A stretch of DNA of 64,000 nucleotides from Candidatus Zhuqueibacterota bacterium (GTDB lineage Bacteria; Zhuqueibacterota; Zhuqueibacteria; Oceanimicrobiales; Oceanimicrobiaceae): contig JAJDAD010000114.1 of the NCBI GenBank assembly GCA_029262055.1, positions 1 through 64,000 of the forward strand, given 5' to 3'. The translations under genes were made by a program, and so were the position numbers. The notes below the pieces were generated by a model. It was not told the DNA's origin. It saw only the letters and a program-made list of their open reading frames with translations, and searched no databases. Shown here piece after piece: positions 1 through 64,000 of this stretch (position 1 is its first letter; the number at the start of each line of letters is the position of its first letter).

Positions 1-1066
1 CTTCATAAAGGACCACGGACTGACCCGGCGTAACCGCGTGCTGTGGCTCGTCAAAGTCGACCTGTATTCGCCCCTTTGACAGGGATGTCAAGTGAGCTGC
101 AACTGCCGGACTGTTGTACCTGATTTGGGCCGCGATGGCGATGCTTTGCGCGGGCTGTGCCACAGAAACCCAATTGACTTCAGTAGCAGTCAGACCTGAG
201 TGCAGCAGCTCATTTCTGGAGCCGACCGTCACCCTGTTCTCCCCCGCCTGGATTTCGGTCACATAGACCGGGTCGGGCATAGCGAGTCCCAGACCTTTGC
301 GCTGGCCAATGGTGTAAAAAGGGAAACCGCTGTGACGGCCCAGGACCTCTCCGTCCGAGTTGATGATCTCGCCACTGTTCATTTTTGCTAAATCGGGGCG
401 CTTGGCTCGCAAGAAGCGCCCGTAGTCGTTATCCGGAATAAAGCAGATTTCCTGACTTTCGCTCTTTTCGGCGGTTCGCAGTCCAAAACGCCGGGCCATC
501 GCCCGAATCTCCGCCTTGGTGTAGTCCCCCACCGGGAAAAAACTCTGAGCAAGCCCATTTTGACGAATGCCCCATAAGGCATAGGACTGATCCTTTTTGG
601 GATCCAGGCCGCGTTTGAGTTGGTAGCGATCGGTGGTCGCATCCCACCCGCTGCGGGCATAGTGTCCGGTGGCGATCTTCTCGGCGCCGAGTTCCTCTGC
701 TTTCTGCAACAAGGCTCCCCACTTCAGATAAGTGTTGCACCTGACGCACGGATTTGGCGTGCGGCCATTCATATACTCGGAAATGAAGTTGTCAGTGACC
801 GCCGCTTCAAACTCATCGCGTAAATTGATCACATAGTGCGGTATTCCGAGCTGACTACAAACACAGCGGGCATCGTCCATGGTATCGATGCTGCAGCAAC
901 CGCTATCGCGGTCTACATTGCCGCCGACTCGTTCGTGATCCCAAAGGTTCATAGTCACACCGATGACGTCATAACCGCGATCGTGCAGCAGGGCTGCAGC
1001 AACCGAGCTATCCACGCCGCCGCTCATGGCGACCAGAACCGTTTGCTTTTGGTCGATCGTGCTCAT
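1..1066 (-). CDS. mnmA: tRNA-specific 2-thiouridylase MnmA (C-terminus cut by window edge)
   Basis: Cytoplasmic enzyme that adenylates U34 of tRNA-Lys, -Glu and -Gln and replaces its oxygen with sulfur received as a persulfide. The frame runs leftwards from an ATG at 1066 and is still open at the window edge (about 355 residues), so only the last few residues are missing. Visible: PP-loop SGGVDSS (residues 15-21), catalytic Cys107 in TPNPC, the second catalytic Cys208 in QEICFIPD, GHYAR and YTIGQRKGLG. Its ATG overlaps the stop of the upstream cysteine desulfurase (ATGA), so sulfur donor and thiolase are probably translationally coupled. The family assignment is secure. Confidence 0.95.
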   Translation of the reverse strand, partial: MSTIDQKQTVLVAMSGGVDSSVAAALLHDRGYDVIGVTMNLWDHERVGGNVDRDSGCCSIDTMDDARCVCSQLGIPHYVINLRDEFEAAVTDNFISEYMNGRTPNPCVRCNTYLKWGALLQKAEELGAEKIATGHYARSGWDATTDRYQLKRGLDPKKDQSYALWGIRQNGLAQSFFPVGDYTKAEIRAMARRFGLRTAEKSESQEICFIPDNDYGRFLRAKRPDLAKMNSGEIINSDGEVLGRHSGFPFYTIGQRKGLGLAMPDPVYVTEIQAGENRVTVGSRNELLHSGLTATEVNWVSVAQPAQSIAIAAQIRYNSPAVAAHLTSLSKGRIQVDFDEPQHAVTPGQSVVLYE

Positions 1067-2223
1067 TTTCTTCTTATCTTCCTAAGCCGCGTCAAAATCT
1101 CCTGCAGCGCCTCCACCGTGTACTCGACATCTGCGGAGGTTGTATCGTGACCGAGGCTGAAACGAATGGCAGCGCTGGCAAGAGGCGTTGGCACTCCCAT
1201 CGCTTTCAGAACGTGGGACGGCTCTACCGTACCCGACATGCACGCGGACCCGTTGGAAACCGCGATCCCTTTTAGATCCAGGCTCAGCAACAATGAATCA
1301 CTTTGCACGCCTTCAAAGGAGACACTCAGAATCGCCGGGTGGCGCTCCAACTCATGACCGTTGAGGTGAACGCCCTGAATCCCGCCAAAGATTCTCTCTT
1401 GCAACTGGTCGCGCAGATGTGTTAGATGCGCGTCGTTTTCTTCGAGCTTGTCCGCGGCCAATTCCGCTGCCTTGCCTAGGCCGACCGCTGCCGGGACATT
1501 CTCGGTACCGGCCCTGCGACCGCGCTCATGCTTGCCGCCATGCAGCAGCAAATCGATTTTCAGGCCCTGCCGGATAAACAGAGCGCCAATGCCTTTCGGC
1601 CCGTACAGCTTGTGCGCCGAAATGGACAACAGGTCGATGTTCATTTCTTTGACATCAATGGGTATCTTGCCAAACGTCTGAACTGCATCGGTGTGAAAAA
1701 GAACGCCCTTTTCGCGGGTAACAGCCCCAATCTCAGATATGGGGTTTAGGGTGCCGACTTCGTTATTGGCGTGCATGAGACTGACCAGGCACGTGTCGTC
1801 CCTGATCGCAGCGGCGACCTGCGCTGCGGACACTCGCCCCGTTCTATCCACCGGCAAGTAAGTGACGTCGAAGCCGATTTTTTCCAGATACTGACAGGGG
1901 TAAAGCACGGCATGGTGCTCGGCCGTCGACGTGATGAAATGCCTCTTCTTGTCAGCAAAGAAGGAGGCGGCTCCTTTGATAGCCCAATTATTTCCTTCAG
2001 TGCCGCCGGAGGTAAAAACGACCTCTCCGGGCTCCGCATGCATGACCCCGGAAATCTGCCTGCGCGCGTCCTCCAGCCCGACTTTCGCTTGCTGTCCAAA
2101 GCCGTGAATGCTGGCCGGATTCCCGAAGGCTCCGCCAAAGTACGGTAGCATCGCCTCCACGACCTCCGGTGCAGTCGGTGTGGTCGCGCTATAATCCAGG
2201 TAGATTTTCTTAGTTTCTTGCAT
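1063..2223 (-). CDS. Cysteine desulfurase, NifS/IscS family
   Basis: PLP enzyme that converts cysteine to alanine and a protein-bound persulfide, the sulfur source for MnmA and Fe-S clusters. Visible: HHAVLYP region, PLP-binding Lys205 in SAHKLYGPKG, HTDAVQ, and the active-site Cys in SNGSACMSG near residue 330. The start MQETKKIYLDYSATTP matches the usual N-terminus and has a weak AAAGG upstream; an in-frame ATG 25 codons earlier (2298) would add residues atypical of the family. The stop overlaps the mnmA start by 4 bases, so its main role here is probably tRNA thiolation. No iscU or iscR is adjacent. Confidence 0.93.
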   Translation of the reverse strand: MQETKKIYLDYSATTPTAPEVVEAMLPYFGGAFGNPASIHGFGQQAKVGLEDARRQISGVMHAEPGEVVFTSGGTEGNNWAIKGAASFFADKKRHFITSTAEHHAVLYPCQYLEKIGFDVTYLPVDRTGRVSAAQVAAAIRDDTCLVSLMHANNEVGTLNPISEIGAVTREKGVLFHTDAVQTFGKIPIDVKEMNIDLLSISAHKLYGPKGIGALFIRQGLKIDLLLHGGKHERGRRAGTENVPAAVGLGKAAELAADKLEENDAHLTHLRDQLQERIFGGIQGVHLNGHELERHPAILSVSFEGVQSDSLLLSLDLKGIAVSNGSACMSGTVEPSHVLKAMGVPTPLASAAIRFSLGHDTTSADVEYTVEALQEILTRLRKIRRK

Positions 2224-2351
2224 CGAGTACCTTTGGTTAAAGCAATTAGTAATATAGTCGTGGTGCGGTACTAATACAAGTGCAAAATATGGGTTCAAAT
2301 AACGGAGACCGGTACGAGAGGAGGGTTTGCCATTACCCGTGCAGCCTTACT

Positions 2352-2393
2352 AAAAAAGAAAAGGCTTAGGGAAATGGTATCTTCCCTAAGCCT
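2352..2393 (-). terminator. Intrinsic terminator of the exported phosphodiesterase gene
   Basis: A perfect 12-bp stem (2362-2373 with 2382-2393) with an 8-base loop lies 25 bases after the stop at 2418. On the minus strand it is followed by a T-rich run (2352-2361). This separates the phosphodiesterase gene from the desulfurase-mnmA pair. Confidence 0.85.
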
Positions 2394-2417
2394 GAAAACT
2401 CGGCGGAGGTGTTACAA

Positions 2418-4418
2418 TTACCCCAGAATCGGGCGGCCATCCATTTCATACGGAACCTCGATTCCGAATTGATTCAGAATGGAGGGCGCTAAGTCCCAAA
2501 TACCGGCATCGGAGCGCGTCACTTCTTTGTTTGTCATGAAGATGCCGGGGACAGCGTCGGGATGCAAACAGTGGTCGGCGGACCACTTGTCCACGCGGTC
2601 GCTGAACAGGGTCTGTGGGAATTTACCCAGCACAGCTTCATCTGAGATCCGGTAGCCACGGTCGTAACCGACGACAATGTCAGGCGCGATGTCGAGATGT
2701 GGTCCGGAATAAACCTGACGGGAATCATAAACCCCTCGCATGATTTTTCTGCCGGTCCTGGGATCGCGTACTTCGTTGAGCTTGGCGGCGATTTCTTTCT
2801 TTATCTTATCTGCTTCGTGCGCCATGATGCTCCCGTTTGCTTCGCGGCCATACAGATTAACGTAGATGCCATTGAGCCCGAGTGCAAACGCCTGCGTACG
2901 GCCCCAATCAACGTATTCGTAGAAATCGCTTTCGTGATACTTATCCCGATCTGTCACTGCAGTGTAGCCGTTCTCTACCAACCATGTGCTGAGATGAAAC
3001 TCTCTGGTAAAGGGGGCAAAGCCGTGATCGGAAAGAACCATAAGCGTGCTGTTGCTGTCCATTTTGCTCATGGTTTCTTTGAGCAAGTTATCCATGGCGC
3101 GGTAAAAGTGGTAAACGCCATCCTTGACGTCCGGGCTAGCGTCGGGTTCGTATAGCGGGTGCTCAGGAAACATGGTACGGTAAAGCATGTGCGAGTTTTG
3201 ATCAATGCTCGACACATAGAAGAAGAACAGCCCCTCGTCAAAGTTGTTTATTTCGTAGTCAAAAGCCTTGAGGCGCTCTTCAAGGACGATCTTAGACTGG
3301 TTCAAAAATTCTTCGCTGGAAAAAATGCCATGTGTCAACGCTTTCGTGTCTTCCGGGAAGCCCTGAGTGTAAAACCTACCGATACCATCAGCTAAAGATT
3401 GAGAATATTCGACTGGATTAGAAATAGGTATTTCAGCGTCTTTCGGGTCGACATTGATCGGCGACATGTATAGACGGAAATGTGGATGGACTTCCTGCAC
3501 AAAAATCCGGACCATGCCGGATACGCTGGAAAACATGGGTAACACTTCAAATTCCAAGGGAATCCAGTCGGACCATTCGCCTTTCTTCATCAAGAGTTTT
3601 CTGCCTTGCAGCTCGATGCGAACGGTATCTTCCTGTGGATCGCGGTAAACGGTGAAATCGATTTTCGTGGGACGGCCGTCGGTGCGCAGAGAATTTGGCG
3701 GACCCTCCAGAGTGCTCTTGACCACATGGTCAATCGGTTGAACTTTGACAACCCTGCCACCCGTAAAGTGTTCAGAACCGGGAACCTCTGCATCTGTAAA
3801 GTAGGTAAAAGTGCCATAACCACCCAGCAGGTCGGGGGTTCCCATGCCACTGATCCCCCGGGTCTTGGTGGCCTCTACCGGGAAATTGGCTGGAATTTTA
3901 TAAATTGAGGCCGGAATATCGTGTTGGTCCAGAAAATACCAGAATGCGGGTCCACGCCGCAATAGCTCTACCTTGCCGCCTTGCAACGGGATCGACCAGG
4001 AGCCGATGTCCCAGGTTTTTGTTGATCCAAAAGAGCGCGAAGTTGACATGTACGGGGTAAAAGAAACGGGATCGCGGTGAATGAAATCATATATCCCGTT
4101 ACCGCCGGGATTAGTGCCGGTTATGAAGCTCGACCACGCCACCGGGCTTTGCGCCGGCAAGGTCGTTCGGAGTTGCCCGAAATGGCCTGATTCCATCAGT
4201 TTCTTGAAAGTCGGCATCTCGCCACGCTGCACGAAACGGCGCAGGAGGTGCGGGTCCATACCGTCTAGTCCGAGAACCATTACTTTGTTTGCGATTTTCG
4301 GATTCTTTATGTAAGGCGCAGAGAAGAGCTTGCTTCCTATCATCGAAGCTGCCGCGACTCCTGCGACTCCCTTTGCAGTTTTTCCCAGAAATTCGCGCCT
4401 GTTGATGGCCTTGCTCAT
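2418..4418 (-). CDS. Tat-exported alkaline-phosphatase-superfamily phosphodiesterase/pyrophosphatase
   Basis: Predicted periplasmic or surface metallohydrolase of the type I phosphodiesterase/nucleotide pyrophosphatase group (666 aa). The N-terminus carries a twin-arginine signal (NRREFLG at residues 7-13, then an Ala/Gly-rich hydrophobic stretch), so it is exported folded, probably with metals bound. Superfamily marks: metal Asp in GLDGMDP (about 52), the nucleophile region TTLPAQSPVAWSSF, LSDHGF in the middle and a distal His motif near DHCLHP. The start has GGGAGA upstream. The substrate is unknown. It stands alone, with its own terminator, 230 bases from the M2 peptidase gene. Confidence 0.8.
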   Translation of the reverse strand: MSKAINRREFLGKTAKGVAGVAAASMIGSKLFSAPYIKNPKIANKVMVLGLDGMDPHLLRRFVQRGEMPTFKKLMESGHFGQLRTTLPAQSPVAWSSFITGTNPGGNGIYDFIHRDPVSFTPYMSTSRSFGSTKTWDIGSWSIPLQGGKVELLRRGPAFWYFLDQHDIPASIYKIPANFPVEATKTRGISGMGTPDLLGGYGTFTYFTDAEVPGSEHFTGGRVVKVQPIDHVVKSTLEGPPNSLRTDGRPTKIDFTVYRDPQEDTVRIELQGRKLLMKKGEWSDWIPLEFEVLPMFSSVSGMVRIFVQEVHPHFRLYMSPINVDPKDAEIPISNPVEYSQSLADGIGRFYTQGFPEDTKALTHGIFSSEEFLNQSKIVLEERLKAFDYEINNFDEGLFFFYVSSIDQNSHMLYRTMFPEHPLYEPDASPDVKDGVYHFYRAMDNLLKETMSKMDSNSTLMVLSDHGFAPFTREFHLSTWLVENGYTAVTDRDKYHESDFYEYVDWGRTQAFALGLNGIYVNLYGREANGSIMAHEADKIKKEIAAKLNEVRDPRTGRKIMRGVYDSRQVYSGPHLDIAPDIVVGYDRGYRISDEAVLGKFPQTLFSDRVDKWSADHCLHPDAVPGIFMTNKEVTRSDAGIWDLAPSILNQFGIEVPYEMDGRPILG

Positions 4419-4650
4419 TATAACGTTCTCCCAAAAATATGAAGTAAGATCTCAAAAGGAGTGGAGCCGCGGACCTGCTATTTCACAAACCGGGAGGAAT
4501 CCATTCCAGAATTACAATATACCGCCTAATCAAGGAAAGTGCAGGTGGGGAATGCATGATTCCTGCCTGGATATTGCTAGTTTGCTCACACCTTTCTAAT
4601 AGTTAGTTCGGCTATTTCAGGGAAAACTCAAAGTCAAAAAGCCGCCCTTG

Positions 4651-6456
4651 TTAAAGTTCTGCAATAGCGCTGGTGCGGCCCTCGTTTTCCTTCTTCAGAA
4701 ACTCTAACAAAGGCTGGTAGTACTCCAGCATCGCCCTTACGCTCAGGTCCTCCCCGGTCTTTTCGCGCAGGACTTCGCGCCAGTCCCGGCTGGCTCCCGG
4801 GCGCATGATGCTCTTGAGAAAATCACCCACCTCTTTGTTGCCATAGTAGTTGCAGTTTCTCGGATCCTGTTTCAAGATTTTTCGGGCGATGTGGTCATGA
4901 ATCTGGAATTTCAGGATGCAGGAAATGGCATAATCATAGTACTGGGCCGGGTCATTGTTGATGTGGGTTTTGCTGGCAGCATCACAGTACTCTTCTCCCC
5001 GTGGACCAGGAGGAACGATGCCCTGATATTTTTCTACGTACTCCCACCACCGCTGGTTGAATTTGTCTTTCGGCAGATTTTCCTCATAAAGATCATGCTC
5101 GAAGTGAGACATCGTGCCGGCGGAAAAAGGAATGAAAACAACAGAGCCGCTAGAAAGTGCGTCGTTGAGCAGCCACTGAATTTCATCGACTTCTGCATCT
5201 TCCTGCATCAAACCGAGCTGCTGGAGATACGGACGCTGCGACGACGCAATCGCCATCAAGTCGCCGATGCCCTCATGATAGCCGCGATTCGCACCCCGGC
5301 GCAACAACAAGGGTACGTCCGGATTTGTGTATTCAATGTAATAGTAAATGTGTCCGAGTTCGTGGTGAGATGTGCGGAACCAGCGGTCGTTCGGCACCAC
5401 GCTCATCAACGAACGATAGTCCTGGTCGTAGTCCAGATGCCAGGCGGAGGCATGGTTGTTCTTTTTGCGTTCGGTGCCTTCGGGCACGGGATACAAATCT
5501 GACCGCTCCCAAAAATTTTGGTTCAGTGCATCGAAGCCGAGACTGACGTAAAAATCTTCAGACGTCTTTACAGTCCACTCCGCCGACTTGCCTGTGTACA
5601 AACCATCCAGATCCACTGCATCGATGATGCCCGGCCAGTTTTGTCCCCAGCGATTCGGGAGCCAATGCGCCGGCAGCTTATCCGGGACAGGTTGGTTGTA
5701 GCGCTGCGCCAACTCATAACGCGCCCACGTGTGCAGCTCGGAATATAACGGTCGCAATTCCTCCAAAAAGCCGTCCATCAGTTGCATCATTTCCGCAACC
5801 GACATGCCGTAATCGGCTACCTCTAGCTCAAAAAAGGAACTGTAGCCCATCTCGCGTGCCGCTTCGTTGCGCAGGCGCTGCAGGTTTTCAAGGCCATCCT
5901 TCAGGGTTTTGCCTACTTCTTTACTCGATTCCCAGGCAGCCTGGCGCTCGCGGACATCGCTGGACTCGACCAACACCTGGTCGATTTCGTTGGTGCTCAC
6001 AACTTTCGCCTTACCGCGCTGGTCGCGAATCACAAAATCAAATCCGAACAGCCGGCTGTTTTGTTCGGTGTTGGCCTGAATCAGTTCATCGACCGTTTCA
6101 GGAATGGTGCCCGGCTGGTGTGCGGCCCGGCGTATTACTTTCCCCAACTGGCGCTTCTGCGAATCGGTGAGCCTGTCCTCATGCTCCAGGAGTGCTCTGG
6201 CTTTTTCAATCACAGCTTTACTGCCGACAAATACCGCGAGTGCTTTATCATTAACGACACTTAAGCTGTCGTGCTCCGGCTTTATATCAGTATTGGCTAG
6301 CCAGCTTGCTTTGTCGGAGTCATACGCCAGTTGCTGAAATTCCTCTGAATAAGATTGCAGAAACGCAGTTGCCTCCGATCGGGCCGGGTCCTCGCTGCAA
6401 CCCGCCAGCAGGAGAGCGACAACAGCAATGCTCAGTATTATATTGTTTGAGTTCAT
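4651..6456 (-). CDS. Peptidase family M2 (ACE-like dipeptidyl carboxypeptidase), lipoprotein
   Basis: Zinc carboxydipeptidase resembling angiotensin-converting enzyme; bacterial members trim dipeptides from peptide C-termini in the envelope. The chosen ATG at 6456 has a strong ACGGAGGT Shine-Dalgarno and opens a lipoprotein signal ending LLAGC; upstream codons in the same frame lack these marks. Zinc site HHELGHIYYY near residue 365, the third zinc ligand in YHEGIGDL, and RRGANRGYHEG are all as in M2. About 601 residues, full family length for a single-domain enzyme. Transcribed away from the exported winged-helix protein at 6655. Confidence 0.9.
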   Translation of the reverse strand: MNSNNIILSIAVVALLLAGCSEDPARSEATAFLQSYSEEFQQLAYDSDKASWLANTDIKPEHDSLSVVNDKALAVFVGSKAVIEKARALLEHEDRLTDSQKRQLGKVIRRAAHQPGTIPETVDELIQANTEQNSRLFGFDFVIRDQRGKAKVVSTNEIDQVLVESSDVRERQAAWESSKEVGKTLKDGLENLQRLRNEAAREMGYSSFFELEVADYGMSVAEMMQLMDGFLEELRPLYSELHTWARYELAQRYNQPVPDKLPAHWLPNRWGQNWPGIIDAVDLDGLYTGKSAEWTVKTSEDFYVSLGFDALNQNFWERSDLYPVPEGTERKKNNHASAWHLDYDQDYRSLMSVVPNDRWFRTSHHELGHIYYYIEYTNPDVPLLLRRGANRGYHEGIGDLMAIASSQRPYLQQLGLMQEDAEVDEIQWLLNDALSSGSVVFIPFSAGTMSHFEHDLYEENLPKDKFNQRWWEYVEKYQGIVPPGPRGEEYCDAASKTHINNDPAQYYDYAISCILKFQIHDHIARKILKQDPRNCNYYGNKEVGDFLKSIMRPGASRDWREVLREKTGEDLSVRAMLEYYQPLLEFLKKENEGRTSAIAEL

Positions 6457-6654
6457 TTGTTGAACCTCCGTAGGGGCTGGTAAGGAAGACTGTCGTTCAT
6501 TGAAAATGCCTACTAACTTACAACAGCCTGGACAACAATCAAGCCCAAAAGTCAGCCAGTTTGCCATGCTAAGGTGCCGCCAGATCAACTGGCCCCGGAA
6601 AATGCAGGAACACATTTCCACCATTCCGTGTTGAATACAAGAGACGGAGCGCAT

Positions 6655-7569
6655 ATGCGGCATCACAACTGGCTCGAATCCGGTATGGAGATTAATTTGC
6701 TCAAGAAGACTTCCTTCCAAATCATTATCCCGACGCTCGTTCAGCTTCTTCTGTTCGCACCGTCTTTCTCTCAGACTGATAATGGGACCAACACCACAGC
6801 CGCAAAAAGTCCTGACAAGGTGAAAGACATTCTCACCGGCAATACGGCTGAGGATCGGCAATACGAGCTCAGAAAGAAGAAATTTCTCGATCAAACGGTG
6901 AGCGACATCACGGATTCTACCATGGCCTCCGGCCTTATTTTCGAAATGAGCACGAACCGTGGAATGCCGTTTTTGCTGGATAGCGAGGGTCTGAAAGGTT
7001 TTCACCCCGGCTCAAACGATCCGATTGGCGACGAGCTCCGACGGCGACAAAACGACATCCCACCGACCGTGTCGCTCAATGACGCGATCCGAAATCTGGT
7101 GCAGAGCCTCAGAAAGGATAAACCAACACCGAAGGACAGCACCCTGCCTGTGCCAACCGACAATGAAATAGACGTGTTGAAGGTGCTTTGGGTGGAAGGC
7201 GGGGCTACCGCAAGCGATATCTACGCGAAACTGGATACTTCGACGGCCATCTTTGCCGAAGAGCTACAGGAGGTGTTGAAAACTATGGTAGATCGCGGCT
7301 TTGTGGATCGCAAACAAATCTCGCCGGCACACGAGTTCAACCTGTTCGGCATCGCCCAAATCGAAATCAGTGCAAAGAACCGCAAGAACAAAGTTTACCT
7401 GTACTGGCCCATCGTAACCAAGCAAGCACTCTTCACCTACCTGGATGCCAAAAGGTACCTTGCGCTGGTTTCGGCACAAAGCTCCACCGACTACGATATT
7501 AAGAACAACCGCTACGCCAGCAACTATCAAAAATACCTGCAAAACAAACTACATAGAATGTTCGAATAG
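6655..7569 (+). CDS. Exported protein with a BlaI/MecI-like winged-helix domain, function unknown
   Basis: About 304 residues. A basic start, the hydrophobic IIIPTLVQLLLFAPSFS and a Q after it look like a signal peptide. The middle is polar and variable. Near the end, from PTDNEIDVLKVLWVEGGATA to about MVDRGFVDR, it follows the helix-turn-helix pattern of BlaI/MecI penicillinase repressors (LWxxG..TA.DI...LxxMxxRG). A DNA-binding-type domain on an apparently exported protein is unusual; it may serve for protein contacts. GGAG lies 5 bases before ATG 6655; ATG 6685 is an alternative that starts nearer the signal core. It ends 3 bases from the convergent reductase gene. Confidence 0.6.
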   Translation: MRHHNWLESGMEINLLKKTSFQIIIPTLVQLLLFAPSFSQTDNGTNTTAAKSPDKVKDILTGNTAEDRQYELRKKKFLDQTVSDITDSTMASGLIFEMSTNRGMPFLLDSEGLKGFHPGSNDPIGDELRRRQNDIPPTVSLNDAIRNLVQSLRKDKPTPKDSTLPVPTDNEIDVLKVLWVEGGATASDIYAKLDTSTAIFAEELQEVLKTMVDRGFVDRKQISPAHEFNLFGIAQIEISAKNRKNKVYLYWPIVTKQALFTYLDAKRYLALVSAQSSTDYDIKNNRYASNYQKYLQNKLHRMFE

Positions 7570-7572
7570 CGC

Positions 7573-8553
7573 TTAGAGCCAGCCCTGAGCTGAGTACCAT
7601 TCCGCCGTTGCAGCAATTCCTTCCTGCAGAGAGTGTTTTGCGCTAAATCCCAGCTCCTCCTCCGCTCGCCTTGCACTGCACACCCAGTGTTTTTCCTTCA
7701 ACTCTTTGTACTTATCCAGGTTGATGATGGAGGGCGTTCCGCTGATTCGCGATACCAGGTCAGAGGCAAGCGCCGCCAGAAAGACCGCGAACAGAGGCAT
7801 GTTGAGACGCACGGTCTTTGCCCCAAGTGTTGCGGCGATGGTCTGCCCGAGTTCATCCCAGGTGTAGGGCCGGTCGTCGCACAAATAGTACGTCCGTCCA
7901 ATCGCTTCCGGTTTGGTAGCTGCCAGAAGTATTCCCTCGACTAAATCGTGGACAAAAACAAAGCTTGCTGTGCGTGGACCGCCTCCCAAAACGGGGCGCA
8001 GTCCTTTTTGGGCGTACTTGAAATAGGTCAAGACGTCAGAGTCACGTGGCCCGTAAACCGCGGGTGGCCTAACAAGCGTGATCGGGAGTCTATCCGAGAA
8101 GCCGTTTGTCACTTCCTCAGCGCGCAGTTTGCTGCGGCCGTAGTCGGAAACCGGCGCGGGAACGTCCTCTTCGCTAATGGGTTTGCCGTCAGGACTTGGC
8201 CCGGCGCCAGCCAGGCTGGACACCAGCACAAAACGCTGCAAGCGCGGACTCGAAGCAACCACGGCGTTGAGCAGATTGCGGGTGCCTTGCACGTTCACTA
8301 GGTCAAAATCCTCACGCCGGGCCGCCTTGGTCAGGCCGGCCAGATGATAAACATAGTCGAAATCTCCAGCGTCCAGATTGAGCTTTTTGTCAGACAAGTC
8401 ACCAGCGATGGTCGTGAAATCAAGTCCATCGAGCCAGGGGTTCGACTGCGCTTTGTGCCGCAACAAGCAATGGACCTGACAGCCCTGCTCAAGCAGCCTC
8501 TCCACCAGGAAACTGCCGATGAAGCCACGGGCCCCAGTTACGAGAACTTTCAT
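7573..8553 (-). CDS. cerR: Extended SDR NAD(P)-dependent epimerase/reductase, candidate ceramide reductase CerR
   Basis: Cytoplasmic Rossmann-fold enzyme of 326 residues: VTGARGFIG (5-13) nucleotide-binding loop, VSSLAG, and catalytic Tyr138-x3-Lys142 in DYGRSK, followed by RPPAVYGP. Alone it would be called a generic NAD-dependent epimerase/dehydratase. The neighbours sharpen this: it is divergent from a serine-palmitoyltransferase-like gene with a GNAT-type acyltransferase after it, the three families that make ceramide in Caulobacter (Spt, bCerS, CerR). In that pathway this family reduces the 3-oxo group. The specific role is inferred from context, the fold from sequence. Confidence 0.75.
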   Translation of the reverse strand: MKVLVTGARGFIGSFLVERLLEQGCQVHCLLRHKAQSNPWLDGLDFTTIAGDLSDKKLNLDAGDFDYVYHLAGLTKAARREDFDLVNVQGTRNLLNAVVASSPRLQRFVLVSSLAGAGPSPDGKPISEEDVPAPVSDYGRSKLRAEEVTNGFSDRLPITLVRPPAVYGPRDSDVLTYFKYAQKGLRPVLGGGPRTASFVFVHDLVEGILLAATKPEAIGRTYYLCDDRPYTWDELGQTIAATLGAKTVRLNMPLFAVFLAALASDLVSRISGTPSIINLDKYKELKEKHWVCSARRAEEELGFSAKHSLQEGIAATAEWYSAQGWL

Positions 8554-8653
8554 TTTTCACCAATCTAATTTGACAGATTATCTTGAACAGGGAGCTTAAC
8601 CAAATTGCCACAGAAAGTCAATTCGCCATTTTAAACCGCTGTAACTTTTGGCC

Positions 8654-8682
8654 TTGCATTCCTGCAGTGCTTTGACTATATT
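8654..8682 (+). promoter_or_regulatory. Candidate sigma-70-type promoter of spt
   Basis: TTGCAT (8654-8659), a 17-base spacer and TATATT (8677-8682) lie 43 bases before the spt start codon. The -10 box matches 5 of 6 positions, the -35 box is weak. The spacing is ideal; no other evidence. Confidence 0.4.
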
Positions 8683-8725
8683 TTTTGTTCTAAATCAAAC
8701 CACTCAATTGTAGGAGAACTGCATC

Positions 8726-9910
8726 TTGGCTGACGTATTCGACAAATGCTACAAATTCACCCGTGCAGATGACCTGAAAGAGCAGGGCTGGTACCCGTAC
8801 TTTAAGGCGATTCAGTCTGGCGCTGATTCCGAGGTCGTGATCGACGGCAAACAGTTGATCATGATAGGTTCCAACAACTACCTGGGCCTGACCCAGGATC
8901 CCAGAATTAAACAGGCCGCCCAAAAGGCGATCAGTGAGTTCGGTTCAGGCTGCACCGGCTCCCGGTTCCTTAATGGCACTCTTTCTCTCCATGTCGAGCT
9001 CGAAGAAAAGCTGGCCGAATTCATGAACGCCGAAAGCGCGCTGGTGTTTTCCACCGGGTTTCAAACCAATCTTGGCACCATGGCCACTATCGCGGGTAAG
9101 GAAGATATCATTTACACAGATCGCAACAACCACGCTTCCATGGTAGACGGCTGCCGGCTGTCTTTCGCCAGACTTGTAAAATTCAAGCACAACAATATGC
9201 GCGATCTGGAGCGGCTCCTGGCCGCAAGCAACCCAAACAAAGGTAAACTCATTGCCGTTGACGGTGTTTTTAGTATGGAAGGCAACTTGATCGATCTGCC
9301 CAACCTGGTCAAGACAGCCAAAAAACATGACGCAAGAATCATGGTCGACGACGCCCACTCTGTCGGTGTCTTTGGCGAAAATGGCCGTGGAACGGCTGAG
9401 CACTTTCATCTCGAAGACGATGTCGACATCGTCATGGGAACCTTCAGCAAGTCGTTTGCCTCGCTCGGCGGTTATATCGTGGCTAACGCCAAGGTGATCG
9501 ACTACTTGAAGCATCATGCACGCGCGCTGATTTTTTCCGCCAGCATTCCGCCGGCCAATGCCGCATCCGTGCTGGCCGCGCTGGACATTCTGAAAAAAGA
9601 ACCGGAAAGACGCGAACGGTTGTGGCGCAATGTCAGGAAAATGAAGAGCGCGTTTGATGAAATGGGGTTTGATACCTGCGGTAGCGAAAGCCCGGTAATC
9701 CCCATCGTCGTGGGTGAAGACGTCCACACGTTTATGTTCTGGAAGAAACTGTTTGAAAATGGTGTGTTTACCAACCCGGCGATCCCGCCCGCGGTACCGC
9801 AAGGCCGCTCACTTATCAGGACCAGTTATATGGCAAACCATACCGAAGAGGAGCTTGACATCGTCCTCGACGTCTTCGAGAGACTCGGCAGGGAATTCGG
9901 CCTGATATAA
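8726..9910 (+). CDS. spt: Serine palmitoyltransferase-like alpha-oxoamine synthase
   Basis: PLP enzyme of 394 residues that condenses an amino acid with an acyl thioester and releases CO2. Family marks: GCTGSRFLNGT, His136 (NNHASMVDG) stacking on PLP, DDAHSVGVFGENGRG (Asp208, His211) and Schiff-base Lys242 in GTFSKSFASLGG. This last motif and the N-terminal YPYFKAI region look more like bacterial serine palmitoyltransferases than BioF or Kbl, and no biotin or threonine genes are near. The start is TTG with AGGAG 9 bases upstream; no ATG fits. A terminator follows the stop. It probably makes 3-oxosphinganine for the reductase and acyltransferase beside it. Confidence 0.85.
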   Translation: MADVFDKCYKFTRADDLKEQGWYPYFKAIQSGADSEVVIDGKQLIMIGSNNYLGLTQDPRIKQAAQKAISEFGSGCTGSRFLNGTLSLHVELEEKLAEFMNAESALVFSTGFQTNLGTMATIAGKEDIIYTDRNNHASMVDGCRLSFARLVKFKHNNMRDLERLLAASNPNKGKLIAVDGVFSMEGNLIDLPNLVKTAKKHDARIMVDDAHSVGVFGENGRGTAEHFHLEDDVDIVMGTFSKSFASLGGYIVANAKVIDYLKHHARALIFSASIPPANAASVLAALDILKKEPERRERLWRNVRKMKSAFDEMGFDTCGSESPVIPIVVGEDVHTFMFWKKLFENGVFTNPAIPPAVPQGRSLIRTSYMANHTEEELDIVLDVFERLGREFGLI

Positions 9911-9942
9911 ACATCCATTGTGGATAGCAGATTTTATAGAGC

Positions 9943-9971
9943 AGAGGTCGCCATACAGCGGCCTCTTTTTT
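9943..9971 (+). terminator. Intrinsic terminator after spt
   Basis: A 9-bp stem (9943-9951 with 9958-9966, one G-U pair) with a 6-base loop is followed by a run of T to 9971. It lies 33 bases after the spt stop and just before the acyltransferase gene, so the latter depends on read-through or its own promoter. Confidence 0.75.
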
Positions 9972-9990
9972 GTTCGCATCAAACCGACCC

Positions 9991-11115
9991 ATGAACATGA
10001 GCGATATTCAAGTAGGTGCAGTCAAGTCCAGAAAGGACTTCAGGGCCTTTTTAAAGCTCCCCTGGAAGATCTATGCGGGTGACCAGCGTTGGGTACCACC
10101 CCTGCTCATGGATATGAAGACGATTTTGAGTCGAAAAAAGAATCCGTTTTTCGAGCATTCAGACGCAGAGCTGTTTCTGGCCAAACAGGGTGGAGAAGTT
10201 GTCGGTCGAATCGCCGGGATCATCAACAATCGGCACAACGAATTTCACCAGGAAAACATCGGATTCTTTGGTTTCTTCGAGTGCATTGATAACGCGAATG
10301 TGGCAAAGGCCTTGTTTGAAGCGGTGGCGAGCTGGACCGAGTCGAAAGGAACGAAAGGTCTGCGCGGACCCGCGAATCTGACCTCGAATGACACATTTGG
10401 CTTTCTTGCCGAAGGATTCGACGCTGCGCCGGTGATCATGATGCCGTACAACCCGCAGTACTACTTGTCACTCCTGGAAGCTTGCGGCTTTACAAAGGCG
10501 AAAGACCTCTATGCTTACGATTTTCATCGCGACACGCCAATCCCGGAGCGGTTCGTCAAGTTTGCCGAAAAGCAACTGCGTGACTCGAAGCTGACATTTC
10601 GCAAAATAGATTTGTCAGACTTTGACAATGAAGTCAAAACAGTTCGTAAAATTTACAATGATGCCTGGGTGCAAAACTGGGGCTTTGTCCCGATGACGGA
10701 AAAGGAGTTCGAACACCTAGCGAAGGATTTAAAACCGGCAGTAGACCCGGACATCGTCTATCTGGCCGAGGTCGATGGCGAGCCCGCCGGTTTCTCCTTA
10801 GCTCTGCCTGACTACAACGAAATCCTGAAGGACGTGAATGGCCGACTCTTCCCCTTCGGCATTTTCAAGCTTCTCCTGAGGAAGAAGAGCGTGAAACGCA
10901 TCCGCGTCATCACCCTCGGCGTTCGACAGAAATTTCAGAAAAAGAGAGGCCTGGCGCCGACTTTCTACTACGAGACCTATGAACGTGGTAAAAAGAAGGG
11001 CTACGAAGAAGCAGAGTTTTCCTGGATACTCGAAGACAATGTTCTGATGAATCGCGCGCTGGAGGGACTTGGGGCGCGGCTCTACAAGAAATACAGGGTC
11101 TACGAAAAGCTTTAG
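9991..11115 (+). CDS. bcerS: GNAT-fold acyltransferase, candidate bacterial ceramide synthase bCerS
   Basis: About 374 residues in two acyltransferase-like halves. Visible: WKIYAGDQRWVPPLL near the start, LRGPANLTSNDTFGFL, DAWVQNWGFVPMT and a C-terminal half with EAEFSWILEDNVLMNRALE. Proteins of this kind are usually labelled GNAT or hypothetical. In Caulobacter a GNAT-type protein beside spt N-acylates the long-chain base, which makes that role likely here. ATG 9991 (or 9997) is chosen because an upstream TTG lies inside the spt terminator; no clear Shine-Dalgarno. Its stop directly abuts the stop of the convergent zinc-ribbon gene. Confidence 0.7.
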   Translation: MNMSDIQVGAVKSRKDFRAFLKLPWKIYAGDQRWVPPLLMDMKTILSRKKNPFFEHSDAELFLAKQGGEVVGRIAGIINNRHNEFHQENIGFFGFFECIDNANVAKALFEAVASWTESKGTKGLRGPANLTSNDTFGFLAEGFDAAPVIMMPYNPQYYLSLLEACGFTKAKDLYAYDFHRDTPIPERFVKFAEKQLRDSKLTFRKIDLSDFDNEVKTVRKIYNDAWVQNWGFVPMTEKEFEHLAKDLKPAVDPDIVYLAEVDGEPAGFSLALPDYNEILKDVNGRLFPFGIFKLLLRKKSVKRIRVITLGVRQKFQKKRGLAPTFYYETYERGKKKGYEEAEFSWILEDNVLMNRALEGLGARLYKKYRVYEKL

Positions 11116-11451
11116 CTACTCATACCAATAGAGAATTCTACCGCACCCCTCACATGAGATCACTTCTCTATCGGTTCGTCCGCGTGTGATAAGCTGTGTC
11201 GGAATTCGCATAAAACAGCCGAGACACGTATCGTCCTTTACCGGCACGATCGACCGCATATAACGCTTCCTCAGCTTTTCATAATTGAAGACAATGGGTT
11301 TAGCCAGCTTTTGCGCCAGGTCTTCTCTCGCCTTGATCAGCTTCTCCCTGCCCGCAACGTCGAATCCGATTTCCTTTACATCTTCGATGTCTTTGATCAT
11401 GATATCCAGATCCTGCAACGCGACCAACAGCTCAAGTTCCTTACTCAGCAT
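11116..11451 (-). CDS. Short coiled-coil protein with C4 zinc ribbon
   Basis: 111 residues: a charged helical N-terminus (ELELLVALQDLDIMIKDIE), a middle with YEKLRKRYMRSIVPVKD, then a C4 zinc ribbon with CLGC (about 82-85) and CEGC (about 103-106). This ending is typical of the zf-RING_7/YbgI-neighbour zinc-ribbon family, whose usual members are about 240 residues with a long coiled coil; here most of the coiled coil is absent. AGGAGACAGCA precedes the ATG, which lies inside the end of the PtsN-like gene (11-base overlap). Same operon; role unknown. Confidence 0.7.
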   Translation of the reverse strand: MLSKELELLVALQDLDIMIKDIEDVKEIGFDVAGREKLIKAREDLAQKLAKPIVFNYEKLRKRYMRSIVPVKDDTCLGCFMRIPTQLITRGRTDREVISCEGCGRILYWYE

Positions 11452-11914
11452 TGCTGTCTCCTGTTATAGCAGCCACGAATTCTTCGTACGTCTCAGCTTT
11501 GAGAAGTTTGTTGCGGTTTTTCGTTTCGTTGAGGAATTCAACTAGCTTTCCTAGCACAGGAAGATACTTGTTGTCATGCTCTTGCGGTGGTGCCAGTACG
11601 ACAAAAACCAGGTGAACAGGCTTCTTGTCGATAGCATCAAATTCGATGCCCTTTTCGGACTTGCCAAAAGCGATGTGCACATCCATGGTGGCGGTGGTGC
11701 GCCCGTGTGGTATGGCCACGCCTTTTCCGATTCCGGTGCTGCCCAGCTTTTCACGCTGCTGCAGCATCTCCAAGACGATCTCGCCGTTACGAATACATTT
11801 GCTATCTACAAAAAGTGCCGCCATCTGTTCCAAACACTTTGCCTTGCTTTTGTGCTTTAGCTTTGCAAGGAAAAGGTCCGGACTGAAGTAGTTTACAAGA
11901 TCGCTTGTTTGCAT
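11441..11914 (-). CDS. ptsN: PTS EIIA-type (PtsN/fructose IIA) phosphocarrier protein
   Basis: 157 residues of the IIA(Fru/Ntr) fold. The phosphorylatable His lies in GVAIPHGRTT, with the usual KGIEFDAIDKKPVHLVFVVLAP following. No EIIB, EIIC, HPr or EI gene is near, so a regulatory role of the PtsN kind is more likely than sugar uptake. The start at 11914 has a strong GGGGAGGTA Shine-Dalgarno; a longer start would lack one. It lies between manC and the zinc-ribbon gene on the same strand. Confidence 0.85.
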   Translation of the reverse strand: MQTSDLVNYFSPDLFLAKLKHKSKAKCLEQMAALFVDSKCIRNGEIVLEMLQQREKLGSTGIGKGVAIPHGRTTATMDVHIAFGKSEKGIEFDAIDKKPVHLVFVVLAPPQEHDNKYLPVLGKLVEFLNETKNRNKLLKAETYEEFVAAITGDSNAE

Positions 11915-11942
11915 TACCTCCCCGTTGTTTAGGTTTTCTTTA

Positions 11943-12203
11943 CTACTCCACACCACTTGCACTGTCAATTATCTCCCGCAAGGCCGGTGTGATGTACAGG
12001 TTTTCCAGATCCTGGTTATTCTTGAGTTCTTTTGCAATCAACAGGATCTTTTGCTCGGTCCCCAATGCACGGTTCAACACCAACTCTTTTCTCTCGTGGT
12101 AACGATATATCCCGCCGACAAAATCTCCTTTCTCGTATCGTACGTCGATGGATAGCTCAGACAATAGTTTTTCAAGGCTCTCGAGTTTGTCTATATCATC
12201 CAT
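11943..12203 (-). CDS. Conserved small hypothetical protein (86 aa)
   Basis: Acidic-basic 86-residue protein beginning MDDIDKLESLEKLLSELSID and containing VRYEKGDFVGGIYRYHERKE and ITPALREIID. No known catalytic motif or membrane segment. It ends 28 bases before the PtsN-like start and follows manC, all on the minus strand, so it is probably cotranscribed. No clear Shine-Dalgarno. The continuous frame, the composition and the tight packing support a real gene; function not recognised. Confidence 0.65.
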   Translation of the reverse strand: MDDIDKLESLEKLLSELSIDVRYEKGDFVGGIYRYHERKELVLNRALGTEQKILLIAKELKNNQDLENLYITPALREIIDSASGVE

Positions 12204-12283
12204 ATCATTTTGTCATGCGTATCCGGCAGAGCCGAACACGAAGATGATCTAAGAGTGTCAATTAAACAAGCTCCGAAGGCATC

Positions 12284-13354
12284 TTACAGCAAGTCCTTCT
12301 TTTTCTTCCTTCTCGCCAGGTCAACTATGCTTTTGACATTTTGCGCCTGGTCGCGCGAGCAGACCAGAACTGCATCGCCTGTGTCGACCACAATGACATT
12401 ATCAAGACCAACCAGCGCCACACTCCGGTCTTCGGCATCGACGAAACAGCCACGACTGTCTGTCACCAAATGGTCGCCGACAAGTACGTTGTCGTTTTCA
12501 TCCTTTTCATGCAGTTTGTAAATCTGATCCCAACTGCCCAAATCGTTCCACCCGAATTTTGCCTTCAACACCTTCACGTTCTTCGCCGCTTCCATGACGC
12601 CGTAGTCGATGGAGACGCTCCGGATTTGGCGGTAGACACGATTTTTAGTGGACTCCTCCTTTGCCGTGCCCAGGACGGCTTTTATCTCCATCAAGCCATC
12701 GTGAACCTGCGGCAGGTGTTCCTCGATTTCGGCAAGGATTGTCTTTATTTTCCAAATGAAGATGCCACTATTCCAGAGAAAGTCCCCACTTTGCAGAAAA
12801 CGTTGCGCAGTCGCCAGATTAGGTTTCTCAGCAAATGTTTTTACTGTATATAAGCTAAGACCGTCAATGCAGTCGACCTCTGTCTCGGATTGGATATAGC
12901 CATAACCGGTAGATGGGTAATCCGGCTCCACTCCGATGGTCACAATACAATCAGTCTCAGCCGCGACTTTTCGTGCAACCTGGAGTGTCTTGTGAAACAA
13001 CTTGCGCCCATCGACAATGTGGTCGGCGGGCAAGACCACCATGACCGCATCCGGGTCGATGCGTTGCATGTACAAAGCAGCAAGACCGATGCAAGGGGCC
13101 GTGTTTTTCCCCATTGGCTCGGCAATGACGTTGCCGGCAGGAACGCCCGGTAATTGTGCGCGGATTTTTTCTAATTGACTGTCAGTTGAAACAACAAAAG
13201 TTTGCTCGGGACTGATGAGAGGGTTTAAGCGACTTACAGTATTTTGAATCAACGTCTTCTTGCCTAACACACGCAGCAAATGCTTGGGATGGTCCTGCCG
13301 GCTCTTCGGCCAAAACCTGGTGCCCAAGCCACCAGCCATTATCAGTGCAAGCAT
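12284..13354 (-). CDS. manC: Mannose-1-phosphate guanylyltransferase
   Basis: Makes GDP-mannose from mannose-1-phosphate and GTP for glycan synthesis. 356 residues of the nucleotidyltransferase type without the isomerase domain. Visible: MAGGLGTRFWPKSRQDHPKH (7-26) signature, VIAEPMGKNTAPCIGLAAL, VLPADHIV with the metal Asp, FAEKPNLATA, FLWNSGIFIWK and KFGWNDLGSWDQIY near the end. All key motifs are intact. In this neighbourhood (GT2, OPX, CpsD-like) it probably feeds mannosyl donor to a surface polysaccharide. Confidence 0.93.
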   Translation of the reverse strand: MLALIMAGGLGTRFWPKSRQDHPKHLLRVLGKKTLIQNTVSRLNPLISPEQTFVVSTDSQLEKIRAQLPGVPAGNVIAEPMGKNTAPCIGLAALYMQRIDPDAVMVVLPADHIVDGRKLFHKTLQVARKVAAETDCIVTIGVEPDYPSTGYGYIQSETEVDCIDGLSLYTVKTFAEKPNLATAQRFLQSGDFLWNSGIFIWKIKTILAEIEEHLPQVHDGLMEIKAVLGTAKEESTKNRVYRQIRSVSIDYGVMEAAKNVKVLKAKFGWNDLGSWDQIYKLHEKDENDNVLVGDHLVTDSRGCFVDAEDRSVALVGLDNVIVVDTGDAVLVCSRDQAQNVKSIVDLARRKKKKDLL

Positions 13355-13387
13355 TTAATCAACCCAGAAAGGAAGGTGTTGGTGCAT

Positions 13388-13435
13388 AAAAAAAACCATT
13401 GTCCGGTGTAAAAAGATGTCTCTACGAACAATGGT
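13388..13435 (-). terminator. Intrinsic terminator after the flavoprotein gene
   Basis: On the minus strand an 11-bp stem (13425-13435 with 13395-13405, one U-G pair) with a 19-base loop is followed by a T run (complement of 13388-13394). It lies about 105 bases after the stop at 13541 and before manC. Confidence 0.75.
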
Positions 13436-13540
13436 GAGCCTGAATGATGTGCTGGACAAAACGCGAAAACTCGCTAACCTTGTGAAGAATAATTGACCTC
13501 CATATAACGAACGTGAATTTATGGCTTTAACAGCAGAAAA

Positions 13541-14740
13541 TCAAGAACTTTTAAACAACGACCTAAGCTTGGAGAAGAAAACCGCGCTTACAAGTCCGGG
13601 ACTGCTGTTAACCATCCCGAGGATTCTCTTCGGACTGAAATCGCCCTTGAGCAATGGTGGTAAATAACTCGGGTCAAGTTGACGCAATTGCCGGATCTTC
13701 TCGTCCCACATTTCATCGCTATATTGTGAGATCCTCTCATTGATCTCGAGTCCCACCTTAAAGGTCACTGCATATTTCTTCTGCCATTCCTGTTCATAGC
13801 GAACAAGATATTCGCGGTCATGGCGTTTACTCGCGATGGCCCCGGCCGCAGTCCTACCGGCCATACGGCCGATATCAATTGCAAAGCGAATCCCTTCGCC
13901 CAAAAGCGCCGAAATGAGGCCGCCGGCATCTCCGGTTACCATAAAACCGTCGCTCACGGTTTGTTCCAGACAGCCGCTGCTGGGGATGATGCCCACGTGA
14001 TACTCGAGGGAACTGAAGGCGCCGAGCTGCGGCCGTAAGTTGTCACACACTCTGTCAAGATATTCTCTCGGGTCTCCCATGGCGTCGGGGCGAATGATCC
14101 CGACACCGGTCCGAACACGCCTTTGCCCGTGTGGTAAAACCCAGGCGTAACCGGCCGGTGCAACCTCACTGCCGAACAGAAATGCCGCGCGCTCTTCCGG
14201 CCAATCTGGCGCATGGAGGTCGTACTCCGCCCCCACTCCTATTCGTTGAAAGCCGGCAGTCAATCCCAGGGCACGGGCCAAGACTGAGTTTGCGCCGCTG
14301 GCATCTATTACGATTTTGGAGTGGCAATCGAAGCGTCGTCCATTTCGACGGACTTTTACGCCATCGACTTTGCCGTTCCTCATGCAGGGTGCGCCGACAC
14401 TGCTGTTGACAAAAATCCCGGCTCCATGTGACGCGGCTAATTCACCGAGGTATTGATAGAGTCCACGCACATCCAGAACGCAACTGGCCGGGGTATCATA
14501 ACGGAAGGTCGCTGTTTCGGTGGGCGCTACAAAATGGCCCTCGAGAATCGGGTGCATAAAACGCTCGGGGATATCCAGGGCGCGTAATTCATCGATCCAG
14601 CTTCCGCCGCTGGTGTGGATCGGGTAGCCAATTTCCTTGCTTTTTTCAAAGAGAGCGACCCTGGCGCCACCTCGCGCCGCAGCGTAAGCGGCCGAAAGAC
14701 CGGCAGGGCCGCCACCGACGACGGCAACATCTACTTCCAT
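13541..14740 (-). CDS. Geranylgeranyl-reductase-family FAD-dependent oxidoreductase
   Basis: 399-residue flavoprotein. N-terminal FAD-binding VAVVGGGPAGLSAAYAAARG with a downstream ExS/K pattern (FEKSKEIGYPIHTSGG), VIDASGANS in the middle and DGFMVTGDAGGLISALLGEG, the usual second FAD contact. This matches geranylgeranyl/digeranylgeranylglycerophospholipid reductase relatives that saturate polyprenyl chains; electron donor and substrate cannot be read from the sequence. The start MEVDVAVVGGG at 14740 fits the family. A further in-frame start at 14818 would add an atypical extension. Terminator downstream. Confidence 0.8.
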   Translation of the reverse strand: MEVDVAVVGGGPAGLSAAYAAARGGARVALFEKSKEIGYPIHTSGGSWIDELRALDIPERFMHPILEGHFVAPTETATFRYDTPASCVLDVRGLYQYLGELAASHGAGIFVNSSVGAPCMRNGKVDGVKVRRNGRRFDCHSKIVIDASGANSVLARALGLTAGFQRIGVGAEYDLHAPDWPEERAAFLFGSEVAPAGYAWVLPHGQRRVRTGVGIIRPDAMGDPREYLDRVCDNLRPQLGAFSSLEYHVGIIPSSGCLEQTVSDGFMVTGDAGGLISALLGEGIRFAIDIGRMAGRTAAGAIASKRHDREYLVRYEQEWQKKYAVTFKVGLEINERISQYSDEMWDEKIRQLRQLDPSYLPPLLKGDFSPKRILGMVNSSPGLVSAVFFSKLRSLFKSS

Positions 14741-14830
14741 TATGCAGATCCCAAAAAAAAAAGCTATCTCAGGCTTCGGATATTCAATCCACCCAGCAAC
14801 GATTTCTCTTGTGAGCAATCGCCGCAGAGT

Positions 14831-14855
14831 AAAAAATATCGAGCTGGGATAGCTC
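14831..14855 (-). terminator. Weak intrinsic terminator after trxA
   Basis: On the minus strand GAGCT-ATCCC-AGCTC (14855-14841) is followed within 4 bases by a T run (14836-14831). The stem has only 5 bp, so termination may be partial. Confidence 0.4.
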
Positions 14856-14874
14856 TATAAATCGACGCGCGACC

Positions 14875-15198
14875 TTACAGACTTTCTTCTAACTTCCGTT
14901 GGATCTGAGTCTTCGGTACAGCACCAATGATCTGGTCCACGACCTTACCATCCTTAAAAATCAACAAAGCGGGGATGCTGCGGATCCCATACTTGGCGGC
15001 GGTGGCTTGATTGCTATCTACGTCCAGTTTGCCAATCTTGGCCCGGCCTTCAAACTCGCTTGCCAGTTCGGTGACCGTCGGCGCAATCATCTTGCAGGGC
15101 CCACACCAGGCCGCCCAAAAATCCACCAGCACCGGCACGTCCGCCGCTGCGACTTCGGCGTCAAAATTGTCATCAGTAAAAACTATGGGGTCCGCCAT
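14875..15198 (-). CDS. trxA: Thioredoxin
   Basis: 107-residue cytoplasmic thiol-disulfide oxidoreductase. Active site WCGPC at 31-35, preceded by VLVDFWAA, with Asp24-region buried acid, KLDVDSN and the cis-Pro in RSIPALLIF. Length and all motifs are standard. AGGAGACAAACA precedes the ATG. Neighbours are a GT2 gene upstream and a flavoprotein downstream. Confidence 0.96.
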   Translation of the reverse strand: MADPIVFTDDNFDAEVAAADVPVLVDFWAAWCGPCKMIAPTVTELASEFEGRAKIGKLDVDSNQATAAKYGIRSIPALLIFKDGKVVDQIIGAVPKTQIQRKLEESL

Positions 15199-15295
15199 TG
15201 TTTGTCTCCTGTGTAATAAGGCAGTGATTCTATTAAAAAATTCGCGAGAAGATAGGTAGTAGCCTACAAAATAGCAAGCGCTTTTTATGCCATAA

Positions 15296-16822
15296 CTACA
15301 TGAACTTCCTACCCATAAGCAGCAGTGTATCTCTTATAAAAAACCTCATATTGCGAAAAGGGATGGCTATGCGCTTGCCCTGCAAAAGGGAAAGAAGGCC
15401 GATATACACGAAGCCAAACTGAAAAAGAAAAAAGAACGGCACTGATACATAAAGCCCCTTCTGCAACAGGCTGAATAGCGCCCCGGTAAAATAAAGACCC
15501 AGCCCCAGCTCGACATAAGGCTGCCAACTGAATGCGGTGCGGTACTCCTTGTCCCGCCATCCGTCAGTGGTCGTTTCTATACGATATTTCGGCGTTCTTT
15601 TGAACTCACTGCTGTGGTTGAATATCGCTTCCAAAACCGCCCGGGCATTATTGACGGACATCCCGATACCCAGAGACATCAGCAAAGGCAACAACGGAAC
15701 TTGCTGCTTCCAGTTCTTATTGCTGTCGCGTTGCGAAACGTAGTAGTAGACTATCACCGAAAAGGAAGCTGAAAAAAACAGGAAGAGATACGCGTAAACC
15801 ATCCAATCCCAACCGCGGTTGAGCTGCACGTGCAAAACGACCGGCATCATCAGCGAAGGTATTGTCATGAACAGGTAGGTAAAGTTGCTGAACAGGTGGA
15901 CGCTCGCCTCGAATTTCACGAAGAACGGAATGTCGCTTTTCCAAATCTGCGGTAACAGCTTTTTCGCTGTCTGAACCGACCCTTTGGCCCACCGATGTTG
16001 CTGAGATTTGTATGCATTGACCTCGACCGGCAGCTCGGCGGGAGCAACGATCTCTGGGACGTAGAGAAATTGCCATCCGGCTAACTGAGCACGATAGCTC
16101 AAGTCCAAATCCTCGGTCAGAGTGTCGTGTTGCCAGCCACCCGCATCGATGATGGCCTGCTTGCGCCAAATCCCGGCAGTGCCATTGAAATTGAAGAACC
16201 GACCGGAACGATTTCTTGCAATGTGCTCAATGATAAAGTGGCCATCCAGGAACATGGATTGAATCTTGGTCAGCAGACTGTAATTCCGGTTGATATGTCC
16301 CCAACGCGTTTGCACCAGGCCGATTTTGTCATTCCTGAAATGCGGAACTGTTTTTGAAATAAAATCAGGTTTGGGGACGAAATCGGCATCAAAAATCACC
16401 ACTAGTGTTCCCCGTGCCGTCTGCAGGCCTGCATCCAACGCACCGGCTTTGAAGCCGCTGCGGTTGCTGCGATGGATGTATTTTATGTCAAAGCCCTTGG
16501 CCCTGAATTCGTCGCTGACTCTCTGGGCGACGTGTCTGGTCTCGTCAGTGGAGTCATCAAGAACCTGGACTTCCAATAAGTGGCGTGGATAATCGGACGC
16601 GCAAATCGCTCGCACCAGACGCTCAACAACATACCGCTCATTGTAAATAGGCAGTTGGACCGTGACCACCGGTTGTTCATCCGATCCCTCTTTAATCGCG
16701 GGGGTTGCATCGCGGTGCTTACGATACAGGTATAGCAGGCAGTATTTGTGCAATCCAAAAAAAACAAGCATTGTCAGGACAATGCCATAAAACACGAAAA
16801 AAGCTATTTCAACCCAAGTCAT
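15296..16822 (-). CDS. Membrane processive GT2 glycosyltransferase (cellulose/mannan-synthase-like)
   Basis: 508-residue inner-membrane enzyme that probably polymerises a beta-linked glycan and passes it across the membrane. One N-terminal membrane helix (about 5-25), GT2 domain with QLPIYNERYVVERLVRA, VLDDSTDET, DAD in VVIFDADFVPK, the acceptor acid in TLTEDLDLSYRA and QQHRW, the processivity motif, then four or more membrane helices from about residue 320. It resembles CslA-like beta-mannan and cellulose synthases; manC nearby would suit a GDP-mannose donor, an inference. No PilZ domain seen. Confidence 0.87.
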   Translation of the reverse strand: MTWVEIAFFVFYGIVLTMLVFFGLHKYCLLYLYRKHRDATPAIKEGSDEQPVVTVQLPIYNERYVVERLVRAICASDYPRHLLEVQVLDDSTDETRHVAQRVSDEFRAKGFDIKYIHRSNRSGFKAGALDAGLQTARGTLVVIFDADFVPKPDFISKTVPHFRNDKIGLVQTRWGHINRNYSLLTKIQSMFLDGHFIIEHIARNRSGRFFNFNGTAGIWRKQAIIDAGGWQHDTLTEDLDLSYRAQLAGWQFLYVPEIVAPAELPVEVNAYKSQQHRWAKGSVQTAKKLLPQIWKSDIPFFVKFEASVHLFSNFTYLFMTIPSLMMPVVLHVQLNRGWDWMVYAYLFLFFSASFSVIVYYYVSQRDSNKNWKQQVPLLPLLMSLGIGMSVNNARAVLEAIFNHSSEFKRTPKYRIETTTDGWRDKEYRTAFSWQPYVELGLGLYFTGALFSLLQKGLYVSVPFFFLFQFGFVYIGLLSLLQGKRIAIPFRNMRFFIRDTLLLMGRKFM

Positions 16823-17086
16823 GGCTATGCCGTTAAAGGCGTAATCTCCTTGTTGCTAATCAACTGCACCACAAGATGTGGCAAACCTCCTCGAATGATA
16901 ATCGCGAGCACAAAATTTCGTAGTACAACAAACTGCCGAAATCATTTATTCCTGAAATCAGGCTTCGCAATTCTGACAGGTAGGGCGGTCCAAAACAGGG
17001 GGAATATAGAGAATTGTCCTAAGCAAGTCAAGCGATTTCAGAGGGCGCAGACCCTTCCGAAATCGCCGGTTTGTGGCAGGAAACAG

Positions 17087-17854
17087 CTAGTCGACCAGCT
17101 CCATTCTTACTTCCAGATCCAACACTTCGAGTTCCTGCAAAACCTCAGTGCACACCTCGTCGCGGGCAGCCATTCTGCACGCAAATGTGAACGTCGGCTC
17201 AGCGAACTTCGCTAGCACAAAGGCATCAACTGCACTACGATAAGGAGGCGTATTCAGGAGAACAAGGTCGTATTCAGATCGCATCTTTGCGAGAAACTGC
17301 AGAAACTCCTGAGACATCAGTGCAGAGATGGGGTTCACCTGGACACAACCGCTGGGGATGTAATCCACGCCCGCCAGGCCGGACTCTTTTTGAATCGGCA
17401 CGGATGGCAGTTTGCGGTTGACCAGGTCTGAGATCCCAAGGCTTACTTCATCTCTCCATTCTGCCGTGAATGCGGAGTTTCTCAGGTCGCAATCCAGTAT
17501 AAGAACGCGTTGCCCTGACGATGCCGCCTGCCCCGCCTGACGCATGATCACTTTCCTGGCTTCGCCGCTGCTTGTAACCGCACAAACCAACTCAACGCGC
17601 CCAAGTCCATTTCGTGTACACTTCGGGTGCGAAGAAGGCGACCCGGGCGAACGTTCGCCGGTTCGAGTTAGATTTGAGGCTTCCTTTGCCACGGGTTCGC
17701 TGCCGTTAGCATGCTGGGCATGTTTTCGAAACGACGTCACGAATGCAAGGTCCGCGTACCCGGCCTCATGGTCAAACCTCACGGTGGCAAAGTCCGGCAA
17801 CCGGTTGCTTGACATGGTCTTCTTCGGAAAACGGCTGGTGCGTAGAATCTCCAT
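17087..17854 (-). CDS. CpsD/CapB-like ATPase with degenerate Walker A
   Basis: 255 residues. The C-terminal part follows the MinD-like fold of bacterial tyrosine kinases that control exopolysaccharide export: SSGQRVLILDCDLRNSAF is the Walker A' region (Asp in 119-125), LGISDLVNRK, DYIPSG and YDLVLLNTPPY the Walker B region. But where PGEGKST should stand the protein has SSGEARKV (about 95-102), without the invariant Lys-Ser/Thr, and it lacks a Tyr-rich tail. It may bind nucleotide poorly and act as a structural partner. GGAGG precedes the ATG, 2 bases after the OPX gene. Confidence 0.7.
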   Translation of the reverse strand: MEILRTSRFPKKTMSSNRLPDFATVRFDHEAGYADLAFVTSFRKHAQHANGSEPVAKEASNLTRTGERSPGSPSSHPKCTRNGLGRVELVCAVTSSGEARKVIMRQAGQAASSGQRVLILDCDLRNSAFTAEWRDEVSLGISDLVNRKLPSVPIQKESGLAGVDYIPSGCVQVNPISALMSQEFLQFLAKMRSEYDLVLLNTPPYRSAVDAFVLAKFAEPTFTFACRMAARDEVCTEVLQELEVLDLEVRMELVD

Positions 17855-17856
17855 AC

Positions 17857-18489
17857 TTAAACCTCCGTTCCGATTTTGTGATTGTCGGCACCTTTTTTCA
17901 TAACAAAGACAACATCATAGGGAGCCAACTTAAATCTTGACTTTGGCTCGCTTGCGCTTTCACCCTTCAGATTGACCTTAAACTTCTTCGTTCCCTGGTC
18001 TCCGAGATTCCTGAACACATAGACGTCACAGTCGTTCGCCTTGCCTCTGACACCGCCTGCCAAAACAATGCTCTGGGCGACCGTCAGGTCCCGGTTGAAT
18101 TTCAACACGCCGGGCCGGTGAATCTGACCACCGAGGTAGATCGTAAACTTCGAAGATTTTTGCACGGTCACATTCAATTCAGAAGTCGCCAATGTCTCCG
18201 CGTACTTGTTTTTCAGCAACCGCGTCAATCTTGGTTCCGTCAGACCGCGCACTGACAATTGACCGATATTGTCAAACGAAACCGCACCGGAGTCGTCTAC
18301 CAGGAGCGTCTGATTCAGGGCAGGGTGATATTTGAACGTAAGTTGGATCAGGTCGCCACGCCCCACTTTCACCATATCACCGCCCCCTGCGGTCAAAGTA
18401 CTGTGGGATGAGCAGGCGGAAAAAGCACCGAGAAGCAGCGCAATGAAAACAATGGAAAGGCTGGAGCAAGAGTGGCGAGCAGCTATCAT
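17857..18489 (-). CDS. Polysaccharide export (OPX/Wza-type) lipoprotein
   Basis: 210-residue outer-membrane-associated lipoprotein: signal peptide ending LLLGAFSAC, then the polysaccharide biosynthesis/export domain (VGRGDLIQLTFKYHPALNQTLLVDDSGAVSF), and one SLBB-like segment (IYLGGQIHRPGVLKFNRDLTVAQSIVLAGG). Short compared with Wza (about 380) because it has fewer SLBB repeats and no C-terminal barrel helix. GGAGG before the ATG. First gene of a unit with the CpsD-like gene and probably the GT2. Confidence 0.88.
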   Translation of the reverse strand: MIAARHSCSSLSIVFIALLLGAFSACSSHSTLTAGGGDMVKVGRGDLIQLTFKYHPALNQTLLVDDSGAVSFDNIGQLSVRGLTEPRLTRLLKNKYAETLATSELNVTVQKSSKFTIYLGGQIHRPGVLKFNRDLTVAQSIVLAGGVRGKANDCDVYVFRNLGDQGTKKFKVNLKGESASEPKSRFKLAPYDVVFVMKKGADNHKIGTEV

Positions 18490-18511
18490 CTAAAGGCCTC
18501 CGTTCAAGAAT

Positions 18512-18535
18512 GAGCAATCTTGCTCCCCAATTGGG
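18512..18535 (-). promoter_or_regulatory. Candidate sigma-54-like promoter overlapped by palindromes, upstream of OPX gene
   Basis: Read on the minus strand this holds GG-N10-GC with TTGCT at the -12 side (GG at 18526-18527, GC at 18514-18515), close to the sigma-54 pattern and about 25-38 bases before the OPX ATG. Two perfect palindromes sit on it: 18512-18525 (GAGCAA-TC-TTGCTC) and 18526-18535 (CCCAATTGGG). Either could be an operator instead. Confidence 0.3.
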
Positions 18536-18745
18536 CAAGGCTCATACCACGGAGGCAAAAGGCGCATCTGAGTGACTTAACTACAAGTATTTTAATTAAT
18601 TAGAACGAAACCAGGCAAGGATGTAGCGCTTCAAAAACAAACAAAAAGCGTCATGTGGTGAAAATGTGTCTCAAGGACCACTAAAACATTGCTGTGAATT
18701 GTTGCACCCGCGCAACATGGCTCCTGTTGGGTAGGCAGGAACCCA

Positions 18746-19966
18746 TCACTCCGATCTTTTTGTGGTGCGTTTTTCCAACATGGCGGCCCGGCCTACTGCA
18801 CCCTCTCCGAACTTGTCACGCAGCGAATCCAGCAGGTTGCTCAACTTAGTGTTCAGAGGCGCTTCCTGATCAAAGAGGCCAAGCTGTTCGCCAACCGAAC
18901 AACTCAATTGCGAAACCCCGATACCGACCAGCCTGACTTTCTGTTCCAGCTCACCAAAGCGGCGAAAGAGCGAGATTGCCACGCCTTTGATGATTTGCGT
19001 GGAGTCGATAAAATCTGCAAACGTCCGGCTGCGCGTGTGCGTCGTGAAGTCCTCAAAACGGATTTTCAGTGTAATGGTCCGGCCTTTGACTTTTTCCTGG
19101 CGCATGGTGCGGGAAAGAGACTCGGCTAAACGGAAAAGAACTTTTTCCACTTTTTCCGGATCAGCGATATCTTCATCGAAAGTGGTTTCCTGGCTGATCG
19201 ACTTTCGTCCCTCGTTCGCCTCCACAGGGCGATCGTCTAGTCCCTGTGACAGCCGCCAGAGAGCATTGCCATGTTTCCCGAAGTCACGATTTAACTCGAC
19301 TTGACTGCGCTCAGCGATTTGGCCCACCTTCTCGATCCCTCTGTTGAGCAGGGCTTCTTCGGTTTTTTTGCCCACACCCCACAATCTGGAGATATGCAGA
19401 TCTTTCAGAAACTCCTTCTCCTTCCCTTCTTTGACGACCACTAATCCATCAGGCTTTTTAAGGTCAGAGGCAATTTTTGCAAGAAATTTGTTCGGGGCCA
19501 CTCCGACAGAGGCTGTCAAATGTAACTCCTGGTGGATCCGAAGCTTGAGAAGCTTCGCCACTTCCAAAGCCCCGCCAAACAAATGCATGCTGGCGGTGAC
19601 GTCGAGAAAGGCTTCGTCGATGCTGATTTTTTGTACCAAGGGCGTGAACTCTCCCAGGATAGAGGTCATCTTCCCGGAGAGTTCGGAGTAGCGGGAATGC
19701 CGGCCGCGAACGTAGATCCCGTGTGGGCACCGTTTGTACGCTTGTGAAATTGGCAGTGCGGAATGAATGCCATATTTGCGCGCTTCATAGCTGCAGGTAG
19801 CGACAACTCCACGTCCGGCACCTCCTTTCGGATCCGATCCGACGATCACTGGTTTTCCGCGGTAGCTCGGGTTGTCAAGCTGCTCGACAGCCGCAAAGAA
19901 AGCATCCATGTCGACATGTAAAATGGCTCTGGGCAACTGCTCTCCGAAATGTTCGAATTTAGTCAT
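18746..19966 (-). CDS. dinB: DNA polymerase IV (Y family)
   Basis: Translesion polymerase, 406 residues. Catalytic acids in HVDMDAFFAAVEQ near the start and in SIDEAFLDV about residue 110, the YEARKYGIHSALP finger region, thumb HhH motif WGVGKKTEEALLNRGI, a little-finger domain, and a beta-clamp-binding QLGLF near the C-terminus. Full length with all motifs. ATG 19966 gives a family-like start (MTKFEHFGEQLPRAILHVDMD); a longer frame from 20041 adds Cys-rich residues not expected. No SOS-box was identified. Confidence 0.93.
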   Translation of the reverse strand: MTKFEHFGEQLPRAILHVDMDAFFAAVEQLDNPSYRGKPVIVGSDPKGGAGRGVVATCSYEARKYGIHSALPISQAYKRCPHGIYVRGRHSRYSELSGKMTSILGEFTPLVQKISIDEAFLDVTASMHLFGGALEVAKLLKLRIHQELHLTASVGVAPNKFLAKIASDLKKPDGLVVVKEGKEKEFLKDLHISRLWGVGKKTEEALLNRGIEKVGQIAERSQVELNRDFGKHGNALWRLSQGLDDRPVEANEGRKSISQETTFDEDIADPEKVEKVLFRLAESLSRTMRQEKVKGRTITLKIRFEDFTTHTRSRTFADFIDSTQIIKGVAISLFRRFGELEQKVRLVGIGVSQLSCSVGEQLGLFDQEAPLNTKLSNLLDSLRDKFGEGAVGRAAMLEKRTTKRSE

Positions 19967-20095
19967 GCTGTTACAGAAATGCAAGGTTACCGCAATGTGT
20001 CGCGTGCAGCAAGTTACTTTTGGCTTGAATCTTTGCGACAAAGGGTTATTTTAAGGAGTGTCAATGGGGAATGTTGGATTTTGACTGACTGAGAA

Positions 20096-20455
20096 ATGAT
20101 AAATCGAACCGCTGAGAAACCAAAGATTTACGTCGTCCGTGTTGGGGGCTATATGGAGTTCACTACCGCCGATGAGCTCGACAATGTCATCGCCGAGATA
20201 GTGGATTCACGATGCTACAACATAATCATTGACCTGCAGCATGTTGAGTATATCAGCAGCCGCGGCTGGAGTATCTTCCTGACCAAGATTAAGGAAATCC
20301 GGGAAAACGATGGTGACCTCAAGCTGCTCAACATGAATGAGAATGTCTACGAAGTGTACAAAGTGCTTGAGTTTTTCTGGTTTCTGAAGGTTTATGAAAC
20401 CATGTCAGATGCCGTAGCGGATTTTGATTCAGGCGCCTCCCCCATGCCTGAATAG
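20096..20455 (+). CDS. STAS-domain anti-sigma-factor-antagonist-like protein
   Basis: 119 residues, a single STAS domain of the SpoIIAA/RsbV type: GGYMEFTTADELDNVI, IIDLQHVEYISSRGWSIFL with Ser in the phosphorylation loop position, then LKLLNMNENVYEVYKV. Such proteins bind and release anti-sigma or partner-switch kinases. No RsbW-type kinase or sigma factor is adjacent. No strong Shine-Dalgarno. It converges with the DUF5658 gene, 2 bases apart. Confidence 0.85.
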   Translation: MINRTAEKPKIYVVRVGGYMEFTTADELDNVIAEIVDSRCYNIIIDLQHVEYISSRGWSIFLTKIKEIRENDGDLKLLNMNENVYEVYKVLEFFWFLKVYETMSDAVADFDSGASPMPE

Positions 20456-20457
20456 AG

Positions 20458-20943
20458 CTACCACAACGCCCCACCTTTCGCAAACCTCAGAAAGAGTGAC
20501 AACTCATAGATTATCAGAATAGCATAGAGCACCAGGACAGCCGCCAACAACGTGCTCACCTGCACCCGCCCGCTGAGATAGTGGAAGTTTTTCAAGACCA
20601 GGAAAACGACAACGCAGCCGACGGTCAGAGAATATTTGACCGCCAGAAAGGGGATAGGGCCGAGACGCAAGAAGTAATCCATGACAGGATTGACTTCCGT
20701 AGCGGCCCCGATGTGGACTAATTTCAAGGTAAATGAAGCATCTAGCAGGGAAAGAGCAACGATTCCGATGACCGTAAGCGCGGAGCGTTTGCTGTACCTG
20801 TCCACGAAACGATGCGTTGCTTTGTCTTCACGGCGCCTGAAGGCCTGTCGTGCGCCGAACAAACTCGTCCGGGTCAGCGGTGACGTCGGGCGATTTCTAC
20901 GGTCTGGTGCAGATCGACGATCAGGGGTTGGGGGCTTGGACAT
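20458..20943 (-). CDS. DUF5658-like membrane protein
   Basis: 161 residues: a long basic, Pro/Arg-rich cytoplasmic N-terminus (RRSAPDRRNRP, RRREDKATHRF) and four predicted membrane helices beginning SALTVIGIVALSLLDASFTL. The pattern LLDASFTLKLVHIGAATEVNPVMDYFL fits DUF5658, a family of unknown function. The start at 20943 gives a 16-base gap after the LeuA-like gene, so it ends that operon. An upstream in-frame start would overlap the neighbour. Confidence 0.72.
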   Translation of the reverse strand: MSKPPTPDRRSAPDRRNRPTSPLTRTSLFGARQAFRRREDKATHRFVDRYSKRSALTVIGIVALSLLDASFTLKLVHIGAATEVNPVMDYFLRLGPIPFLAVKYSLTVGCVVVFLVLKNFHYLSGRVQVSTLLAAVLVLYAILIIYELSLFLRFAKGGALW

Positions 20944-20959
20944 GTGGACAGTCTGGTTG

Positions 20960-22189
20960 TTAGATTTCCCCGACCACCTCCATGACCTCTGCATCGGTCA
21001 GGAGCCGGTTTGAGGATTTTGCTTTTTCGAAAATTGCCTCTACCCACTCAGTTTTCGGCTCTATATCCCGTTTCTTGAGCCAATAGATCACATTTGACAG
21101 GCCGCTCATCGGGCCGATTTCAATGGTCTGCTCGCTGCCAAACCAACCGGCCGGTACTCCGGAATAGACGGAATCCGCCAGCCATACTTCTCCCTTCTGC
21201 TCCGCTTTGATGATGGCCGCCGCATGCACTCCGGTTCCCGTCCTGAAGGCGTCAGTGCCCATCACCGGATAGTTTTTCGGAATCGGTATCCCTAAAGACT
21301 CTCCGGCTTTTTCGCAGTATGCCTTCAGCGATGACAGGTCGTTGTCGAGCCAGCCGTGCAGTTTGCAATTGACCAGAATAAGATCCATGGGCGTATTGCC
21401 CACCCTCTCTCCCGCCCCAAGTGCGCAGCCGTGGACGCGGGTCGCGCCGGCCTCAATCGCCGCAAATGTATTTGCCAGCGAAAAGCCGCGGTCCTTATGG
21501 CCATGCCAATCAATGCCGACATCTGCGCCCGACTCTTCCACTACTTCCCGAATAAAGCTCACCAGCCTTGTTACACCTGCGGGAGTCGCGTGTCCGACTG
21601 TGTCACACACACAAATCCTGCCGGCGCCGCTATTTATGGCGGCGGTGTACAGTCTTTTCAGATCGCCTGCTTGTGACCGCGTGGTGTCTTCGGTGACAAA
21701 CATGACCCGGAGGCCATGCTTTACCGCAAACTCGACAGCCTTCTCGGATTGCCGCAGGAGGAAGTCAACATCCCAATTCTCGGAATATTGCCGGATCGGG
21801 CTGGAGCCGATGAACGTGCAGGCCTCCAGTGGTGCGCCGGTGGCTTCAGCGATTTCGATAATGGGGACGATGTCGGCCTCGACTGTCCGGGCCGCGCAGT
21901 TGCCCTGGATCTTGAGGCCGGCGTTGACCATCTCTTTGGCGAGTTCGGTGACGTCGTCGACCGCCCGCTTGCCCGCCCCGGGTAGACCGAGTGCTGCGGT
22001 GGTGATGCCAAGCTCGTCCATCAGGTGTAGGATTTCGATCTTGTCGGCGATGGGGGGATCGATCACGGACGGGCCTTGCAGGCCGTCCCGCAGGGTTTCA
22101 TCGTCGAACTGCAAATCGGTCGGCGAGAATCTGCCGCTTTCGTGCAGGTTCCAATCGTAGATTAAGTCACTGAGGTTCGCGCTGCTCAT
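20960..22189 (-). CDS. LeuA/homocitrate-synthase-like acyl-CoA:2-oxoacid Claisen condensing enzyme
   Basis: 409-residue HMGL-like TIM barrel that condenses an acyl-CoA with a 2-oxoacid. Visible: DDETLRDGLQGPS metal/substrate motif near the start, DTVGHATP, the metal histidines in WHGHKDRGFSLANT, and GAGERVGNTPMDL. Standard LeuA has HxHND here and a C-terminal leucine-binding domain of about 130 residues; that regulatory domain is lacking. Substrate therefore uncertain (isopropylmalate, citramalate, homocitrate or another). Strong AAGGAGGT before ATG 22189. It lies 16 bases after the crotonase gene in an operon that also holds a LeuD-like protein. Confidence 0.8.
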   Translation of the reverse strand: MSSANLSDLIYDWNLHESGRFSPTDLQFDDETLRDGLQGPSVIDPPIADKIEILHLMDELGITTAALGLPGAGKRAVDDVTELAKEMVNAGLKIQGNCAARTVEADIVPIIEIAEATGAPLEACTFIGSSPIRQYSENWDVDFLLRQSEKAVEFAVKHGLRVMFVTEDTTRSQAGDLKRLYTAAINSGAGRICVCDTVGHATPAGVTRLVSFIREVVEESGADVGIDWHGHKDRGFSLANTFAAIEAGATRVHGCALGAGERVGNTPMDLILVNCKLHGWLDNDLSSLKAYCEKAGESLGIPIPKNYPVMGTDAFRTGTGVHAAAIIKAEQKGEVWLADSVYSGVPAGWFGSEQTIEIGPMSGLSNVIYWLKKRDIEPKTEWVEAIFEKAKSSNRLLTDAEVMEVVGEI

Positions 22190-22205
22190 CAGACCTCCTT
22201 TGCTT

Positions 22206-22985
22206 TCATCTCCCAGTGAACCGGGCTTTGCGTTTCTCAACGAAAGCTGCGGTTCCTTCTTTCATGTCTTCTGTTGAAAAGCACAGGCCAAAGAGATTTG
22301 CCTCGAGTTGGATCGCCTCATCGAGGGTCAGTTCCAGGCCGTGGTTCACGGCTTCGATGCAAAGCTTAACCGCCACCGGTCCCTTTTCGTAGATGGTGTT
22401 GAGAATCGCTTCTGCACCAGCGAGAAGCTCATCTGGCAAAAAAACCTTGTTTGCGAGTCCGATTCTGTGCGCTTCCCTGGCGTCGATCATGTTGCCGGTC
22501 AGGATCAACTCCAGGGCCACCCCTTTGCCGACCAGGCGAGGCAGCCTCTGGGTGCCGCCATTTCCCGGCATGATCCCGAGATTGACTTCGGGTTGGCCGA
22601 ATCTGGCACTTTCCGAGGCGACGCGCATGTGGCAAGCCATGGCCAGTTCGCAGCCGCCGCCCAGGCAGAAGCCGTTTATCGCTGCAATGATCGGCTTGGG
22701 AAAATGTTCCAGAAAATGCAGAATCTCCTGGCTCTTGACGGAAAACTCCTTTGCTCCCACCGGGTCCTGCTGGGCCAGTTCTTTGATGTCTGCACCGGCC
22801 ACGAAGGACTTCGGTCCGGCGCCGGTGATAATCACGCCGCCAACATTTGAATCGTCTTTGACGCTTCTCAGCGCCTCCTCCAACTCCGACATGGTCTGGG
22901 CATTCAGGGCATTGAGGACGTCGGGGCGATTGATGGTGATAAGCAGGGTCTCACCACGGGTTTCGGTTAAAATGAATTCTGGCAC
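22206..22985 (-). CDS. Enoyl-CoA hydratase/crotonase
   Basis: 259 residues of the crotonase superfamily; hydrates 2-enoyl-CoA to 3-hydroxyacyl-CoA. Oxyanion hole in SFVAGADIKEL and NGFCLGGGCELAMACHMR; the two catalytic glutamates fall in GGGCELAMAC and FGQPEVNLGIMPGNGGTQRL. Length is standard. GTG start with GGAG 9 bases upstream. Together with the dehydrogenase and thiolase upstream it completes the C4 (butyryl/crotonyl) set, but 370 bases of repeats and a foreign-looking lipoprotein gene separate it from them. Confidence 0.92.
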   Translation of the reverse strand: MPEFILTETRGETLLITINRPDVLNALNAQTMSELEEALRSVKDDSNVGGVIITGAGPKSFVAGADIKELAQQDPVGAKEFSVKSQEILHFLEHFPKPIIAAINGFCLGGGCELAMACHMRVASESARFGQPEVNLGIMPGNGGTQRLPRLVGKGVALELILTGNMIDAREAHRIGLANKVFLPDELLAGAEAILNTIYEKGPVAVKLCIEAVNHGLELTLDEAIQLEANLFGLCFSTEDMKEGTAAFVEKRKARFTGR

Positions 22986-23048
22986 TTGTGTTTCTCCAAT
23001 TTTTGTTGAGGAACTGTGTTCGATGCTCTGTTAGTTTGTTTAGGTCAG

Positions 23049-23110
23049 CCCTGACAGGGTTGTCTTGGAAAACTTCCAGGCCAGAAATACTAAGAAGAAC
23101 CCTGTCAGGG
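23049..23110. repeat. Inverted repeat, 13-bp perfect arms
   Basis: CCCTGACAGGGTT (23049-23061) and its exact complement AACCCTGTCAGGG (23098-23110). Each arm is itself near-palindromic (CCCTG-N-CAGGG). A smaller TGGAA/TTCCA hairpin lies between them. A related AACCCT/AGGGTT hairpin occurs after the helicase gene at 31590. Confidence 0.75.
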
Positions 23111-23184
23111 TTTGTAAATCTAGTTGCGAGCCGTCACCATCAGCAGCGTCCAAATTATGCGAAGGACGACCCCGCAGGCAAAGT

Positions 23185-23207
23185 CCCGCTGCTGCATTTG
23201 CAGCGGG
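23185..23207. repeat. Hairpin, 8-bp perfect stem
   Basis: CCCGCTGC (23185-23192), 7-base loop, GCAGCGGG (23200-23207). No T run, so not an obvious terminator. Part of the repeat block inside the acyl-CoA operon. Confidence 0.6.
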
Positions 23208-23355
23208 GCGACTAGTGAAAATGCGCGCCAGCGCCACCGATCGAGGAGGCGTCCGTAGCCCGCGCAGGATACCACAGAGCCCGACTTACCTTATTAAAGC
23301 TACAATAGTGAAGTCGGGAGCGAGGAAGCCGGAGCGGTTCCACCACAACTCGGGT

Positions 23356-24009
23356 CTATTTTAATGCAAATAGCTGAGATAACTTTTGGCCTAATAATTT
23401 ACCTTGTTCTGTGAATATCTCTACCTGTGCCTTTTTCTTTTCACCAACTTTAAATAAATTTTCTTTGTACTTGAGCTGGCTAAACAAACGATCTGAAGTT
23501 AATATCGCTGTTGTTTTGGAATCAACTATTATGAAATCCGCCGCAGAAGTAACCTCGAATTGAGTCTCAAGTATCTTAGTATTCTTGAAGAAAGATTCCT
23601 CGTCAAGAATGAAAATAACAACATATTCTGTCAGAGTCCGAATCCCAAGTTCCTGAATGATTGGAAAAGTAACTTCAGCGGGGAGTAGATATTTTGGAAT
23701 TGGCACAATGCGTTCAATACTCTTCGATTCCTTGAACTGTTCTATCATTTGAGATACAAATAATTGTTCTATTTCATTATTAATGTACCTGTCTTTGATC
23801 ATTATGATAGAAAGGTCAACAGGGAATTGAGAAGGAGGTCTTGTGGAACTAATAGTTTGGATCTGTTCTTTAGTTAGTCCTGCATCGGTAAGTGTAATCT
23901 TGTCCGATTTGAATTCTCGCCCTCTGAATTGGGCTGTGTCATACGCTCGGTGTTGAGCACAACTTATTGCAAGCAGTGACAAGCAAATCAGTACAGTGAA
24001 CTTCGTCAT
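23356..24009 (-). CDS. AT-rich lipoprotein of unknown function
   Basis: 217 residues starting with a lipoprotein signal (MTKFTVLICLSLLAISC); AAGGG lies upstream of ATG 24009. The rest is mixed alpha/beta (VDLSIIMIKDRYINNEIEQ, ELGIRTLTEYVVIFILDEES, AADFIIVDSKTTAILTSDRL), with no catalytic motif recognised. The second half resembles soluble lipoproteins that report a periplasmic state, only a loose impression. The DNA is clearly richer in A+T than the genes on both sides, and it splits an otherwise tight acyl-CoA operon, so recent acquisition is likely. Confidence 0.75.
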   Translation of the reverse strand: MTKFTVLICLSLLAISCAQHRAYDTAQFRGREFKSDKITLTDAGLTKEQIQTISSTRPPSQFPVDLSIIMIKDRYINNEIEQLFVSQMIEQFKESKSIERIVPIPKYLLPAEVTFPIIQELGIRTLTEYVVIFILDEESFFKNTKILETQFEVTSAADFIIVDSKTTAILTSDRLFSQLKYKENLFKVGEKKKAQVEIFTEQGKLLGQKLSQLFALK

Positions 24010-24061
24010 AATTCCCTTCCACTCATTTTTTTTCAAAACCTACTTACACATCAAGTCCGAT

Positions 24062-24946
24062 TCAAATGCCGAGATCGTTCGGAACGGGCTTGTCACCGGA
24101 ATAATCGTAAAAGCCCTTTCCGGACTTGCGACCGTAAAATCCCGCCTGCACCATTTTCTTGAGCAGCGGCGGCGGCGCGTAATGTGACTCCCGGTACTCA
24201 TCGAACATGATGTTTGCGATGTAGTAGGTTGTATCCAGGCCAACGAAATCGAGCAAAGTCAGCGGACCCATCGGGTAGCCGCAGCCCAGCATCATGCCTG
24301 TGTCGATGTCCTCGATGGAGGCCACGCCGTTTTCGACCGCTTTGATCGCGCCAATCAAGTACGGCACGAGCAGAAGATTGACCACGAACCCGGAATTGTC
24401 TTTGCAGGCGATGGGCACCTTGCCAACGGACTTGGCCCAGCCGAACGCCTGGTCAAATGTCTCCTGGCTGGTTTGAATGGTCCGGACGACCTCGACCAGT
24501 TTCATGATGGGCACCGGATTAAAAAAGTGCAGACCGACGAACTTGTCGGGCCTTTTGGTGGCGGCGGCCATTTCGGTGACAGTAAGCGACGAGGTGTTGC
24601 TGGCAAAAATCGTATGCGCCGGACATAGTTTATCGAGCTCGCCGAACAACTCCTTCTTGACGTTGATGTCTTCGATGACGGCCTCGATGACCAGGTCACA
24701 GTTTTTTAGATCGGAAACCTCGGTCGTGCCTTTCAGGTTGGCCAGGGTGGCCTCTTTCTGTTCCGCGGTGATCTTGCCTTTTTCCAGTGACTTGGTCAGA
24801 AAACGGTTAGTCCGGCCCAGGCCCTTGTCGAGCAGTTCCTGAGTAACTTCGCGGACAATTGTTTCATATCCTGCTGCGGCTGCGATCTGCGCAATGCCGG
24901 CTCCCATCAAGCCTGCGCCGGCGACACCCACTTTCTTTATTGCCAT
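24062..24946 (-). CDS. hbd: 3-hydroxybutyryl-CoA dehydrogenase
   Basis: 294-residue NAD(P)-dependent oxidoreductase interconverting acetoacetyl-CoA and 3-hydroxybutyryl-CoA. Visible: VGVAGAGLMGAGIAQIAA (Rossmann loop), FASNTSSLTVTEMA, the catalytic His in GLHFFNPVPIMKLVEVV, Asn/Lys of DNSGFVVN and C-terminal GCGYPMGPLTLLDFVGLDT and FYGRKSGKGFYDY. Length and motifs are standard. CTGGAGGA before the ATG. 36 bases after the thiolase gene. Confidence 0.94.
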   Translation of the reverse strand: MAIKKVGVAGAGLMGAGIAQIAAAAGYETIVREVTQELLDKGLGRTNRFLTKSLEKGKITAEQKEATLANLKGTTEVSDLKNCDLVIEAVIEDINVKKELFGELDKLCPAHTIFASNTSSLTVTEMAAATKRPDKFVGLHFFNPVPIMKLVEVVRTIQTSQETFDQAFGWAKSVGKVPIACKDNSGFVVNLLLVPYLIGAIKAVENGVASIEDIDTGMMLGCGYPMGPLTLLDFVGLDTTYYIANIMFDEYRESHYAPPPLLKKMVQAGFYGRKSGKGFYDYSGDKPVPNDLGI

Positions 24947-24982
24947 AAATCCTCCAGATTTATCGAAACGGTCTATTTTAGC

Positions 24983-26167
24983 TTATAGTGCTTCTACGAC
25001 AACGGCCATGCCCTGACCGCCGCCGATGCATGCGGACGCGAGCCCGTACTTGCCGCCACGACGGCGAAGCTCGTGCAGAATCGTCAAAGTAAGGCGCGTG
25101 CCGGTCGCGGCCAGCGGGTGCCCGATGGCGATCGCGCCGCCGTTGACGTTGGTCTTTTCGCGATCGAGGCCAAGCTCCTTTTCGACCGCCAGGTACTGCG
25201 GCGAGAAGGCTTCGTTGATTTCAACCAGATCCATGTCCTGGACGGTGAGGTTGGCATTCTTGAGTGCAATCCGGCTTGCCTCCACCGGTCCGATTCCCAT
25301 AATCGAGGGCTCAACACCGACGCTGCCCCAGGAGAGCAATCGACCCAAAGGTTGAATTCCTTTGGCTTCGGCTGCGGAAGCGGAAGCGATTACGAGAGCG
25401 GCTGCGCCATCGACGATTCCGCTGGCGTTGCCGGCGGTAACGGTCCCATCCTTTTTGAAGTAGGGTGCAAGTTTGGCCAGGCCTTCTGCGGTGGTTTCCG
25501 GACGAAGGTGCTCATCTATTTCGAAAACCCTGTCGCCCTTTCTACTCTTAAGCGTGACAGGTACGATCTCGTCCGCAAAACGCCCGGCGTCCCACGCGGC
25601 TTTTGCGCGTTGCTGGCTGGTAGCAGCATAAACATCCGTCTCATCTCTGCTAATGCCGTGCTGATCCGCCAGGTTTTCCGCAGTCATGGCCATTGGGCAA
25701 TTGCAGTACGGATCGAGGAGCGCTTCCCAGAGATAATCTTCCATTTTCCCTTCATTGAGGCGCAGGCCCCAGCGCGCACCGCGGATGATGTGCGGCGCCT
25801 GGCTCATGTTTTCCGTGCCGCCGACCAGCGCGGTTTCGATCTCTCCCAGTTTGATCATGCGCGCGCCCTGGACGATTGCTTCAAACCCGGAGCCACAGAG
25901 CCGGTTGACCGTTAGCGCTGGAACTGCGATGGGCACACCGGCCTTCAGACCGATATGGCGAGCCATATAAATCGCATCGGCAGAGGTCTGCAGGACGTTG
26001 CCAAACACAACATGCCCGATGTCCGCAGGCTGTATTCCTGACTTTGCGAGCGTCCCCTGAGCCGCTATTGTCCCGAGTTCGATAGCGCTCAGGCCTTTCA
26101 GCGAACCGCCGAAGGTGCCGAACGCCGTCCTTTGGCCTGCAAGGATTACGACGTCTTGTGCTGTCAT
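24983..26167 (-). CDS. Acetyl-CoA acetyltransferase (thiolase)
   Basis: 394-residue thiolase II that condenses two acetyl-CoA or cleaves 3-oxoacyl-CoA. Nucleophile Cys in VNRLCGSGFEA (about 89), NEAFSPQ, the catalytic His in GGAIAIGHPLAATG and second Cys in ACIGGGQG near the end. All four active-site segments are present; Ser replaces the usual Ala in NEAFAPQ. AAAAGGAG upstream. With hbd and the crotonase it forms a C4 beta-oxidation or butanoate module. Confidence 0.94.
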   Translation of the reverse strand: MTAQDVVILAGQRTAFGTFGGSLKGLSAIELGTIAAQGTLAKSGIQPADIGHVVFGNVLQTSADAIYMARHIGLKAGVPIAVPALTVNRLCGSGFEAIVQGARMIKLGEIETALVGGTENMSQAPHIIRGARWGLRLNEGKMEDYLWEALLDPYCNCPMAMTAENLADQHGISRDETDVYAATSQQRAKAAWDAGRFADEIVPVTLKSRKGDRVFEIDEHLRPETTAEGLAKLAPYFKKDGTVTAGNASGIVDGAAALVIASASAAEAKGIQPLGRLLSWGSVGVEPSIMGIGPVEASRIALKNANLTVQDMDLVEINEAFSPQYLAVEKELGLDREKTNVNGGAIAIGHPLAATGTRLTLTILHELRRRGGKYGLASACIGGGQGMAVVVEAL

Positions 26168-26207
26168 ATCAAAGCTCCTTTTCTAATCTCTGTCCTGGTA
26201 GTCCGGT

Positions 26208-26711
26208 TTAGGCCGCTGAATTCCGCAGCCGGTTCTTCACATACGCAACCATGCCGCCGGCGCTGATTATTTCCTGCATAGTCTCCGGGAAAGCGGCGGC
26301 CTGGAAGGTTAGATCTTTGGTGATGTTGCGAATGGTTCCACTCTGCAAGTCGATCTCCAACTTGTCACCCTTATCGATGCCGTCAACCGCTTCCGGACAC
26401 TCGAGGATGGGCAAACCGATGTTGATGGCGTTGCGGTAAAAAATGCGGGCAAAGTAACGCGCGATCACGCAGCCGACCTTCGCCCCTTTGATGGCGATGG
26501 GCGCATTTTCGCGCGAGCTGCCGCAGCCGAAATTGTTGCCGGCAACCAGGATGTCGCCAGGCTGGACTTTGTTGACGAACTCTTTGTCGAGGTCTTCGAG
26601 GCAGTGTGCAGCCAGCTCTTCCTCCTTGACGCTGACGCAGTGGCGGGCGGGGATGATGACATCAGTGTCGATGTTGTCCCCGTATTTGTGAACTGTTCCT
26701 GTGATTTTCAT
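26208..26711 (-). CDS. leuD: LeuD-like small subunit of an aconitase-family dehydratase
   Basis: 167-residue swivel domain of isopropylmalate/homoaconitate dehydratases: [16 protein letters not shown] near the start, the substrate loop [19 protein letters not shown], and [10 protein letters not shown]. It needs a large Fe-S subunit (LeuC), which is not in this window. It is the archaeal/short LeuD type by length. First gene of the acyl-CoA operon (40 bases before thiolase), and the LeuA-like synthase lies later in the same operon, so the two may act in one pathway. Confidence 0.88.
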
Positions 26712-26769
26712 GGGTGCAGGAGACTCCTTTGAGGAAAAATTATCGAGCTAAGACAAACGAGCCTGCATC

Positions 26770-26907
26770 ATTCATGAATCATCTTGTGGTCATCCTGTGG
26801 AGGAACCTTTTGCTCAAAAACGCCTGTGTTGCCTGTAGCCGGGGCCGTTCAAAGAAACTTCTCCTGAATGACTTTGTTGATTGGGTTTATGTGTAAAATT
26901 CATGAAT
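26770..26907. repeat. Two identical 10-bp palindromes ATTCATGAAT
   Basis: Copies at 26770-26779 and 26898-26907, 128 bases apart centre to centre, 59 and 187 bases upstream of the leuD start. A perfect dyad repeated upstream of an operon is a plausible pair of repressor sites (TetR-type regulators of acyl-CoA genes often use such sites), but chance is not excluded in AT-rich DNA. Confidence 0.35.
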
Positions 26908-27023
26908 AATTCTGGCCAGATACCTTACGAAAGAAAATCCTGAAAATCAACACCGGGCAGAGCAGATTTGGGATAGTAGCTGAAGTAATTGCACACAACT
27001 AAATGGTCTTAACGAAAATGGAA

Positions 27024-27184
27024 CCACGAAGAACGCGAAGCGCACGAAGTGGAACTTGATGAAAAATGGAATAGCGGAATCGGTTGTCTATCTTGAGCCT
27101 GTGGCTTTGCGATTGCAGCACTTGCGGAGCATGCCTGCACAAGTCGTGCAATTCCCTGCTTCGTGTCCTTCGTACGCTTCGTGG
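27024..27184. repeat. Inverted pair of CACGAAG-periodic repeats
   Basis: 27024-27049 and, in opposite orientation, 27159-27184 share about 21 of 26 bases; each is built of CACGAAG-like units spaced 9 bases apart. The arms enclose 109 bases. This type of extragenic CACGAAG repeat is scattered through many environmental bacterial genomes. Confidence 0.7.
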
Positions 27185-27198
27185 TGGAAAAACAAGTT

Positions 27199-27696
27199 TC
27201 AACGCTTATCAGACGGATTCGTGTACTCTCCACTCTTGCCGCCCGTTTTTTTCTTGAGGTGGATATCGTCGATGGTCATGCCTTTGTCGACCGCTTTACA
27301 CATGTCATAAATGGTCAGAGCCGCCACCGAGACCGCGGTCAGCGCTTCCATTTCTACGCCCGTTTTGCCGATACACTTGACCCGGCTTTCAACCTCCACC
27401 CCGGCGTCGGTTAATACCAGACTGACATCTACTTTGGTCAGCAGGAGCTGGTGGCAGAGCGGGATGAGCTCATGCGTTCGCTTGGCGGCCATGATGCCGG
27501 CGATGCGGGCGATTTCCAAAGGGTCGCCTTTCGCGAGGCCGCCTTTGCGAATGATTTTGACCAACCTTGGCGACAACTTGACAAATCCTCCGGCAACAGC
27601 TTCGCGGACAGTCTCGTCTTTGGCCGTTACTTCGACCATTCTGACGTTGCCGGCATCATCGTAGTGGCTTAGTTTTTGGGGGGATGATTTTTTCAA
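27199..27696 (-). CDS. moaC: Cyclic pyranopterin monophosphate synthase MoaC
   Basis: 165-residue molybdenum-cofactor enzyme that converts the MoaA product to cyclic pyranopterin monophosphate. Visible: [39 protein letters not shown] and the signature [20 protein letters not shown], followed by [11 protein letters not shown]. Complete. The start is TTG with AAGGA 8 bases upstream; the usual family N-terminus (LTHxD) begins shortly after. No other moa gene is adjacent. Its leader (27697-27857) is strongly structured. Confidence 0.94.
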
Positions 27697-27766
27697 AGGC
27701 AGATCCTTCTAAAGGTCGACGGCTCAATGGTGCGTATCGGACCGCTGAACACTGGTTTCCGGACAC

Positions 27767-27842
27767 GAGTTCTTCGGAACTCCACAGACAGAAATTCGCC
27801 TCACCGTTAGCAGCCACCGAAGCCAAAAGTCAGGCTTTTTTT
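27767..27842 (+). ncRNA. Candidate small structured RNA with UUCG hairpin and terminator (plus strand)
   Basis: On the plus strand a perfect 6-bp stem closes a UUCG tetraloop (27767-27782, C-UUCG-G type), and 38 bases on an AAGCC/GGCTT hairpin (27820-27837) runs into seven Ts (to 27842). No plus-strand gene lies upstream, so the terminator has no obvious client. The 5' end is unknown, perhaps near 27720. The alternative is that the same palindromes serve the moaC leader on the minus strand or are inert repeat DNA. Confidence 0.35.
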
Positions 27843-27857
27843 GGGGATTTTCAATAA

Positions 27858-28373
27858 CTAATGCCATTCATCGCACTCTTCTTGAGAAGCAATCAATTCG
27901 TCCTTTTCATACAATATCTTATGTTCGGATGGCGTAAGAGTGTTGACAAATTGAATAATGCCTGCAACATCTTCTAAATAATAATTGCTCAAGTGTATTG
28001 ACTTGTTGCTATCCTCGATTCTCAGTCTTATTGAGATTTGCGAACCATCCTCAACGCAATCATTCGAATAACTATCCGAGATGTCACCTAGCGCCAGACC
28101 ATCTATGAGTCGGTGAATTCTTCCTATCTGCGTTGGGGTCATCTTGCGGACGAAAAGCGTATTCTCTTTGTCCTCCTTGAGACTACCTGAAAAATAGACC
28201 TTAAGTTCGTTATCGCTGATGTGGTAAATCTTTGAGTATGCCAACGAATAATCGCTATCATAAATTGAAACTTCGAAGCCGGACAAGTTTGTATTCCCAC
28301 TGCCTTCCTCTTGGCTATCACAGGATAGAAGCAAAATCAATCCCAAAAGCATAGCTTGCAAAACGTGTTTCAT
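27858..28373 (-). CDS. AT-rich hypothetical lipoprotein
   Basis: 171 residues with a lipoprotein signal (MKHVLQAMLLGLILLLSC) and a mature part of beta-rich appearance (FEVSIYDSDYSLAYSKIYHISDNELKVYF split by polar loops, ISIRLRIEDSNKSIHLSNYYL). No motif recognised. Composition is AT-rich compared with moaC and ybdK on either side, like the lipoprotein gene at 23356. ATG 28373 is chosen because it opens the signal peptide; an ATG 10 codons earlier is possible. Confidence 0.7.
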   Translation of the reverse strand: MKHVLQAMLLGLILLLSCDSQEEGSGNTNLSGFEVSIYDSDYSLAYSKIYHISDNELKVYFSGSLKEDKENTLFVRKMTPTQIGRIHRLIDGLALGDISDSYSNDCVEDGSQISIRLRIEDSNKSIHLSNYYLEDVAGIIQFVNTLTPSEHKILYEKDELIASQEECDEWH

Positions 28374-28440
28374 TGTCTCGCCAAAACGAAAACGCTCATT
28401 CACAGATGAAAAATATTAGAGGTCATTCAGCTTGTCCGCT

Positions 28441-29565
28441 TCAAACGCTGATCTGCGTATTCTCCCGAAGCTCTTTAATTGTGGCTTCCATCACGGTTTT
28501 GAAATCTCCGCTTTCAGCGTAAATCTGTCTTTGCCGCTTGAAGCTGGGACCGCCGTCGACGATTTGTTTGACGCGCATCATTTCGTCATAACTCCCCAGC
28601 CGCTTGGCCACCGGCGCCAGTGATTCCACCAACTCATGAATCGATTCTGAAACGGGTTGCAGATTGCCGTCGTCGTCGGTGATGATTTCCGCATCCACCG
28701 ACCAGCGCGCTGCGCGCCACTTATTCTCGCGCACCACCCAGTCACGCAGCGCCGGCAAATAGTCACCTTCTTCGTATCGATCACCGAGCCAGACCACCAG
28801 CGCTTGAATCAGAGCCGTGACCGCCATGATCTCATCCAGGGAAGGCAGGCCGTCGCACACGCGCAATTCAATCGTACCAAACCCCGGGTGCGGCCTGATA
28901 TCCCACCAAACCTCGCGGATACTCTGGATCGCTTTCGCATTCACAAGCGTAATCATGAATCTTTGGAATTCAGCCCAGTTTAGGAGGCGGTAAGGCAGGC
29001 CCGCAGTTGGCAGGGTTTCGAAAATTTTCACCCGGGTCGATGCAAGCCCGGTATCGTACGAATCAAAGAAAGGCGAGCTGGCTGATAAGGACAGCAGGTG
29101 CGGAATAAAGGTCGAGAGTGCATTGAAAATAGCGATCGCTTGCTCGCCGCTGGGCACACCCACATGCACATGCAGACCAAAAATCATCAACCGGCGGGCC
29201 GGCCACTGACAGCGGTCGATCAGGCGGTGATAACGGTCTTTGGGCGTGATTTCCTGCTCGCCCCATTTCGAGAAGGGGTGCGTGCCGACGCTGGCAAGCT
29301 CATAGCCAAGCTCATCACAAACGGCCTGCAGCGATTGCAGGCGCTCGGTCAAATCAGTCCTGACCGCGGCGATGTTGGCGCACACGTCCGTGTTTAGTTC
29401 TATGGTGGATTGAATGAGCTCCGGTTTAATGTGGTCGTCGCCGTCCACCCGTTCCAGGATCTGCTGGGCACCGGACACCAGGTTCTTGGTTTCCGGATCG
29501 AGGATTTGTAATTCGAGTTCAACCCCCAGTGTTGGGTTTGGCGAACCGTTGAAGTGAGTCTTCAT
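28441..29565 (-). CDS. ybdK: YbdK-type carboxylate-amine ligase (glutamate-cysteine ligase family 2)
   Basis: 374-residue ATP-grasp-like GCS2 enzyme with weak glutamate-cysteine ligase activity in known members; true substrate unknown. Visible: GVELELQILDPETKNL near the start, QSTIELNTDVC, GTHPFSKW, FGLHVHVGV with the metal-binding His, and WWDIRPHPGFGTIELRVCD. Full length. GGAGGG upstream of the ATG. It is divergent from the helicase gene across 210 bases. Confidence 0.9.
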   Translation of the reverse strand: MKTHFNGSPNPTLGVELELQILDPETKNLVSGAQQILERVDGDDHIKPELIQSTIELNTDVCANIAAVRTDLTERLQSLQAVCDELGYELASVGTHPFSKWGEQEITPKDRYHRLIDRCQWPARRLMIFGLHVHVGVPSGEQAIAIFNALSTFIPHLLSLSASSPFFDSYDTGLASTRVKIFETLPTAGLPYRLLNWAEFQRFMITLVNAKAIQSIREVWWDIRPHPGFGTIELRVCDGLPSLDEIMAVTALIQALVVWLGDRYEEGDYLPALRDWVVRENKWRAARWSVDAEIITDDDGNLQPVSESIHELVESLAPVAKRLGSYDEMMRVKQIVDGGPSFKRQRQIYAESGDFKTVMEATIKELRENTQISV

Positions 29566-29776
29566 TCTTCCCTCCGCGAAAGATTATGGGTTATACTAAG
29601 GATAAACAATTTGAAAACAGTTTGCAACATCGAAGAAGAAAACACTCAGGCATCGAAACGTCGCTTGCAAATTACATCCAATTTGTGCATATTAAACGAT
29701 CACTAAGTCATGTGTTTGACGCCGATTCGGTTTGGCTACAGGCGCCGACACACGCACACATTTTAATAGGAATAAC

Positions 29777-31564
29777 ATGACTACCACAGAGAGTCCCCAG
29801 CCTGGCTTTGCAGATTTGGGTCTGAGTAGGCCCGTATTGCAAGCCTTGAACGAAGTGGGCTATGAAACCCCGTCGCCAATCCAGGCACAGACAATTCCAC
29901 TCATAATAGCCGGCAAAGATGTGTTGGGACAGGCACAGACCGGCACCGGCAAGACTGCCGCATTTGCCCTGCCTTTATTAAGCGGGCTTGATGTGAAGAA
30001 AACTCAGCCGCAAGTGCTTGTGCTTACGCCGACCCGGGAGCTGGCAATCCAGGTGGCGGAGGCGTTCCAGCGTTATGCGTCCAAGCTCAGAAACTTTCAC
30101 GTGTTGCCGATCTACGGCGGGCAAGCGTACGAAGGCCAGCTACGTCAATTGCGCCGTGGCGTGCATGTTGTTGTGGGGACGCCCGGACGGTTGATGGACC
30201 ACATGCGGCGCGGGACACTCAAACTGGACGCCCTCTCCTGCCTCGTTCTGGATGAAGCAGATGAAATGTTGCGCATGGGATTTATCGATGATGTGGAGTG
30301 GATTCTCGAGCAGACACCGGCGGAGCGCCAGACGACATTGTTCTCAGCCACCATTCCCCAGCCAATTCGGCGCATTGCGCAAAAGTACCTGCAAAATCCA
30401 GAGGCGATCACCATCAAGGTACGCACGACTACGGCGGACACGATCAATCATCGCTACTGGATGGTCAGCGGGGTGCACAAACTGGATGCACTGACCCGCA
30501 TCCTGGAAGCCGAGACATTCGATGGCATGATCGTTTTTGTCAGAACCAAAACAGCCACCGCCAGCTTGTCGGAAAAACTCGCAGCGCGCGGTTTCGACTC
30601 GGCGCCCCTGAACGGTGACATCTCCCAAAGCATGCGTGAGAGGACAATCGGACAACTCAAGGCTGGCAAGATTGATATCCTGGTGGCCACCGATGTTGCG
30701 GCGCGCGGCCTGGACGTCGACCGCATCAGCCATGTGATTAATTACGACATTCCTCATGACACCGAGGCTTATGTGCACCGGGTCGGGAGGACCGGACGCA
30801 TGGGACGCCGTGGCGAGGCCATTTTGTTTGTTTCTCCGCGCGAGAGACGGCTCCTGCATGCCATCGAGCGCGCCACCAAGCAAAAGATCACAATAATGGA
30901 CTTGCCGTCGACCGAGGCCGTGAACAACAAACGGATTGCCAACTTCCAGCAGCGCATCACGGACACATTAGCGAAGGACGAACTCGCGTTTTTTTCCAAA
31001 TTGCTGGACCAGTACCGGCAGGAGCACGACGTGCCGGCTCTGGACATTGCGGCGGCCCTGGCGCTCATGGTCCAGGGAGAAGAGCCGCTCCTGCTGAGCA
31101 GTAGCCCGAGAAAGAGCAAGGTCCGGCCAAAGGCGCCGCATCTGCAAGGTAAAGCCAAACCCGAGACCTTCACTCGTAAGCCAACCACCCTGTCGGAACG
31201 CATCCATCGAGCCTTCCAGCAGGAAGAAGGGATGGAGCGCTTTCGCATCGAAGTCGGCCACAGCCACGGGGTTAAACCGAACAACATTGTCGGCGCCATC
31301 GCCAACGAAGTTGGCCTGGACAGCCAGAACATCGGCCGGATAGAGATTCACGATGACTTCAGCACCGTGGACTTGCCGGAAGGCATGCCCCGGGATGTTT
31401 TCCGCGCCCTGAAGAAAGTTTGGGTTGCGGGTCAAAAGCTGGAGATTTCAAGAGCCGAAACGCCTGACCGACCAAAAGCACGCAGAAAGATATCGCACCC
31501 GCACCGGGGTAAGCTGCAAGGCGGAAAGAACCCTCCAAGAAGCAAAAAGCGAGCCCGGAAATAG
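29777..31564 (+). CDS. deaD: DEAD-box ATP-dependent RNA helicase (DeaD/CsdA type)
   Basis: 595-residue RNA helicase acting in ribosome assembly and mRNA turnover. Motifs in order: GFADLGLS Q-motif region, AQTGTGKT (I), PTRELAIQ (Ia), TPGRL (Ib), VLDEADEML (II), FSAT (III), ATDVAARGLD (V) and HRVGRTGRMGR (VI). After a linker comes a DbpA/CsdA-type RNA-binding domain (RFRIEVGHSHGVKPNNIVGA to about VWVAGQKLEI) and a basic tail. The start at 29777 has AGGA 7 bases upstream; an earlier in-frame ATG lacks one. Confidence 0.95.
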   Translation: MTTTESPQPGFADLGLSRPVLQALNEVGYETPSPIQAQTIPLIIAGKDVLGQAQTGTGKTAAFALPLLSGLDVKKTQPQVLVLTPTRELAIQVAEAFQRYASKLRNFHVLPIYGGQAYEGQLRQLRRGVHVVVGTPGRLMDHMRRGTLKLDALSCLVLDEADEMLRMGFIDDVEWILEQTPAERQTTLFSATIPQPIRRIAQKYLQNPEAITIKVRTTTADTINHRYWMVSGVHKLDALTRILEAETFDGMIVFVRTKTATASLSEKLAARGFDSAPLNGDISQSMRERTIGQLKAGKIDILVATDVAARGLDVDRISHVINYDIPHDTEAYVHRVGRTGRMGRRGEAILFVSPRERRLLHAIERATKQKITIMDLPSTEAVNNKRIANFQQRITDTLAKDELAFFSKLLDQYRQEHDVPALDIAAALALMVQGEEPLLLSSSPRKSKVRPKAPHLQGKAKPETFTRKPTTLSERIHRAFQQEEGMERFRIEVGHSHGVKPNNIVGAIANEVGLDSQNIGRIEIHDDFSTVDLPEGMPRDVFRALKKVWVAGQKLEISRAETPDRPKARRKISHPHRGKLQGGKNPPRSKKRARK

Positions 31565-31943
31565 CCCCAGAGTAGGACTGCGACAAATCAACCCTCACAC
31601 CAGTCAGGGTTTATTTGTGCAAAGGCCATGATAGCGGCCATTCAGGCTTTGCAAAATTACCTTAATATCCCAATCTATTCCACCCACAAGGCCGATAGAA
31701 TAGAGTTGCCAGGCCTCATTCCGAGGCAGGCGCGCGCTATTTAGATGAGTAGCATTCGGTCTAATCCGCTTGTTCATGAACTGTGGCCACCATCTTGTGA
31801 GAATAGCGGTCGAACCATGCCCATTCACAGTGGATTTGTGCCGAATGACCCAGTTCGTCAGATTTGATGTCCGGTGCTCCCAGGACATGAACTAAGCACG
31901 GTCGCCTACGCTTTATTTAACCTAAACCAACGCGGAAAGAATA
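31565..31943. other. Intergenic region without a recognised gene
   Basis: 379 bases between the helicase and the CheY-like gene. Apart from the weak terminator at its left end, I see no credible frame or RNA motif. A 94-codon minus-strand frame has no start signal and a composition unlike the genes around it. Confidence 0.55.
31590..31618 (+). terminator. Weak intrinsic terminator after deaD
   Basis: AACCCT (31590-31595) pairs with AGGGTT (31606-31611) over a 10-base loop, followed by a T-rich but interrupted run. It lies 26 bases after the helicase stop. The short stem makes this uncertain. Confidence 0.4.
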
Positions 31944-32315
31944 ATGTCCAAAACAATCATGGCAGTAGATGATGCCCTGACGGTTCGGCGTTTACTTACC
32001 TTCACCTTGAAAGACACGGGTTACAATGTTGTTGAGGCTGAGAGCGGCGAAGATGCACTAGCCAAACTCGACAACATACCGATCAACTTGCTCATAACCG
32101 ACATCAACATGGAAGGTATGGATGGCCTGGAGCTGGTGCGCACGGTAAGAGCAATCCCGGCCTATCAGAAAACACCTATTCTAGTGCTCTCGGCGGATGC
32201 CGACGCCAACAGACGTGATGAGATTAAGGCCGCAGGGGCAACCGGCTGGCTGGCGAAACCGTTCAAGGCGCCACAGCTACTGGCGGTAGTGGACAGGTTG
32301 CTGCCCATGAACTGA
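31944..32315 (+). CDS. CheY-like single-domain response regulator
   Basis: 123-residue receiver domain without output domain. Acidic pair in MAVDDAL, phosphoacceptor Asp in LITDINMEGMDGLE, Ser/Thr in VLSADAD and Lys in AKPFKAP. It resembles chemotaxis CheY proteins by its start (KTIMAVDDALTVRRLL). GGAAAGA precedes the ATG. The partner kinase could be the hybrid kinase 700 bases downstream. Confidence 0.92.
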   Translation: MSKTIMAVDDALTVRRLLTFTLKDTGYNVVEAESGEDALAKLDNIPINLLITDINMEGMDGLELVRTVRAIPAYQKTPILVLSADADANRRDEIKAAGATGWLAKPFKAPQLLAVVDRLLPMN

Positions 32316-33032
32316 GGCCCAACGGGACACATACATTCACTTGATCAAATCACTGACACCGGGGGAATCTGCACTGCGAGTTACTCATCTACCATATTCT
32401 TATCACCTGCAACCAAAGCTAGGATATTGAATTGTAGTGCCCCGGGTCGGCCTGGACGGCTGTTAATTTTTGTTAACATCGCTTTAAACTATTGCTTTAC
32501 CTGCGCGGCTGCCCTATTTTTTATTTCCTGTACGTTGCACCATATGCTGCTCTATCAATGCGATCATTTGGGGTATTCATCTTAGGCTTTCCTTTGTCTG
32601 TCCTTCGCCGAAGTAGCCGGCTCCTACTTCCCGAGGTATTGCCAGTATGCACATCATTATCATGCGTACCCAGAGCCTGCAGTCTTTCTGCAAGTCATAG
32701 AAAGCCAGGTACCGGCTCAGATGCGGCCAACTCAACCTTGCGGCTGCCGTCATTCCCGCAGAATCACCGCGCGAATGCACGGAAGCACTGACCTTGTGCT
32801 CAGCCTTAACCGGTACATTGCTAATTGGGCCCGGGCCAGACGTTTTGTTGAGAACTTCGTGCTTGGCCTCGGCGTGGCGCAAGATGGATATATTTTGGAA
32901 TTTGCTGTCAACAACAGAAGACAGATTCTTACCTAGAAGTCATTTCCCTTCAATGCGTGTCAGTATGGCGATGTGAGTTAGACTTGTCTCAGGTTAGATT
33001 CAACGATTAGCCAGAATCCAAGGAGTTGGCAA
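32316..33032. other. 717-base intergenic region without a recognised gene
   Basis: Between the CheY-like gene and the large kinase. Short frames on both strands are Arg/Ser/Leu-rich translations without start signals, and I see no RNA family or strong repeat. It may be decayed coding sequence or a long regulatory region; an AAGGAG at its right end belongs to the kinase gene. Confidence 0.55.
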
Positions 33033-36000
33033 ATGGTTACCAAGAGAGTCGCTACCCAGCAAGTGCTTGTTGTCAATGGCGATGTTGCCGAGCTACAGGC
33101 CACAGCAAAAAGCCTGGAATCTGAGCAGATACAAACAGTATGTTGCACGAGTGCCACAGAGGCGCTAACTGCCGCTGACCAACGCTCACTCGATGTGGCA
33201 ATTGTTGGCTCCCAGTTACCGGATGGCGACGCATTTACTCTTGTCAAAAGTCTCAAGCTCAAAAATCCTCAACTCAAAACCATCGTGCGGGTAGCATCCC
33301 CATCCTCCGAGTCCTTGCCAGACATGCACCAGGGTACTTTCGCTTTTGTGCAGCAAGTTGACGGGCCCGAAGAGCTACTGTCCAGCGTACAGGCGTTTGA
33401 TGTGCACATGACAGCAGACAACTCCGCCGTTGAAAATAAGTTGCGCGATCAAGTCAAACGACTCACTAAGGCCAACCGGAAACTGCGCACTCAAATCGCT
33501 ACAAGAAAACAGGTCGAAACAAAACTGCGTAGCGATGAGGAGCTGTACCGGTTTCTGGCGGAGAACTTGCAGGTCGCAATCTGGGAAGTTGACCTCGATG
33601 GCAAGCTTGCTTCAATAAACCGGGCAGGCTTGGCGATGCTCGGCGCTGATTCGGAAGAAGGGATCATCGGCAAATCTTACCTGGATTTCGTGCCGGCCGA
33701 AGAGCGGAACAATATAAGTCACCTGCTCCAAAATGCTGCAGGCGGATCAGTGGTGACCTTTCAGCTCCGCACCGGAAATGCTTGTCACTTTGATGCATCA
33801 TTTGTGCCCGTTCCTGACGCTGCCGGCCATACCCTCCGCATCGTGGGCACTGCCCACGATATCACCGAACACCGTCTTGCGGAATTCGCATCGAAAGAAA
33901 GCGCAGTCAACTATCGCTCGCTGGTCGAGTCGACCAATGCCGTGCTGTGGAAACTGAACCTTGCAACCGGACAGTTTACCTATATTGGCAAGCAGGTGGA
34001 GACGTTGCTTGGCTACAAAGCCGACACTTGGATTGATATGGACACGCGGCTGTCTCGCATTCATCCCGAAGACCGGGAGAATGCGGTTGTTCACAGCGCT
34101 GAATCGACTAGGAATGGACGGGATCATGATTTTGAGTACCGTGCCCTCGCAAAAGATGGCAGCATCGTCTGGATACGCGATATCGTTACCGTACTCGCGC
34201 GGCAAGACGGCCCAAAGGAATTGATCGGTTTCATGTTCGATGTGACGGAGCAAAAAAGGGTCGACGAAGCGCTGCAGGAAAGCGAGAAAAAATGCCGGGC
34301 CAACAAATTCTTCCTCAAAGAATCACAGAGAGTCTCCCGTATCGGTTCTTATGATTATGACATCAACTCAGGCACTTGGCGCAGTTCCGATGTTCTTGAT
34401 GAGATTTTCGGGATCCAAAAGGACAACGGCAAAGACGTCGCTGCCTGGCTAAAAGTAGTTCACCCGGACATGCGCCAAGAAATGCAGAACTATCTAATGA
34501 AAGATGTTCTGATTGACCACCAGCGTTTCGACCGGGAGTATCGGATCATCCGGGCGAGCGATCACGAGGTCAGGTACGTACATGGACTCGGGGAGCTGGA
34601 TTTTGACGATGATGGCAAACCCACGGGATTGATAGGCACTATTCAGGACATTACCGAGCGCAAACTGGCAGAGGAAAAACTTCTATTTACACAGTTTGCC
34701 GTCGACCATAACGCTGATCCTACCTACTGCGTCAGAGCGGATGGCAAGATTTGCTATGTAAACGAGGCGGCCTGCCGAACTCTCGGATACTCGCGGGAAG
34801 AGCTTCAATCGATGGTCGTTCCGGATATTTCCACCGATCTTTCCCAAGACGCCTGGTCCGGGCGCTGGCAGAAAATCAGGGACGGGGAGGCAATGACTCT
34901 GGAGACACACCATAAAACAAAGTCCGGTCAGGCTTTGCCGGTTGAAATCCATACCAGCTTTATCCAGTACCAAAATGAGGAATATGCCTGGGCCTATGCG
35001 CGCGACATTACCGAACGTAAACGCGCTGAGGTAGCGCTTACAGAAAGCGAGCAGAGATACCGCCGTCTGTTCGAGGACTCGCCGATCTCGCTATGGGAAG
35101 AAGATTTTACACAAGTCCAGGCATATCTCGCTATGCTCAAGGCCAGGGGTGTTACAGACTATCGCGCGTATTTTGCCGAGAATCCAGATGAGGTGGCAGC
35201 TTGCGCACAAAAAGTCCGAATTCTGGATGTTAACAAAGCCACGTTGACCTTGCATCACGCTGAGAACAAGGAGAGATTATTAGGCGATCTGACTACGACT
35301 TTTACTGAAAAAACTCTCGAAGCCTTTCGGGAAGAGCTGATAACCCTGGCGGAAGGACGGACGCGATTTGAAGCCGAGGCCGAAGTAAAAACCTTGACCG
35401 GCGAAAACAGAAATGTTCACCTGGATTTCTCTGTGACACAAGCGGTGAGAGACGGAAGTGATCGGATGCTCGCATTGGTGGCTATCGCCGATATCACCGA
35501 GCGCAAACATACTGAAGCGAGGCTACGTTTTACGCAGTTTGCAGTCGACCACAATGCCGATCCTACATACTGGGTCAGCGCAGATGGAAAGATCTGCTAT
35601 GTAAACGACGCGGCGTGCCGAACTCTTGGATACTCGCGGGAAGAGCTTCAGTCTATGACTGTTCCTCAAATCGATCCTGATTTTCCCGTGGAAGCATGGC
35701 CGGGGCACTGGCAGGAAATGAAAGATGCGGGATCATTGACTTTTGAGGCCCACCACAAGACAAAGTCCGGCCAGGTTATACCGGTTGAAATCCATACCAG
35801 TTTTATTACGTATCAAAACGAGGAATATATCTGGGCCTTCGTCCACGACATTACCGAGCGCAAGCAGGCGGAAGAAAGAATCACGCGTTTTAGCCGTATC
35901 TTCGAAGACTCACTAAATGAGATATATTTGTTCGATGCAGATGCATTGAAATTTACTCAGGTGAATGGCGCCGCTCAGCATAATCTGGGCTATACGATGG

Positions 36001-37784
36001 AAGAATTACATGAATTAACACCACTTGATTTAAAACCTGAAGTTACGAATGAATCGTTTGCAAAATTGGTTGCGCCCTTACGCAATGGTGAAAAAGACAA
36101 GATCGTCTTCGAGACTGTTCACAAACGAAAAGATCAATCACTTTACAATGTGGAAGTTCACTTGCAGATTTTGCACTTTGAACACGAGACGCTATTCGCC
36201 GCGATTATTTCCGATATCACTGAACGTAAGCAGGCGCAAGAGCAACTTAACAAACTGTCCGTGGCGCTTGAACAAATCCCGGCAGCGGTCATTATCACGG
36301 ACATCTCTGGCACCATCGAATATGTGAATCCACGCTTCACGCAAATTAACGGCTATAGAGCCGAAGAGGTTATCGGGAAAAGTCCGCGTATGTTGGATCC
36401 AGATGGTTGCTCAGGTAACAATCACAAACAAGTCTGGGATGTAATAACTTCCGGCAAGACCTGGCGAGGCGAATTTCACAACCAGAAGAAAAACGGTAGA
36501 CAATACTGTGTGTCGGCATCGATATCACCTGTGCGGAACACGAATGACGAGATCACGCACTTTCTGGTGGTCGAGGAAGACATCACCGCCAAGAAATTGG
36601 TTGCTAAAGAAAAGGCAAACCTCACAGAACAACTGTGGCACGCACAGAAGATGGAAACCGTCGGGACGCTGGCGGGCGGCATTGCGCATGATTTCAACAA
36701 CATCCTGCAGGCGATTCAGGGTTACGTAGACATGTGTATGGATGAGCTGCCACCGGACGGTCCCGTCTACCGGGATTTGAACGAAGTCATGAAGGCCACG
36801 GGCAGAGCTGCCAAGATGGTCAAGCAACTGCTGGCCTTCAGCCGCAATGACTACCAGGAACGCGAACGTGTGGAGATGCCCATATTGGTCAATGAAACCC
36901 TGCATCTTTTGCGCGGCTCCCTGCCTTCAACCATAGACATTCGCCCCGACATCGTCAAGAAATGTAACCCAATTATGGCCAATCCCGGCCAGATTCACCA
37001 GGTCATAATGAACTTGTGTACAAATGCTTACCAATCAATGGGCCTTGATGGCGGCACGCTCGCCGTAAAATTGCGCATGGCGAAGATCGGTGCCGCCATG
37101 CGACGGAGGCACCCACAGTTGGTTGCAGATGCTTACCTGGAGTTATCGGTTACGGACACGGGAAAAGGGATGGACAGCAGGACACTCGACCGGATATTTG
37201 AACCGTTCTTTACAACCAAGCAGGTTGGAGAGGGAACCGGTCTGGGGCTTTCAGTCGTGCACGGAATTGTCCTTGCGCACGACGGCCATGTTGTGGTCAA
37301 AAGTGAGCCGGAAACGGGGACATCGATCCTGGTATACTTGCCGGTGGTAGAGCCGTCGGATCGTGAGACCGCTTGCACTACTGAGGTCGCCGTTGAATAC
37401 TCCGGACGAATCCTTTATGTTGATGATGAGGCATCGGTGGCCACCGTCGTGACCAGGTTGCTCACCAAACTTGGCTACGATGTCGTTGCCAGCGATACGG
37501 GCCACGACGCCCTTACTTTGTTCCGGAAAGACCCCGGTGCTTTCGACCTTGTGCTGACCGACCAAACCATGCCCGGCATGACCGGAATCAAACTCGCCGA
37601 GAAACTCCTCAAGATCCGGCCTGCAATACCAATCATCCTCATGTCCGGGTTTGGCCGCATAGGCACGCACGATGATGCAAAGAAGCTGGGAATCCGGGAA
37701 TTTGTGATGAAACCGGTCATGGCCGACGAGTTGAGTGCGGCCATCAACCGCGTACTGCAAACGGATCACTCTAACAGGACTTAA
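33033..37784 (+). CDS. Hybrid histidine kinase with pseudo-receiver, eight PAS modules and receiver
   Basis: 1583 residues, apparently cytoplasmic (no membrane segment). Order: N-terminal receiver-like domain (about 5-125) in which the acceptor Asp is Gly (VAIVGSQLPDG) and the Lys is lost; a coiled coil (130-170); eight PAS/PAC modules (about 170-285, 288-410, 425-545, 550-665, 670-828, 829-945, 948-1070, 1073-1195), most ending in DITERK-like PAC; HisKA with GGIAHDFNNIL (His about 1219); HATPase_c with NLCTNAYQ, DTGKGM and GTGLGLS; C-terminal receiver (about 1455-1580, Asp in LTDQTMPG). PAS 4 and 6 are near copies. A single-domain regulator follows 4 bases later. Confidence 0.93.
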   Translation: MVTKRVATQQVLVVNGDVAELQATAKSLESEQIQTVCCTSATEALTAADQRSLDVAIVGSQLPDGDAFTLVKSLKLKNPQLKTIVRVASPSSESLPDMHQGTFAFVQQVDGPEELLSSVQAFDVHMTADNSAVENKLRDQVKRLTKANRKLRTQIATRKQVETKLRSDEELYRFLAENLQVAIWEVDLDGKLASINRAGLAMLGADSEEGIIGKSYLDFVPAEERNNISHLLQNAAGGSVVTFQLRTGNACHFDASFVPVPDAAGHTLRIVGTAHDITEHRLAEFASKESAVNYRSLVESTNAVLWKLNLATGQFTYIGKQVETLLGYKADTWIDMDTRLSRIHPEDRENAVVHSAESTRNGRDHDFEYRALAKDGSIVWIRDIVTVLARQDGPKELIGFMFDVTEQKRVDEALQESEKKCRANKFFLKESQRVSRIGSYDYDINSGTWRSSDVLDEIFGIQKDNGKDVAAWLKVVHPDMRQEMQNYLMKDVLIDHQRFDREYRIIRASDHEVRYVHGLGELDFDDDGKPTGLIGTIQDITERKLAEEKLLFTQFAVDHNADPTYCVRADGKICYVNEAACRTLGYSREELQSMVVPDISTDLSQDAWSGRWQKIRDGEAMTLETHHKTKSGQALPVEIHTSFIQYQNEEYAWAYARDITERKRAEVALTESEQRYRRLFEDSPISLWEEDFTQVQAYLAMLKARGVTDYRAYFAENPDEVAACAQKVRILDVNKATLTLHHAENKERLLGDLTTTFTEKTLEAFREELITLAEGRTRFEAEAEVKTLTGENRNVHLDFSVTQAVRDGSDRMLALVAIADITERKHTEARLRFTQFAVDHNADPTYWVSADGKICYVNDAACRTLGYSREELQSMTVPQIDPDFPVEAWPGHWQEMKDAGSLTFEAHHKTKSGQVIPVEIHTSFITYQNEEYIWAFVHDITERKQAEERITRFSRIFEDSLNEIYLFDADALKFTQVNGAAQHNLGYTMEELHELTPLDLKPEVTNESFAKLVAPLRNGEKDKIVFETVHKRKDQSLYNVEVHLQILHFEHETLFAAIISDITERKQAQEQLNKLSVALEQIPAAVIITDISGTIEYVNPRFTQINGYRAEEVIGKSPRMLDPDGCSGNNHKQVWDVITSGKTWRGEFHNQKKNGRQYCVSASISPVRNTNDEITHFLVVEEDITAKKLVAKEKANLTEQLWHAQKMETVGTLAGGIAHDFNNILQAIQGYVDMCMDELPPDGPVYRDLNEVMKATGRAAKMVKQLLAFSRNDYQERERVEMPILVNETLHLLRGSLPSTIDIRPDIVKKCNPIMANPGQIHQVIMNLCTNAYQSMGLDGGTLAVKLRMAKIGAAMRRRHPQLVADAYLELSVTDTGKGMDSRTLDRIFEPFFTTKQVGEGTGLGLSVVHGIVLAHDGHVVVKSEPETGTSILVYLPVVEPSDRETACTTEVAVEYSGRILYVDDEASVATVVTRLLTKLGYDVVASDTGHDALTLFRKDPGAFDLVLTDQTMPGMTGIKLAEKLLKIRPAIPIILMSGFGRIGTHDDAKKLGIREFVMKPVMADELSAAINRVLQTDHSNRT

Positions 37785-37788
37785 GACG

Positions 37789-38151
37789 GTGACAAAAATT
37801 CTCTTGGTTGAAGACGATCATCAGGTACTGGATATGTTGCAAAAAACACTGGAGCGCGCGGGATATCAAGTCACGACCGCTCACAACGGTCGAGAAGCCA
37901 TGACTTCCTTCCGCGCTGCGCCGGTGAAAGTCGTTATCACAGACATAATCATGCCGGAAAAAGAAGGCATTGAGACTATCTATGAGCTTAAACGTGACTT
38001 CCCGGAAGTGAAAATCATCGCCATCTCCGGTGGCAGCAGCAGGTCCAGAAACTACCTGAACACCGCCCGGGTTCTGGGAGCCGAACGCGCGTTGAGTAAA
38101 CCTTTCGGCCGTGCGGATTTACTTGAGGCTGTGGCAGAACTCTTGCAGTAA
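37789..38151 (+). CDS. Single-domain response regulator
   Basis: 120-residue receiver: LLVEDDHQV acidic pair, acceptor Asp in VVITDIIMPEKEG, ISGGSS, and Lys in LSKPFG. The GTG at 37789 starts the domain exactly (VTKILLVEDD) with AGGA about 10 bases upstream and lies 4 bases after the kinase stop, so it is cotranscribed and probably a phosphorelay partner of that kinase. Confidence 0.9.
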   Translation: MTKILLVEDDHQVLDMLQKTLERAGYQVTTAHNGREAMTSFRAAPVKVVITDIIMPEKEGIETIYELKRDFPEVKIIAISGGSSRSRNYLNTARVLGAERALSKPFGRADLLEAVAELLQ

Positions 38152-38345
38152 GTCATACGCCAGAAGAACGAGACGAATCTTCTCCTGCCCGCACATCACG
38201 CTTTTCACGAACCCGCAGCCACCTTTCCATTGCCTTTCTCCAAAAGTTAACGTAAATTAAAAAGAGATGCGTGGCCCAGCCCTACCTGATAAGCGCACTG
38301 TTTTCCAATATCCCATTCCTATTCTTGATTTGCCATGGAGAGTTC

Positions 38346-39902
38346 ATGCAAAAACTCCGAATATGCGTAATCGACCTGGTTGCGAAAGCCCCGACCAAAC
38401 GTTTCTGGGGGCGCGTAATGAACGCAAATTATGCCAGCATCATGCCACAAATTGTTTCTCTCTGGTGCGAACAAGAAGGACATGACGTCACATACATCTG
38501 CTACACCGGCGCCGAGTTTGAGACTTTGCTCGAAGAAATCCCGGAGAAATTGGATGTGGCCTTCATCGGGGCCTTTTCACAGGCCGGGCAGCTTTCGTAT
38601 GCACTGAGTAATTTCCTGCGTTCACGGGGCGCAGTCACTGTCCTCGGCGGGCCGCATGCACGCTGCTATCCGCAAGATGCGCAGAAATATTTTGACTATG
38701 TGCTGGGCTTCACGGACAAATCAATTATCCGCGATGTGTTGCAAGATTGCTCGCAGCATCGGCCGCTGGGGATTCGCTTGAGCGCAGAGCAACAGCCTTC
38801 CGATCTTCCGGGGGTGCAGGAGCGCTGGAAGTTCGTCTCCAAGGCCCTTGAAAAAGCCCCCTTAATCAAGATTGTTGGAATGATGGGCAGCGTCGGTTGT
38901 CCGTATACTTGCAGCTTTTGCATCGACGCAGAAATCCCTTACCAGCAACTAAGTTTCGATGTGATGAAAGAGGATCTGCGCTTCCTGCGCACGAAATTCA
39001 AGCGCCCGCGCGTGGGCTGGCACGATCCCAATTTCGGGGTGCGCTTCGACGACTATATGGACGCTATCGAAGAGGCAATCCCCCCGGACAGCATCGACTT
39101 CATCGCTGAGAGCAGTTTGGCCCTGCTGTCTGAGCCACATCTGAAGCGGCTGAAGAAAAACGGGTTCAAAGCTATTTTGCCTGGCATTGAATCCTGGTAT
39201 GATATGGGGAACAAGTCTAAAACAGGCGGAAAACAGGGCTTGGAAAAAGTCAGGCAGGTCTCAGAACATATCAACATGGTTCTGCGCTATATCCCATATC
39301 TGCAGGCCAACTTCGTATTCGGACTCGAACTCGACGAAGGCCCCGAGCCGTTCGAACTGACCAAACGATTTATCGACATGACTCCGGGCGCATTTCCTGC
39401 ATACTCTCTCCTGACGTCCTTCGGTCAGGCGGCGCCGCTCAACATCGGCTACCAACGGGAGAATCGCGTGGTCCCCTTTCCTTTTCACTTCATGAACAAC
39501 AACCACGTGATGAATGTCAAGCCCACGCACTACACGTTGCCCGAGTTCTTTAGAAACCTGGTCGATGTCACCAGCCATTCATTTTCATGGCCGATCATCG
39601 CCAAACGCTTCAAAGCGGTCAAGGGCCCAATCCCGAAATGGATGAATGTCCTGAGGGCTGTCTCTTCTGAGGGATTCGGCAGAATCAAATACCACACCGG
39701 CCTGCTGCACATGCTTGAAACCAACTCCGAGGTCAGGCGCTACTGGGAAGGTGAAAGCCAGGAGATCCCGAGCTTTTACACAGACTGGATCGAACGCGAT
39801 CTGGGACCGCTTTGGCAATGGCTGCCAGAGGGAGCACTTTATCATGACCCCAATGCACACCTGAGGGAAGAGTCAGAGCAGTTGCTAGACATCCAGGCCT
39901 AG
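38346..39902 (+). CDS. Radical SAM protein with N-terminal B12-binding-like domain
   Basis: 518 residues. N-terminal Rossmann-like domain (about 1-150) of the cobalamin-binding type (VAFIGAFSQAGQLSYALSNF, TVLGGPHARCYP) but without the DxHxxG cobalamin ligand motif. The radical SAM domain has the cluster motif in GCPYTCSFCID (CxxxCxxC), followed by WHDPNFGVRFDDYMDA and a long C-terminal part. Substrate unknown; it resembles BchE/P-methylase-like enzymes. ATG 38346 has GGAG upstream; earlier in-frame codons read as hydrophobic filler. Confidence 0.85.
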   Translation: MQKLRICVIDLVAKAPTKRFWGRVMNANYASIMPQIVSLWCEQEGHDVTYICYTGAEFETLLEEIPEKLDVAFIGAFSQAGQLSYALSNFLRSRGAVTVLGGPHARCYPQDAQKYFDYVLGFTDKSIIRDVLQDCSQHRPLGIRLSAEQQPSDLPGVQERWKFVSKALEKAPLIKIVGMMGSVGCPYTCSFCIDAEIPYQQLSFDVMKEDLRFLRTKFKRPRVGWHDPNFGVRFDDYMDAIEEAIPPDSIDFIAESSLALLSEPHLKRLKKNGFKAILPGIESWYDMGNKSKTGGKQGLEKVRQVSEHINMVLRYIPYLQANFVFGLELDEGPEPFELTKRFIDMTPGAFPAYSLLTSFGQAAPLNIGYQRENRVVPFPFHFMNNNHVMNVKPTHYTLPEFFRNLVDVTSHSFSWPIIAKRFKAVKGPIPKWMNVLRAVSSEGFGRIKYHTGLLHMLETNSEVRRYWEGESQEIPSFYTDWIERDLGPLWQWLPEGALYHDPNAHLREESEQLLDIQA

Positions 39903-39948
39903 TCGGACAGCTCCGCTAGCAGTGGGAAAACCGACTTCCTGAAGAAAC

Positions 39949-40416
39949 ATGAAAGATCAAATCCTCGATACGTGGAAAGTGAACAACAGGGTCAACCTGA
40001 TGTTGCTGGATGCCATCAGCGACGAAGGGCTGGCCTGCACCCTCTCGAAACGAGGAGGTGGAACACCCGGAAAACAATTCAGGCACATGCACAACCTGCG
40101 CTGTTGGAGACTGGAAAGATGTGCCCCGGACCTCCATCAGGGACAAACGAAAATCAGCCCGGAAGAAACGCATGAGAAGGCGCTGCTTGAAACGCGACTG
40201 ACTGAGTCGGCAGATTGTTTCGCTCAGTGGATAGAGCTGGCCATCGAGGCAGGCGGACAGATAAAGGGGTTCAAAAGGGGCGTCGTTCCCATGATTGGTT
40301 ATTTCATCGCACATGAGGCCCATCACCGCGGCAACATCCTGCTGACTCTTAAACAAAGCGGTCACAAACTTCCCCGGGACTTCAGCTACAAACTCTGGGC
40401 CTGGAACCAGATCTGA
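39949..40416 (+). CDS. DinB/DUF664-like four-helix metal-binding protein
   Basis: 155 residues with the three-histidine pattern of the DinB/YfiT superfamily: His in FRHMHNLRCWR and two in FIAHEAHHRGNILLTLKQSGHKL. These bundle proteins bind a divalent metal, and some are thiol-dependent transferases. Substrate unknown. Starts 46 bases after the radical SAM gene, same strand. No relation to DNA polymerase dinB. Confidence 0.78.
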   Translation: MKDQILDTWKVNNRVNLMLLDAISDEGLACTLSKRGGGTPGKQFRHMHNLRCWRLERCAPDLHQGQTKISPEETHEKALLETRLTESADCFAQWIELAIEAGGQIKGFKRGVVPMIGYFIAHEAHHRGNILLTLKQSGHKLPRDFSYKLWAWNQI

Positions 40417-40482
40417 GAAGCCGTCCTCCGGTCCGCACATCCGCAGAGCATCTCCTTTAATAACATCTTGTTTGCGATTGCT

Positions 40483-40755
40483 ATGACTCAGAATGCCAAA
40501 AAGATTCTTCTGCGCGAAATACTGATCTTCCTGGTGGTCGTATTCGTTGGCTACCTCCTCTATGCCGACGGCACCAAGAGTTTCCGCTACCCGCTGAGCG
40601 CTCGGCCGGAAATCAAGGTGCGTTTCGCCCAAATAGGGCAATTCCTGATGTTTCTTGGATACCCTATTCTTGCGCTGCTTCGTCTGGTCATCTGGAAAGT
40701 AAAGCAAAAGCGTACCGGAGCGCGCACTACCGGGAACTCCGGAAACGCACGTTAA
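40483..40755 (+). CDS. Small membrane protein, unknown function
   Basis: 90 residues with two predicted membrane helices (ILIFLVVVFVGYLLYAD and IGQFLMFLGYPILALLRLVI), a connecting segment with KSFRYPLSARPEIK, and a basic C-terminus. The start ATG at 40483 follows the DinB-like gene by 66 bases. It is not a recognised family. Helix layout and absence of low-complexity sequence argue for a real gene. Confidence 0.6.
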   Translation: MTQNAKKILLREILIFLVVVFVGYLLYADGTKSFRYPLSARPEIKVRFAQIGQFLMFLGYPILALLRLVIWKVKQKRTGARTTGNSGNAR

Positions 40756-40811
40756 ACAGCTGAGTTGCTTTCACTTTCATGGGAGTTGCCTGGTTAACCG
40801 GTGTCTGGCAA

Positions 40812-41888
40812 CTACTTGACCACCGGCTTCCAAAGCCCATTCTTGAAAACGTAGCGAATGTCATCCAGGACTTCTCGGTCTATCTTCAAAGTCTGTCCGG
40901 CGGACAGGTCGACTTTCTCCACCTCAGCGATGCGCAAGTCGTAGTTCTCCCAGCCCATAAAGTGCACCAGCAAATCCTGGAATTCTTCATCCACCTGGCC
41001 ATCAATCGGCCCGTCGTAAAAGCCGCGTTTCTTCCAGATCTCCTGCACTTCTCTTGCGATTTCAGGGGAAACAGGGAGCATGCTCTCTTCTTTTGACTGG
41101 GTGAAGTACAGATTGTTGAGCCTGTACAGTCGTTCCAACTCAGCAATGGGCGTCTGGTGGTCATACACCGAGATATCGATGTAATTGTCCATGCCGTCAT
41201 AGCCGGCGCCTTCCCGTACCACCAGCAGTGCGGCACTCTGTTCTCCACGTTGATCTCCACCAGCCTTGCCCCCCGCCACCAGAGCGGCCACCAGCCTGTC
41301 GGAAAGCTCCCCCTCAGTTTCCTGAAAGGTCCTTGCCAAAGCCTCCACTGTCTCCTTGCTAACCAGGATGTTCCCTTGCGCGGTGAAATTCTTGCCCGAG
41401 ATCACCGTGTCTTTGTTGCCGTCCTCGTCACCAACAAGCGCGACACTGCCATCGGCCTGGCCAATCCTGGCACCGGCCCAGCTCTTGCAGTCGTGTCCGG
41501 TCCACGTGGCTGCATTGCCCCTGGCATCCACAATCCCGACTTGCCGCTGTTCGCTGCGCGCATCACCCTTGGCAACTATCTGCAGCGCTTCTGCCGCGGT
41601 CGCACCGTTCTCCATCAGCGCGAGCCCCTTAATCGCGTAGTCCAGACTAGCGAAGCTCTGCGTGGCCACCGCTCCTACTCCTGCCCGTGCCCAAGGCACG
41701 ATGGGGCGAACATTGGGAAATTTTGACTGCACTACCACGCCAAGGTCACCGTTTTCCGGGTCAAATGCCACGATTGAAAACGTGCTGACGAGCGGCTCAA
41801 AATCCTGTTCGTCCTGAACCGGCGCGATCGTTAGTGTCACAGCAAAAACAAATATGGCAACAGGGACGCGTCTTAAGAAGCGATGCAT
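40812..41888 (-). CDS. Exported DUF1028 (Ntn-hydrolase-like) protein with C-terminal peptidoglycan-binding-like domain
   Basis: 358 residues with a signal peptide (VPVAIFVFAVTLTIAPV). DUF1028 core: STFSIVAFDPENGDLGVVVQSKF, GVGAVATQSFA, the VGIVDARGNAATWTG segment and GNILVSKETVEA. The family has an Ntn-hydrolase fold of unknown activity. The last ~100 residues (AREVQEIWKKRGFYDGPIDG onward) look like a peptidoglycan-binding helix bundle. AGGAGG upstream of the ATG. Just beyond the nag cluster, same strand, but 255 bases separate it from the GH20 gene. Confidence 0.83.
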   Translation of the reverse strand: MHRFLRRVPVAIFVFAVTLTIAPVQDEQDFEPLVSTFSIVAFDPENGDLGVVVQSKFPNVRPIVPWARAGVGAVATQSFASLDYAIKGLALMENGATAAEALQIVAKGDARSEQRQVGIVDARGNAATWTGHDCKSWAGARIGQADGSVALVGDEDGNKDTVISGKNFTAQGNILVSKETVEALARTFQETEGELSDRLVAALVAGGKAGGDQRGEQSAALLVVREGAGYDGMDNYIDISVYDHQTPIAELERLYRLNNLYFTQSKEESMLPVSPEIAREVQEIWKKRGFYDGPIDGQVDEEFQDLLVHFMGWENYDLRIAEVEKVDLSAGQTLKIDREVLDDIRYVFKNGLWKPVVK

Positions 41889-42143
41889 GCTTATCCTCCT
41901 GGGTCTGGATAGCGAAAGCTAGCGGTAGTGAATTAAACCGGGATTGGTCAATCTATAGAAAACCTGTGGCGATGTCAAGCAAAACGCCGGCTGTCGCACG
42001 CAACAAGCAACAGAAGGAAGGTTCCACTTTATCAAAATGTCTGATTTTGCCGGTATAGCGTCTTCCTGGCCAGTCACGTCACGTAAAAAGGATCTCTTCA
42101 TTAGTAGTGTTTTCCCCGAAGGGATACGCAGTGGCCCGTAGCA

Positions 42144-44213
42144 TTACCGTTGCAATTGCATCGAACCGGCAGATATAATCAACTTTTCCATGGCTGCAAC
42201 AACCATAAGTTCTGCCTGCCCTCTTGGTTTACTGGCTTGTTTCACGGACGCCAGGCTTTGCTTTACCCAGGAATCGGGACGTTTCTTTTGCTGCGAGATG
42301 CTCGAAACAGCCTCGAGACCGAGGTGCGATATTTTTGATAAATCTTCAGACAGACTTCCTATTTCCGCAAGAATGGGTGAAACTGCAATTAGCTCTTGTA
42401 ACCGGAGATGATTGTCTCGCCAGCGCGAAAGATACTCAACGATCCTGCGCTCGGCCTCATCGCCGGAAGCCGTACTTGTGAGAAACCGGTCAACAGCCTT
42501 CCTGAAACGACGGGCCACCTTCGCATCCGGCCGGGCGGCGTCCACAACGCGAGTCAGGGGTGAATGCGAAGTGTAGGCTTTCTGCCGCCCACGGGTATAA
42601 ACTTTGACCGGCTCCAGGACGTCTACCAGAGTCTTCAGGGGCGCGATATCGCCACCACCGGCCAGGCGCCGCAGCAACATGTCATAGTTCTTCTCATGAG
42701 TCAGCCCATGTTCTTCCAGTTGCAGACTGATGATTTCCAGACGGCGATACATGTCGTCCACATCCGTTACCGAGCGCGGCGACCATAACCGCTCTGCGAT
42801 GGCGGCGGTTCGGGGCCAAATACGCGAATCGATTGTCTCCGGACTGACGAATTCCGCCCACATAGTTGCCTCACCGCCCAGAATGTTCTTGCGCTCCTGT
42901 TCCGAAAGCGGCAAGTCCGCTGGTAACGGGTCATTCAGATAATGGAAATCAGTCGGACTGATGTGGTCGATGTAGTAACCGTTAGAGAGCAGGCTTCTGT
43001 AGCCCATTTGCGCGGCTCTGGTCATCGAGTCACGCCCACGCCATGACTGTATAACGATGTTCCGGGGAATGTCCTCATGCAAAATTTCATCCCAGCCGAC
43101 CATGATTTTGTCGAAACCGGTCAAAATCTCCAGCACCCGCCGATTGAAGTAGGCTTGCAGGCCGGCATTGTCAGCGATGCCATTTTTCTGCATGAACGCC
43201 TGGATGTCTGCATTCTCATTCCAATGCTTAGCTTCATGTCCCCCCTCATGCTCGATTTCGTCACCCCCGATGTGAAAATACGGGTCAGGAAACAATTGGG
43301 CCATCTCACCAAAAAAGCGACTCAGGAATGTGTAGGTAAATTCTGTCGCGGGATTCAAGACTGGATAGAAAATACCCCACTTGCGTTCCACCATGTAGGG
43401 ACCCGGTGCACTTGCCAATTCAGGATAGGCCACTAGCCAGGAGGTGGCATGGCCCGGAACGTCAAACTCCGGCACAACACGGATGCCGCGTTGCTCCGCA
43501 TAGTCGACCACGTCCTTGATCTGTGCCTGGGCATAATAGAAGCCGTCCGAACCCAGCTCATGCAGCTTCGGGTAGACCTTGCTTTCAACCCGAAAGCCTT
43601 GATCTTCACTCAAATGCCAGTGCAGAACATTGAGCTTGACCGCGGCCATGGCATCGAGATTTCTTTTGACCACCTCCACCGGCATGAAGTGGCGACAGGC
43701 ATCGATGAGCAAGCCACGCCAGGGAAACCGCGGTGTGTCAACGATTCTCACGCCAGGGAAGAAGTAGCCATTTCCATCGACAGACAAGAGCTGCAGCAAG
43801 GTTTCCAGCCCCCGCAACGCTCCCAGGTCAGTGGCTGCGTCCAGGATCACAACTGAATCTGAGACCACCAGCGTGTAGGATTCGTCCTCTCCGAGCAGGA
43901 CCTGCCCCTCCTTTTTGCTTTTGATCATCAGACTCGCCGAACCGGCCGAATCACTTTTGCGGATAAAATCCTGAGAAAAGAACAATCCGGTTCGGCCTGA
44001 CAGTCGCCGCAATACCCGCGTTGCGTACGAATAGAGCCTGTCCGCACCGACTCCTGAAACTTTTAAGGTGAACGACTCGTCCAGTCTGAAACCCTGCCCT
44101 GAAAACGCCATCTGTGCAGGAACAGGCATAAGCCGGATAGCTGCGTCTTGCGCCGGCAAGCCCGGACAGCAGGTGAAAAATGTCAGCAAGAAAATTCTAT
44201 GGAATGAGTTCAT
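42144..44213 (-). CDS. Beta-N-acetylhexosaminidase, GH20
   Basis: 689-residue exported enzyme that releases terminal N-acetylhexosamines. Signal peptide (IFLLTFFTCCPGLPA), GH20b domain (about 25-165), then the catalytic TIM barrel from PRFPWRGLLIDACRHF. Catalytic Asp-Glu in HIGGDEIEHEG near residue 317, and WHLSEDQGFRV, PEFDVPGHATSW and the tryptophan region GGEATMWAEFV. A C-terminal helical region of ~170 residues has no assigned function. It lies after the NagB fusion gene on the same strand, consistent with amino-sugar scavenging. Confidence 0.93.
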   Translation of the reverse strand: MNSFHRIFLLTFFTCCPGLPAQDAAIRLMPVPAQMAFSGQGFRLDESFTLKVSGVGADRLYSYATRVLRRLSGRTGLFFSQDFIRKSDSAGSASLMIKSKKEGQVLLGEDESYTLVVSDSVVILDAATDLGALRGLETLLQLLSVDGNGYFFPGVRIVDTPRFPWRGLLIDACRHFMPVEVVKRNLDAMAAVKLNVLHWHLSEDQGFRVESKVYPKLHELGSDGFYYAQAQIKDVVDYAEQRGIRVVPEFDVPGHATSWLVAYPELASAPGPYMVERKWGIFYPVLNPATEFTYTFLSRFFGEMAQLFPDPYFHIGGDEIEHEGGHEAKHWNENADIQAFMQKNGIADNAGLQAYFNRRVLEILTGFDKIMVGWDEILHEDIPRNIVIQSWRGRDSMTRAAQMGYRSLLSNGYYIDHISPTDFHYLNDPLPADLPLSEQERKNILGGEATMWAEFVSPETIDSRIWPRTAAIAERLWSPRSVTDVDDMYRRLEIISLQLEEHGLTHEKNYDMLLRRLAGGGDIAPLKTLVDVLEPVKVYTRGRQKAYTSHSPLTRVVDAARPDAKVARRFRKAVDRFLTSTASGDEAERRIVEYLSRWRDNHLRLQELIAVSPILAEIGSLSEDLSKISHLGLEAVSSISQQKKRPDSWVKQSLASVKQASKPRGQAELMVVAAMEKLIISAGSMQLQR

Positions 44214-44401
44214 CGTTTGTGTTAGCTCCGGTTATGTGTCTCAAACACACCCGCGCTGCCGACTCTTCCGTGCGCATCAATATCGCGATTGGGAGCACGC
44301 CAGACCCCAAACTGCGAAATAGGGCAGGGCTAATCAAAGTCTCCAGAGCGTACTTTCCCAATGCCAAACTGCGCGCACCAAACCACTGCGCTTTCAGCAC
44401 C

Positions 44402-46768
44402 CTAGCTTTCAGTCGTCTTACGTAACTGGGTTGATTTATTGTAGAATTCCTGTAACCCCATCACCTTCAGATAAACGAATCCGCGCGCCGACCGAATGCG
44501 TGAATCGCTATTGCGGTAGAAGTAGTCCCGTCCGAGAACAGTCTTCATGTATTGGTACTGTTGCACATGAATCCGTTTAGCCAACCCCGAAAAAGGACCA
44601 TCAAACTCGAAGCTCGGAAAAGAGGCATTGGCTTGTGATACGAAAGAGTTCAGGAATGTATCTTTTAGAATAGTCATCCCGTTGAAGGTCACCGGAATGA
44701 TTAGGTCAGCCTCAGCCGGATGATAGCGGTACCAGACGTTTCGGTAGCCCCACACCTTGATGTCATCCCGGCCGGTCTCGTCCTGATAAATCCGCAGCGC
44801 TGCCGAAATCGCCTGCAACACCTTGTAGTGCGTATCAGGGCCGCTACCTTCCGGATCGAGCGCCACTGTAACGATGGTAGGCTGCACCTTTCTGAGGATT
44901 TCCACGACGGGCATAACGTCGCGATCGACCTCGGGTTCCTCAGTAAAAATATCTCCGGTATAGAAGCCCAGCCGGGAATGAATCACCGAATCAGCACCGA
45001 AGCCGAAATAGCCCCACAAGACATCTGCCTCCCACTCTCGAATCATGCCCTTTAGTTTTTGCATCTGCGTGTCGTCTTTCTTGCCGGGATACTGGGCGTT
45101 AAGGTAGGTCATCAATTCCTGCAGACGGGCGGCAAAATCATTCAGCGAGTCGTCGCCATAGATTTCGTGCAGGCAACGCAGAAAGCGTCGGGCCTGACCC
45201 TCCTTCATGGCAAAATGGTCGCTAGCAGCGAGGCCATCGAGAAATTGATACACATCCCGATTCTTGTAAATCAGATTATCGCTTTTAAAATACGCATTGC
45301 TGATCAGCCGGCCAAAGCTTTCGGTGCCTAAAAGCTCCAACGCGTTCCGCGCCTGCTCCAACATGAACGTGTTTGTGACCGCGGTAAACCCGCTGGTCAG
45401 ATAATTGAAGTAATGCGTGTTGGACTGCTCCCGCATAAGCCGGACCAAATAGGGCAAATATCCCAGCATAATGTCATCGTGATGCGGGGCCGTGTGCAGA
45501 AACGCTTCATTTTCGACCGGCTGCAGCGCGTCATTGATCCTCTTCTGGTACTCACTTGCAATGCCGGTCAAAGTATCACTGACCCCCGCGCCCAGGTGGT
45601 TCAGAACAAGAGCGCTACAACGATTGGACTTGAAATCTTCAGCCGTCAGGTCTACCAACCTCTTTTTCCGGGAAAGCGCCAAATCGGTTATTTCCAGCAT
45701 GCGGTCGAAGTCGGACAAGTGCTGTTTTTCTTGCAGTGCTGCGTGGCGGCGCTCGGTCAGAAGTTTTGCCGAACCCTCAGTGATATAGAATGCTGCATTG
45801 ACCAGGTCGGACAAAACCGTGGCCGGTACTTCGTTGCCTTTCTCTGACTCAATCGCCTGTTTCACGATCCCGGCCTTTGCTTCTCCCGCAGCGATTATGA
45901 TCGCGGTTGTCTCAGGGGAATAGACAATGGTCTGCAAGCCGATAGTGATTACCAGCCGGCTCCTGGACACTTCAATCCCGCCCAGGTCAGTGGCCGCCGC
46001 CGCTTGCGTTTCATAATTGGTTTCGCACAAACGAGTTGTCGAAAAGTGGTCGGAACCTTGCACATTGAATCCAATATGGCCGTCCGGCCCAATGCCGCCG
46101 AGGAAGAATCCGATGCCGCCCAGCTCCCTGATCCGCTCCTCATACTCGGTACAGAATTGATCCACAGCCACTATGACCTGTTTTTGTTTGCTTTCATGTC
46201 CGTTTTGGGGCGGGCGCGTCCGCAGCGACAAATCGACAATATCGTCGGGCCAGATTTGCTTAAGCGACTCATTCGGTGCCAGACCAATCTCATCAGGATT
46301 GATCAGCATGGCCTTCTTGCGGTCAAGACCAAACCCATCGATATAGAAATTGTTGACGTAATGGAAGAAACTGTTATGTTGACTGGAACTGATCGGATAG
46401 AACTCATCGATCTGAATAAAGTGGAAACTCTGCATGTCAGGTTTGCAGCCTGGATCTAACTCATGCTCTTCAAGAATCCTGGTGACCTCAGCACTTTCCC
46501 AGTTCCGCAGCAGGTGTGTTACCCATTTAATGAAGTGTTCAGGGGTCTTCCCAGTCGGCAATGATATGGTCCAGCCGGGATTCTTCTGAGCCCACTCTAT
46601 GAAACGCAGGGCAGCATATTTCCCCAGCGAAGGGAAATTCTTGACTATGAACGTCCTGATTTTCTCAGTCGGCACATAAATGGCCCGATAATCTGAATTC
46701 TCCAGCAGAGTCTTTTCAATGGAAGATGGGGTCGGGGTCGGGCTCTGATTTCGTTTTTCTTTTTCCAC
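44402..46768 (-). CDS. nagB: NagB-type glucosamine-6-phosphate deaminase fused to a PIG-L deacetylase-like domain
   Basis: About 788 residues. N-terminal NagB fold (about 30-350): SLPTGKTPEHF, catalytic Asp in IQIDEFYP, and GGIGPDGHIGFNVQGSDH with the catalytic His. C-terminal LmbE/PIG-L-like domain (about 420-780) with zinc motif HTAPHHDDIMLGYLP, as in N-acetyl-sugar deacetylases. The two steps, deacetylation and deamination, could be joined in one chain; Bacteroidetes have similar fusions. GTG at 46768 with AGAGGA upstream is preferred; an ATG at 46798 overlapping the kinase gene is possible. Confidence 0.87.
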   Translation of the reverse strand: MEKEKRNQSPTPTPSSIEKTLLENSDYRAIYVPTEKIRTFIVKNFPSLGKYAALRFIEWAQKNPGWTISLPTGKTPEHFIKWVTHLLRNWESAEVTRILEEHELDPGCKPDMQSFHFIQIDEFYPISSSQHNSFFHYVNNFYIDGFGLDRKKAMLINPDEIGLAPNESLKQIWPDDIVDLSLRTRPPQNGHESKQKQVIVAVDQFCTEYEERIRELGGIGFFLGGIGPDGHIGFNVQGSDHFSTTRLCETNYETQAAAATDLGGIEVSRSRLVITIGLQTIVYSPETTAIIIAAGEAKAGIVKQAIESEKGNEVPATVLSDLVNAAFYITEGSAKLLTERRHAALQEKQHLSDFDRMLEITDLALSRKKRLVDLTAEDFKSNRCSALVLNHLGAGVSDTLTGIASEYQKRINDALQPVENEAFLHTAPHHDDIMLGYLPYLVRLMREQSNTHYFNYLTSGFTAVTNTFMLEQARNALELLGTESFGRLISNAYFKSDNLIYKNRDVYQFLDGLAASDHFAMKEGQARRFLRCLHEIYGDDSLNDFAARLQELMTYLNAQYPGKKDDTQMQKLKGMIREWEADVLWGYFGFGADSVIHSRLGFYTGDIFTEEPEVDRDVMPVVEILRKVQPTIVTVALDPEGSGPDTHYKVLQAISAALRIYQDETGRDDIKVWGYRNVWYRYHPAEADLIIPVTFNGMTILKDTFLNSFVSQANASFPSFEFDGPFSGLAKRIHVQQYQYMKTVLGRDYFYRNSDSRIRSARGFVYLKVMGLQEFYNKSTQLRKTTES

Positions 46769-46790
46769 GCTCGTATCCTCTGAACAGCCG

Positions 46791-47759
46791 TTAATCATGT
46801 GAGTTATTTGAAGTCAGAAACAGCGAAGCTGCTCCCAGAACAGCCACCCTGCCACCGGGCACCTGCGATTCCAGAATCGCCACCTTGCCGCGGTATGTAG
46901 GCAAAACGCTGGCTTCAAAATAGCGCCGAATGGGCTCAAACAGAATCTCACCTGCCTTAACCAGGCCGCCGAACAAAATGATCGCCTCCGGGTCCTGGTA
47001 GGTAACAAAGTCCGCCAGTTTGCGCCCCAGAATCTTGCCAGTAAACTCGAAAGCCTCGAGCGCCAGGGCGTCACCACCTGCGGCCGCTTCGGCAATCATT
47101 TGCGAGGTTATGTTTTCAAAGCTGGCGCGACACAGATCACTGTCCCAGCGTTTGCGGGCCATGAGCTCGATCGCGGTTCTGCGCAGACCCGGAGCCGACA
47201 CGAAAGTCTCAAGACAGCCGACCTTACCACAGCCACACTTCCTGACCCCCATGTCCGTGCTGGAGTGCCCCAACTCACCGGCGAGGCCGTGGGCACCATT
47301 TAGTATTTTCCCGTCGATGACAATTCCGCTGCCAAGACCGGTGCCAAGCGTGATCATCAGAAAATTCTGCACACCCTTGGCGACACCGAAATGCAGCTCA
47401 CCCAAAGCCGCCGCGTTGGCGTCATTGATGATTCTCATAGGTAGATCCGTGTGACGCTTGAGCATCCCCATCAGGTCGATGGCGCCCCATTCAAGATTGG
47501 CCGGGGCTTCTATTGTGCCGCTTAGAAAATTGACATTTGGCGCGGCGATTCCTATCCCAATTAAATCGCCAGACTCGGGAAAAGAGGAAATCTGCTGACC
47601 CACGACATCGGCCAGGTGGGCCACAAAACTACTAGCGTCCTTATAAGAACGCGTGGGAAAACTCATTTCTTGCAAGCAGGTTCCGCTTTGAGTGACCAGA
47701 CCAACCACCGTGTTGGTCCCACCGATATCTATCCCAATTGCCCTGACTTTCTCGCTCAT
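46791..47759 (-). CDS. ROK-family sugar kinase
   Basis: 322 residues: phosphate loop GIDIGGTNTVVGLV, catalytic Asp in RIINDANAAALGEL, GLAGELGHSS, and the ROK zinc motif KCGCGKVGCLETFVSA. Probably phosphorylates glucose, GlcNAc or mannose-type hexoses; its position between a ROK repressor and NagB favours an N-acetylhexosamine. 17 bases after the repressor gene, clearly cotranscribed. Confidence 0.9.
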   Translation of the reverse strand: MSEKVRAIGIDIGGTNTVVGLVTQSGTCLQEMSFPTRSYKDASSFVAHLADVVGQQISSFPESGDLIGIGIAAPNVNFLSGTIEAPANLEWGAIDLMGMLKRHTDLPMRIINDANAAALGELHFGVAKGVQNFLMITLGTGLGSGIVIDGKILNGAHGLAGELGHSSTDMGVRKCGCGKVGCLETFVSAPGLRRTAIELMARKRWDSDLCRASFENITSQMIAEAAAGGDALALEAFEFTGKILGRKLADFVTYQDPEAIILFGGLVKAGEILFEPIRRYFEASVLPTYRGKVAILESQVPGGRVAVLGAASLFLTSNNSHD

Positions 47760-47776
47760 ACCTGGTTTATGACCTC

Positions 47777-48988
47777 CTAAAGAATGATTTTGTAATCGTT
47801 AAAGAGTTCCTTGATTACCAATGTACCCGCCCCTACCAAACGAGGGTCTGCGGCAAGGGAGGATGGCAAAATTTTTATGTCGCGTGGCTTGCCAAAAAAG
47901 GAACGCTGTGAAATGGTCTTAAACATCTCCGGATAGATGGTATCCCAGACTTGAATGATTCTACCACCGATGATGATGGCTTGTGGGTCAAGAGCATTGA
48001 CTATTTTGGCAACGCCCATGCCTAAAAAGCGGCCCGTTTCCAGAAGAATGGCGCGGGCTTCAGCTTCTTCGCCTTCGGCTCTTGCCATTATATCTGCAAA
48101 TGTCAAACGCGCCGCCTCGTCTGGATGCAACCGGCACAAGTCAGCATATCTGCGCACGACCGCCCTGCTTGAAGCGTATGATTCCAAGCACCCCTTATTG
48201 CCACAGGAACAGAGCTGGCCACCCTCAAATATTGTCATGTGACCGAACTCGCCGGACGCGTGGGATTCGCCACGCACCAGCTTCTTATCGATCACAATTC
48301 CGGCACCAATACCGGGCCCCACCGACAAGAAGACAAAATTGCGAAGCTCCATAGCGTGACTACCAAACCACATTTCAGCAAGCGCAGAGGCATTTGAATC
48401 GTTATCAACCACAACAATTCCCGCTTCCTGCCACGCTGCGTCGATGATCTCACCTATCCTAAAATCCTTCCACTTCAGATTTGGCGCAACAATGACTTCA
48501 GATTGCGTGGAGTCGACGATACCCGCGATACTGACTCCGATTCCTCTGAGAAGGGCAATCTCTGATGACTTTTTCAGGGTGCGCAGCTCGGCGACACAGC
48601 GCATTACAAAATCCTCAGGATTGTCCACCACGGTCTCAAGCGAGGCCGTCCCGGCAAAACTGCCATCGATATCCATCATCGCGATCCGCGTTAGCCTGGC
48701 ATCGATATTGATTGCGCCGACAAAATGCCGACCTTTTTGCAGCCTCAGATTGATGGGATTTCGACCAACGTTGCGGTCCCTATCTTCTTCCTCAATCAGC
48801 AGTTGCTCATCGAGCAACTCCGCGACCACACTGGAAACAGTGCTCTTGTTGAGGCCAGTCATCTTTGCAATTTGAATCCGCGAGATTGGTTGATGCTCGC
48901 GGATCAGATTCAAAATGAGCGCTCGGTTTACGCTCTTGACGACTTTAACATTCCCACCGATCATAGTATTCTGACGAGGGACAAGCAA
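47777..48988 (-). CDS. ROK-family transcriptional repressor (NagC/Mlc-like)
   Basis: 403 residues: N-terminal winged helix (NRALILNLIREHQPISRIQI, then AKMTGLNKSTVSSVVAELL) followed by a ROK sugar-binding domain with NDSNASALAEMWFG, GEFGHMTI and zinc motif CSCGNKGCLESY. A likely sugar-responsive regulator of its own operon. The TTG at 48988 has GAGGT 4-5 bases upstream; ATG 48964, eight codons on, has no such site. Preceded by a good promoter with a dyad (49005-49051). Confidence 0.9.
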   Translation of the reverse strand: MLVPRQNTMIGGNVKVVKSVNRALILNLIREHQPISRIQIAKMTGLNKSTVSSVVAELLDEQLLIEEEDRDRNVGRNPINLRLQKGRHFVGAINIDARLTRIAMMDIDGSFAGTASLETVVDNPEDFVMRCVAELRTLKKSSEIALLRGIGVSIAGIVDSTQSEVIVAPNLKWKDFRIGEIIDAAWQEAGIVVVDNDSNASALAEMWFGSHAMELRNFVFLSVGPGIGAGIVIDKKLVRGESHASGEFGHMTIFEGGQLCSCGNKGCLESYASSRAVVRRYADLCRLHPDEAARLTFADIMARAEGEEAEARAILLETGRFLGMGVAKIVNALDPQAIIIGGRIIQVWDTIYPEMFKTISQRSFFGKPRDIKILPSSLAADPRLVGAGTLVIKELFNDYKIIL

Positions 48989-49004
48989 TCAGACCTCAAT
49001 TAGT

Positions 49005-49051
49005 TGGTTGTTCAAACCATCTATAATAATCCAAACGCAGGTAAAAGTCAA
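49005..49051 (-). promoter_or_regulatory. Promoter and candidate operator of the amino-sugar operon
   Basis: On the minus strand: TTGACT (49051-49046), 17-base spacer, TATTAT (49028-49023), a strong sigma-70-type match. The dyad TGGTT-N5-AACCA (49005-49019) sits at the expected start of transcription, a natural place for repressor binding, likely by the ROK protein encoded just downstream. Confidence 0.6.
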
Positions 49052-49179
49052 CAACGCGCCGCTCATCTTCATGCCGGGAAGCTTTTGCTTCAGGTAATGG
49101 GACCCAAGCGCAGGCCACTATTTCTATGCACCCGGCTGCAACAATTGATTCCTTCAGGCCTGACTTACACGATCCGCAA

Positions 49180-50490
49180 TCACTGCGCTGTAACCAAGCG
49201 ATGCATCAACACGGCAGCGCGTTTGGCTTGCACCGGCAGAGTGCGGATATCCCCGACTTCATCGTCCGTGTGGTCATGTGCACCACCAAGCCCGAGGCCG
49301 TCGATGACCATCTCCACCCTGCCCGCTGTGAACGAAACGTCGGCGGCTCCGGCGGCGCTTGGGTCAAGCGCTGCAACAGGACCAAAGCCAAGATCCCGGC
49401 TGACCTGATCGAGAATTCCGAGAAGTCGCTTGTTTCCCTCTGTGGGCGCCAGGGGCGGGTACGAGTCACGGAAAACCAGTTCAGCAGAGGTTTGCGGCCG
49501 GTGTTCCGTGATAATTGCTTGCATTGCTGCCTTGGCACGCTGCAATTGTTCCGGCGAGATCGTACGGATGTCTCCGTTCACCAGTGCCTGTCCGGCGACA
49601 ACATTGCTTTTGCCAAACGCTTTTCCGCGATTTAACGTAGCGTCATACTCCACATCCGTACCGGCCAGCATCACGCCGGGATTGAACGTAAGGTAACGCT
49701 CCGCAGACAGTCGCTCATAAAAACTGTTGAGAATCCGGCTGGCCTCATAAATGGCACCGGCGCCGACCTTCTCCTTAAAAATCTGCGATGAATGGGCAGG
49801 CCTGCCGGTCACCCGCAATGTCCAGCCACTGGAACTGCGGCGAGCCACAATCGCAGTCCTCGGGTCACCATCTCCGTTCTCGAATCCAAGTGCAATGTCG
49901 GCCGCATCCGCAGCCTCCACCAACGCCTGTCGTGCCAAATCGAGAGGCCGGCCGCTGCGCTCCTCGTCGCCGGTCATCACTACGGTGATGCTCATCTTTT
50001 CCAGCTGTCCCGCGGCCTTCAGAGCCTTCAGGGCCTGAATAATGATGACGTCGCCACCCTTCATATCCCCTACCCCTGGGCCGTGCACCGTCGAATCGTC
50101 GATCACTGTATAATGTTGGAACGGACTATCTACCGGGAAAACCGTGTCCAAATGCCCGATCAGCAGAATGCGCGGGCCGGAACCGTTACGTTCCGCGACC
50201 AAATGCCCGGACCGTTGAAACGTCTCTCCATCTATCCATCGTGTCGCAAATCCTAGATCGTCCAATTCAGCCATGAAGACCTGGCCGACTTCGTGGACGC
50301 CGGCAAAGTTCATGGAACCACTGTTGATGTTGACGACCTTCTCGAGCAGCGTGAGCGCTTCCGGGTTGTATTGGTCAACATACTTTACCATTGTCAGCTC
50401 TGCGTCTGACAATTGAGCACATACCTGAGGTGAATAGATGAAAAGCCCAGCTGTCACAAGCCCGGCGATCATTTGGAATTTTCGAATCAT
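49180..50490 (-). CDS. Exported M20 family metallopeptidase (carboxypeptidase G2-like)
   Basis: 436 residues with a signal peptide (MIAGLVTAGLFIYSPQVCAQ). Di-zinc site residues: His and Asp in IGHLDTVFP, Asp in GPGVGDMKGGD, catalytic and ligand Glu in VMTGDEERSG; dimerisation domain with RVTGRPAHSSQ; C-terminal His in GGAHDHTDDEVGD. Cleaves amino acids or acyl groups from peptides or conjugates in the periplasm. Same strand as the nag operon but its stop lies upstream of that operon's promoter. Confidence 0.9.
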   Translation of the reverse strand: MIRKFQMIAGLVTAGLFIYSPQVCAQLSDAELTMVKYVDQYNPEALTLLEKVVNINSGSMNFAGVHEVGQVFMAELDDLGFATRWIDGETFQRSGHLVAERNGSGPRILLIGHLDTVFPVDSPFQHYTVIDDSTVHGPGVGDMKGGDVIIIQALKALKAAGQLEKMSITVVMTGDEERSGRPLDLARQALVEAADAADIALGFENGDGDPRTAIVARRSSSGWTLRVTGRPAHSSQIFKEKVGAGAIYEASRILNSFYERLSAERYLTFNPGVMLAGTDVEYDATLNRGKAFGKSNVVAGQALVNGDIRTISPEQLQRAKAAMQAIITEHRPQTSAELVFRDSYPPLAPTEGNKRLLGILDQVSRDLGFGPVAALDPSAAGAADVSFTAGRVEMVIDGLGLGGAHDHTDDEVGDIRTLPVQAKRAAVLMHRLVTAQ

Positions 50491-50753
50491 TTTTGAATTT
50501 GCCTTTGTGGGTTACTTTGGCCAAGCATGACCTGTCGGCACCTACGACTTTGATCTCGAGTTTCTCGCGAAAACAGTCTTGTCCTTACGGAAGTAATTAA
50601 GTTTTCAAACACTCCAAATGTAAGAATGCGCTTGACAGATCAAAGCAATTTGTGGCGCTGAAATGTCCTGATTGCAGGTACGCTGCAAATAAGTGGAATG
50701 GATTAAACGGCACCCTGGATGCCCGATGACGGTTGAGGTGTGATAGCACACTA

Positions 50754-52691
50754 TTATAGCAGTAGCAGCATTTTCCTGATTCTTGTAGCTACGATCGTCT
50801 GTATCTGGAAAAAATAGACGCCGATGCTCAATTCACCAGCCTCAAAGACATAAGTGTGTGAACCTTTACTCAGCCGTGTATTTACCAATGAGACCACCTC
50901 TTGACCGGCGATATTGAAGATCTTCAAACTGACGTGCCCACTCCTCGGCAAGAAAAACTGGATCTTCGTAGTAGGGTTGAATGGGTTTGGATAATTCTGA
51001 TAAAGGGTTAGTTGTGAGGGCAGCGTTCCAGCCCGGCTACTCACTGAAGAAACCAGAGCGGGAGGCTCAACCATCAGGGGCATTTCATCAATCGGGACGG
51101 CATTTGCCGGCGTGAGGAGAGATTCACGGAAAACTGGCTGGTTCTCGGAATCGAGTTCGGTTACAAAAGACCGTACTCTGACCAGCTCGTCGGCGAACAC
51201 TCCTCTAACGTCGACTGTTATTTCCTGATGCCGCCGGACTAGCTTTGCCTCATCCAAAACGAAAGGGTCTTCGTGCCACAGGAAGAGGAGATCATCATCG
51301 CGCCGAGTCAGTTTCGCAGCAAAGACGTTTTCTCCCAACTGCAGTTTTTCGACCGTACTACTCGCCCCGATGACGGCGTCCATCAGTTGCTTCACAGCAA
51401 AATAAACAGGTTCGCGTGCTTCCCGCAAATCGCCGGTGGTTTCGTAGACGAATGGATCAAACAGGCCGGCATAAAGCCACATATATCTTTTGTCGCCATG
51501 TGAGTACTCCGGGTCCAGCGGTCCGATGATGGGTTGCAGTGAAATCGCCCTCTGCCCGGTCGCCAGCGCCCAAAGAATCTTGCTGATGCTCTGCCGCACT
51601 TCGTCCGCCTGCTGAACTTTCTTGCGAGCTGAATATTCCGCATGCGATGGGTCATCCAGGATTTGCATAAATTCAGCAGGATAGCGCGGTGGTAGAATCG
51701 CGCTGTCGTCGGAATTGTCCCTGGAAAAAAGCGTAGTGCGGGCGTCAGCTACGAGAAAAGGGTTGGCAAAAGCGCGCTGCGACATTTCCGAGGAGAGCCA
51801 GTTGGTTATGTGCTCCAAACCGGTATGATGGTCGTTGAAATTAATCCCGAATAAATCGTAGTGTTCGCCGCCGGCATCCAGGCTCTTGAGCAGAGAGTCG
51901 ATAAATCCAGCCCTGTTGCGCTCTGCAAGAACGGTGGCTGAATCAGGTGCATCGTCGAAGACGTTGCCGAAATTGCTTTTGCCTCGTACGACCAGGATTT
52001 CCGGGTCTGCTGTCTTGGCTGCATCAAAGGTGGCTTGCAACATTTGATGGTATGCTCCGACGCTGCCGCCATTCAGAAAGAAATGTCCCGGGGCCTCCGG
52101 TTCGTTGCCGAGCATTAGGTGTCTGATGACCTTGCGATCAATGCCCGGCGCATCGTCCAAACCATCGCCATCGTAGCGTTCAACCAGGTTGAAAACAAAA
52201 CTGTGCCAAGCCTCATGAGCAGTCATGCCCCAAGCCTCTGTGTCACTATCCGCATCTTTCTTGATTGGACTCATCCAGCAGCAGGCATCGCCGGTCATAG
52301 CGTCAACGGGTACAATCGTACCCCAGTCGCTCACCGGCCTGATGGTCAGCTCCAGCATTTGGCTGGCTTCAGCGACCGCTCGAAAAGCAGTGTCGAGCAC
52401 CTGCCAATCATAGTGATGAACACCTTTGTCGGGCGGATCGGGTTCTACAACGTTCCAAGTTAGATTGTCAACACCAACCAACCCGAATTGCAGGCTATCT
52501 TCCTGCAATTGTTCAAAGGTCTCCATCCAAAAGTCCACATCCGTCGTCCAAAAATCGAACCCAAAGAACTGCGATGTTATCAAAGTGTCACCTTCTGCCC
52601 TGCGGCCTATTCGAATTTGTCCCAGAACCGCATGAGCCTGAAGCAGACAGGAGAACACCGAGAAGCTTAAGATGAAGAGCAGGAGTTTCAT
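50754..52691 (-). CDS. Secreted glycoside-hydrolase-like protein with T9SS sorting domain
   Basis: 645 residues with a signal peptide (LLLFILSFSVFSCLLQAHA). The body resembles a clan GH-A TIM barrel: LELTIRPVSDWG, HLMLGNEPEAPGHF (NEP with the presumed acid/base Glu, about residue 195) and GEHYDLFGINFNDHH. No exact GH family can be assigned. The last ~85 residues start LTLYQNYPNPFNPTTKIQF and end in a basic tail, the Por/T9SS type A sorting signal, so it goes to the surface. It overlaps the preceding lipoprotein gene by 4 bases. Confidence 0.8.
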   Translation of the reverse strand: MKLLLFILSFSVFSCLLQAHAVLGQIRIGRRAEGDTLITSQFFGFDFWTTDVDFWMETFEQLQEDSLQFGLVGVDNLTWNVVEPDPPDKGVHHYDWQVLDTAFRAVAEASQMLELTIRPVSDWGTIVPVDAMTGDACCWMSPIKKDADSDTEAWGMTAHEAWHSFVFNLVERYDGDGLDDAPGIDRKVIRHLMLGNEPEAPGHFFLNGGSVGAYHQMLQATFDAAKTADPEILVVRGKSNFGNVFDDAPDSATVLAERNRAGFIDSLLKSLDAGGEHYDLFGINFNDHHTGLEHITNWLSSEMSQRAFANPFLVADARTTLFSRDNSDDSAILPPRYPAEFMQILDDPSHAEYSARKKVQQADEVRQSISKILWALATGQRAISLQPIIGPLDPEYSHGDKRYMWLYAGLFDPFVYETTGDLREAREPVYFAVKQLMDAVIGASSTVEKLQLGENVFAAKLTRRDDDLLFLWHEDPFVLDEAKLVRRHQEITVDVRGVFADELVRVRSFVTELDSENQPVFRESLLTPANAVPIDEMPLMVEPPALVSSVSSRAGTLPSQLTLYQNYPNPFNPTTKIQFFLPRSGHVSLKIFNIAGQEVVSLVNTRLSKGSHTYVFEAGELSIGVYFFQIQTIVATRIRKMLLLL

Positions 52692-53326
52692 CCTGCGAAT
52701 CTAATCTGATCGATATCCACTTCGAAGGTGATGTGAACACCTATGCGTCCGCCGTTGGCCAACGTGGCATCCCGCAGTTGGCCGCGCTCTTCGATTAGGC
52801 CATGAGTCTGGTCAGCCGCAACAGTCAACTTGCCGCGGATTTTTTCGTTTGATGATTCTGTCACTTCAAGTGCAACGCTGCTTGCCTCGAAAACGTACTG
52901 AGAGTAAAAATGTACACTTTCTTCGAGTTGAAGCTCATGCCGTATGCTACCGCTAAGCCGGTCATCGACTGTTTTACTGATTTGCAGTCGCTCACCAGCA
53001 ACAGGGGTACCACTTTCTGACTGGTATGGTAACGAAACCTGGACATTCAGTCTTTCAGATTCTTGACCACGTTTTACATCAACTATAAAAAACAGTTTGA
53101 GATAGAGGTACGCTTCTTCCCTACCGCCAGCAAACTCTTCAATCGTCGCGTGCGTGTCCATCATCTGTTCTTCGCCGCTTAGTGAGCTCGTTAATGCTCC
53201 GGTCAGCTCCACTTCGAAATTATCAGTTGCCTGGGGCCCAACGATGTCCTGATTACAGCCAAAACCCAAAGCTACAACCATCACAAACGCGCGAGTATTC
53301 ACCAACATACTGATTCTGGGTTTCAT
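52688..53326 (-). CDS. Lipoprotein of unknown function in a T9SS cluster
   Basis: 212 residues with a signal ending VVALGFGC. The mature part is beta-rich (FEVELTGALTSSLSGEEQ, LNVQVSLPYQSESGT, VALEVTESSNEKIRGKLTV), with no catalytic motif recognised. AGGAG precedes the ATG. Its stop overlaps the start of the 50754 gene (ATGA) and it lies 42 bases after the 53369 gene, so the three are one unit, and it may anchor or assist them. Confidence 0.72.
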   Translation of the reverse strand: MKPRISMLVNTRAFVMVVALGFGCNQDIVGPQATDNFEVELTGALTSSLSGEEQMMDTHATIEEFAGGREEAYLYLKLFFIVDVKRGQESERLNVQVSLPYQSESGTPVAGERLQISKTVDDRLSGSIRHELQLEESVHFYSQYVFEASSVALEVTESSNEKIRGKLTVAADQTHGLIEERGQLRDATLANGGRIGVHITFEVDIDQIRFAG

Positions 53327-53368
53327 TGTTTTACTCCTTTCTCATATTTTGAGTCACCTGATTCGAAC

Positions 53369-54724
53369 CTACCTCACCAGGACCAATTTCCTGGTTTGCG
53401 AAAATTCCTCCGTCTCCAGCCGGTAGAAATAGACCCCGCTGGACAGTAGCGCACCGTCGAGAACGACTGAGTGTTCGCCGCCATTCAGCAAACCTTGCAC
53501 CAGAGTCATCTCTTCTCTGCCCAGCACATTGAACACTCTCAGGGTGGCTGTCATAGTTCGATTCAGAGAGAATCTGATTGTGGTCTGCGGATTGAAAGGA
53601 TTGGGGTAGTTTTGCGACAGGCTGAAGCCCTGTGGGATGCGAGTTTCATCAACAGACGTGACAGCCGAAGCAATCAAGTCCCGGTAAACAGAATAGGCCT
53701 CCTTGAAACGCCAATCAATGGCCAGGAGTCCAAGAGTCTGCGCAAGCCGATCTCCCGGAATATCGCGGTCGCGCAATGCAGCCCAAAAAACCCGGTCAAC
53801 ACCCGCCTCCAAAGCCGTATTGATCCGGTCCGGAAGTTGTTGTGCCTGCGATTCCTCCGTGTAGGTAACGCCGGTATTCTCATCGGGACCGCCGCACTCG
53901 GTAGAAGCGATCGGTCCGCTCCAGCGTTGACGAATCCACGCTACTTTGTCTGGTATTCTCTCAATTGTGTGGTAGAGATGAATGTCCACCCAGTCGAACT
54001 GCGCCTCGGCCAGTAGACGGTCGTTCCAGTCAACAATTTTTCTCTTTAACGAATCAGCCGGATCTGTGCTGAAGTCAAGGATTATCTCCAGCGTGCCTGA
54101 TGAGATACCTCCGATAGAGATCGGAATGTCGGCATCCAGCGACTTGACGGCCGAGCGAGTATAGCTCAGCGTTGAAAGATACTCGTCAGAAGTGCCATGA
54201 AAGAACCGAATCGGTGACGGCGGCAGCACATCTTTCGGAATAACCTCATTTGAGAACTGAATGACCAGCCACTCGGCTGGATTTTTACCCTGTGACACCA
54301 GCAGGTCGAGCAATGGCTTGACGCAGCTGCGAACCAGGTTCATGTATCTGACAGAGTCTGCGGGCGGGAAACTGCCGCGTTCACTGGCATCAAACTCAGA
54401 AACCTCGGCAATGTTCTCGCGCTCCCGGTGATGCAGTGTCAGCCAAAGTCCGTAGCCTTCCTCGAGTACCCGGCTAAAAAACAGAAAGGCCCGGTTTGGG
54501 TCAACCTCGCCCATCTGGTGCTGCAACCGCACCCAGCCTATGCCCAGGCTGTCGAGGGCAGGCCAACTGAGTTCGTCCGCAGGCACCGAAAAGATCGAAT
54601 ACACATCCGTCTTCGTCTTTGGCCTTGAGTTCTGACTCAACAATTGGTTGGTCGAAACTGTCAGCAATACAAGAGCAATAACCGCTCGCCCTATCCATTG
54701 TAAACGTGGCATCGAATTGTTCAT
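53369..54724 (-). CDS. Secreted glycosidase-like TIM-barrel protein with T9SS sorting domain
   Basis: 451 residues with a signal peptide (AVIALVLLTVSTNQLLSQ). The body reads as a GH-A-like barrel: SLGIGWVRLQHQMGEVDPN, LWLTLHHRE, VIQFSNEV (possible acid/base Glu) and IASTECGGPDENTG (possible nucleophile Glu). The C-terminal ~85 residues (FSLSQNYPNPFNPQTTIRFS to KLVLVR) are a T9SS sorting domain. ATG 54724 has AAGGCGGT upstream; ATG 54742 is an alternative. First of three co-oriented envelope genes after a LytTR regulator. Confidence 0.77.
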   Translation of the reverse strand: MNNSMPRLQWIGRAVIALVLLTVSTNQLLSQNSRPKTKTDVYSIFSVPADELSWPALDSLGIGWVRLQHQMGEVDPNRAFLFFSRVLEEGYGLWLTLHHRERENIAEVSEFDASERGSFPPADSVRYMNLVRSCVKPLLDLLVSQGKNPAEWLVIQFSNEVIPKDVLPPSPIRFFHGTSDEYLSTLSYTRSAVKSLDADIPISIGGISSGTLEIILDFSTDPADSLKRKIVDWNDRLLAEAQFDWVDIHLYHTIERIPDKVAWIRQRWSGPIASTECGGPDENTGVTYTEESQAQQLPDRINTALEAGVDRVFWAALRDRDIPGDRLAQTLGLLAIDWRFKEAYSVYRDLIASAVTSVDETRIPQGFSLSQNYPNPFNPQTTIRFSLNRTMTATLRVFNVLGREEMTLVQGLLNGGEHSVVLDGALLSSGVYFYRLETEEFSQTRKLVLVR

Positions 54725-54946
54725 AGTTACCGCCTTTTTCATGGTTCCTGGACCAGGTTGATGTGAATCGGTTGCCGTCGAAGAAGCAATCTGCCCACTT
54801 GACGTCTCAAGAGGGTCGCTCAACTGGAGAAATCTTCGGCATATCTGCGAAAAATAAGTGATATTTTCGAAGAGGCAAGTCCGATGGGTGGAACGGCACA
54901 CAATGGTGTGAAATGCATGACGAGTGGCAGGCGGTGTCTCGCAGGT

Positions 54947-55831
54947 TTATGGACCAGTCACCTGCCTGAACAAAGTGAGGAAAGCCTTGACCCGATTCCT
55001 GGATACAGGGACGGTCTTGTCGGTATGATCAAAGCTCAAGAGGTACCCCTGCGCATCGCCGCTAGCAGACTTGATTTTGGTCAAATTGACGATTGCTGTG
55101 CGGTGGCAGCGAAAAATCTCGGGATGGCGTCCCAACATCTGCTCTACCTGACTCAGGCTGGCGCGCAACAGGTCTTTCTTGACTTCACCATTCTTGCATG
55201 AATAGACAAAAACGTAGTTGCCGGCAGATGTGATAACCAACAGATCACGAAGCTCCATTTCAAGAATATCCCTCCCTGTCCGAGAAGCAACGCGGATAGT
55301 CGAATCATGTTGATTTGATGCTGCAATCAGATGCGAAGAGGAATTGGCAGAACCTTGATGACTGAGATTGGTGCCGACGGCCGCTACCGTATTGCGACCA
55401 TATAGCACCAAAGCCACAACAGGCATTATGCCCACCAGCATGACCCGCGCCTGGACCCTTAGAAAGGCGGCCGGATTCAGCTGAACCAAATCGAGCCAAT
55501 AAAAGTACAGAAAAACACAAGGGCCAAGGGCTGCCAGGGGCAACACGAACGTCGCGACCTCCTGAACGAACTGGGTGTTTTGCGATGCCTTTCTAAACAG
55601 AGTACGACGTAAGAGCAACTGGACCGAGGCCATGACCGCGAACAGAACCAACAACAGGCCTGCGACGACACCCAGCCATCGCCGTCCCGGTAGTGATTGA
55701 ACCTTGACAGATTGGAAACACAGGAAAAAGACAAAGATGTATAAGCTTATTCCTGCACTACTCTTCAAAATGGCGCCAATCTCCCGGGAGCGGGAATGAC
55801 CACGGCTTTGTCGCTCACCATCACGTCTCAT
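54947..55831 (-). CDS. Membrane-anchored LytTR-family DNA-binding regulator
   Basis: 294 residues: a short basic start, four hydrophobic helices (ISLYIFVFFLCFQSV, LGVVAGLLLVLFAVMASVQL, FVLPLAALGPCVFLYFYWLDL, VMLVGIMPVVALVLYG), a linker, then a C-terminal LytTR domain (DLLVITSAGNYVFVYSCKNG to RNRVKAFLTLF) with the core FRCHRTAIVNL. Membrane-bound LytTR proteins transcribe target genes next to them. AAAGGA precedes ATG 55831. It lies directly upstream of the T9SS unit on the same strand. Confidence 0.85.
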   Translation of the reverse strand: MRRDGERQSRGHSRSREIGAILKSSAGISLYIFVFFLCFQSVKVQSLPGRRWLGVVAGLLLVLFAVMASVQLLLRRTLFRKASQNTQFVQEVATFVLPLAALGPCVFLYFYWLDLVQLNPAAFLRVQARVMLVGIMPVVALVLYGRNTVAAVGTNLSHQGSANSSSHLIAASNQHDSTIRVASRTGRDILEMELRDLLVITSAGNYVFVYSCKNGEVKKDLLRASLSQVEQMLGRHPEIFRCHRTAIVNLTKIKSASGDAQGYLLSFDHTDKTVPVSRNRVKAFLTLFRQVTGP

Positions 55832-55968
55832 CGATTGTCCTTTCAGATTGCAGACGATTCCGAAGCGCGGAATGAACCGCCCCCGAGGCACACGGAGTTG
55901 TCATCCCTTCTGCGAACACTCTCCATTGCCGACCTGAAGCTGGTTCGCCGGCCTCAAGCTCAAGTATG

Positions 55969-56688
55969 TTAGGCGTTTTTTATCCTGACATATATGTGGA
56001 CGTTAGAAGAGCCGTCACCGAATTTTCTCTCATCAACCTCGACGTAATTCAAAGATCTGACTAACCTGCCAAGCTTCTCGTAACCATAATTTCTGGGGTC
56101 AAACGAGGGCTTCTTCTTTGTTATGTAGCCCCCGACACCAGACAGAGGCGCCCAGCCATCATCTCTGGATACAGCATCGATGGCCGAAGCGACGGTGGAT
56201 TTCAGCTCGGCGTTGCCTGACTCATCTTTGTCACCGGCATCTTTTTGCCGTCTCAGGATCTCCGTGAAAACGAATTTGTCGCACGCGGAAATAAACGGCT
56301 CCGGGGTCTTTTTCTCGCCGAAGCCATAGACAATAAGACCTGACTCCCGGATTCTGGTCGCCAGCCTGGTAAAGTCGCTGTCGGAGGAGACCAGGCAAAA
56401 GCCGTCCAGACTACCTTCGTGCAACAGGTCCATTGCGTCAATGATGAGCGAAGAATCTGTCGCATTCTTACCAATCGTATAGCTGAATTGTTGAACCGGC
56501 TGTATGGCGTGCTTGTGCAGATGGCTCTTCCAGCCTTTCAGCCTGGTAGTGGTCCAGTCGCCATATGCACGCTTTACGCTGGAGATGCCAAATTTTGCTA
56601 CCTCGGCCAGTAGCTCAGAGCAGATTGATGCCTGGGCATTGTCTGCGTCAATCAAAACGGCCAGTCGGTTGTTTCCATTTTCTGCCAT
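55969..56688 (-). CDS. NYN-domain nuclease-like protein with OST-HTH/LOTUS domain
   Basis: 239 residues. NYN (PIN-fold) domain in the first ~145: RLAVLIDADNAQAS, DSSLIIDAMDLL and VSSDSDFTRLATRIRESG supply the conserved acidic residues of a metal-dependent RNase. The C-terminal part (VASAIDAVSRDDGWAPLSGVG to VDERK) is a LOTUS/OST-HTH RNA-binding domain. Probably degrades or binds RNA. ATG 56688 has AAGGGA 7 bases upstream; a start 5 codons earlier is possible. Divergent from the GNAT gene. Confidence 0.88.
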   Translation of the reverse strand: MAENGNNRLAVLIDADNAQASICSELLAEVAKFGISSVKRAYGDWTTTRLKGWKSHLHKHAIQPVQQFSYTIGKNATDSSLIIDAMDLLHEGSLDGFCLVSSDSDFTRLATRIRESGLIVYGFGEKKTPEPFISACDKFVFTEILRRQKDAGDKDESGNAELKSTVASAIDAVSRDDGWAPLSGVGGYITKKKPSFDPRNYGYEKLGRLVRSLNYVEVDERKFGDGSSNVHIYVRIKNA

Positions 56689-57140
56689 AGCGTTTCCCTT
56701 CATGGATTAAGACAGCATCCTCAGTTGCAGCCGGCTCACAAAGCTGCGGTCAACTTGCGTCCATGTGAATTTCGGTTTCTAAGAATCAGTCGAATTGCTT
56801 CGCGCGAACGCATACCACGCACGGGCGTTGCTTTCCGGTACCTGCACAATAATCCCAATAATATCGCTTTCTAGCGTAGATCACAACTGGAATAGCGATT
56901 TTTGTTAGAATTAGCTACACAAACGGAGGTGACAGGGATCGTCAGACTTGCACGCAATGCGCAGGTGCATGAATCAACCGGCTACATTTTTATTCGCTGA
57001 AACCCAGCCGGCAATTCTCAAAAACAGGAGATTGCAGGGTGAATTTTCAAATAGTAAGAAACAGACGAGAATCGGTGCACGACCGACACATTAGCGTAAT
57101 TTACATAAAATCAACTAGTTCTGTTTTCGACTGACCATTT
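56689..57140. other. Intergenic region, no gene seen
   Basis: About 450 bases between the NYN gene and the structured leader of the plus-strand operon. Short frames only; no promoter with both boxes was convincing. GGAGGTG (56925-56931) and CGCCTCC (57283-57289) can pair, but no tRNA-like or tmRNA body lies between them. Confidence 0.5.
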
Positions 57141-57330
57141 ATTGATCAGGCACGACTTTTGTAGTCGTGGCTGTTGATCAATTCCAGCTAACCTTAAGGT
57201 GCGACCATGGGTCCGCATTGCGAAGGCAGTTGGCTGCCTGCTGGCAGCCCCAATGTGCATAAGCTGTTTTCGAGTCCTCTTTCGCCTCCATGACTAAGAC
57301 GGGGCTTGGGTATATCCAGGCCCCTTTCTA
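57141..57330 (+). promoter_or_regulatory. Structured leader or small RNA upstream of the GNAT-kor genes
   Basis: Three strong hairpins in series: a two-part stem (8 bp ATTGATCA/TGATCAAT and 7 bp CACGACT/AGTCGTG, 57141-57182), a perfect 7-bp stem GGCTGCC-TGCT-GGCAGCC (57232-57249) and a terminator-like stem (57301-57324). The last ends 76 bases before the GNAT Shine-Dalgarno. The arrangement suggests either a terminated small RNA or an attenuator/riboswitch leader. No known riboswitch consensus was recognised. Confidence 0.45.
57301..57330 (+). terminator. Terminator-like hairpin before the GNAT gene
   Basis: GGGGCTTGG (57301-57309) pairs over a 6-base loop with CCAGGCCCC (57316-57324, one U-G pair) and is followed by TTTCTATT. 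The 9-bp GC-rich stem is strong, the T run imperfect. Confidence 0.55.
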
Positions 57331-57405
57331 TTGCCGGGTGTCGCTCTTGCCGTCACCGCATTTTTCAAAGCGCCATTTCTCCCAAGTAGCTTAAGGAGGT
57401 TAACC

Positions 57406-58002
57406 ATGGCAGGCCATCCAAAAGTCGTAACGCTGAAGGACAAGAGTCGCATCACCATCAGAAGGATGGTGGATGGCGACCTCGACAGCCTGTTGCGATT
57501 CTACCGCTCCATCCCTGAGTCCGACCGCATGTTCCTGCGCATCGACGTGACAAATCCCCGAAACGTCGAACGCAGGTTTGGCCACCTGAACTATGATTAT
57601 GTCTATCCTCTCCTGGCGTTGGACGAGGACCGAATAATTGCGATTGCGACACTTTTCCGGGCAGAATTCGGGTGGAAGCGCAATGTTGGTGAGATTAGAG
57701 TCCTCATTTCCAGACCGTATCAAAGGAAGGGCCTGGCGACAGTCTTCCTGCGCGAGTTGTTTTTTCGGGCCCTGCAAGCCGGCATCCACAAGCTCCAGGC
57801 TGAAATGGTGGACAACCAGGCATCCGCAATAGCTGCTTTCGAAAGACTTGGATTCCGCAAGGAAGCGACTCTCAGAAAACACGTCACGGACCTGCGTGGC
57901 AAACGAGACAATCTGGTCATCATGACCCTGGACATAGAGGACTACTGGCATTTGATAGAAGACCATGTCGAAAATCTCGATATTCGCATTCACAATGTAT
58001 GA
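57406..58002 (+). CDS. GNAT-family N-acetyltransferase
   Basis: 198 residues of the GNAT fold: ITIRRMVDGDLDSLLRFY start, IIAIATLF, the acetyl-CoA loop in RPYQRKGLATVFLRELF (QxxGxA variant), ending AAFERLGFRKEATLRKHV and IMTLDIEDYW. Substrate unknown; the AxxAFERLGF motif is of the RimI/protein-acetylating type. Strong TAAGGAGGT before ATG 57406. It lies 66 bases before korD and may be in the same transcript, so acetylation of the oxidoreductase or of metabolic enzymes is possible but unproven. Confidence 0.85.
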   Translation: MAGHPKVVTLKDKSRITIRRMVDGDLDSLLRFYRSIPESDRMFLRIDVTNPRNVERRFGHLNYDYVYPLLALDEDRIIAIATLFRAEFGWKRNVGEIRVLISRPYQRKGLATVFLRELFFRALQAGIHKLQAEMVDNQASAIAAFERLGFRKEATLRKHVTDLRGKRDNLVIMTLDIEDYWHLIEDHVENLDIRIHNV

Positions 58003-58068
58003 GCAGCCCTGAGTTACACACGAACGCGTCAAAACCTGGATAGGACAAACCTTGAAGGAGAAACCCTA

Positions 58069-58386
58069 GTGAGTTACTGGCGAAAACCTCTGGACTGGGA
58101 CAAGATCAATATACCCGAAGGCAAGATTCACGTCATGGAGGACCAGTGCAAAGGGTGTGGATTCTGCGTGGAATACTGCCCCAAAGATACCCTGGAGATG
58201 TCAGACGACTTTAATCTCAAGGGATATCACCCCGTTGTGGTTGTCAATGAGAAAAGTTGTGTCAACTGCCAATTATGCGAAGTCATCTGCCCTGAATTTG
58301 CGATTTTTGTCACCCTGAAGAACAACTATCCGGCAACGGAGAGGATTCCGGAAACCCGAAAGGGGGTGAAAATTGGTGAAAGCTGA
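58069..58386 (+). CDS. korD: 2-oxoacid:ferredoxin oxidoreductase delta subunit (2x[4Fe-4S])
   Basis: 105-residue ferredoxin-like subunit that carries electrons out of the 2-oxoglutarate:ferredoxin oxidoreductase. Two cluster motifs: CKGCGFCVEYCP and CVNCQLCEVICP. GTG start with AGGAG 8 bases upstream. The next gene starts 11 bases before its stop. The order delta-alpha-beta-gamma is typical of KOR/OGOR operons. Confidence 0.9.
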   Translation: MSYWRKPLDWDKINIPEGKIHVMEDQCKGCGFCVEYCPKDTLEMSDDFNLKGYHPVVVVNEKSCVNCQLCEVICPEFAIFVTLKNNYPATERIPETRKGVKIGES

Positions 58387-59539
58387 CCCCAAAGGAGTTT
58401 TGACCGGCGCGCACTTTCTGGACGGTGATCACGCCTGTGCGGAAGGAGCCCTGGCCGCCGGCTGCCGGTTCTTTGCAGGATATCCCATTACCCCCTCTAC
58501 CGAGGTAGCCGAACGCATCGCCTTACGCTTTCCACTGGTCGGTGGCATTTTCATCCAGATGGAGGATGAGCTGGCGTCCATGGCGGCTGTCCTGGGCGGC
58601 GCGTGGGGCGGGAAAAAGTCCATGACCGTTACCTCAGGTCCCGGGTTCTCTTTGATGATGGAAAACATCGGCTTGGCGGCAATGACCGAGACACCCTGTG
58701 TCATAGTCAATGTGCAGCGCGGCGGGCCTTCCACCGGGCTGCCTACCTTACCCGGACAACAAGATATGATGCAGGCGCGCTGGGGGTCGCATGGTGACTA
58801 TGAGATTATCGCAGTCGTCCCCAACTCACCACAGGAGTGTTTTGATGTGACCATCGAAGCGTTCAATCTGTCGGAAGAGTACCGCGTACCCGTGATGGTC
58901 ATGATGGACGAGTGTGTCGGTCACATGACTGAGAAGGTCGTCATTCCACCAGCTGAAGAAATAGAAGTGTTCAACAGAAGACTATATGACGGGCCCAAGC
59001 AGGACTACCTGCCCTACGCGGTTGACAGCGACAACGGACGTGTGCCGCTGATGGCGAATGCCGGCGCCGGCTACCGTTTTCACGTAACCGGACTCACCCA
59101 CGATGAACGCGGGTATCCTGCCATGAATGCCGAGGTGCAGCAAGAGTGTGTGACCCGGCTGGTCGACAAGGTTAAACTCAACACGCATGCCATTGCCAGA
59201 TATGAAGAGGAGGAGGTCGAGGAAGCAGACATTGTCCTTGTGGCCTATGGCATCAGTTCCCGCGTGGCGATGCGCGCGCTAGAAATGGCACGGGCAGACG
59301 GGATCAAGATCGGACTGTTCCGGATGATTACGGCCTGGCCCTTCCCGGAAGAACGCATACGGCAAATCGCCCAGCACGTGAACTCATTTGTCATGGTTGA
59401 ACTTAACCTTGGCCAAATGGTGACTGAACTGGAACGCTGCGTTGCCGGCGCGGCCAAAGTACATTTAGCCCCTCATGCCGGTGGTTGGGTGCACCATCCG
59501 GAAGATATCCTACAAATCATTTCGGAGGCAACAACATGA
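58376..59539 (+). CDS. korA: 2-oxoacid:ferredoxin oxidoreductase alpha subunit
   Basis: 387 residues: YPITPSTEVAE and the MEDELASMAAVLGGAWGGKKSM segment that contacts TPP, TSGPGFSLMMENIGLA, QRGGPSTGLPTLPGQQD, and a C-terminal transketolase-type domain (VAYGISSRVAMRAL). The KOR (2-oxoglutarate) type is more likely than pyruvate because alpha, beta, gamma and delta are separate and gamma is encoded at the end. GTG 58376 has GGGGGTG 7 bases upstream; TTG 58373 is an alternative. Confidence 0.92.
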   Translation: MKADPKGVLTGAHFLDGDHACAEGALAAGCRFFAGYPITPSTEVAERIALRFPLVGGIFIQMEDELASMAAVLGGAWGGKKSMTVTSGPGFSLMMENIGLAAMTETPCVIVNVQRGGPSTGLPTLPGQQDMMQARWGSHGDYEIIAVVPNSPQECFDVTIEAFNLSEEYRVPVMVMMDECVGHMTEKVVIPPAEEIEVFNRRLYDGPKQDYLPYAVDSDNGRVPLMANAGAGYRFHVTGLTHDERGYPAMNAEVQQECVTRLVDKVKLNTHAIARYEEEEVEEADIVLVAYGISSRVAMRALEMARADGIKIGLFRMITAWPFPEERIRQIAQHVNSFVMVELNLGQMVTELERCVAGAAKVHLAPHAGGWVHHPEDILQIISEATT

Positions 59540-60402
59540 ATGCAGTGACTCATCCGATGGAGGACATCCTGCGCATGGACCGGATGCCGCACATCTGGTG
59601 TCCGGGCTGCGGTATCGGTACGGCGGTAACGGCTTTTGCCATGGCCCTGCAGAAAGCCGAGATATGTCTCGACAAGACCGCCGTGGTTTCCGGCATCGGC
59701 TGCTCCGGACGCGTTGCCGGATATGTGAAGCTGGATTCGTTTCACACCACGCACGGTCGTGCCATCCCCTTTGCCACAGGCCTTAAGTTAGCAAACCCGG
59801 AACTGACGGTGGTGGTCATCAGCGGAGACGGCGACCTGATCGCCATCGGCGGTAATCATTTCATTCATGCCGCCCGGCGCAATGTGGACATCAAAGTGTT
59901 TTGCATCAACAACTTCAACTATGCCATGACCGGTGGACAATTGGCGCCCACCACTCCGGAACCGGCGACCACAACGACTTCTCCCTATGGCGCTTTCGAG
60001 CACCCTTTCAATCTACCGTTTCTCGCCGAAAGCAGCGGCGCCGTCTATGTGGCGCGCTGGACGGCCCTGCACATCCGGCGGCTTACAAAATCCATGACCG
60101 AGGCGCTGAGCAAGAAAGGTTTTTCTTTTGTCGAGATCATTGCGCCGTGCCCCACCCTCTATTCACGCAGAAATCGCCTGGGTGATGGACTGGACGAACT
60201 GAAATACTACCACGACAACAGTGTTATTAAGCACGGTTTGGACACGCGCGAGCTCGACATTGGTTATCGTAAGGAAATCGTCATGGGTAAATTTGTCGAT
60301 AAGGATCGACCGACTTTTATCGAGGCATTGAATGACCGTTTCACACAGGTATTCGGAGACAAATACGAACAATACGGACCACAAAATGCGAACGGAAATT
60401 AG
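59536..60402 (+). CDS. korB: 2-oxoacid:ferredoxin oxidoreductase beta subunit (TPP-binding)
   Basis: 288 residues. WCPGCGIGTAVTAF near the start, then the TPP-Mg motif GDGDLIAIGGNHFIHAARRN with NNFNYAMTGGQ. The ATG overlaps the korA stop (ATGA) with GGAGG 8 bases upstream. Standard length for the KorB family. Confidence 0.93.
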   Translation: MNAVTHPMEDILRMDRMPHIWCPGCGIGTAVTAFAMALQKAEICLDKTAVVSGIGCSGRVAGYVKLDSFHTTHGRAIPFATGLKLANPELTVVVISGDGDLIAIGGNHFIHAARRNVDIKVFCINNFNYAMTGGQLAPTTPEPATTTTSPYGAFEHPFNLPFLAESSGAVYVARWTALHIRRLTKSMTEALSKKGFSFVEIIAPCPTLYSRRNRLGDGLDELKYYHDNSVIKHGLDTRELDIGYRKEIVMGKFVDKDRPTFIEALNDRFTQVFGDKYEQYGPQNANGN

Positions 60403-60970
60403 ATTTTCTGGACTTGGCGGACAGGGCATAATTTTGTCCGGAATTATAGCCGGCAAGGCTGCCTCTTTGTTTGATCACAAACACGCCACCATGACACAGA
60501 GCTTCGGGCCGGAGGCGAGAGGTAGCGCGTGCAGCGCCCAACTCATCGTGTCCGACGAACCGGTTTTTTACCCCTACATAACAAAGACCCATGTGCTGGT
60601 GTCCATGTCGCAAGATGCGTGTGACAAGTTTCTGCCGGACCTGATTGCGGGCGGCACATTGCTGGTGGACGAAGATCTGGTCAACCTGCGGTCCCGCAGC
60701 GGGTCATTCAAGATGTTCGAAGTGCCGGCCACACGCTATGCCGAAGAGCTGGGCAACCGCATCCTGGGCAACCTGGTCATGCTAGGATACTTCTCCGCGA
60801 TTACGCGCACCGTTTCGCCGGAGTCTTTCAAGAAAGCTATCCCGGGATCCGTGCCGCAACGTTACCTCGACCTCAACATTCACGCCTTTGACCGGGGGTT
60901 TGAACATGGGATCAGCCAGGGCAAACAGAAAAAGAACAAGAAGAGCGCAAAAGTTATCGAGGAGCGCTGA
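60386..60970 (+). CDS. korC: 2-oxoacid:ferredoxin oxidoreductase gamma subunit
   Basis: 194 residues: FSGLGGQGIILSGIIAGKAA and QSFGPEARGSACSAQLIVSD are the hallmark of the gamma domain, and the Lys-rich end (KQKKNKKSAKVIEER) is an unusual tail. Starts inside the end of korB (17-base overlap), so the subunits are made together. Confidence 0.92.
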   Translation: MRTEIRFSGLGGQGIILSGIIAGKAASLFDHKHATMTQSFGPEARGSACSAQLIVSDEPVFYPYITKTHVLVSMSQDACDKFLPDLIAGGTLLVDEDLVNLRSRSGSFKMFEVPATRYAEELGNRILGNLVMLGYFSAITRTVSPESFKKAIPGSVPQRYLDLNIHAFDRGFEHGISQGKQKKNKKSAKVIEER

Positions 60971-60972
60971 AC

Positions 60973-63312
60973 ATGCATAACCTTGAAGAAATGATGGGTG
61001 AAAATATAGACCTCACACTGACATTTCGCGATGCTGACAGCAGCTATCAGGTTAACCGCATCCATCCATCGCCCTGCATGACGGCCTGTCCTGCCGGCGT
61101 CAATGTCAAGTCTTACGTATCTCTCATTTCGTCAGGCCGCTTCGCGCAGGCGCTTGCGGTCGTAAAGGAAAAAAACCCGTTCCCCGGCATTTGTGGCCGG
61201 GTTTGCCCCCATCCTTGCGAAGAACATTGCACGCGGGGCGAAGTGGACGCACCCCTAGCCATCGCCTCCTTGAAGCGGTTTGTCGCGGACTACGAACTGC
61301 GCAACCCAACCGAAAATCCCGGGCCACTACCCCGAAGCAGAGATGAGAAAATAGCTGTTGTCGGTTCCGGCCCTGCCGGTCTCACTGTTGCCAACGATTT
61401 AATCAGAAAGGGCTTTGGCGTAACCGTGTTCGAGCAGTTGCCACAGGCCGGTGGCATGATGCTGGCCGGAATTCCGAGCTATCGCCTGCCGCGTGACATT
61501 ATTCGCGTAGAAGTTGAGGCAATCGAACGTCTAGGCGTCAAGATTAAAACCAACACAAGAATCGCCGGGCCGGCAGCCATCGACAAGCTGTTTGAGAAAG
61601 GGTTCAGCGCGGTTTTTCTTGGGATAGGCGCCCACCGGGGCAGGAAACTCGCCATTGCCGGCGAAAGCAAGTACGAAGGTTTCCACGATGCAATCTCCTT
61701 TTTGCACAGTGTCAATCTTGGCAAGCCCCTGCAACCGGGCAAGAGAGTCATCGTGGTCGGCGGCGGCAGCTCTGCCTTCGACTCCGCCCGCACGGCGATA
61801 CGTTTGGGAAGCCAGGAAATCACTATCCTCTATCGTCGAACCCGGCAGGAGATGCCGGCCACCGCTGAGGAAATTGCAGTTGCCGAACCGGAAGGGATTA
61901 AACTGCACTATCTGGCGGCGCCTGTCAAGATCCTCGGTAAGAAGGGCAAAGTCTCGGGCATGACGTGCATTGGGATGGAATTGGCTGAACCAGATGAGAG
62001 CGGGCGCCGCAGACCCGTGCCCATCGCAGGCTCAGAATTCACTTTGAAGGCTGACACGATTATCTCGGCCATCAGCCAGGAGCCCGATCTGTCGTTCCTG
62101 CCGGATGACCACGGGTTCAAGATTTCAAAATGGCAGACTTTCAAAGCAGATGCCGGCACGTTGTTGACAACCCGTCCCGGTGTTTTTGTCGGCGGAGACG
62201 CCTACAGCGGACCAGCCACGATAATCGACGCCATAGCAACTGGGCACGTGGCAGCACAATCAATAGAGCGCTATTTGAACAAGGAGCCCCTGGAGCAGGA
62301 CTGCGACCGAGCTCTGCCAGCGGAAACCGAGATTAAAGCAGATCTAAGTCAATATGAAAAATCCAGACGCACAGCGCAAACGCAGCTGGCCATGTCCAAA
62401 ATCACCGGCAATTTCGAAGAAGTTGAATTGGGGTATGATGAAGCTGCCGCCATCGCCGAGGCAAGCCGGTGTCTGCGCTGCGGGCCGTGTGAAGAATGCT
62501 TCCTCTGCGTGCCGGAATGCGGTAAGCGTCTACATGTGTTGATTGCGGCAAACGGTGCCGGCGCACAGTTCTTGCGGTATCCGATTGGATTTGATGCTCC
62601 GCAGACGGGCCATGGCACGGTCGCCGCTGCCCTGCGTTCCAGCTCCAACACGATTGATTCCGTACAGATATCACCGCTCACCTGCTATGTCAATGCGGAC
62701 CTCTGCCGGGGCTGTGGCGAATGTACGACGGTTTGCGAATACTCAGCGCCGGCACTGTCGCCCAAGGATAGCGGGCTTTTTGTTTCGAGAATCGACGAAA
62801 ACATTTGCAAAGGTTGCGGTACATGCGTTACGGTTTGTCCTTCCAGCGCGATCGAACAGAGGTATTTTACTCAGGAACGCTTTTTGGACAAACTCATGAA
62901 GATGGATCCAACCCGGAAAAACGTCGTGACTTTCACCTGCTCGTGGTACGGATCTCATTTAAACCGGTCCTCGTTCACGCACCTGACTCACCAGGATTAC
63001 AACCTGTTGTTCCAGAGCGTCGCCTGCTCCGGCAGAATTGAACCGGCATTGATTCTAAACGCATTTGAACACGGCGCTGAGGGCGTACTGGTGGTCGGCT
63101 GTGGCATGGGCGCCTGCCATTATGGTTTCGGAAACAAGCATGCTGAAGAACACTTCGGGACCGTACGGAATTTGCTGAACGTCCTTGGCTTCTCTGCGGA
63201 GAAATTTCAATGGGCCTGGACCGGGGCAGAACAAAGCGGGGATGTGGTGGAGGCCGTTGATGTTTCCCTGAACAGCATCCAGGGAAACAAGACCTGTGAG
63301 GAATCCACGTGA
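60973..63312 (+). CDS. Fused FAD/NAD(P) oxidoreductase (GltD/NfnB-like), ferredoxins and FlpD/MvhD-like domain
   Basis: 779 residues. N-terminal Fe-S region (Cys35, 39, 74, 78, 82, 86), FAD loop VGSGPAGLTVANDL (about 130), NAD(P) loop VGGGSSAFDSA (about 260) and GVFVGGDAYSGPATIIDAIA: a GltD small-subunit type. Then a Cys cluster around 495-515, two [4Fe-4S] motifs (CRGCGECTTVCEYS, about 578; CKGCGTCVTVCPS, about 613), and a FlpD/MvhD-type domain (652-760) with ACSGRIEPALILNAFEHGAE and GCGMGACHYGFGN. In hydrogenase-heterodisulfide complexes FlpD carries electrons. The chain suits electron transfer between ferredoxin and NAD(P)H with KOR. The first FlpD CxxC reads CSWY. Confidence 0.88.
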   Translation: MHNLEEMMGENIDLTLTFRDADSSYQVNRIHPSPCMTACPAGVNVKSYVSLISSGRFAQALAVVKEKNPFPGICGRVCPHPCEEHCTRGEVDAPLAIASLKRFVADYELRNPTENPGPLPRSRDEKIAVVGSGPAGLTVANDLIRKGFGVTVFEQLPQAGGMMLAGIPSYRLPRDIIRVEVEAIERLGVKIKTNTRIAGPAAIDKLFEKGFSAVFLGIGAHRGRKLAIAGESKYEGFHDAISFLHSVNLGKPLQPGKRVIVVGGGSSAFDSARTAIRLGSQEITILYRRTRQEMPATAEEIAVAEPEGIKLHYLAAPVKILGKKGKVSGMTCIGMELAEPDESGRRRPVPIAGSEFTLKADTIISAISQEPDLSFLPDDHGFKISKWQTFKADAGTLLTTRPGVFVGGDAYSGPATIIDAIATGHVAAQSIERYLNKEPLEQDCDRALPAETEIKADLSQYEKSRRTAQTQLAMSKITGNFEEVELGYDEAAAIAEASRCLRCGPCEECFLCVPECGKRLHVLIAANGAGAQFLRYPIGFDAPQTGHGTVAAALRSSSNTIDSVQISPLTCYVNADLCRGCGECTTVCEYSAPALSPKDSGLFVSRIDENICKGCGTCVTVCPSSAIEQRYFTQERFLDKLMKMDPTRKNVVTFTCSWYGSHLNRSSFTHLTHQDYNLLFQSVACSGRIEPALILNAFEHGAEGVLVVGCGMGACHYGFGNKHAEEHFGTVRNLLNVLGFSAEKFQWAWTGAEQSGDVVEAVDVSLNSIQGNKTCEEST

Positions 63313-63370
63313 TCTGTACGATGCGATGTGTGCTGAATCGTCCACGTCGCACCAGATTGGAGGGAATGTC

Positions 63371-63535
63371 ATGTCAACCTATGAGTACAAATGCCGGCAG
63401 TGTGGCCATGAATTTGAACAAGTCATGACCATCGAGCAGCATGAAAAGTTCGGACCACAATGCCCAAAGTGTGATAGCAAAAAGGTCGAGTCTGTATTCA
63501 GCACCTTCTTTGCCAAGACCGACAGTAAAGCCTAA
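63371..63535 (+). CDS. FmdB-type small zinc ribbon protein
   Basis: 54 residues: TYEYKCRQCGHEFEQVMTIE and CPKCDSKK form a CxxC...CxxC zinc ribbon of the FmdB family, whose function is unknown. GGAGGGAATGTC precedes the ATG at 63371. It begins 59 bases after the fusion gene and belongs to the kor transcript by spacing and strand. Confidence 0.82.
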   Translation: MSTYEYKCRQCGHEFEQVMTIEQHEKFGPQCPKCDSKKVESVFSTFFAKTDSKA

Positions 63536-63575
63536 GTTTGGAATAAGGCCTTTTGCGTGGCCAAAGGATTCTTCA

Positions 63576-63899
63576 ATGGATTACCTGGAAGCCATTCGAC
63601 AACGTGTATGCCCGATCTGTACGGCGGGGATTGTCCACCGTGACGATCAGTTCTTCCGCTGCGGGCTGACCCCGGGTCGAACCTGTCCAGTGGAGAGACA
63701 CCTGCCAGAGATCCTTGAGGTCATGGACTCAATGGACAGTCCCTGGATGGACGATTATGTTACGCGTCTGCGGGAGAGAGTGTGCTCAAAACAGGAACAA
63801 ACTGAGGAGAGTAGCGGTGACTTCTACTTAAAAGGAGAATGCACACTCGATACTTATTTCATGCTGATCGCCGAGGCTGTTGAGGAAGTGAAGGGTTAG
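63576..63899 (+). CDS. Small Cys-rich protein of unknown function at the end of the kor operon
   Basis: 107 residues: Cys12 and Cys15 (CPIC), Cys29, Cys37, Cys70 and one near 93. The CPIC-x13-C-x7-C pattern could hold zinc or an Fe-S cluster. The rest is acidic and helical (LPEILEVMDSMDSPWMDDY). AAAGGA before ATG 63576. Not a family I recognise; its position after redox genes suggests an accessory role. Confidence 0.65.
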   Translation: MDYLEAIRQRVCPICTAGIVHRDDQFFRCGLTPGRTCPVERHLPEILEVMDSMDSPWMDDYVTRLRERVCSKQEQTEESSGDFYLKGECTLDTYFMLIAEAVEEVKG

Positions 63900-63907
63900 T
63901 TACCGGT

Positions 63908-63942
63908 GCCTCGCAACGCCCCATAAATCCAGTTTGCGAGGC
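63908..63942 (+). repeat. 9-bp inverted repeat between operon genes
   Basis: GCCTCGCAA (63908-63916) and TTGCGAGGC (63934-63942) with a 17-base loop. No T run. It lies in the 82-base gap before the next start, so it may affect mRNA processing or expression of the following gene. Confidence 0.5.
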
Positions 63943-63981
63943 GGCGGATTATCACTGGATGTGAGTGAATAGGAGACAATA

Positions 63982-64000
63982 ATGGAAAACACAGTAACCA
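63982..64000 (+). CDS. Start of a further gene cut by the window edge
   Basis: ATG at 63982 with AGGAG 7 bases upstream opens a frame MENTVT that runs off the window. The ribosome-binding site and its place in the same-strand series make a seventh kor-operon gene likely; product unknown. Confidence 0.5.

Follow-up and report, generated by a model that had tools for sequence, protein, structure and literature searches.

The probable ceramide gene locus

The window analysed here is a 64,000-nucleotide stretch of a genome belonging to candidate division KSB1. Between positions 7573 and 11115 it carries three genes, a trio encoding an SDR, an SPT-like enzyme and an acyltransferase, together with two intergenic features:

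7573-8553, minus strand: predicted extended SDR of the CerR type (keto-ceramide or 3-keto-sphinganine reductase), 326 aa; from PF01370 and the match to Roseomonas CerR
8554-8725, no strand: divergent intergenic region with presumed promoters; from direct sequence reading
8726-9910, plus strand: predicted serine palmitoyltransferase (SPT), PLP-Lys242, 394 aa; from NF047600, the Sphingobacterium SPT match, the active site and the tree
9943-9966, plus strand: intrinsic-terminator-like hairpin between the SPT and acyltransferase genes, with a perfect 9 bp stem and a T-run
9970-11115, plus strand: predicted tandem-GNAT N-acyltransferase of the YghO / CC_1154 (bCerS) family, 381 aa; from 38% identity to BL21 YghO and the fold model

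SDR and SPT are encoded in divergent orientation across a gap of 172 bp, and the acyltransferase gene follows SPT in the same direction after 62 bp, as measured from match ends and listed starts. This is the layout given in a preliminary description of the locus, which had also placed the three open reading frames and numbered Tyr138-x3-Lys142 in the SDR and Lys242 within GTFSKSF in the SPT-like protein correctly. As read from the sequence, SPT starts with TTG, preceded at about 8 bases by an AGGAG-like ribosome site. No sigma-70 consensus was found in 8554-8725, which says little for the KSB1 phylum. The hairpin at 9943-9966 (z -3.25) has a similar core in the SPT-acyltransferase gap of all six genomes of the family that were examined, and it is not a common repeat, since a related core occurs at only three other places genome-wide. 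Because the TTG at 9970 falls within the T-run of this hairpin, the acyltransferase probably starts at an in-frame ATG at 9991 or 9997 instead.

An acyl carrier gene was sought by a six-frame search of the whole genome with PF00550, which gave two places, both on other contigs and thus none near the trio; no adenylate-forming ligase was found among the scanned ORFs neighbouring it. A second ACP-like gene, on another contig, adjoins a PF01553 acyltransferase. The genome also encodes two DAGK_cat proteins, which offer a lead towards a ceramide kinase, but the family is a general one.

Family assignment and catalytic residues

In a profile search the top model for the SPT protein is NF047600, the Bacteroidota SPT model, at 551.8 bits. 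This lies under the curated cut-off of 640 bits for a model that covers one SPT group; such a cut-off is no intrinsic feature of the enzyme, and NF047600 is still the best model. Among solved structures, a PDB sequence search ranked the SPT of Sphingobacterium multivorum (PDB 8guh, 3a2b) first at 443.8 bits, with homology over residues 6-384 and no gaps. Ten of eleven examined active site positions are identical between the two (N50, S79, H136, S183, D208, H211, T239, S241, K242 and R365), including the alpha-oxoamine synthase signature of the PLP-binding K242, the stacking H136, D208 and H211. The sole change is from Met271, a main-chain contact in the paper on the Sphingobacterium enzyme, to Ile269 here. 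In a tree built by a quick method, the protein groups with SPTs and apart from Kbl, BioF and the host's own Kbl-like protein (L003), with support of 86 and 94 at the separating forks; L003 is encoded by a separate gene and scores above the glycine C-acetyltransferase cut-off. For this and the other trees identical rows were dropped, and one locus (L089) was left out of two of them. On sequence grounds, we assign the SPT to the non-Rhodobacterial type.

The SDR matches PF01370 at 120.7 bits and contains GxxGxxG at residue 7, Ser112/113, Tyr138, Lys142 and Arg32, of which Tyr138, Lys142 and Arg32 are invariant in all 49 cluster SDRs. With Roseomonas CerR as the query against the host genome, it ranks first at 93.4 bits, the next protein scoring 49.6, and being the best CerR match of its genome it is not the unrelated epimerase that the preliminary description had allowed for. 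Its identity to Rhodobacterial CerR is about 29-31%, equal to the 31% shared with the host's HpnA-like SDR. The tree places it in a clade with Rhodobacterial CerR, with HpnA/OleD-like proteins outside, across a weak separating branch (support 38; of 19 own-genome outgroup loci tried, four that yielded no protein were left out, and two duplicates were removed). Two codons ahead of the ATG stands an in-frame TGA, which allows no upstream extension and, with the GxxGxxG already at residue 7, leaves no room for a signal peptide; in 38 of the 49 SDR relatives, too, no more than 12 residues separate the dinucleotide motif from the first possible start. Arg32 is the expected contact for the NADPH phosphate. 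Together, the impossibility of a signal peptide and the NADPH-type arginine point to a probable location of the SDR in the cytosol; the CerR of Caulobacter, by contrast, is reported to be periplasmic.

The acyltransferase is 38% identical to E. coli BL21 YghO and 37% to its Roseomonas homologue, and it aligns over at least 95% of its length, at 33-43% identity, with all seven YghO-family references taken from ceramide clusters. BL21 YghO keeps 21 of the 22 columns that are invariant in a set of 26 acyltransferase sequences, and the genome has no other gene of the YghO/CC_1154 family. Since the protein had no match to PDB sequences at E-values up to 1, its fold was taken from an AlphaFold2 model (pLDDT 90), which is a tandem GNAT fold, bearing out the GNAT assignment made earlier, and matches 7q3a with Z 24.3 and an rmsd of 3.7 over 304 residues. 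Tandem GNATs that act on other substrates head the PDB fold matches, N-myristoyltransferases come lower (Z about 16), and no ceramide synthase is in the fold lists. No relative was found on the viral contigs scanned. PMC9386255 equates CC_1154 (bCerS/Aca) with yghO ECD_02850 in its list of ceramide genes. N-acylation of a sphingoid base is the predicted function of the enzyme described here.

Occurrence in KSB1 and other phyla

SPT is present in 68 of 82 KSB1 genomes, and in 44 of the 49 good ones. The acyltransferase lies directly downstream of SPT in at least 38 of the 68 SPT-bearing genomes and the SDR gene is adjacent and divergent in at least 39, with both arrangements together in at least 21; contig ends and the use of only the best matches per genome make these counts lower bounds. 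They are based on identities of at least 58% for SPT (the 68 genomes, after Kbl-like rows and a second SPT in G060 were dropped), at least 43% for the acyltransferase (weaker, mostly unlinked matches were dropped, and G053 has an empty placeholder row) and at least 36% for the SDR; G028, in which a contig end truncates the acyltransferase, was counted as lacking SPT. Since the adjacency recurs among these 68 genomes, the arrangement is not due to chance. The acyltransferase family is absent from seven of the 82 genomes, and in several KSB1 families SPT and the best acyltransferase copy are not linked. In one subclade SPT and the acyltransferase are jointly absent: three genomes that are 96-98% complete (G068, G069 and G071) lack both and show no SDR with more than 37% identity, and two others of the same family (G072 and G073) keep all three genes. 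The trio is a near-universal and apparently vertically inherited trait of KSB1.

The trio, often in the divergent layout, recurs across many phyla. Among 44 named loci fetched by SPT, a tally by eye found both partners on the fetched stretch in 25, one in 9 and neither in 10. The same divergent order of SDR, SPT and acyltransferase occurs in Zixibacteria RBG-1 and on a plasmid of Aureispira anguillae (NZ_AP026868, L043), where the proteins carry generic annotation only and are 44% (SPT), 38% (acyltransferase) and 35% (SDR) identical to those of KSB1; Rubrobacter and Streptomyces have the order SPT-GNAT-SDR. In sphingolipid-producing Bacteroidota, according to PMC11334938, the three ceramide genes are unlinked. 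The same study reports Spt-like genes in 38 phyla of the Black Sea, some of the genomes having linked CerR and bCerS homologues, so that the earlier statement that sphingolipids are known for only some bacterial lineages is outdated. The main text of that study does not mention KSB1, and as far as we searched, the trio is a known kind of system that is new to this phylum.

To our knowledge, AcpR and AasR are needed only by the Rhodobacterial SPT subgroup, and the absence of an acyl carrier gene at the trio is therefore expected. The preliminary description was right that none is nearby; this is no peculiarity of the locus and fits the non-Rhodobacterial SPT subgroup. Comparison with Caulobacter crescentus (spt/cerR/bcerS; CC_1162, CC_1164, CC_1154) was made with homologues from Roseomonas, Sphingomonas and E. 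coli BL21 as stand-ins. Caulobacter and BL21 have the same three families as the trio, but the KSB1 SPT belongs to another subgroup, the layout is compact and divergent, and a dedicated acyl carrier protein and acyl-ACP synthetase are lacking. The BL21 locus shows a five-gene ceramide cluster; in the Rhodobacterial five-gene cluster AcpR and AasR are adjacent, whereas the KSB1 contig has no PF00550 match. That three families suffice, as had been stated, is too strong for Caulobacter, where formation of 3-oxo-sphinganine also requires AcpR and AasR (PMC9386255).

A putative ceramide backbone pathway

The trio very probably forms a de novo pathway for the (dihydro)ceramide backbone, a reading to which we give a probability of about 0.87 and which agrees with the one first proposed; ceramide is the central part of sphingolipids. 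Besides the family assignments, the linkage of the three genes across phyla and their joint absence in one subclade speak for it. The score under the SPT cut-off, the low SDR identities, the weak branch in the SDR tree and the genomes with no acyltransferase or an unlinked one speak against it. SPT would condense L-serine with a fatty acyl thioester to 3-keto-sphinganine via a PLP aldimine on Lys242, the thioester being probably acyl-CoA because SPTs of this subgroup lack a dedicated AcpR/AasR. The tandem-GNAT YghO-family enzyme would transfer a second fatty acyl group to the nitrogen of the SPT product, and the SDR, acting through Tyr138/Lys142, would use NADPH to reduce the 3-keto group. Sequence places the three proteins in their families; which reactions they catalyse, in what order, and which head group is added last are predictions. 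As the SDR is probably cytosolic, reduction could come either before or after acylation.

The order proposed for Caulobacter, with acylation first and reduction by a periplasmic CerR, draws on localisation and oxidised-ceramide data from that species (PMC11087976), and the SDR is a distant relative of NDUFA9, as the same source says of CerR. We consider it unlikely here, as there is no room for a signal peptide, although other export routes are possible, and Arg32, the presumed NADPH-phosphate contact, is found in 49 of 49 relatives, the periplasm having no free NADH (PMC11087976). A cytosolic order with acylation first is possible.

That the trio makes a sphingolipid analogue, using cysteate to form a sulfonolipid or alanine to form a 1-deoxy-ceramide, is improbable. 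Cysteate fatty acyltransferase (28eh) is homologous to SPT, and 1-deoxy- and sulfono-1-deoxy-ceramides dominate the upper euxinic Black Sea (PMC11334938); however, 28eh reaches 230 bits where Sphingobacterium SPT reaches 443.8, and the serine-contacting residues of the latter are kept, so that the sulfonolipid version was rejected. SPT accepts alanine or glycine, less efficiently, according to PMC10196870, and the product could therefore partly be 1-deoxy-ceramide through a side reaction with alanine. It is scarcely credible that the neighbours are unrelated and the alpha-oxoamine synthase a paralogue of BioF or Kbl. These enzymes share PF00155, the models for glycine C-acetyltransferase and BioF match the SPT protein at 398.9 and 404.0 bits, and L003 is 42% identical to it. 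But the SPT model is ahead by more than 120 bits, the host has that separate Kbl-like gene, both Kbls have Val in place of Ser79, E. coli Kbl and BioF have Gly in place of Ser241, and the trio is linked across phyla.

If the ceramide pathway is as proposed, the largely uncultured phylum KSB1 can be counted among the probable makers of sphingolipids, with consequences for how sphingolipid biomarkers from sediments and anoxic settings are read. Compact and free of ACP and AasR, the trio would also be convenient for heterologous expression. An SDR with an NADPH-type residue and no signal peptide bears on the live dispute over the order of acylation and reduction and their compartment. Tentatively, and at somewhat less than even odds, sphingolipids may be ancestral throughout KSB1 and made by an all-cytosolic trio using acyl-CoA and NADPH, in which case the periplasmic step of Caulobacter would be special or need revision.

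The locus and its neighbours

The window belongs to contig 18 of a 5.7-Mb genome that is 97% complete, and its closest relatives with a name are metagenome-assembled genomes of candidate division KSB1 (loci L086–L089; serine palmitoyltransferase [SPT] identity 80%, 77%, 77% and 73%, respectively). The three open reading frames that the preliminary description had read as ceramide-synthesis genes were found in their places in the ORF listing of the window, and the sequence carries the catalytic residues named there (Tyr138-x3-Lys142 in the reductase, Lys242 in the SPT).

4651–7005, minus strand: angiotensin-converting-enzyme-like M2 peptidase (PF01401, 358.9 bits)
6574–7569, plus strand: winged-helix (TrmB/BlaI-like) protein, N-terminus signal-peptide-like by eye, convergent with the reductase gene
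7573–8553, minus strand: CerR-type extended reductase (SDR)
8726–9910, plus strand: SPT
9943–9966: terminator-like hairpin between the SPT and acyltransferase genes
9970–11115, plus strand: acyltransferase of the YghO/CC_1154 family
11116–14818, minus strand: Zn-ribbon, EIIA, mannose-1-phosphate guanylyltransferase and geranylgeranyl-reductase-like genes
33033–37784, plus strand: multi-PAS sensor kinase with response-regulator domains, 1583 aa

A similar hairpin, with the core AGGTCG...CGRCCT, is present in all six genomes examined of the window's KSB1 family; most other KSB1 SPT–acyltransferase gaps, many of them short, lack one. The hairpin may lower expression of the acyltransferase relative to SPT. 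Homologues of the winged-helix protein adjoin the SDR in several KSB1 families. The gene order downstream of the acyltransferase is kept within the window's family, and its Zn-ribbon, EIIA and guanylyltransferase portion in other KSB1 families also.

Identity of the three enzymes

The top NCBIfam model for the SPT is that of the Bacteroidota-group SPT (551.8 bits, below the model cut-off of 640), with the runners-up, including other SPT groups, Kbl and BioF, at least 120 bits lower. The best solved-structure match is the Sphingobacterium multivorum SPT (443.8 bits), with a gapless alignment across residues 6–384. Nine residues of that enzyme named in PMC10196870 (Asn52, Ser81, His138, Ser185, Asp210, His213, Thr241, Ser243 and Lys244, Sphingobacterium numbering) are all kept, and its Met271 is replaced by Ile269 in the window SPT. 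Also common to both proteins is R365, which we take to be an active-site position. The genome encodes one other close alpha-oxoamine synthase, L003, which exceeds the glycine C-acetyltransferase model cut-off. A tree of 78 rows places the KSB1 SPTs in a single clade (31 rows, SH-aLRT 97) and the Rhodobacterial SPTs, Kbl and BioF outside it.

For the acyltransferase (ACYLTRANSFERASE), Pfam gives a weak GNAT match (26.4 bits) and no NCBIfam model matched; it was linked to YghO by tblastn and blastp. CC_1154 and yghO (ECD_02850) are listed as one gene of the ceramide set, aca, in PMC9386255, and the E. coli BL21 locus, matched by order and names, comprises yghO, a fatty acyl-AMP ligase, an epimerase, an acyl carrier protein and spt. 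The AlphaFold2 model (pLDDT 90) predicts a tandem GNAT. This is the sole gene of its family in the genome. Many KSB1 genomes have several YghO paralogues, and in two Myxococcaceae loci (L096, 9615–13001; L097, 3501–6840) SPT is followed by an SDR between two YghO-family acyltransferases.

Searched against the genome, Roseomonas CerR matches the window SDR first, at 93.4 bits, with 49.6 bits for the runner-up. Gly7, Gly10, Gly13, Arg32, Ser112, Tyr138 and Lys142 are identical across all 49 cluster SDRs, and 10 of 14 SDR paralogues in the genome have Asp at position 31; by analogy with SDRs in general, Arg32 presumably contacts the NADPH phosphate. The SDR tree gives weak support to the branch dividing cluster SDRs from others, so linkage and the search of the genome are the basis for calling the window SDR an orthologue of CerR.

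Reductase location and acyl carrier

An in-frame TGA lies two codons upstream of the SDR ATG, and the dinucleotide motif begins at residue 7. The motif stands at most 12 residues from the first possible start in 38 of the 49 SDRs examined; the open frames of the remaining 11 are longer, and in several of them an internal Met directly precedes the motif. The sequence thus suggests, as the simpler reading, a cytosolic NADPH enzyme, although export by another route is conceivable. In contrast, Caulobacter CerR is described as periplasmic, which leaves its source of reducing power unexplained (PMC11087976).

That no acyl carrier gene adjoins the trio, as first remarked, held in a PF00550 search of the whole genome, whose housekeeping ACP is on contig 106. 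The absence is expected, because dependence on a dedicated acyl carrier protein and acyl-ACP synthetase (AcpR/AasR) is described for Rhodobacteria, and Bacteroidetes and delta-proteobacterial SPTs form a separate subgroup (PMC9386255).

Distribution of the trio

Aureispira has the trio in the same layout as the window, and Rubrobacter and Streptomyces have it in the order SPT–GNAT–SDR. By eye, within the fetched stretches, both partners accompany SPT in 25 of 44 named loci, one in 9 and none in 10. Among 82 KSB1 genomes the acyltransferase family was found in 75 and SPT (at least 58% identity) in 68, including 44 of the 49 good genomes. SPT is missing from five good genomes: G028 (contig edge), G066, G068, G069 and G071. 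In G068, G069 and G071 the acyltransferase is missing as well and the best SDR is just 36–37% identical; we read these absences as a single co-loss within one family (f12).

No paper combining 'KSB1' and 'sphingolipid' was found among the open-access papers searched. Spt-like genes are reported from 38 phyla in PMC11334938, whose main text does not name KSB1; the ceramide gene set is new for KSB1 as far as the literature was searched. The original interpretation of the trio as a ceramide-synthesis set is correct; it is a known type of gene set, found phylum-wide in KSB1.

Follow-up and report, generated by a model that had tools for sequence, protein, structure and literature searches.

In Azoarcus evansii, a 2-oxoglutarate:NADP+ oxidoreductase is known in which a 2-oxoacid:ferredoxin oxidoreductase (KOR) is given access to NADP+ by a flavoprotein. 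In degraders of aromatic compounds, korAB together with bzdV forms a system that regenerates ferredoxin (PMC5736913), and in Moorella a bacterial catabolic enzyme has been recruited to HdrABC-MvhD (MetFV-HdrABC-MvhD; PMC9012536). The joining of a GltD/NfnB module to parts of HdrA is known from the type III HdrA (HdrA-NfnB) of ANME-1 and Bathyarchaeota, for which an entry of NAD(P)H into the Hdr complex has been proposed (PMC12054007, PMC9012536). In the locus described here a GltD-ferredoxin-FlpD fusion follows a kor operon and, judged from the sequences, appears on balance to be the arm that handles NAD(P)H in a soluble confurcating or bifurcating complex of the HdrABC type, dedicated to a putative 2-oxoglutarate:ferredoxin oxidoreductase of the TCA cycle.

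The window (the whole stretch of DNA that was analysed, 64,000 bases) represents the first part of a contig which extends to position 83,739. Towards its end all four KorABCD subunits are encoded, with TPP and Fe-S domains, by genes which overlap or nearly touch (the ATG of korB, for instance, overlaps the korA stop codon). KorA exceeded the cutoff of NCBIfam model NF006412 (580.6 bits against 411); the best NCBIfam matches of KorB (2-oxoglutarate:ferredoxin oxidoreductase beta subunit, 5.6e-71) and KorD (OGOR_delta, 1.7e-18) were below cutoff. On the same strand, after a gap of 2 bases from korC, one chain was found to join an oxidoreductase of the GltD/NfnB type, Fe-S clusters and a FlpD/MvhD domain, and both the composition of this chain and its position right after korDABC were as the initial annotation had described them (Table 1). 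A GNAT acetyltransferase gene (window 57331-58002) lies upstream of korD, and genome G026 (candidate division KSB1, same family as the window) has a 70% identical one in the same place. A Zn-ribbon (Zn_ribbon_8) ORF and a small ORF (window 63372-63535 and 63576-63899) lie between the fusion and the citrate synthase gene, and both are missing after the fusion in G026.

Table 1. Features of the kor-fusion-hdr locus; positions are those of the window unless marked as contig positions.
Feature	Position	Strand	Basis
korD, 2x[4Fe-4S] ferredoxin-like delta subunit	58069..58386	+	Pfam Fer4 families
korA, 2-oxoacid:acceptor oxidoreductase alpha subunit	58373..59539	+	Pfam POR_N 4.5e-72, PFOR_II
korB, TPP-binding beta subunit	59536..60402	+	Pfam TPP_enzyme_C 6.4e-33
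korC, gamma subunit, likely start ATG 60386	60386..60970	+	Pfam POR PF01558 9.3e-30
GltD-Fd-FlpD fusion gene	60973..63312	+	single uninterrupted ORF, 779 aa
Fer4_20, N-terminal Fe-S domain, residues 33-110	61069..61302	+	Pfam 2.3e-24
FAD/NAD(P)H domain Pyr_redox_2, residues 126-424	61348..62244	+	Pfam 4.9e-24
Cys-rich linker, residues 500-516, CxxCxxCxxCxxCxxxC	62470..62520	+	alignment of homologues
Two [4Fe-4S] motifs, residues ~573-630, resembling HdrA C-terminal ferredoxin domain	62689..62862	+	Pfam, alignment
FlpD/MvhD domain (PF02662), residues 651-767	62923..63273	+	Pfam 3.4e-24
Citrate synthase	contig 63982-65286 (63982..64000 inside window)	+	Pfam
Fused HdrC-HdrB, 382 aa	contig 65585-66733	+	Pfam
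HdrA-FlpD, 823 codons, one in-frame TGA (67867)	contig 67261-69729	+	profile and structure-sequence matches
hdrA Sec TGA	contig 67867 (L003:5868)	+	in-frame, CxxU motif

A Fer4_20 domain and a Pyr_redox_2 domain, together bearing the motifs for FAD and NAD(P)H, identify the fusion as a flavoprotein of the GltD/NfnB type, and its residues 33-512 have the chains of NfnABC, StnABC and NfnAB as their nearest relatives in sequence and fold. None of the curated GltD-type models was passed by the fusion (PRK12771 came closest, with 508.7 against 516; GltA gave 379 against 472). When 18 full-length bacterial homologues were aligned, 24 cysteines were invariant: the N-terminal Fe-S domain (Cys 35, 39, 74, 78, 82 and 86) and the linker have six each, the ferredoxin part has eight and FlpD four. 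In the nucleotide motif GGGSSA (GxGxxA) A268 was invariant, and R288-R289 was nearly so; by the criterion of PMC12054007 this motif leans weakly towards NADP. The AlphaFold single-chain model (mean pLDDT 78.9) had NfnABC and StnABC chains as its top PDB fold matches, and in the search with the whole model the best 50 matches covered the GltD half alone, with nothing on FlpD. Residues 557-763 align to positions 558-762 of HdrA2, and also to solved HdrA and MvhD chains, so that the fusion is a GltD carrying the C-terminal end of an HdrA2, with its ferredoxin and FlpD. The GltD tree had long branches and a weak backbone, and gave no supported pairing of the window copy with that of G026.

The domain search proposed for the C-terminal part returned FlpD (Pfam PF02662) with 85.7 bits, the cutoff being 22.3, and covered positions 1-117 of the 123 in the profile. 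This domain is without the second cysteine of the canonical CxxC, the fifth canonical cysteine, whereas the FlpD fused to HdrA retains all five. The loss would suit a FlpD that is a structural docking piece only and transfers no electrons, as would the homologues from Thermoplasmatota, which in the sequences read keep the FlpD fold and have lost the cysteines. The other four (Cys 656, 685, 710 and 715), however, persist in 18/18 bacterial fusions at identities down to 36%, and four is the number conserved in PF02662 by its published description (PMC5736913); a [2Fe-2S] cluster is predicted on this basis, and a docking role alone seems quite improbable.

It had been stated in the initial annotation that no Hdr gene was adjacent, which proved to be wrong, as hdrCB and hdrA-flpD follow past the end of the window; the idea of KOR and FlpD working without Hdr was rejected on account of this full HdrA(FlpD)/HdrCB set. 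A search of the window's genome for FlpD gave a second copy at contig position 69,262. The encoded HdrA is complete, matching a solved HdrA over its full length (PDB 5odc_A, E=2e-223) and scoring 1144.5 bits, above the HdrA2 cutoff of 1100. The residues K409 and E356, which matter for bifurcation in HdrA (PMC12054007), are kept at the FAD site as K420 and E367 in 16/16 correctly framed copies. In the HdrCB of the window two CCG motifs (PF02754, two stretches) and two 4Fe-4S motifs (Fer4) are all complete; both CCG motifs are retained among 17 copies, two of which vary in one cysteine of the first CxxC. Among named proteins HdrCB comes closest to TfrB, a subunit of thiol:fumarate reductase. Besides the fusion, Pfam identified in the operon KorDABC, citrate synthase, HdrCB and HdrA, and no small subunit of the NfnA type. 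The bifurcating flavin more likely resides in the HdrA of the cluster than in the fusion alone, because the full HdrA(FlpD)/HdrCB set is present and the equivalents of K409 and E356 are conserved. Two features count against the reading of the fusion as an arm of this complex: three ORFs, including citrate synthase, separate the fusion from hdrCB in the window's genome, and HdrA already has a FlpD of its own, which leaves the second one without an obvious role. A hemerythrin-like ORF and a large PFOR (NifJ-like) ORF (contig 72044-76777) were noted downstream of the hdrA cluster.

An in-frame TGA occupies a conserved site in 18/18 cluster hdrA genes that are readable there, and in the window copy the residue (U203) aligns with Cys197 of 5odc_A, a ligand which HdrA donates to the N-terminal cluster of its partner subunit on the ferredoxin branch (PMC9012536). 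A SECIS-like hairpin (7 bp, GGUC loop) begins 23 bases past the T of the TGA; it is 100% paired in 18 sequences with covariation exceeding that of slid controls, and although the stretch is also constrained as protein, the synonymous choice between CGA and CGG at an Arg codon follows the base with which it pairs. The window's genome has SelB, an adjoining SelD-like gene and tRNA-Sec, and SelB was above cutoff in 13/14 other cluster genomes. With in-frame UGA, SECIS-like hairpin and Sec machinery all present, the cluster HdrA is a predicted selenoprotein, a CxxU selenoprotein HdrA being already known (PMC13188914). The possibility of a broken or frameshifted hdrA was rejected, since 18 loci share the TGA, in the same frame and at an equivalent codon, together with the conserved hairpin and the Sec machinery. 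Such a gene is easily overlooked, as the TGA splits it into two ORFs in automatic annotation. A SelD-like gene was also observed upstream of korD in four Neomarinimicrobiota loci (L042, L043, L051 and L074), and the HdrA motif of Neomarinimicrobiota CSMAG_939 contains two TGAs (UxxU; L064:7930-8010).

A total of 84,980 species genomes were scanned from two peptide patterns, which gave 38 loci on MAG contigs, some of them ending at contig edges. Neomarinimicrobiota was the most frequent title among these, the others being KSB1, WOR-3, Nitrospiria, Eisenbacteria, Acidimicrobiia, Gemmatimonadetes, Planctomycetota and Thermoplasmatota. The genes korDABC-gltD/flpD-hdrCB-hdrA are contiguous in G026 (locus L035), and the order korDABC, gltD-Fd(-FlpD), hdrCB, hdrA was also found in Neomarinimicrobiota, WOR-3 and Acidimicrobiia; the contigs from Nitrospiria and Gemmatimonadetes stop within the fusion and the one from Eisenbacteria starts at it. 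Conservation of gene order across several phyla excludes a chance placement of the fusion. Co-occurrence with kor, which the initial annotation had offered as a check, held for approximately 23 genomes among the bacterial loci with readable upstream sequence, and failed in a few: CSMAG_939 (L064) has korD only, a Planctomycetota locus (L053) has a fusion homologue lacking FlpD and no kor was found there, a different ORF lies directly upstream of the homologue in L048, and the Thermoplasmatota have no kor. The long chain was present in 2/82 sampled genomes of the window's phylum and in approximately 12/149 of Neomarinimicrobiota, and its distribution is therefore patchy. When pairwise distances were compared among KorB, HdrA, HdrCB and the fusion, they correlated at r of 0.79-0.94, values in which species phylogeny is not controlled for.

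The same clusters bear on the suggestion that the fusion is the small subunit of a glutamate synthase which stands here by chance. The window's genome does have a GltB-type protein elsewhere and no second strong GltD match, but the fusion keeps the company of kor and hdr genes across phyla, it carries FlpD and an HdrA-type ferredoxin, and there is no gltB in any cluster examined; this identity was disfavoured and is extremely improbable.

In most lineages FlpD is part of the GltD chain. L064 and L071 have it as a gene of its own, and in L062, as in L059 to judge by its sequence, it precedes HdrCB within one chain. As FlpD is attached to GltD in one case and to HdrCB in the other, the fusions suggest that GltD, FlpD and HdrCB touch each other or form one complex. 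It could instead be proposed that there is no bifurcation, the fusion being a diaphorase that gives KOR direct access to NAD(P)+ and HdrABC an independent user of ferredoxin encoded in the same operon. The fusion gene adjoins korC, and KOR with a partner flavoprotein has a precedent in the korAB and bzdV of aromatic degraders (PMC5736913), but the proposal would leave unexplained both the FlpD with its move to HdrCB (L059 and L062) and the fact that hdrCB and hdrA are almost always there in fusion clusters, and we consider it unlikely.

Chains of other construction were also encountered. Four Thermoplasmatota loci (L058, L065, L068 and L076) encode chains of approximately 1040 amino acids composed of GltD, ferredoxin, FlpD without the conserved cysteines and CCG, which adjoin flavoproteins resembling sarcosine oxidase or amino acid dehydrogenase; genes resembling RNA polymerase subunits lie upstream of the chain in L058, L065 and L076. 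Within the window's phylum, GltD is inserted into HdrA in a type III-like manner in L037, L038 and L039 (genomes G055, G056 and G077), with a split form in L036 (G063), an arrangement reported from methane-metabolizing archaea (PMC12054007).

SucA, the E1 of 2-oxoglutarate dehydrogenase, is absent from the window's genome and from 12/14 cluster genomes, where KOR may then be the sole enzyme of this kind to convert 2-oxoglutarate. In L043 and L046 a citrate synthase gene and then an MDH-like gene lie directly downstream of the cluster. No true ATP-citrate lyase was found in the window's genome, in which the single Citrate_bind match is a SucC-like protein beside SucD, and a classical reductive TCA cycle via ATP-citrate lyase was rejected for this reason. 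The fusion and HdrABC could work reductively, bifurcating electrons from NAD(P)H to a disulfide (downhill) and to ferredoxin (uphill), with the reduced ferredoxin driving KOR to carboxylate succinyl-CoA to 2-oxoglutarate in a reversed oxidative TCA cycle that uses citrate synthase. This would require the same parts list as the adaptor reading; methanogen HdrABC runs in the ferredoxin-reducing direction, and a citrate synthase gene that lies within or beside the cluster, like the lack of a true ATP-citrate lyase, is in keeping with it. Nothing, however, points to autotrophy, a steady supply of a high-potential disulfide would be needed, and the genes for NuoEFG of Complex I suit a respiring heterotroph, so that the reductive direction appears somewhat unlikely.

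In the oxidative direction, which is slightly more likely to be the one used, KOR would make succinyl-CoA and reduce ferredoxin, and electrons from reduced ferredoxin and from thiols would be confurcated to NAD(P)H. The GltD part would exchange hydride with NAD(P)(H) at its FAD, electrons would pass between it and HdrA through the Fe-S clusters of the fusion and then the FlpD [2Fe-2S] cluster, and the FAD of HdrA would confurcate or bifurcate electron pairs among NAD(P)H, the ferredoxin that KorABCD also uses, and a thiol/disulfide couple at HdrCB with its two CCG motifs. Ferredoxin has a potential of approximately -0.5 V, NAD(P)H of -0.32 V and a disulfide of the CoM/CoB type of approximately -0.14 V; NAD(P)H lies midway, as Hdr confurcation requires, and it is for this reason that we propose a path from NAD(P)H over GltD and FlpD to HdrA(FAD), from where one branch would lead to ferredoxin/KOR and the other to HdrCB. 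To our knowledge CoM and CoB are not expected in bacteria, and DsrC was rejected as the partner of HdrCB, being absent from the window's genome. The physical complex, the electron path, its direction, the nucleotide preference and the disulfide substrate are all things that we infer. The fusion thus described probably ties 2-oxoglutarate metabolism to NAD(P)H via flavin-based electron confurcation or bifurcation; the link between KOR-reduced ferredoxin and NAD(P)H put forward in the initial annotation retains the support of gene order and domain make-up, while its premise of a FlpD without Hdr has been refuted.

A fuller version, held tentatively and at somewhat less than even chances, is that KorABCD, GltD-FlpD, HdrCB and seleno-HdrA form a widespread supercomplex which couples 2-oxoglutarate oxidation to NADP(H) and a bacterial disulfide by flavin-based confurcation, and which in several uncultured phyla takes the place of the 2-oxoglutarate dehydrogenase complex. 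If the proposed role of the fusion is right, Hdr-type bifurcation or confurcation, known mainly from methanogens and acetogens, would be wired into a central TCA step of several bacterial phyla, NAD(P)H would enter the Hdr system through the GltD-FlpD fusion, and the question of which bacterial disulfide HdrCB uses becomes testable. Neither the gene order korDABC-gltD/flpD-hdrCB-hdrA nor the GltD-FlpD fusion has apparently been described, no description having been found in a limited open-licence literature.

The locus resembles the Azoarcus evansii enzyme and korAB/bzdV in that an additional flavoprotein would link the oxidation of 2-oxoglutarate to NADP, but we know of no FlpD or Hdr in those systems. 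With the bifurcating transhydrogenases NfnABC, StnABC and NfnAB (9bov, 8oh5, 4ylf) the likeness is confined to residues 33-512 of the fusion; no NfnA (small FAD/[2Fe-2S] subunit) was found in the operon, and the C-terminus of the fusion is FlpD rather than an extension of the NuoG/FdhA type. In Moorella MetFV-HdrABC-MvhD, methylenetetrahydrofolate reductase stands in place of KOR, and no GltD-FlpD fusion is described. A GltD/NfnB module joined to HdrA parts is shared with type III HdrA, in which GltD lies inside HdrA, whereas here it is on a separate chain with an HdrA-like C-terminal ferredoxin and FlpD, beside a complete HdrA-FlpD. The methanogen HdrABC-MvhADG and HdrABC-Fdh complexes (PDB 5odc, 7bkb, 8rvu) are alike in the HdrA Cys197 position, the K and E of the FAD site, the two ferredoxin domains, the HdrC- and HdrB-type parts and the FlpD/MvhD entry plug; in the bacterial locus a FlpD-fused NAD(P)H module replaces MvhAG or FdhAB, HdrC and HdrB are fused, and the genes stand in a KOR operon.
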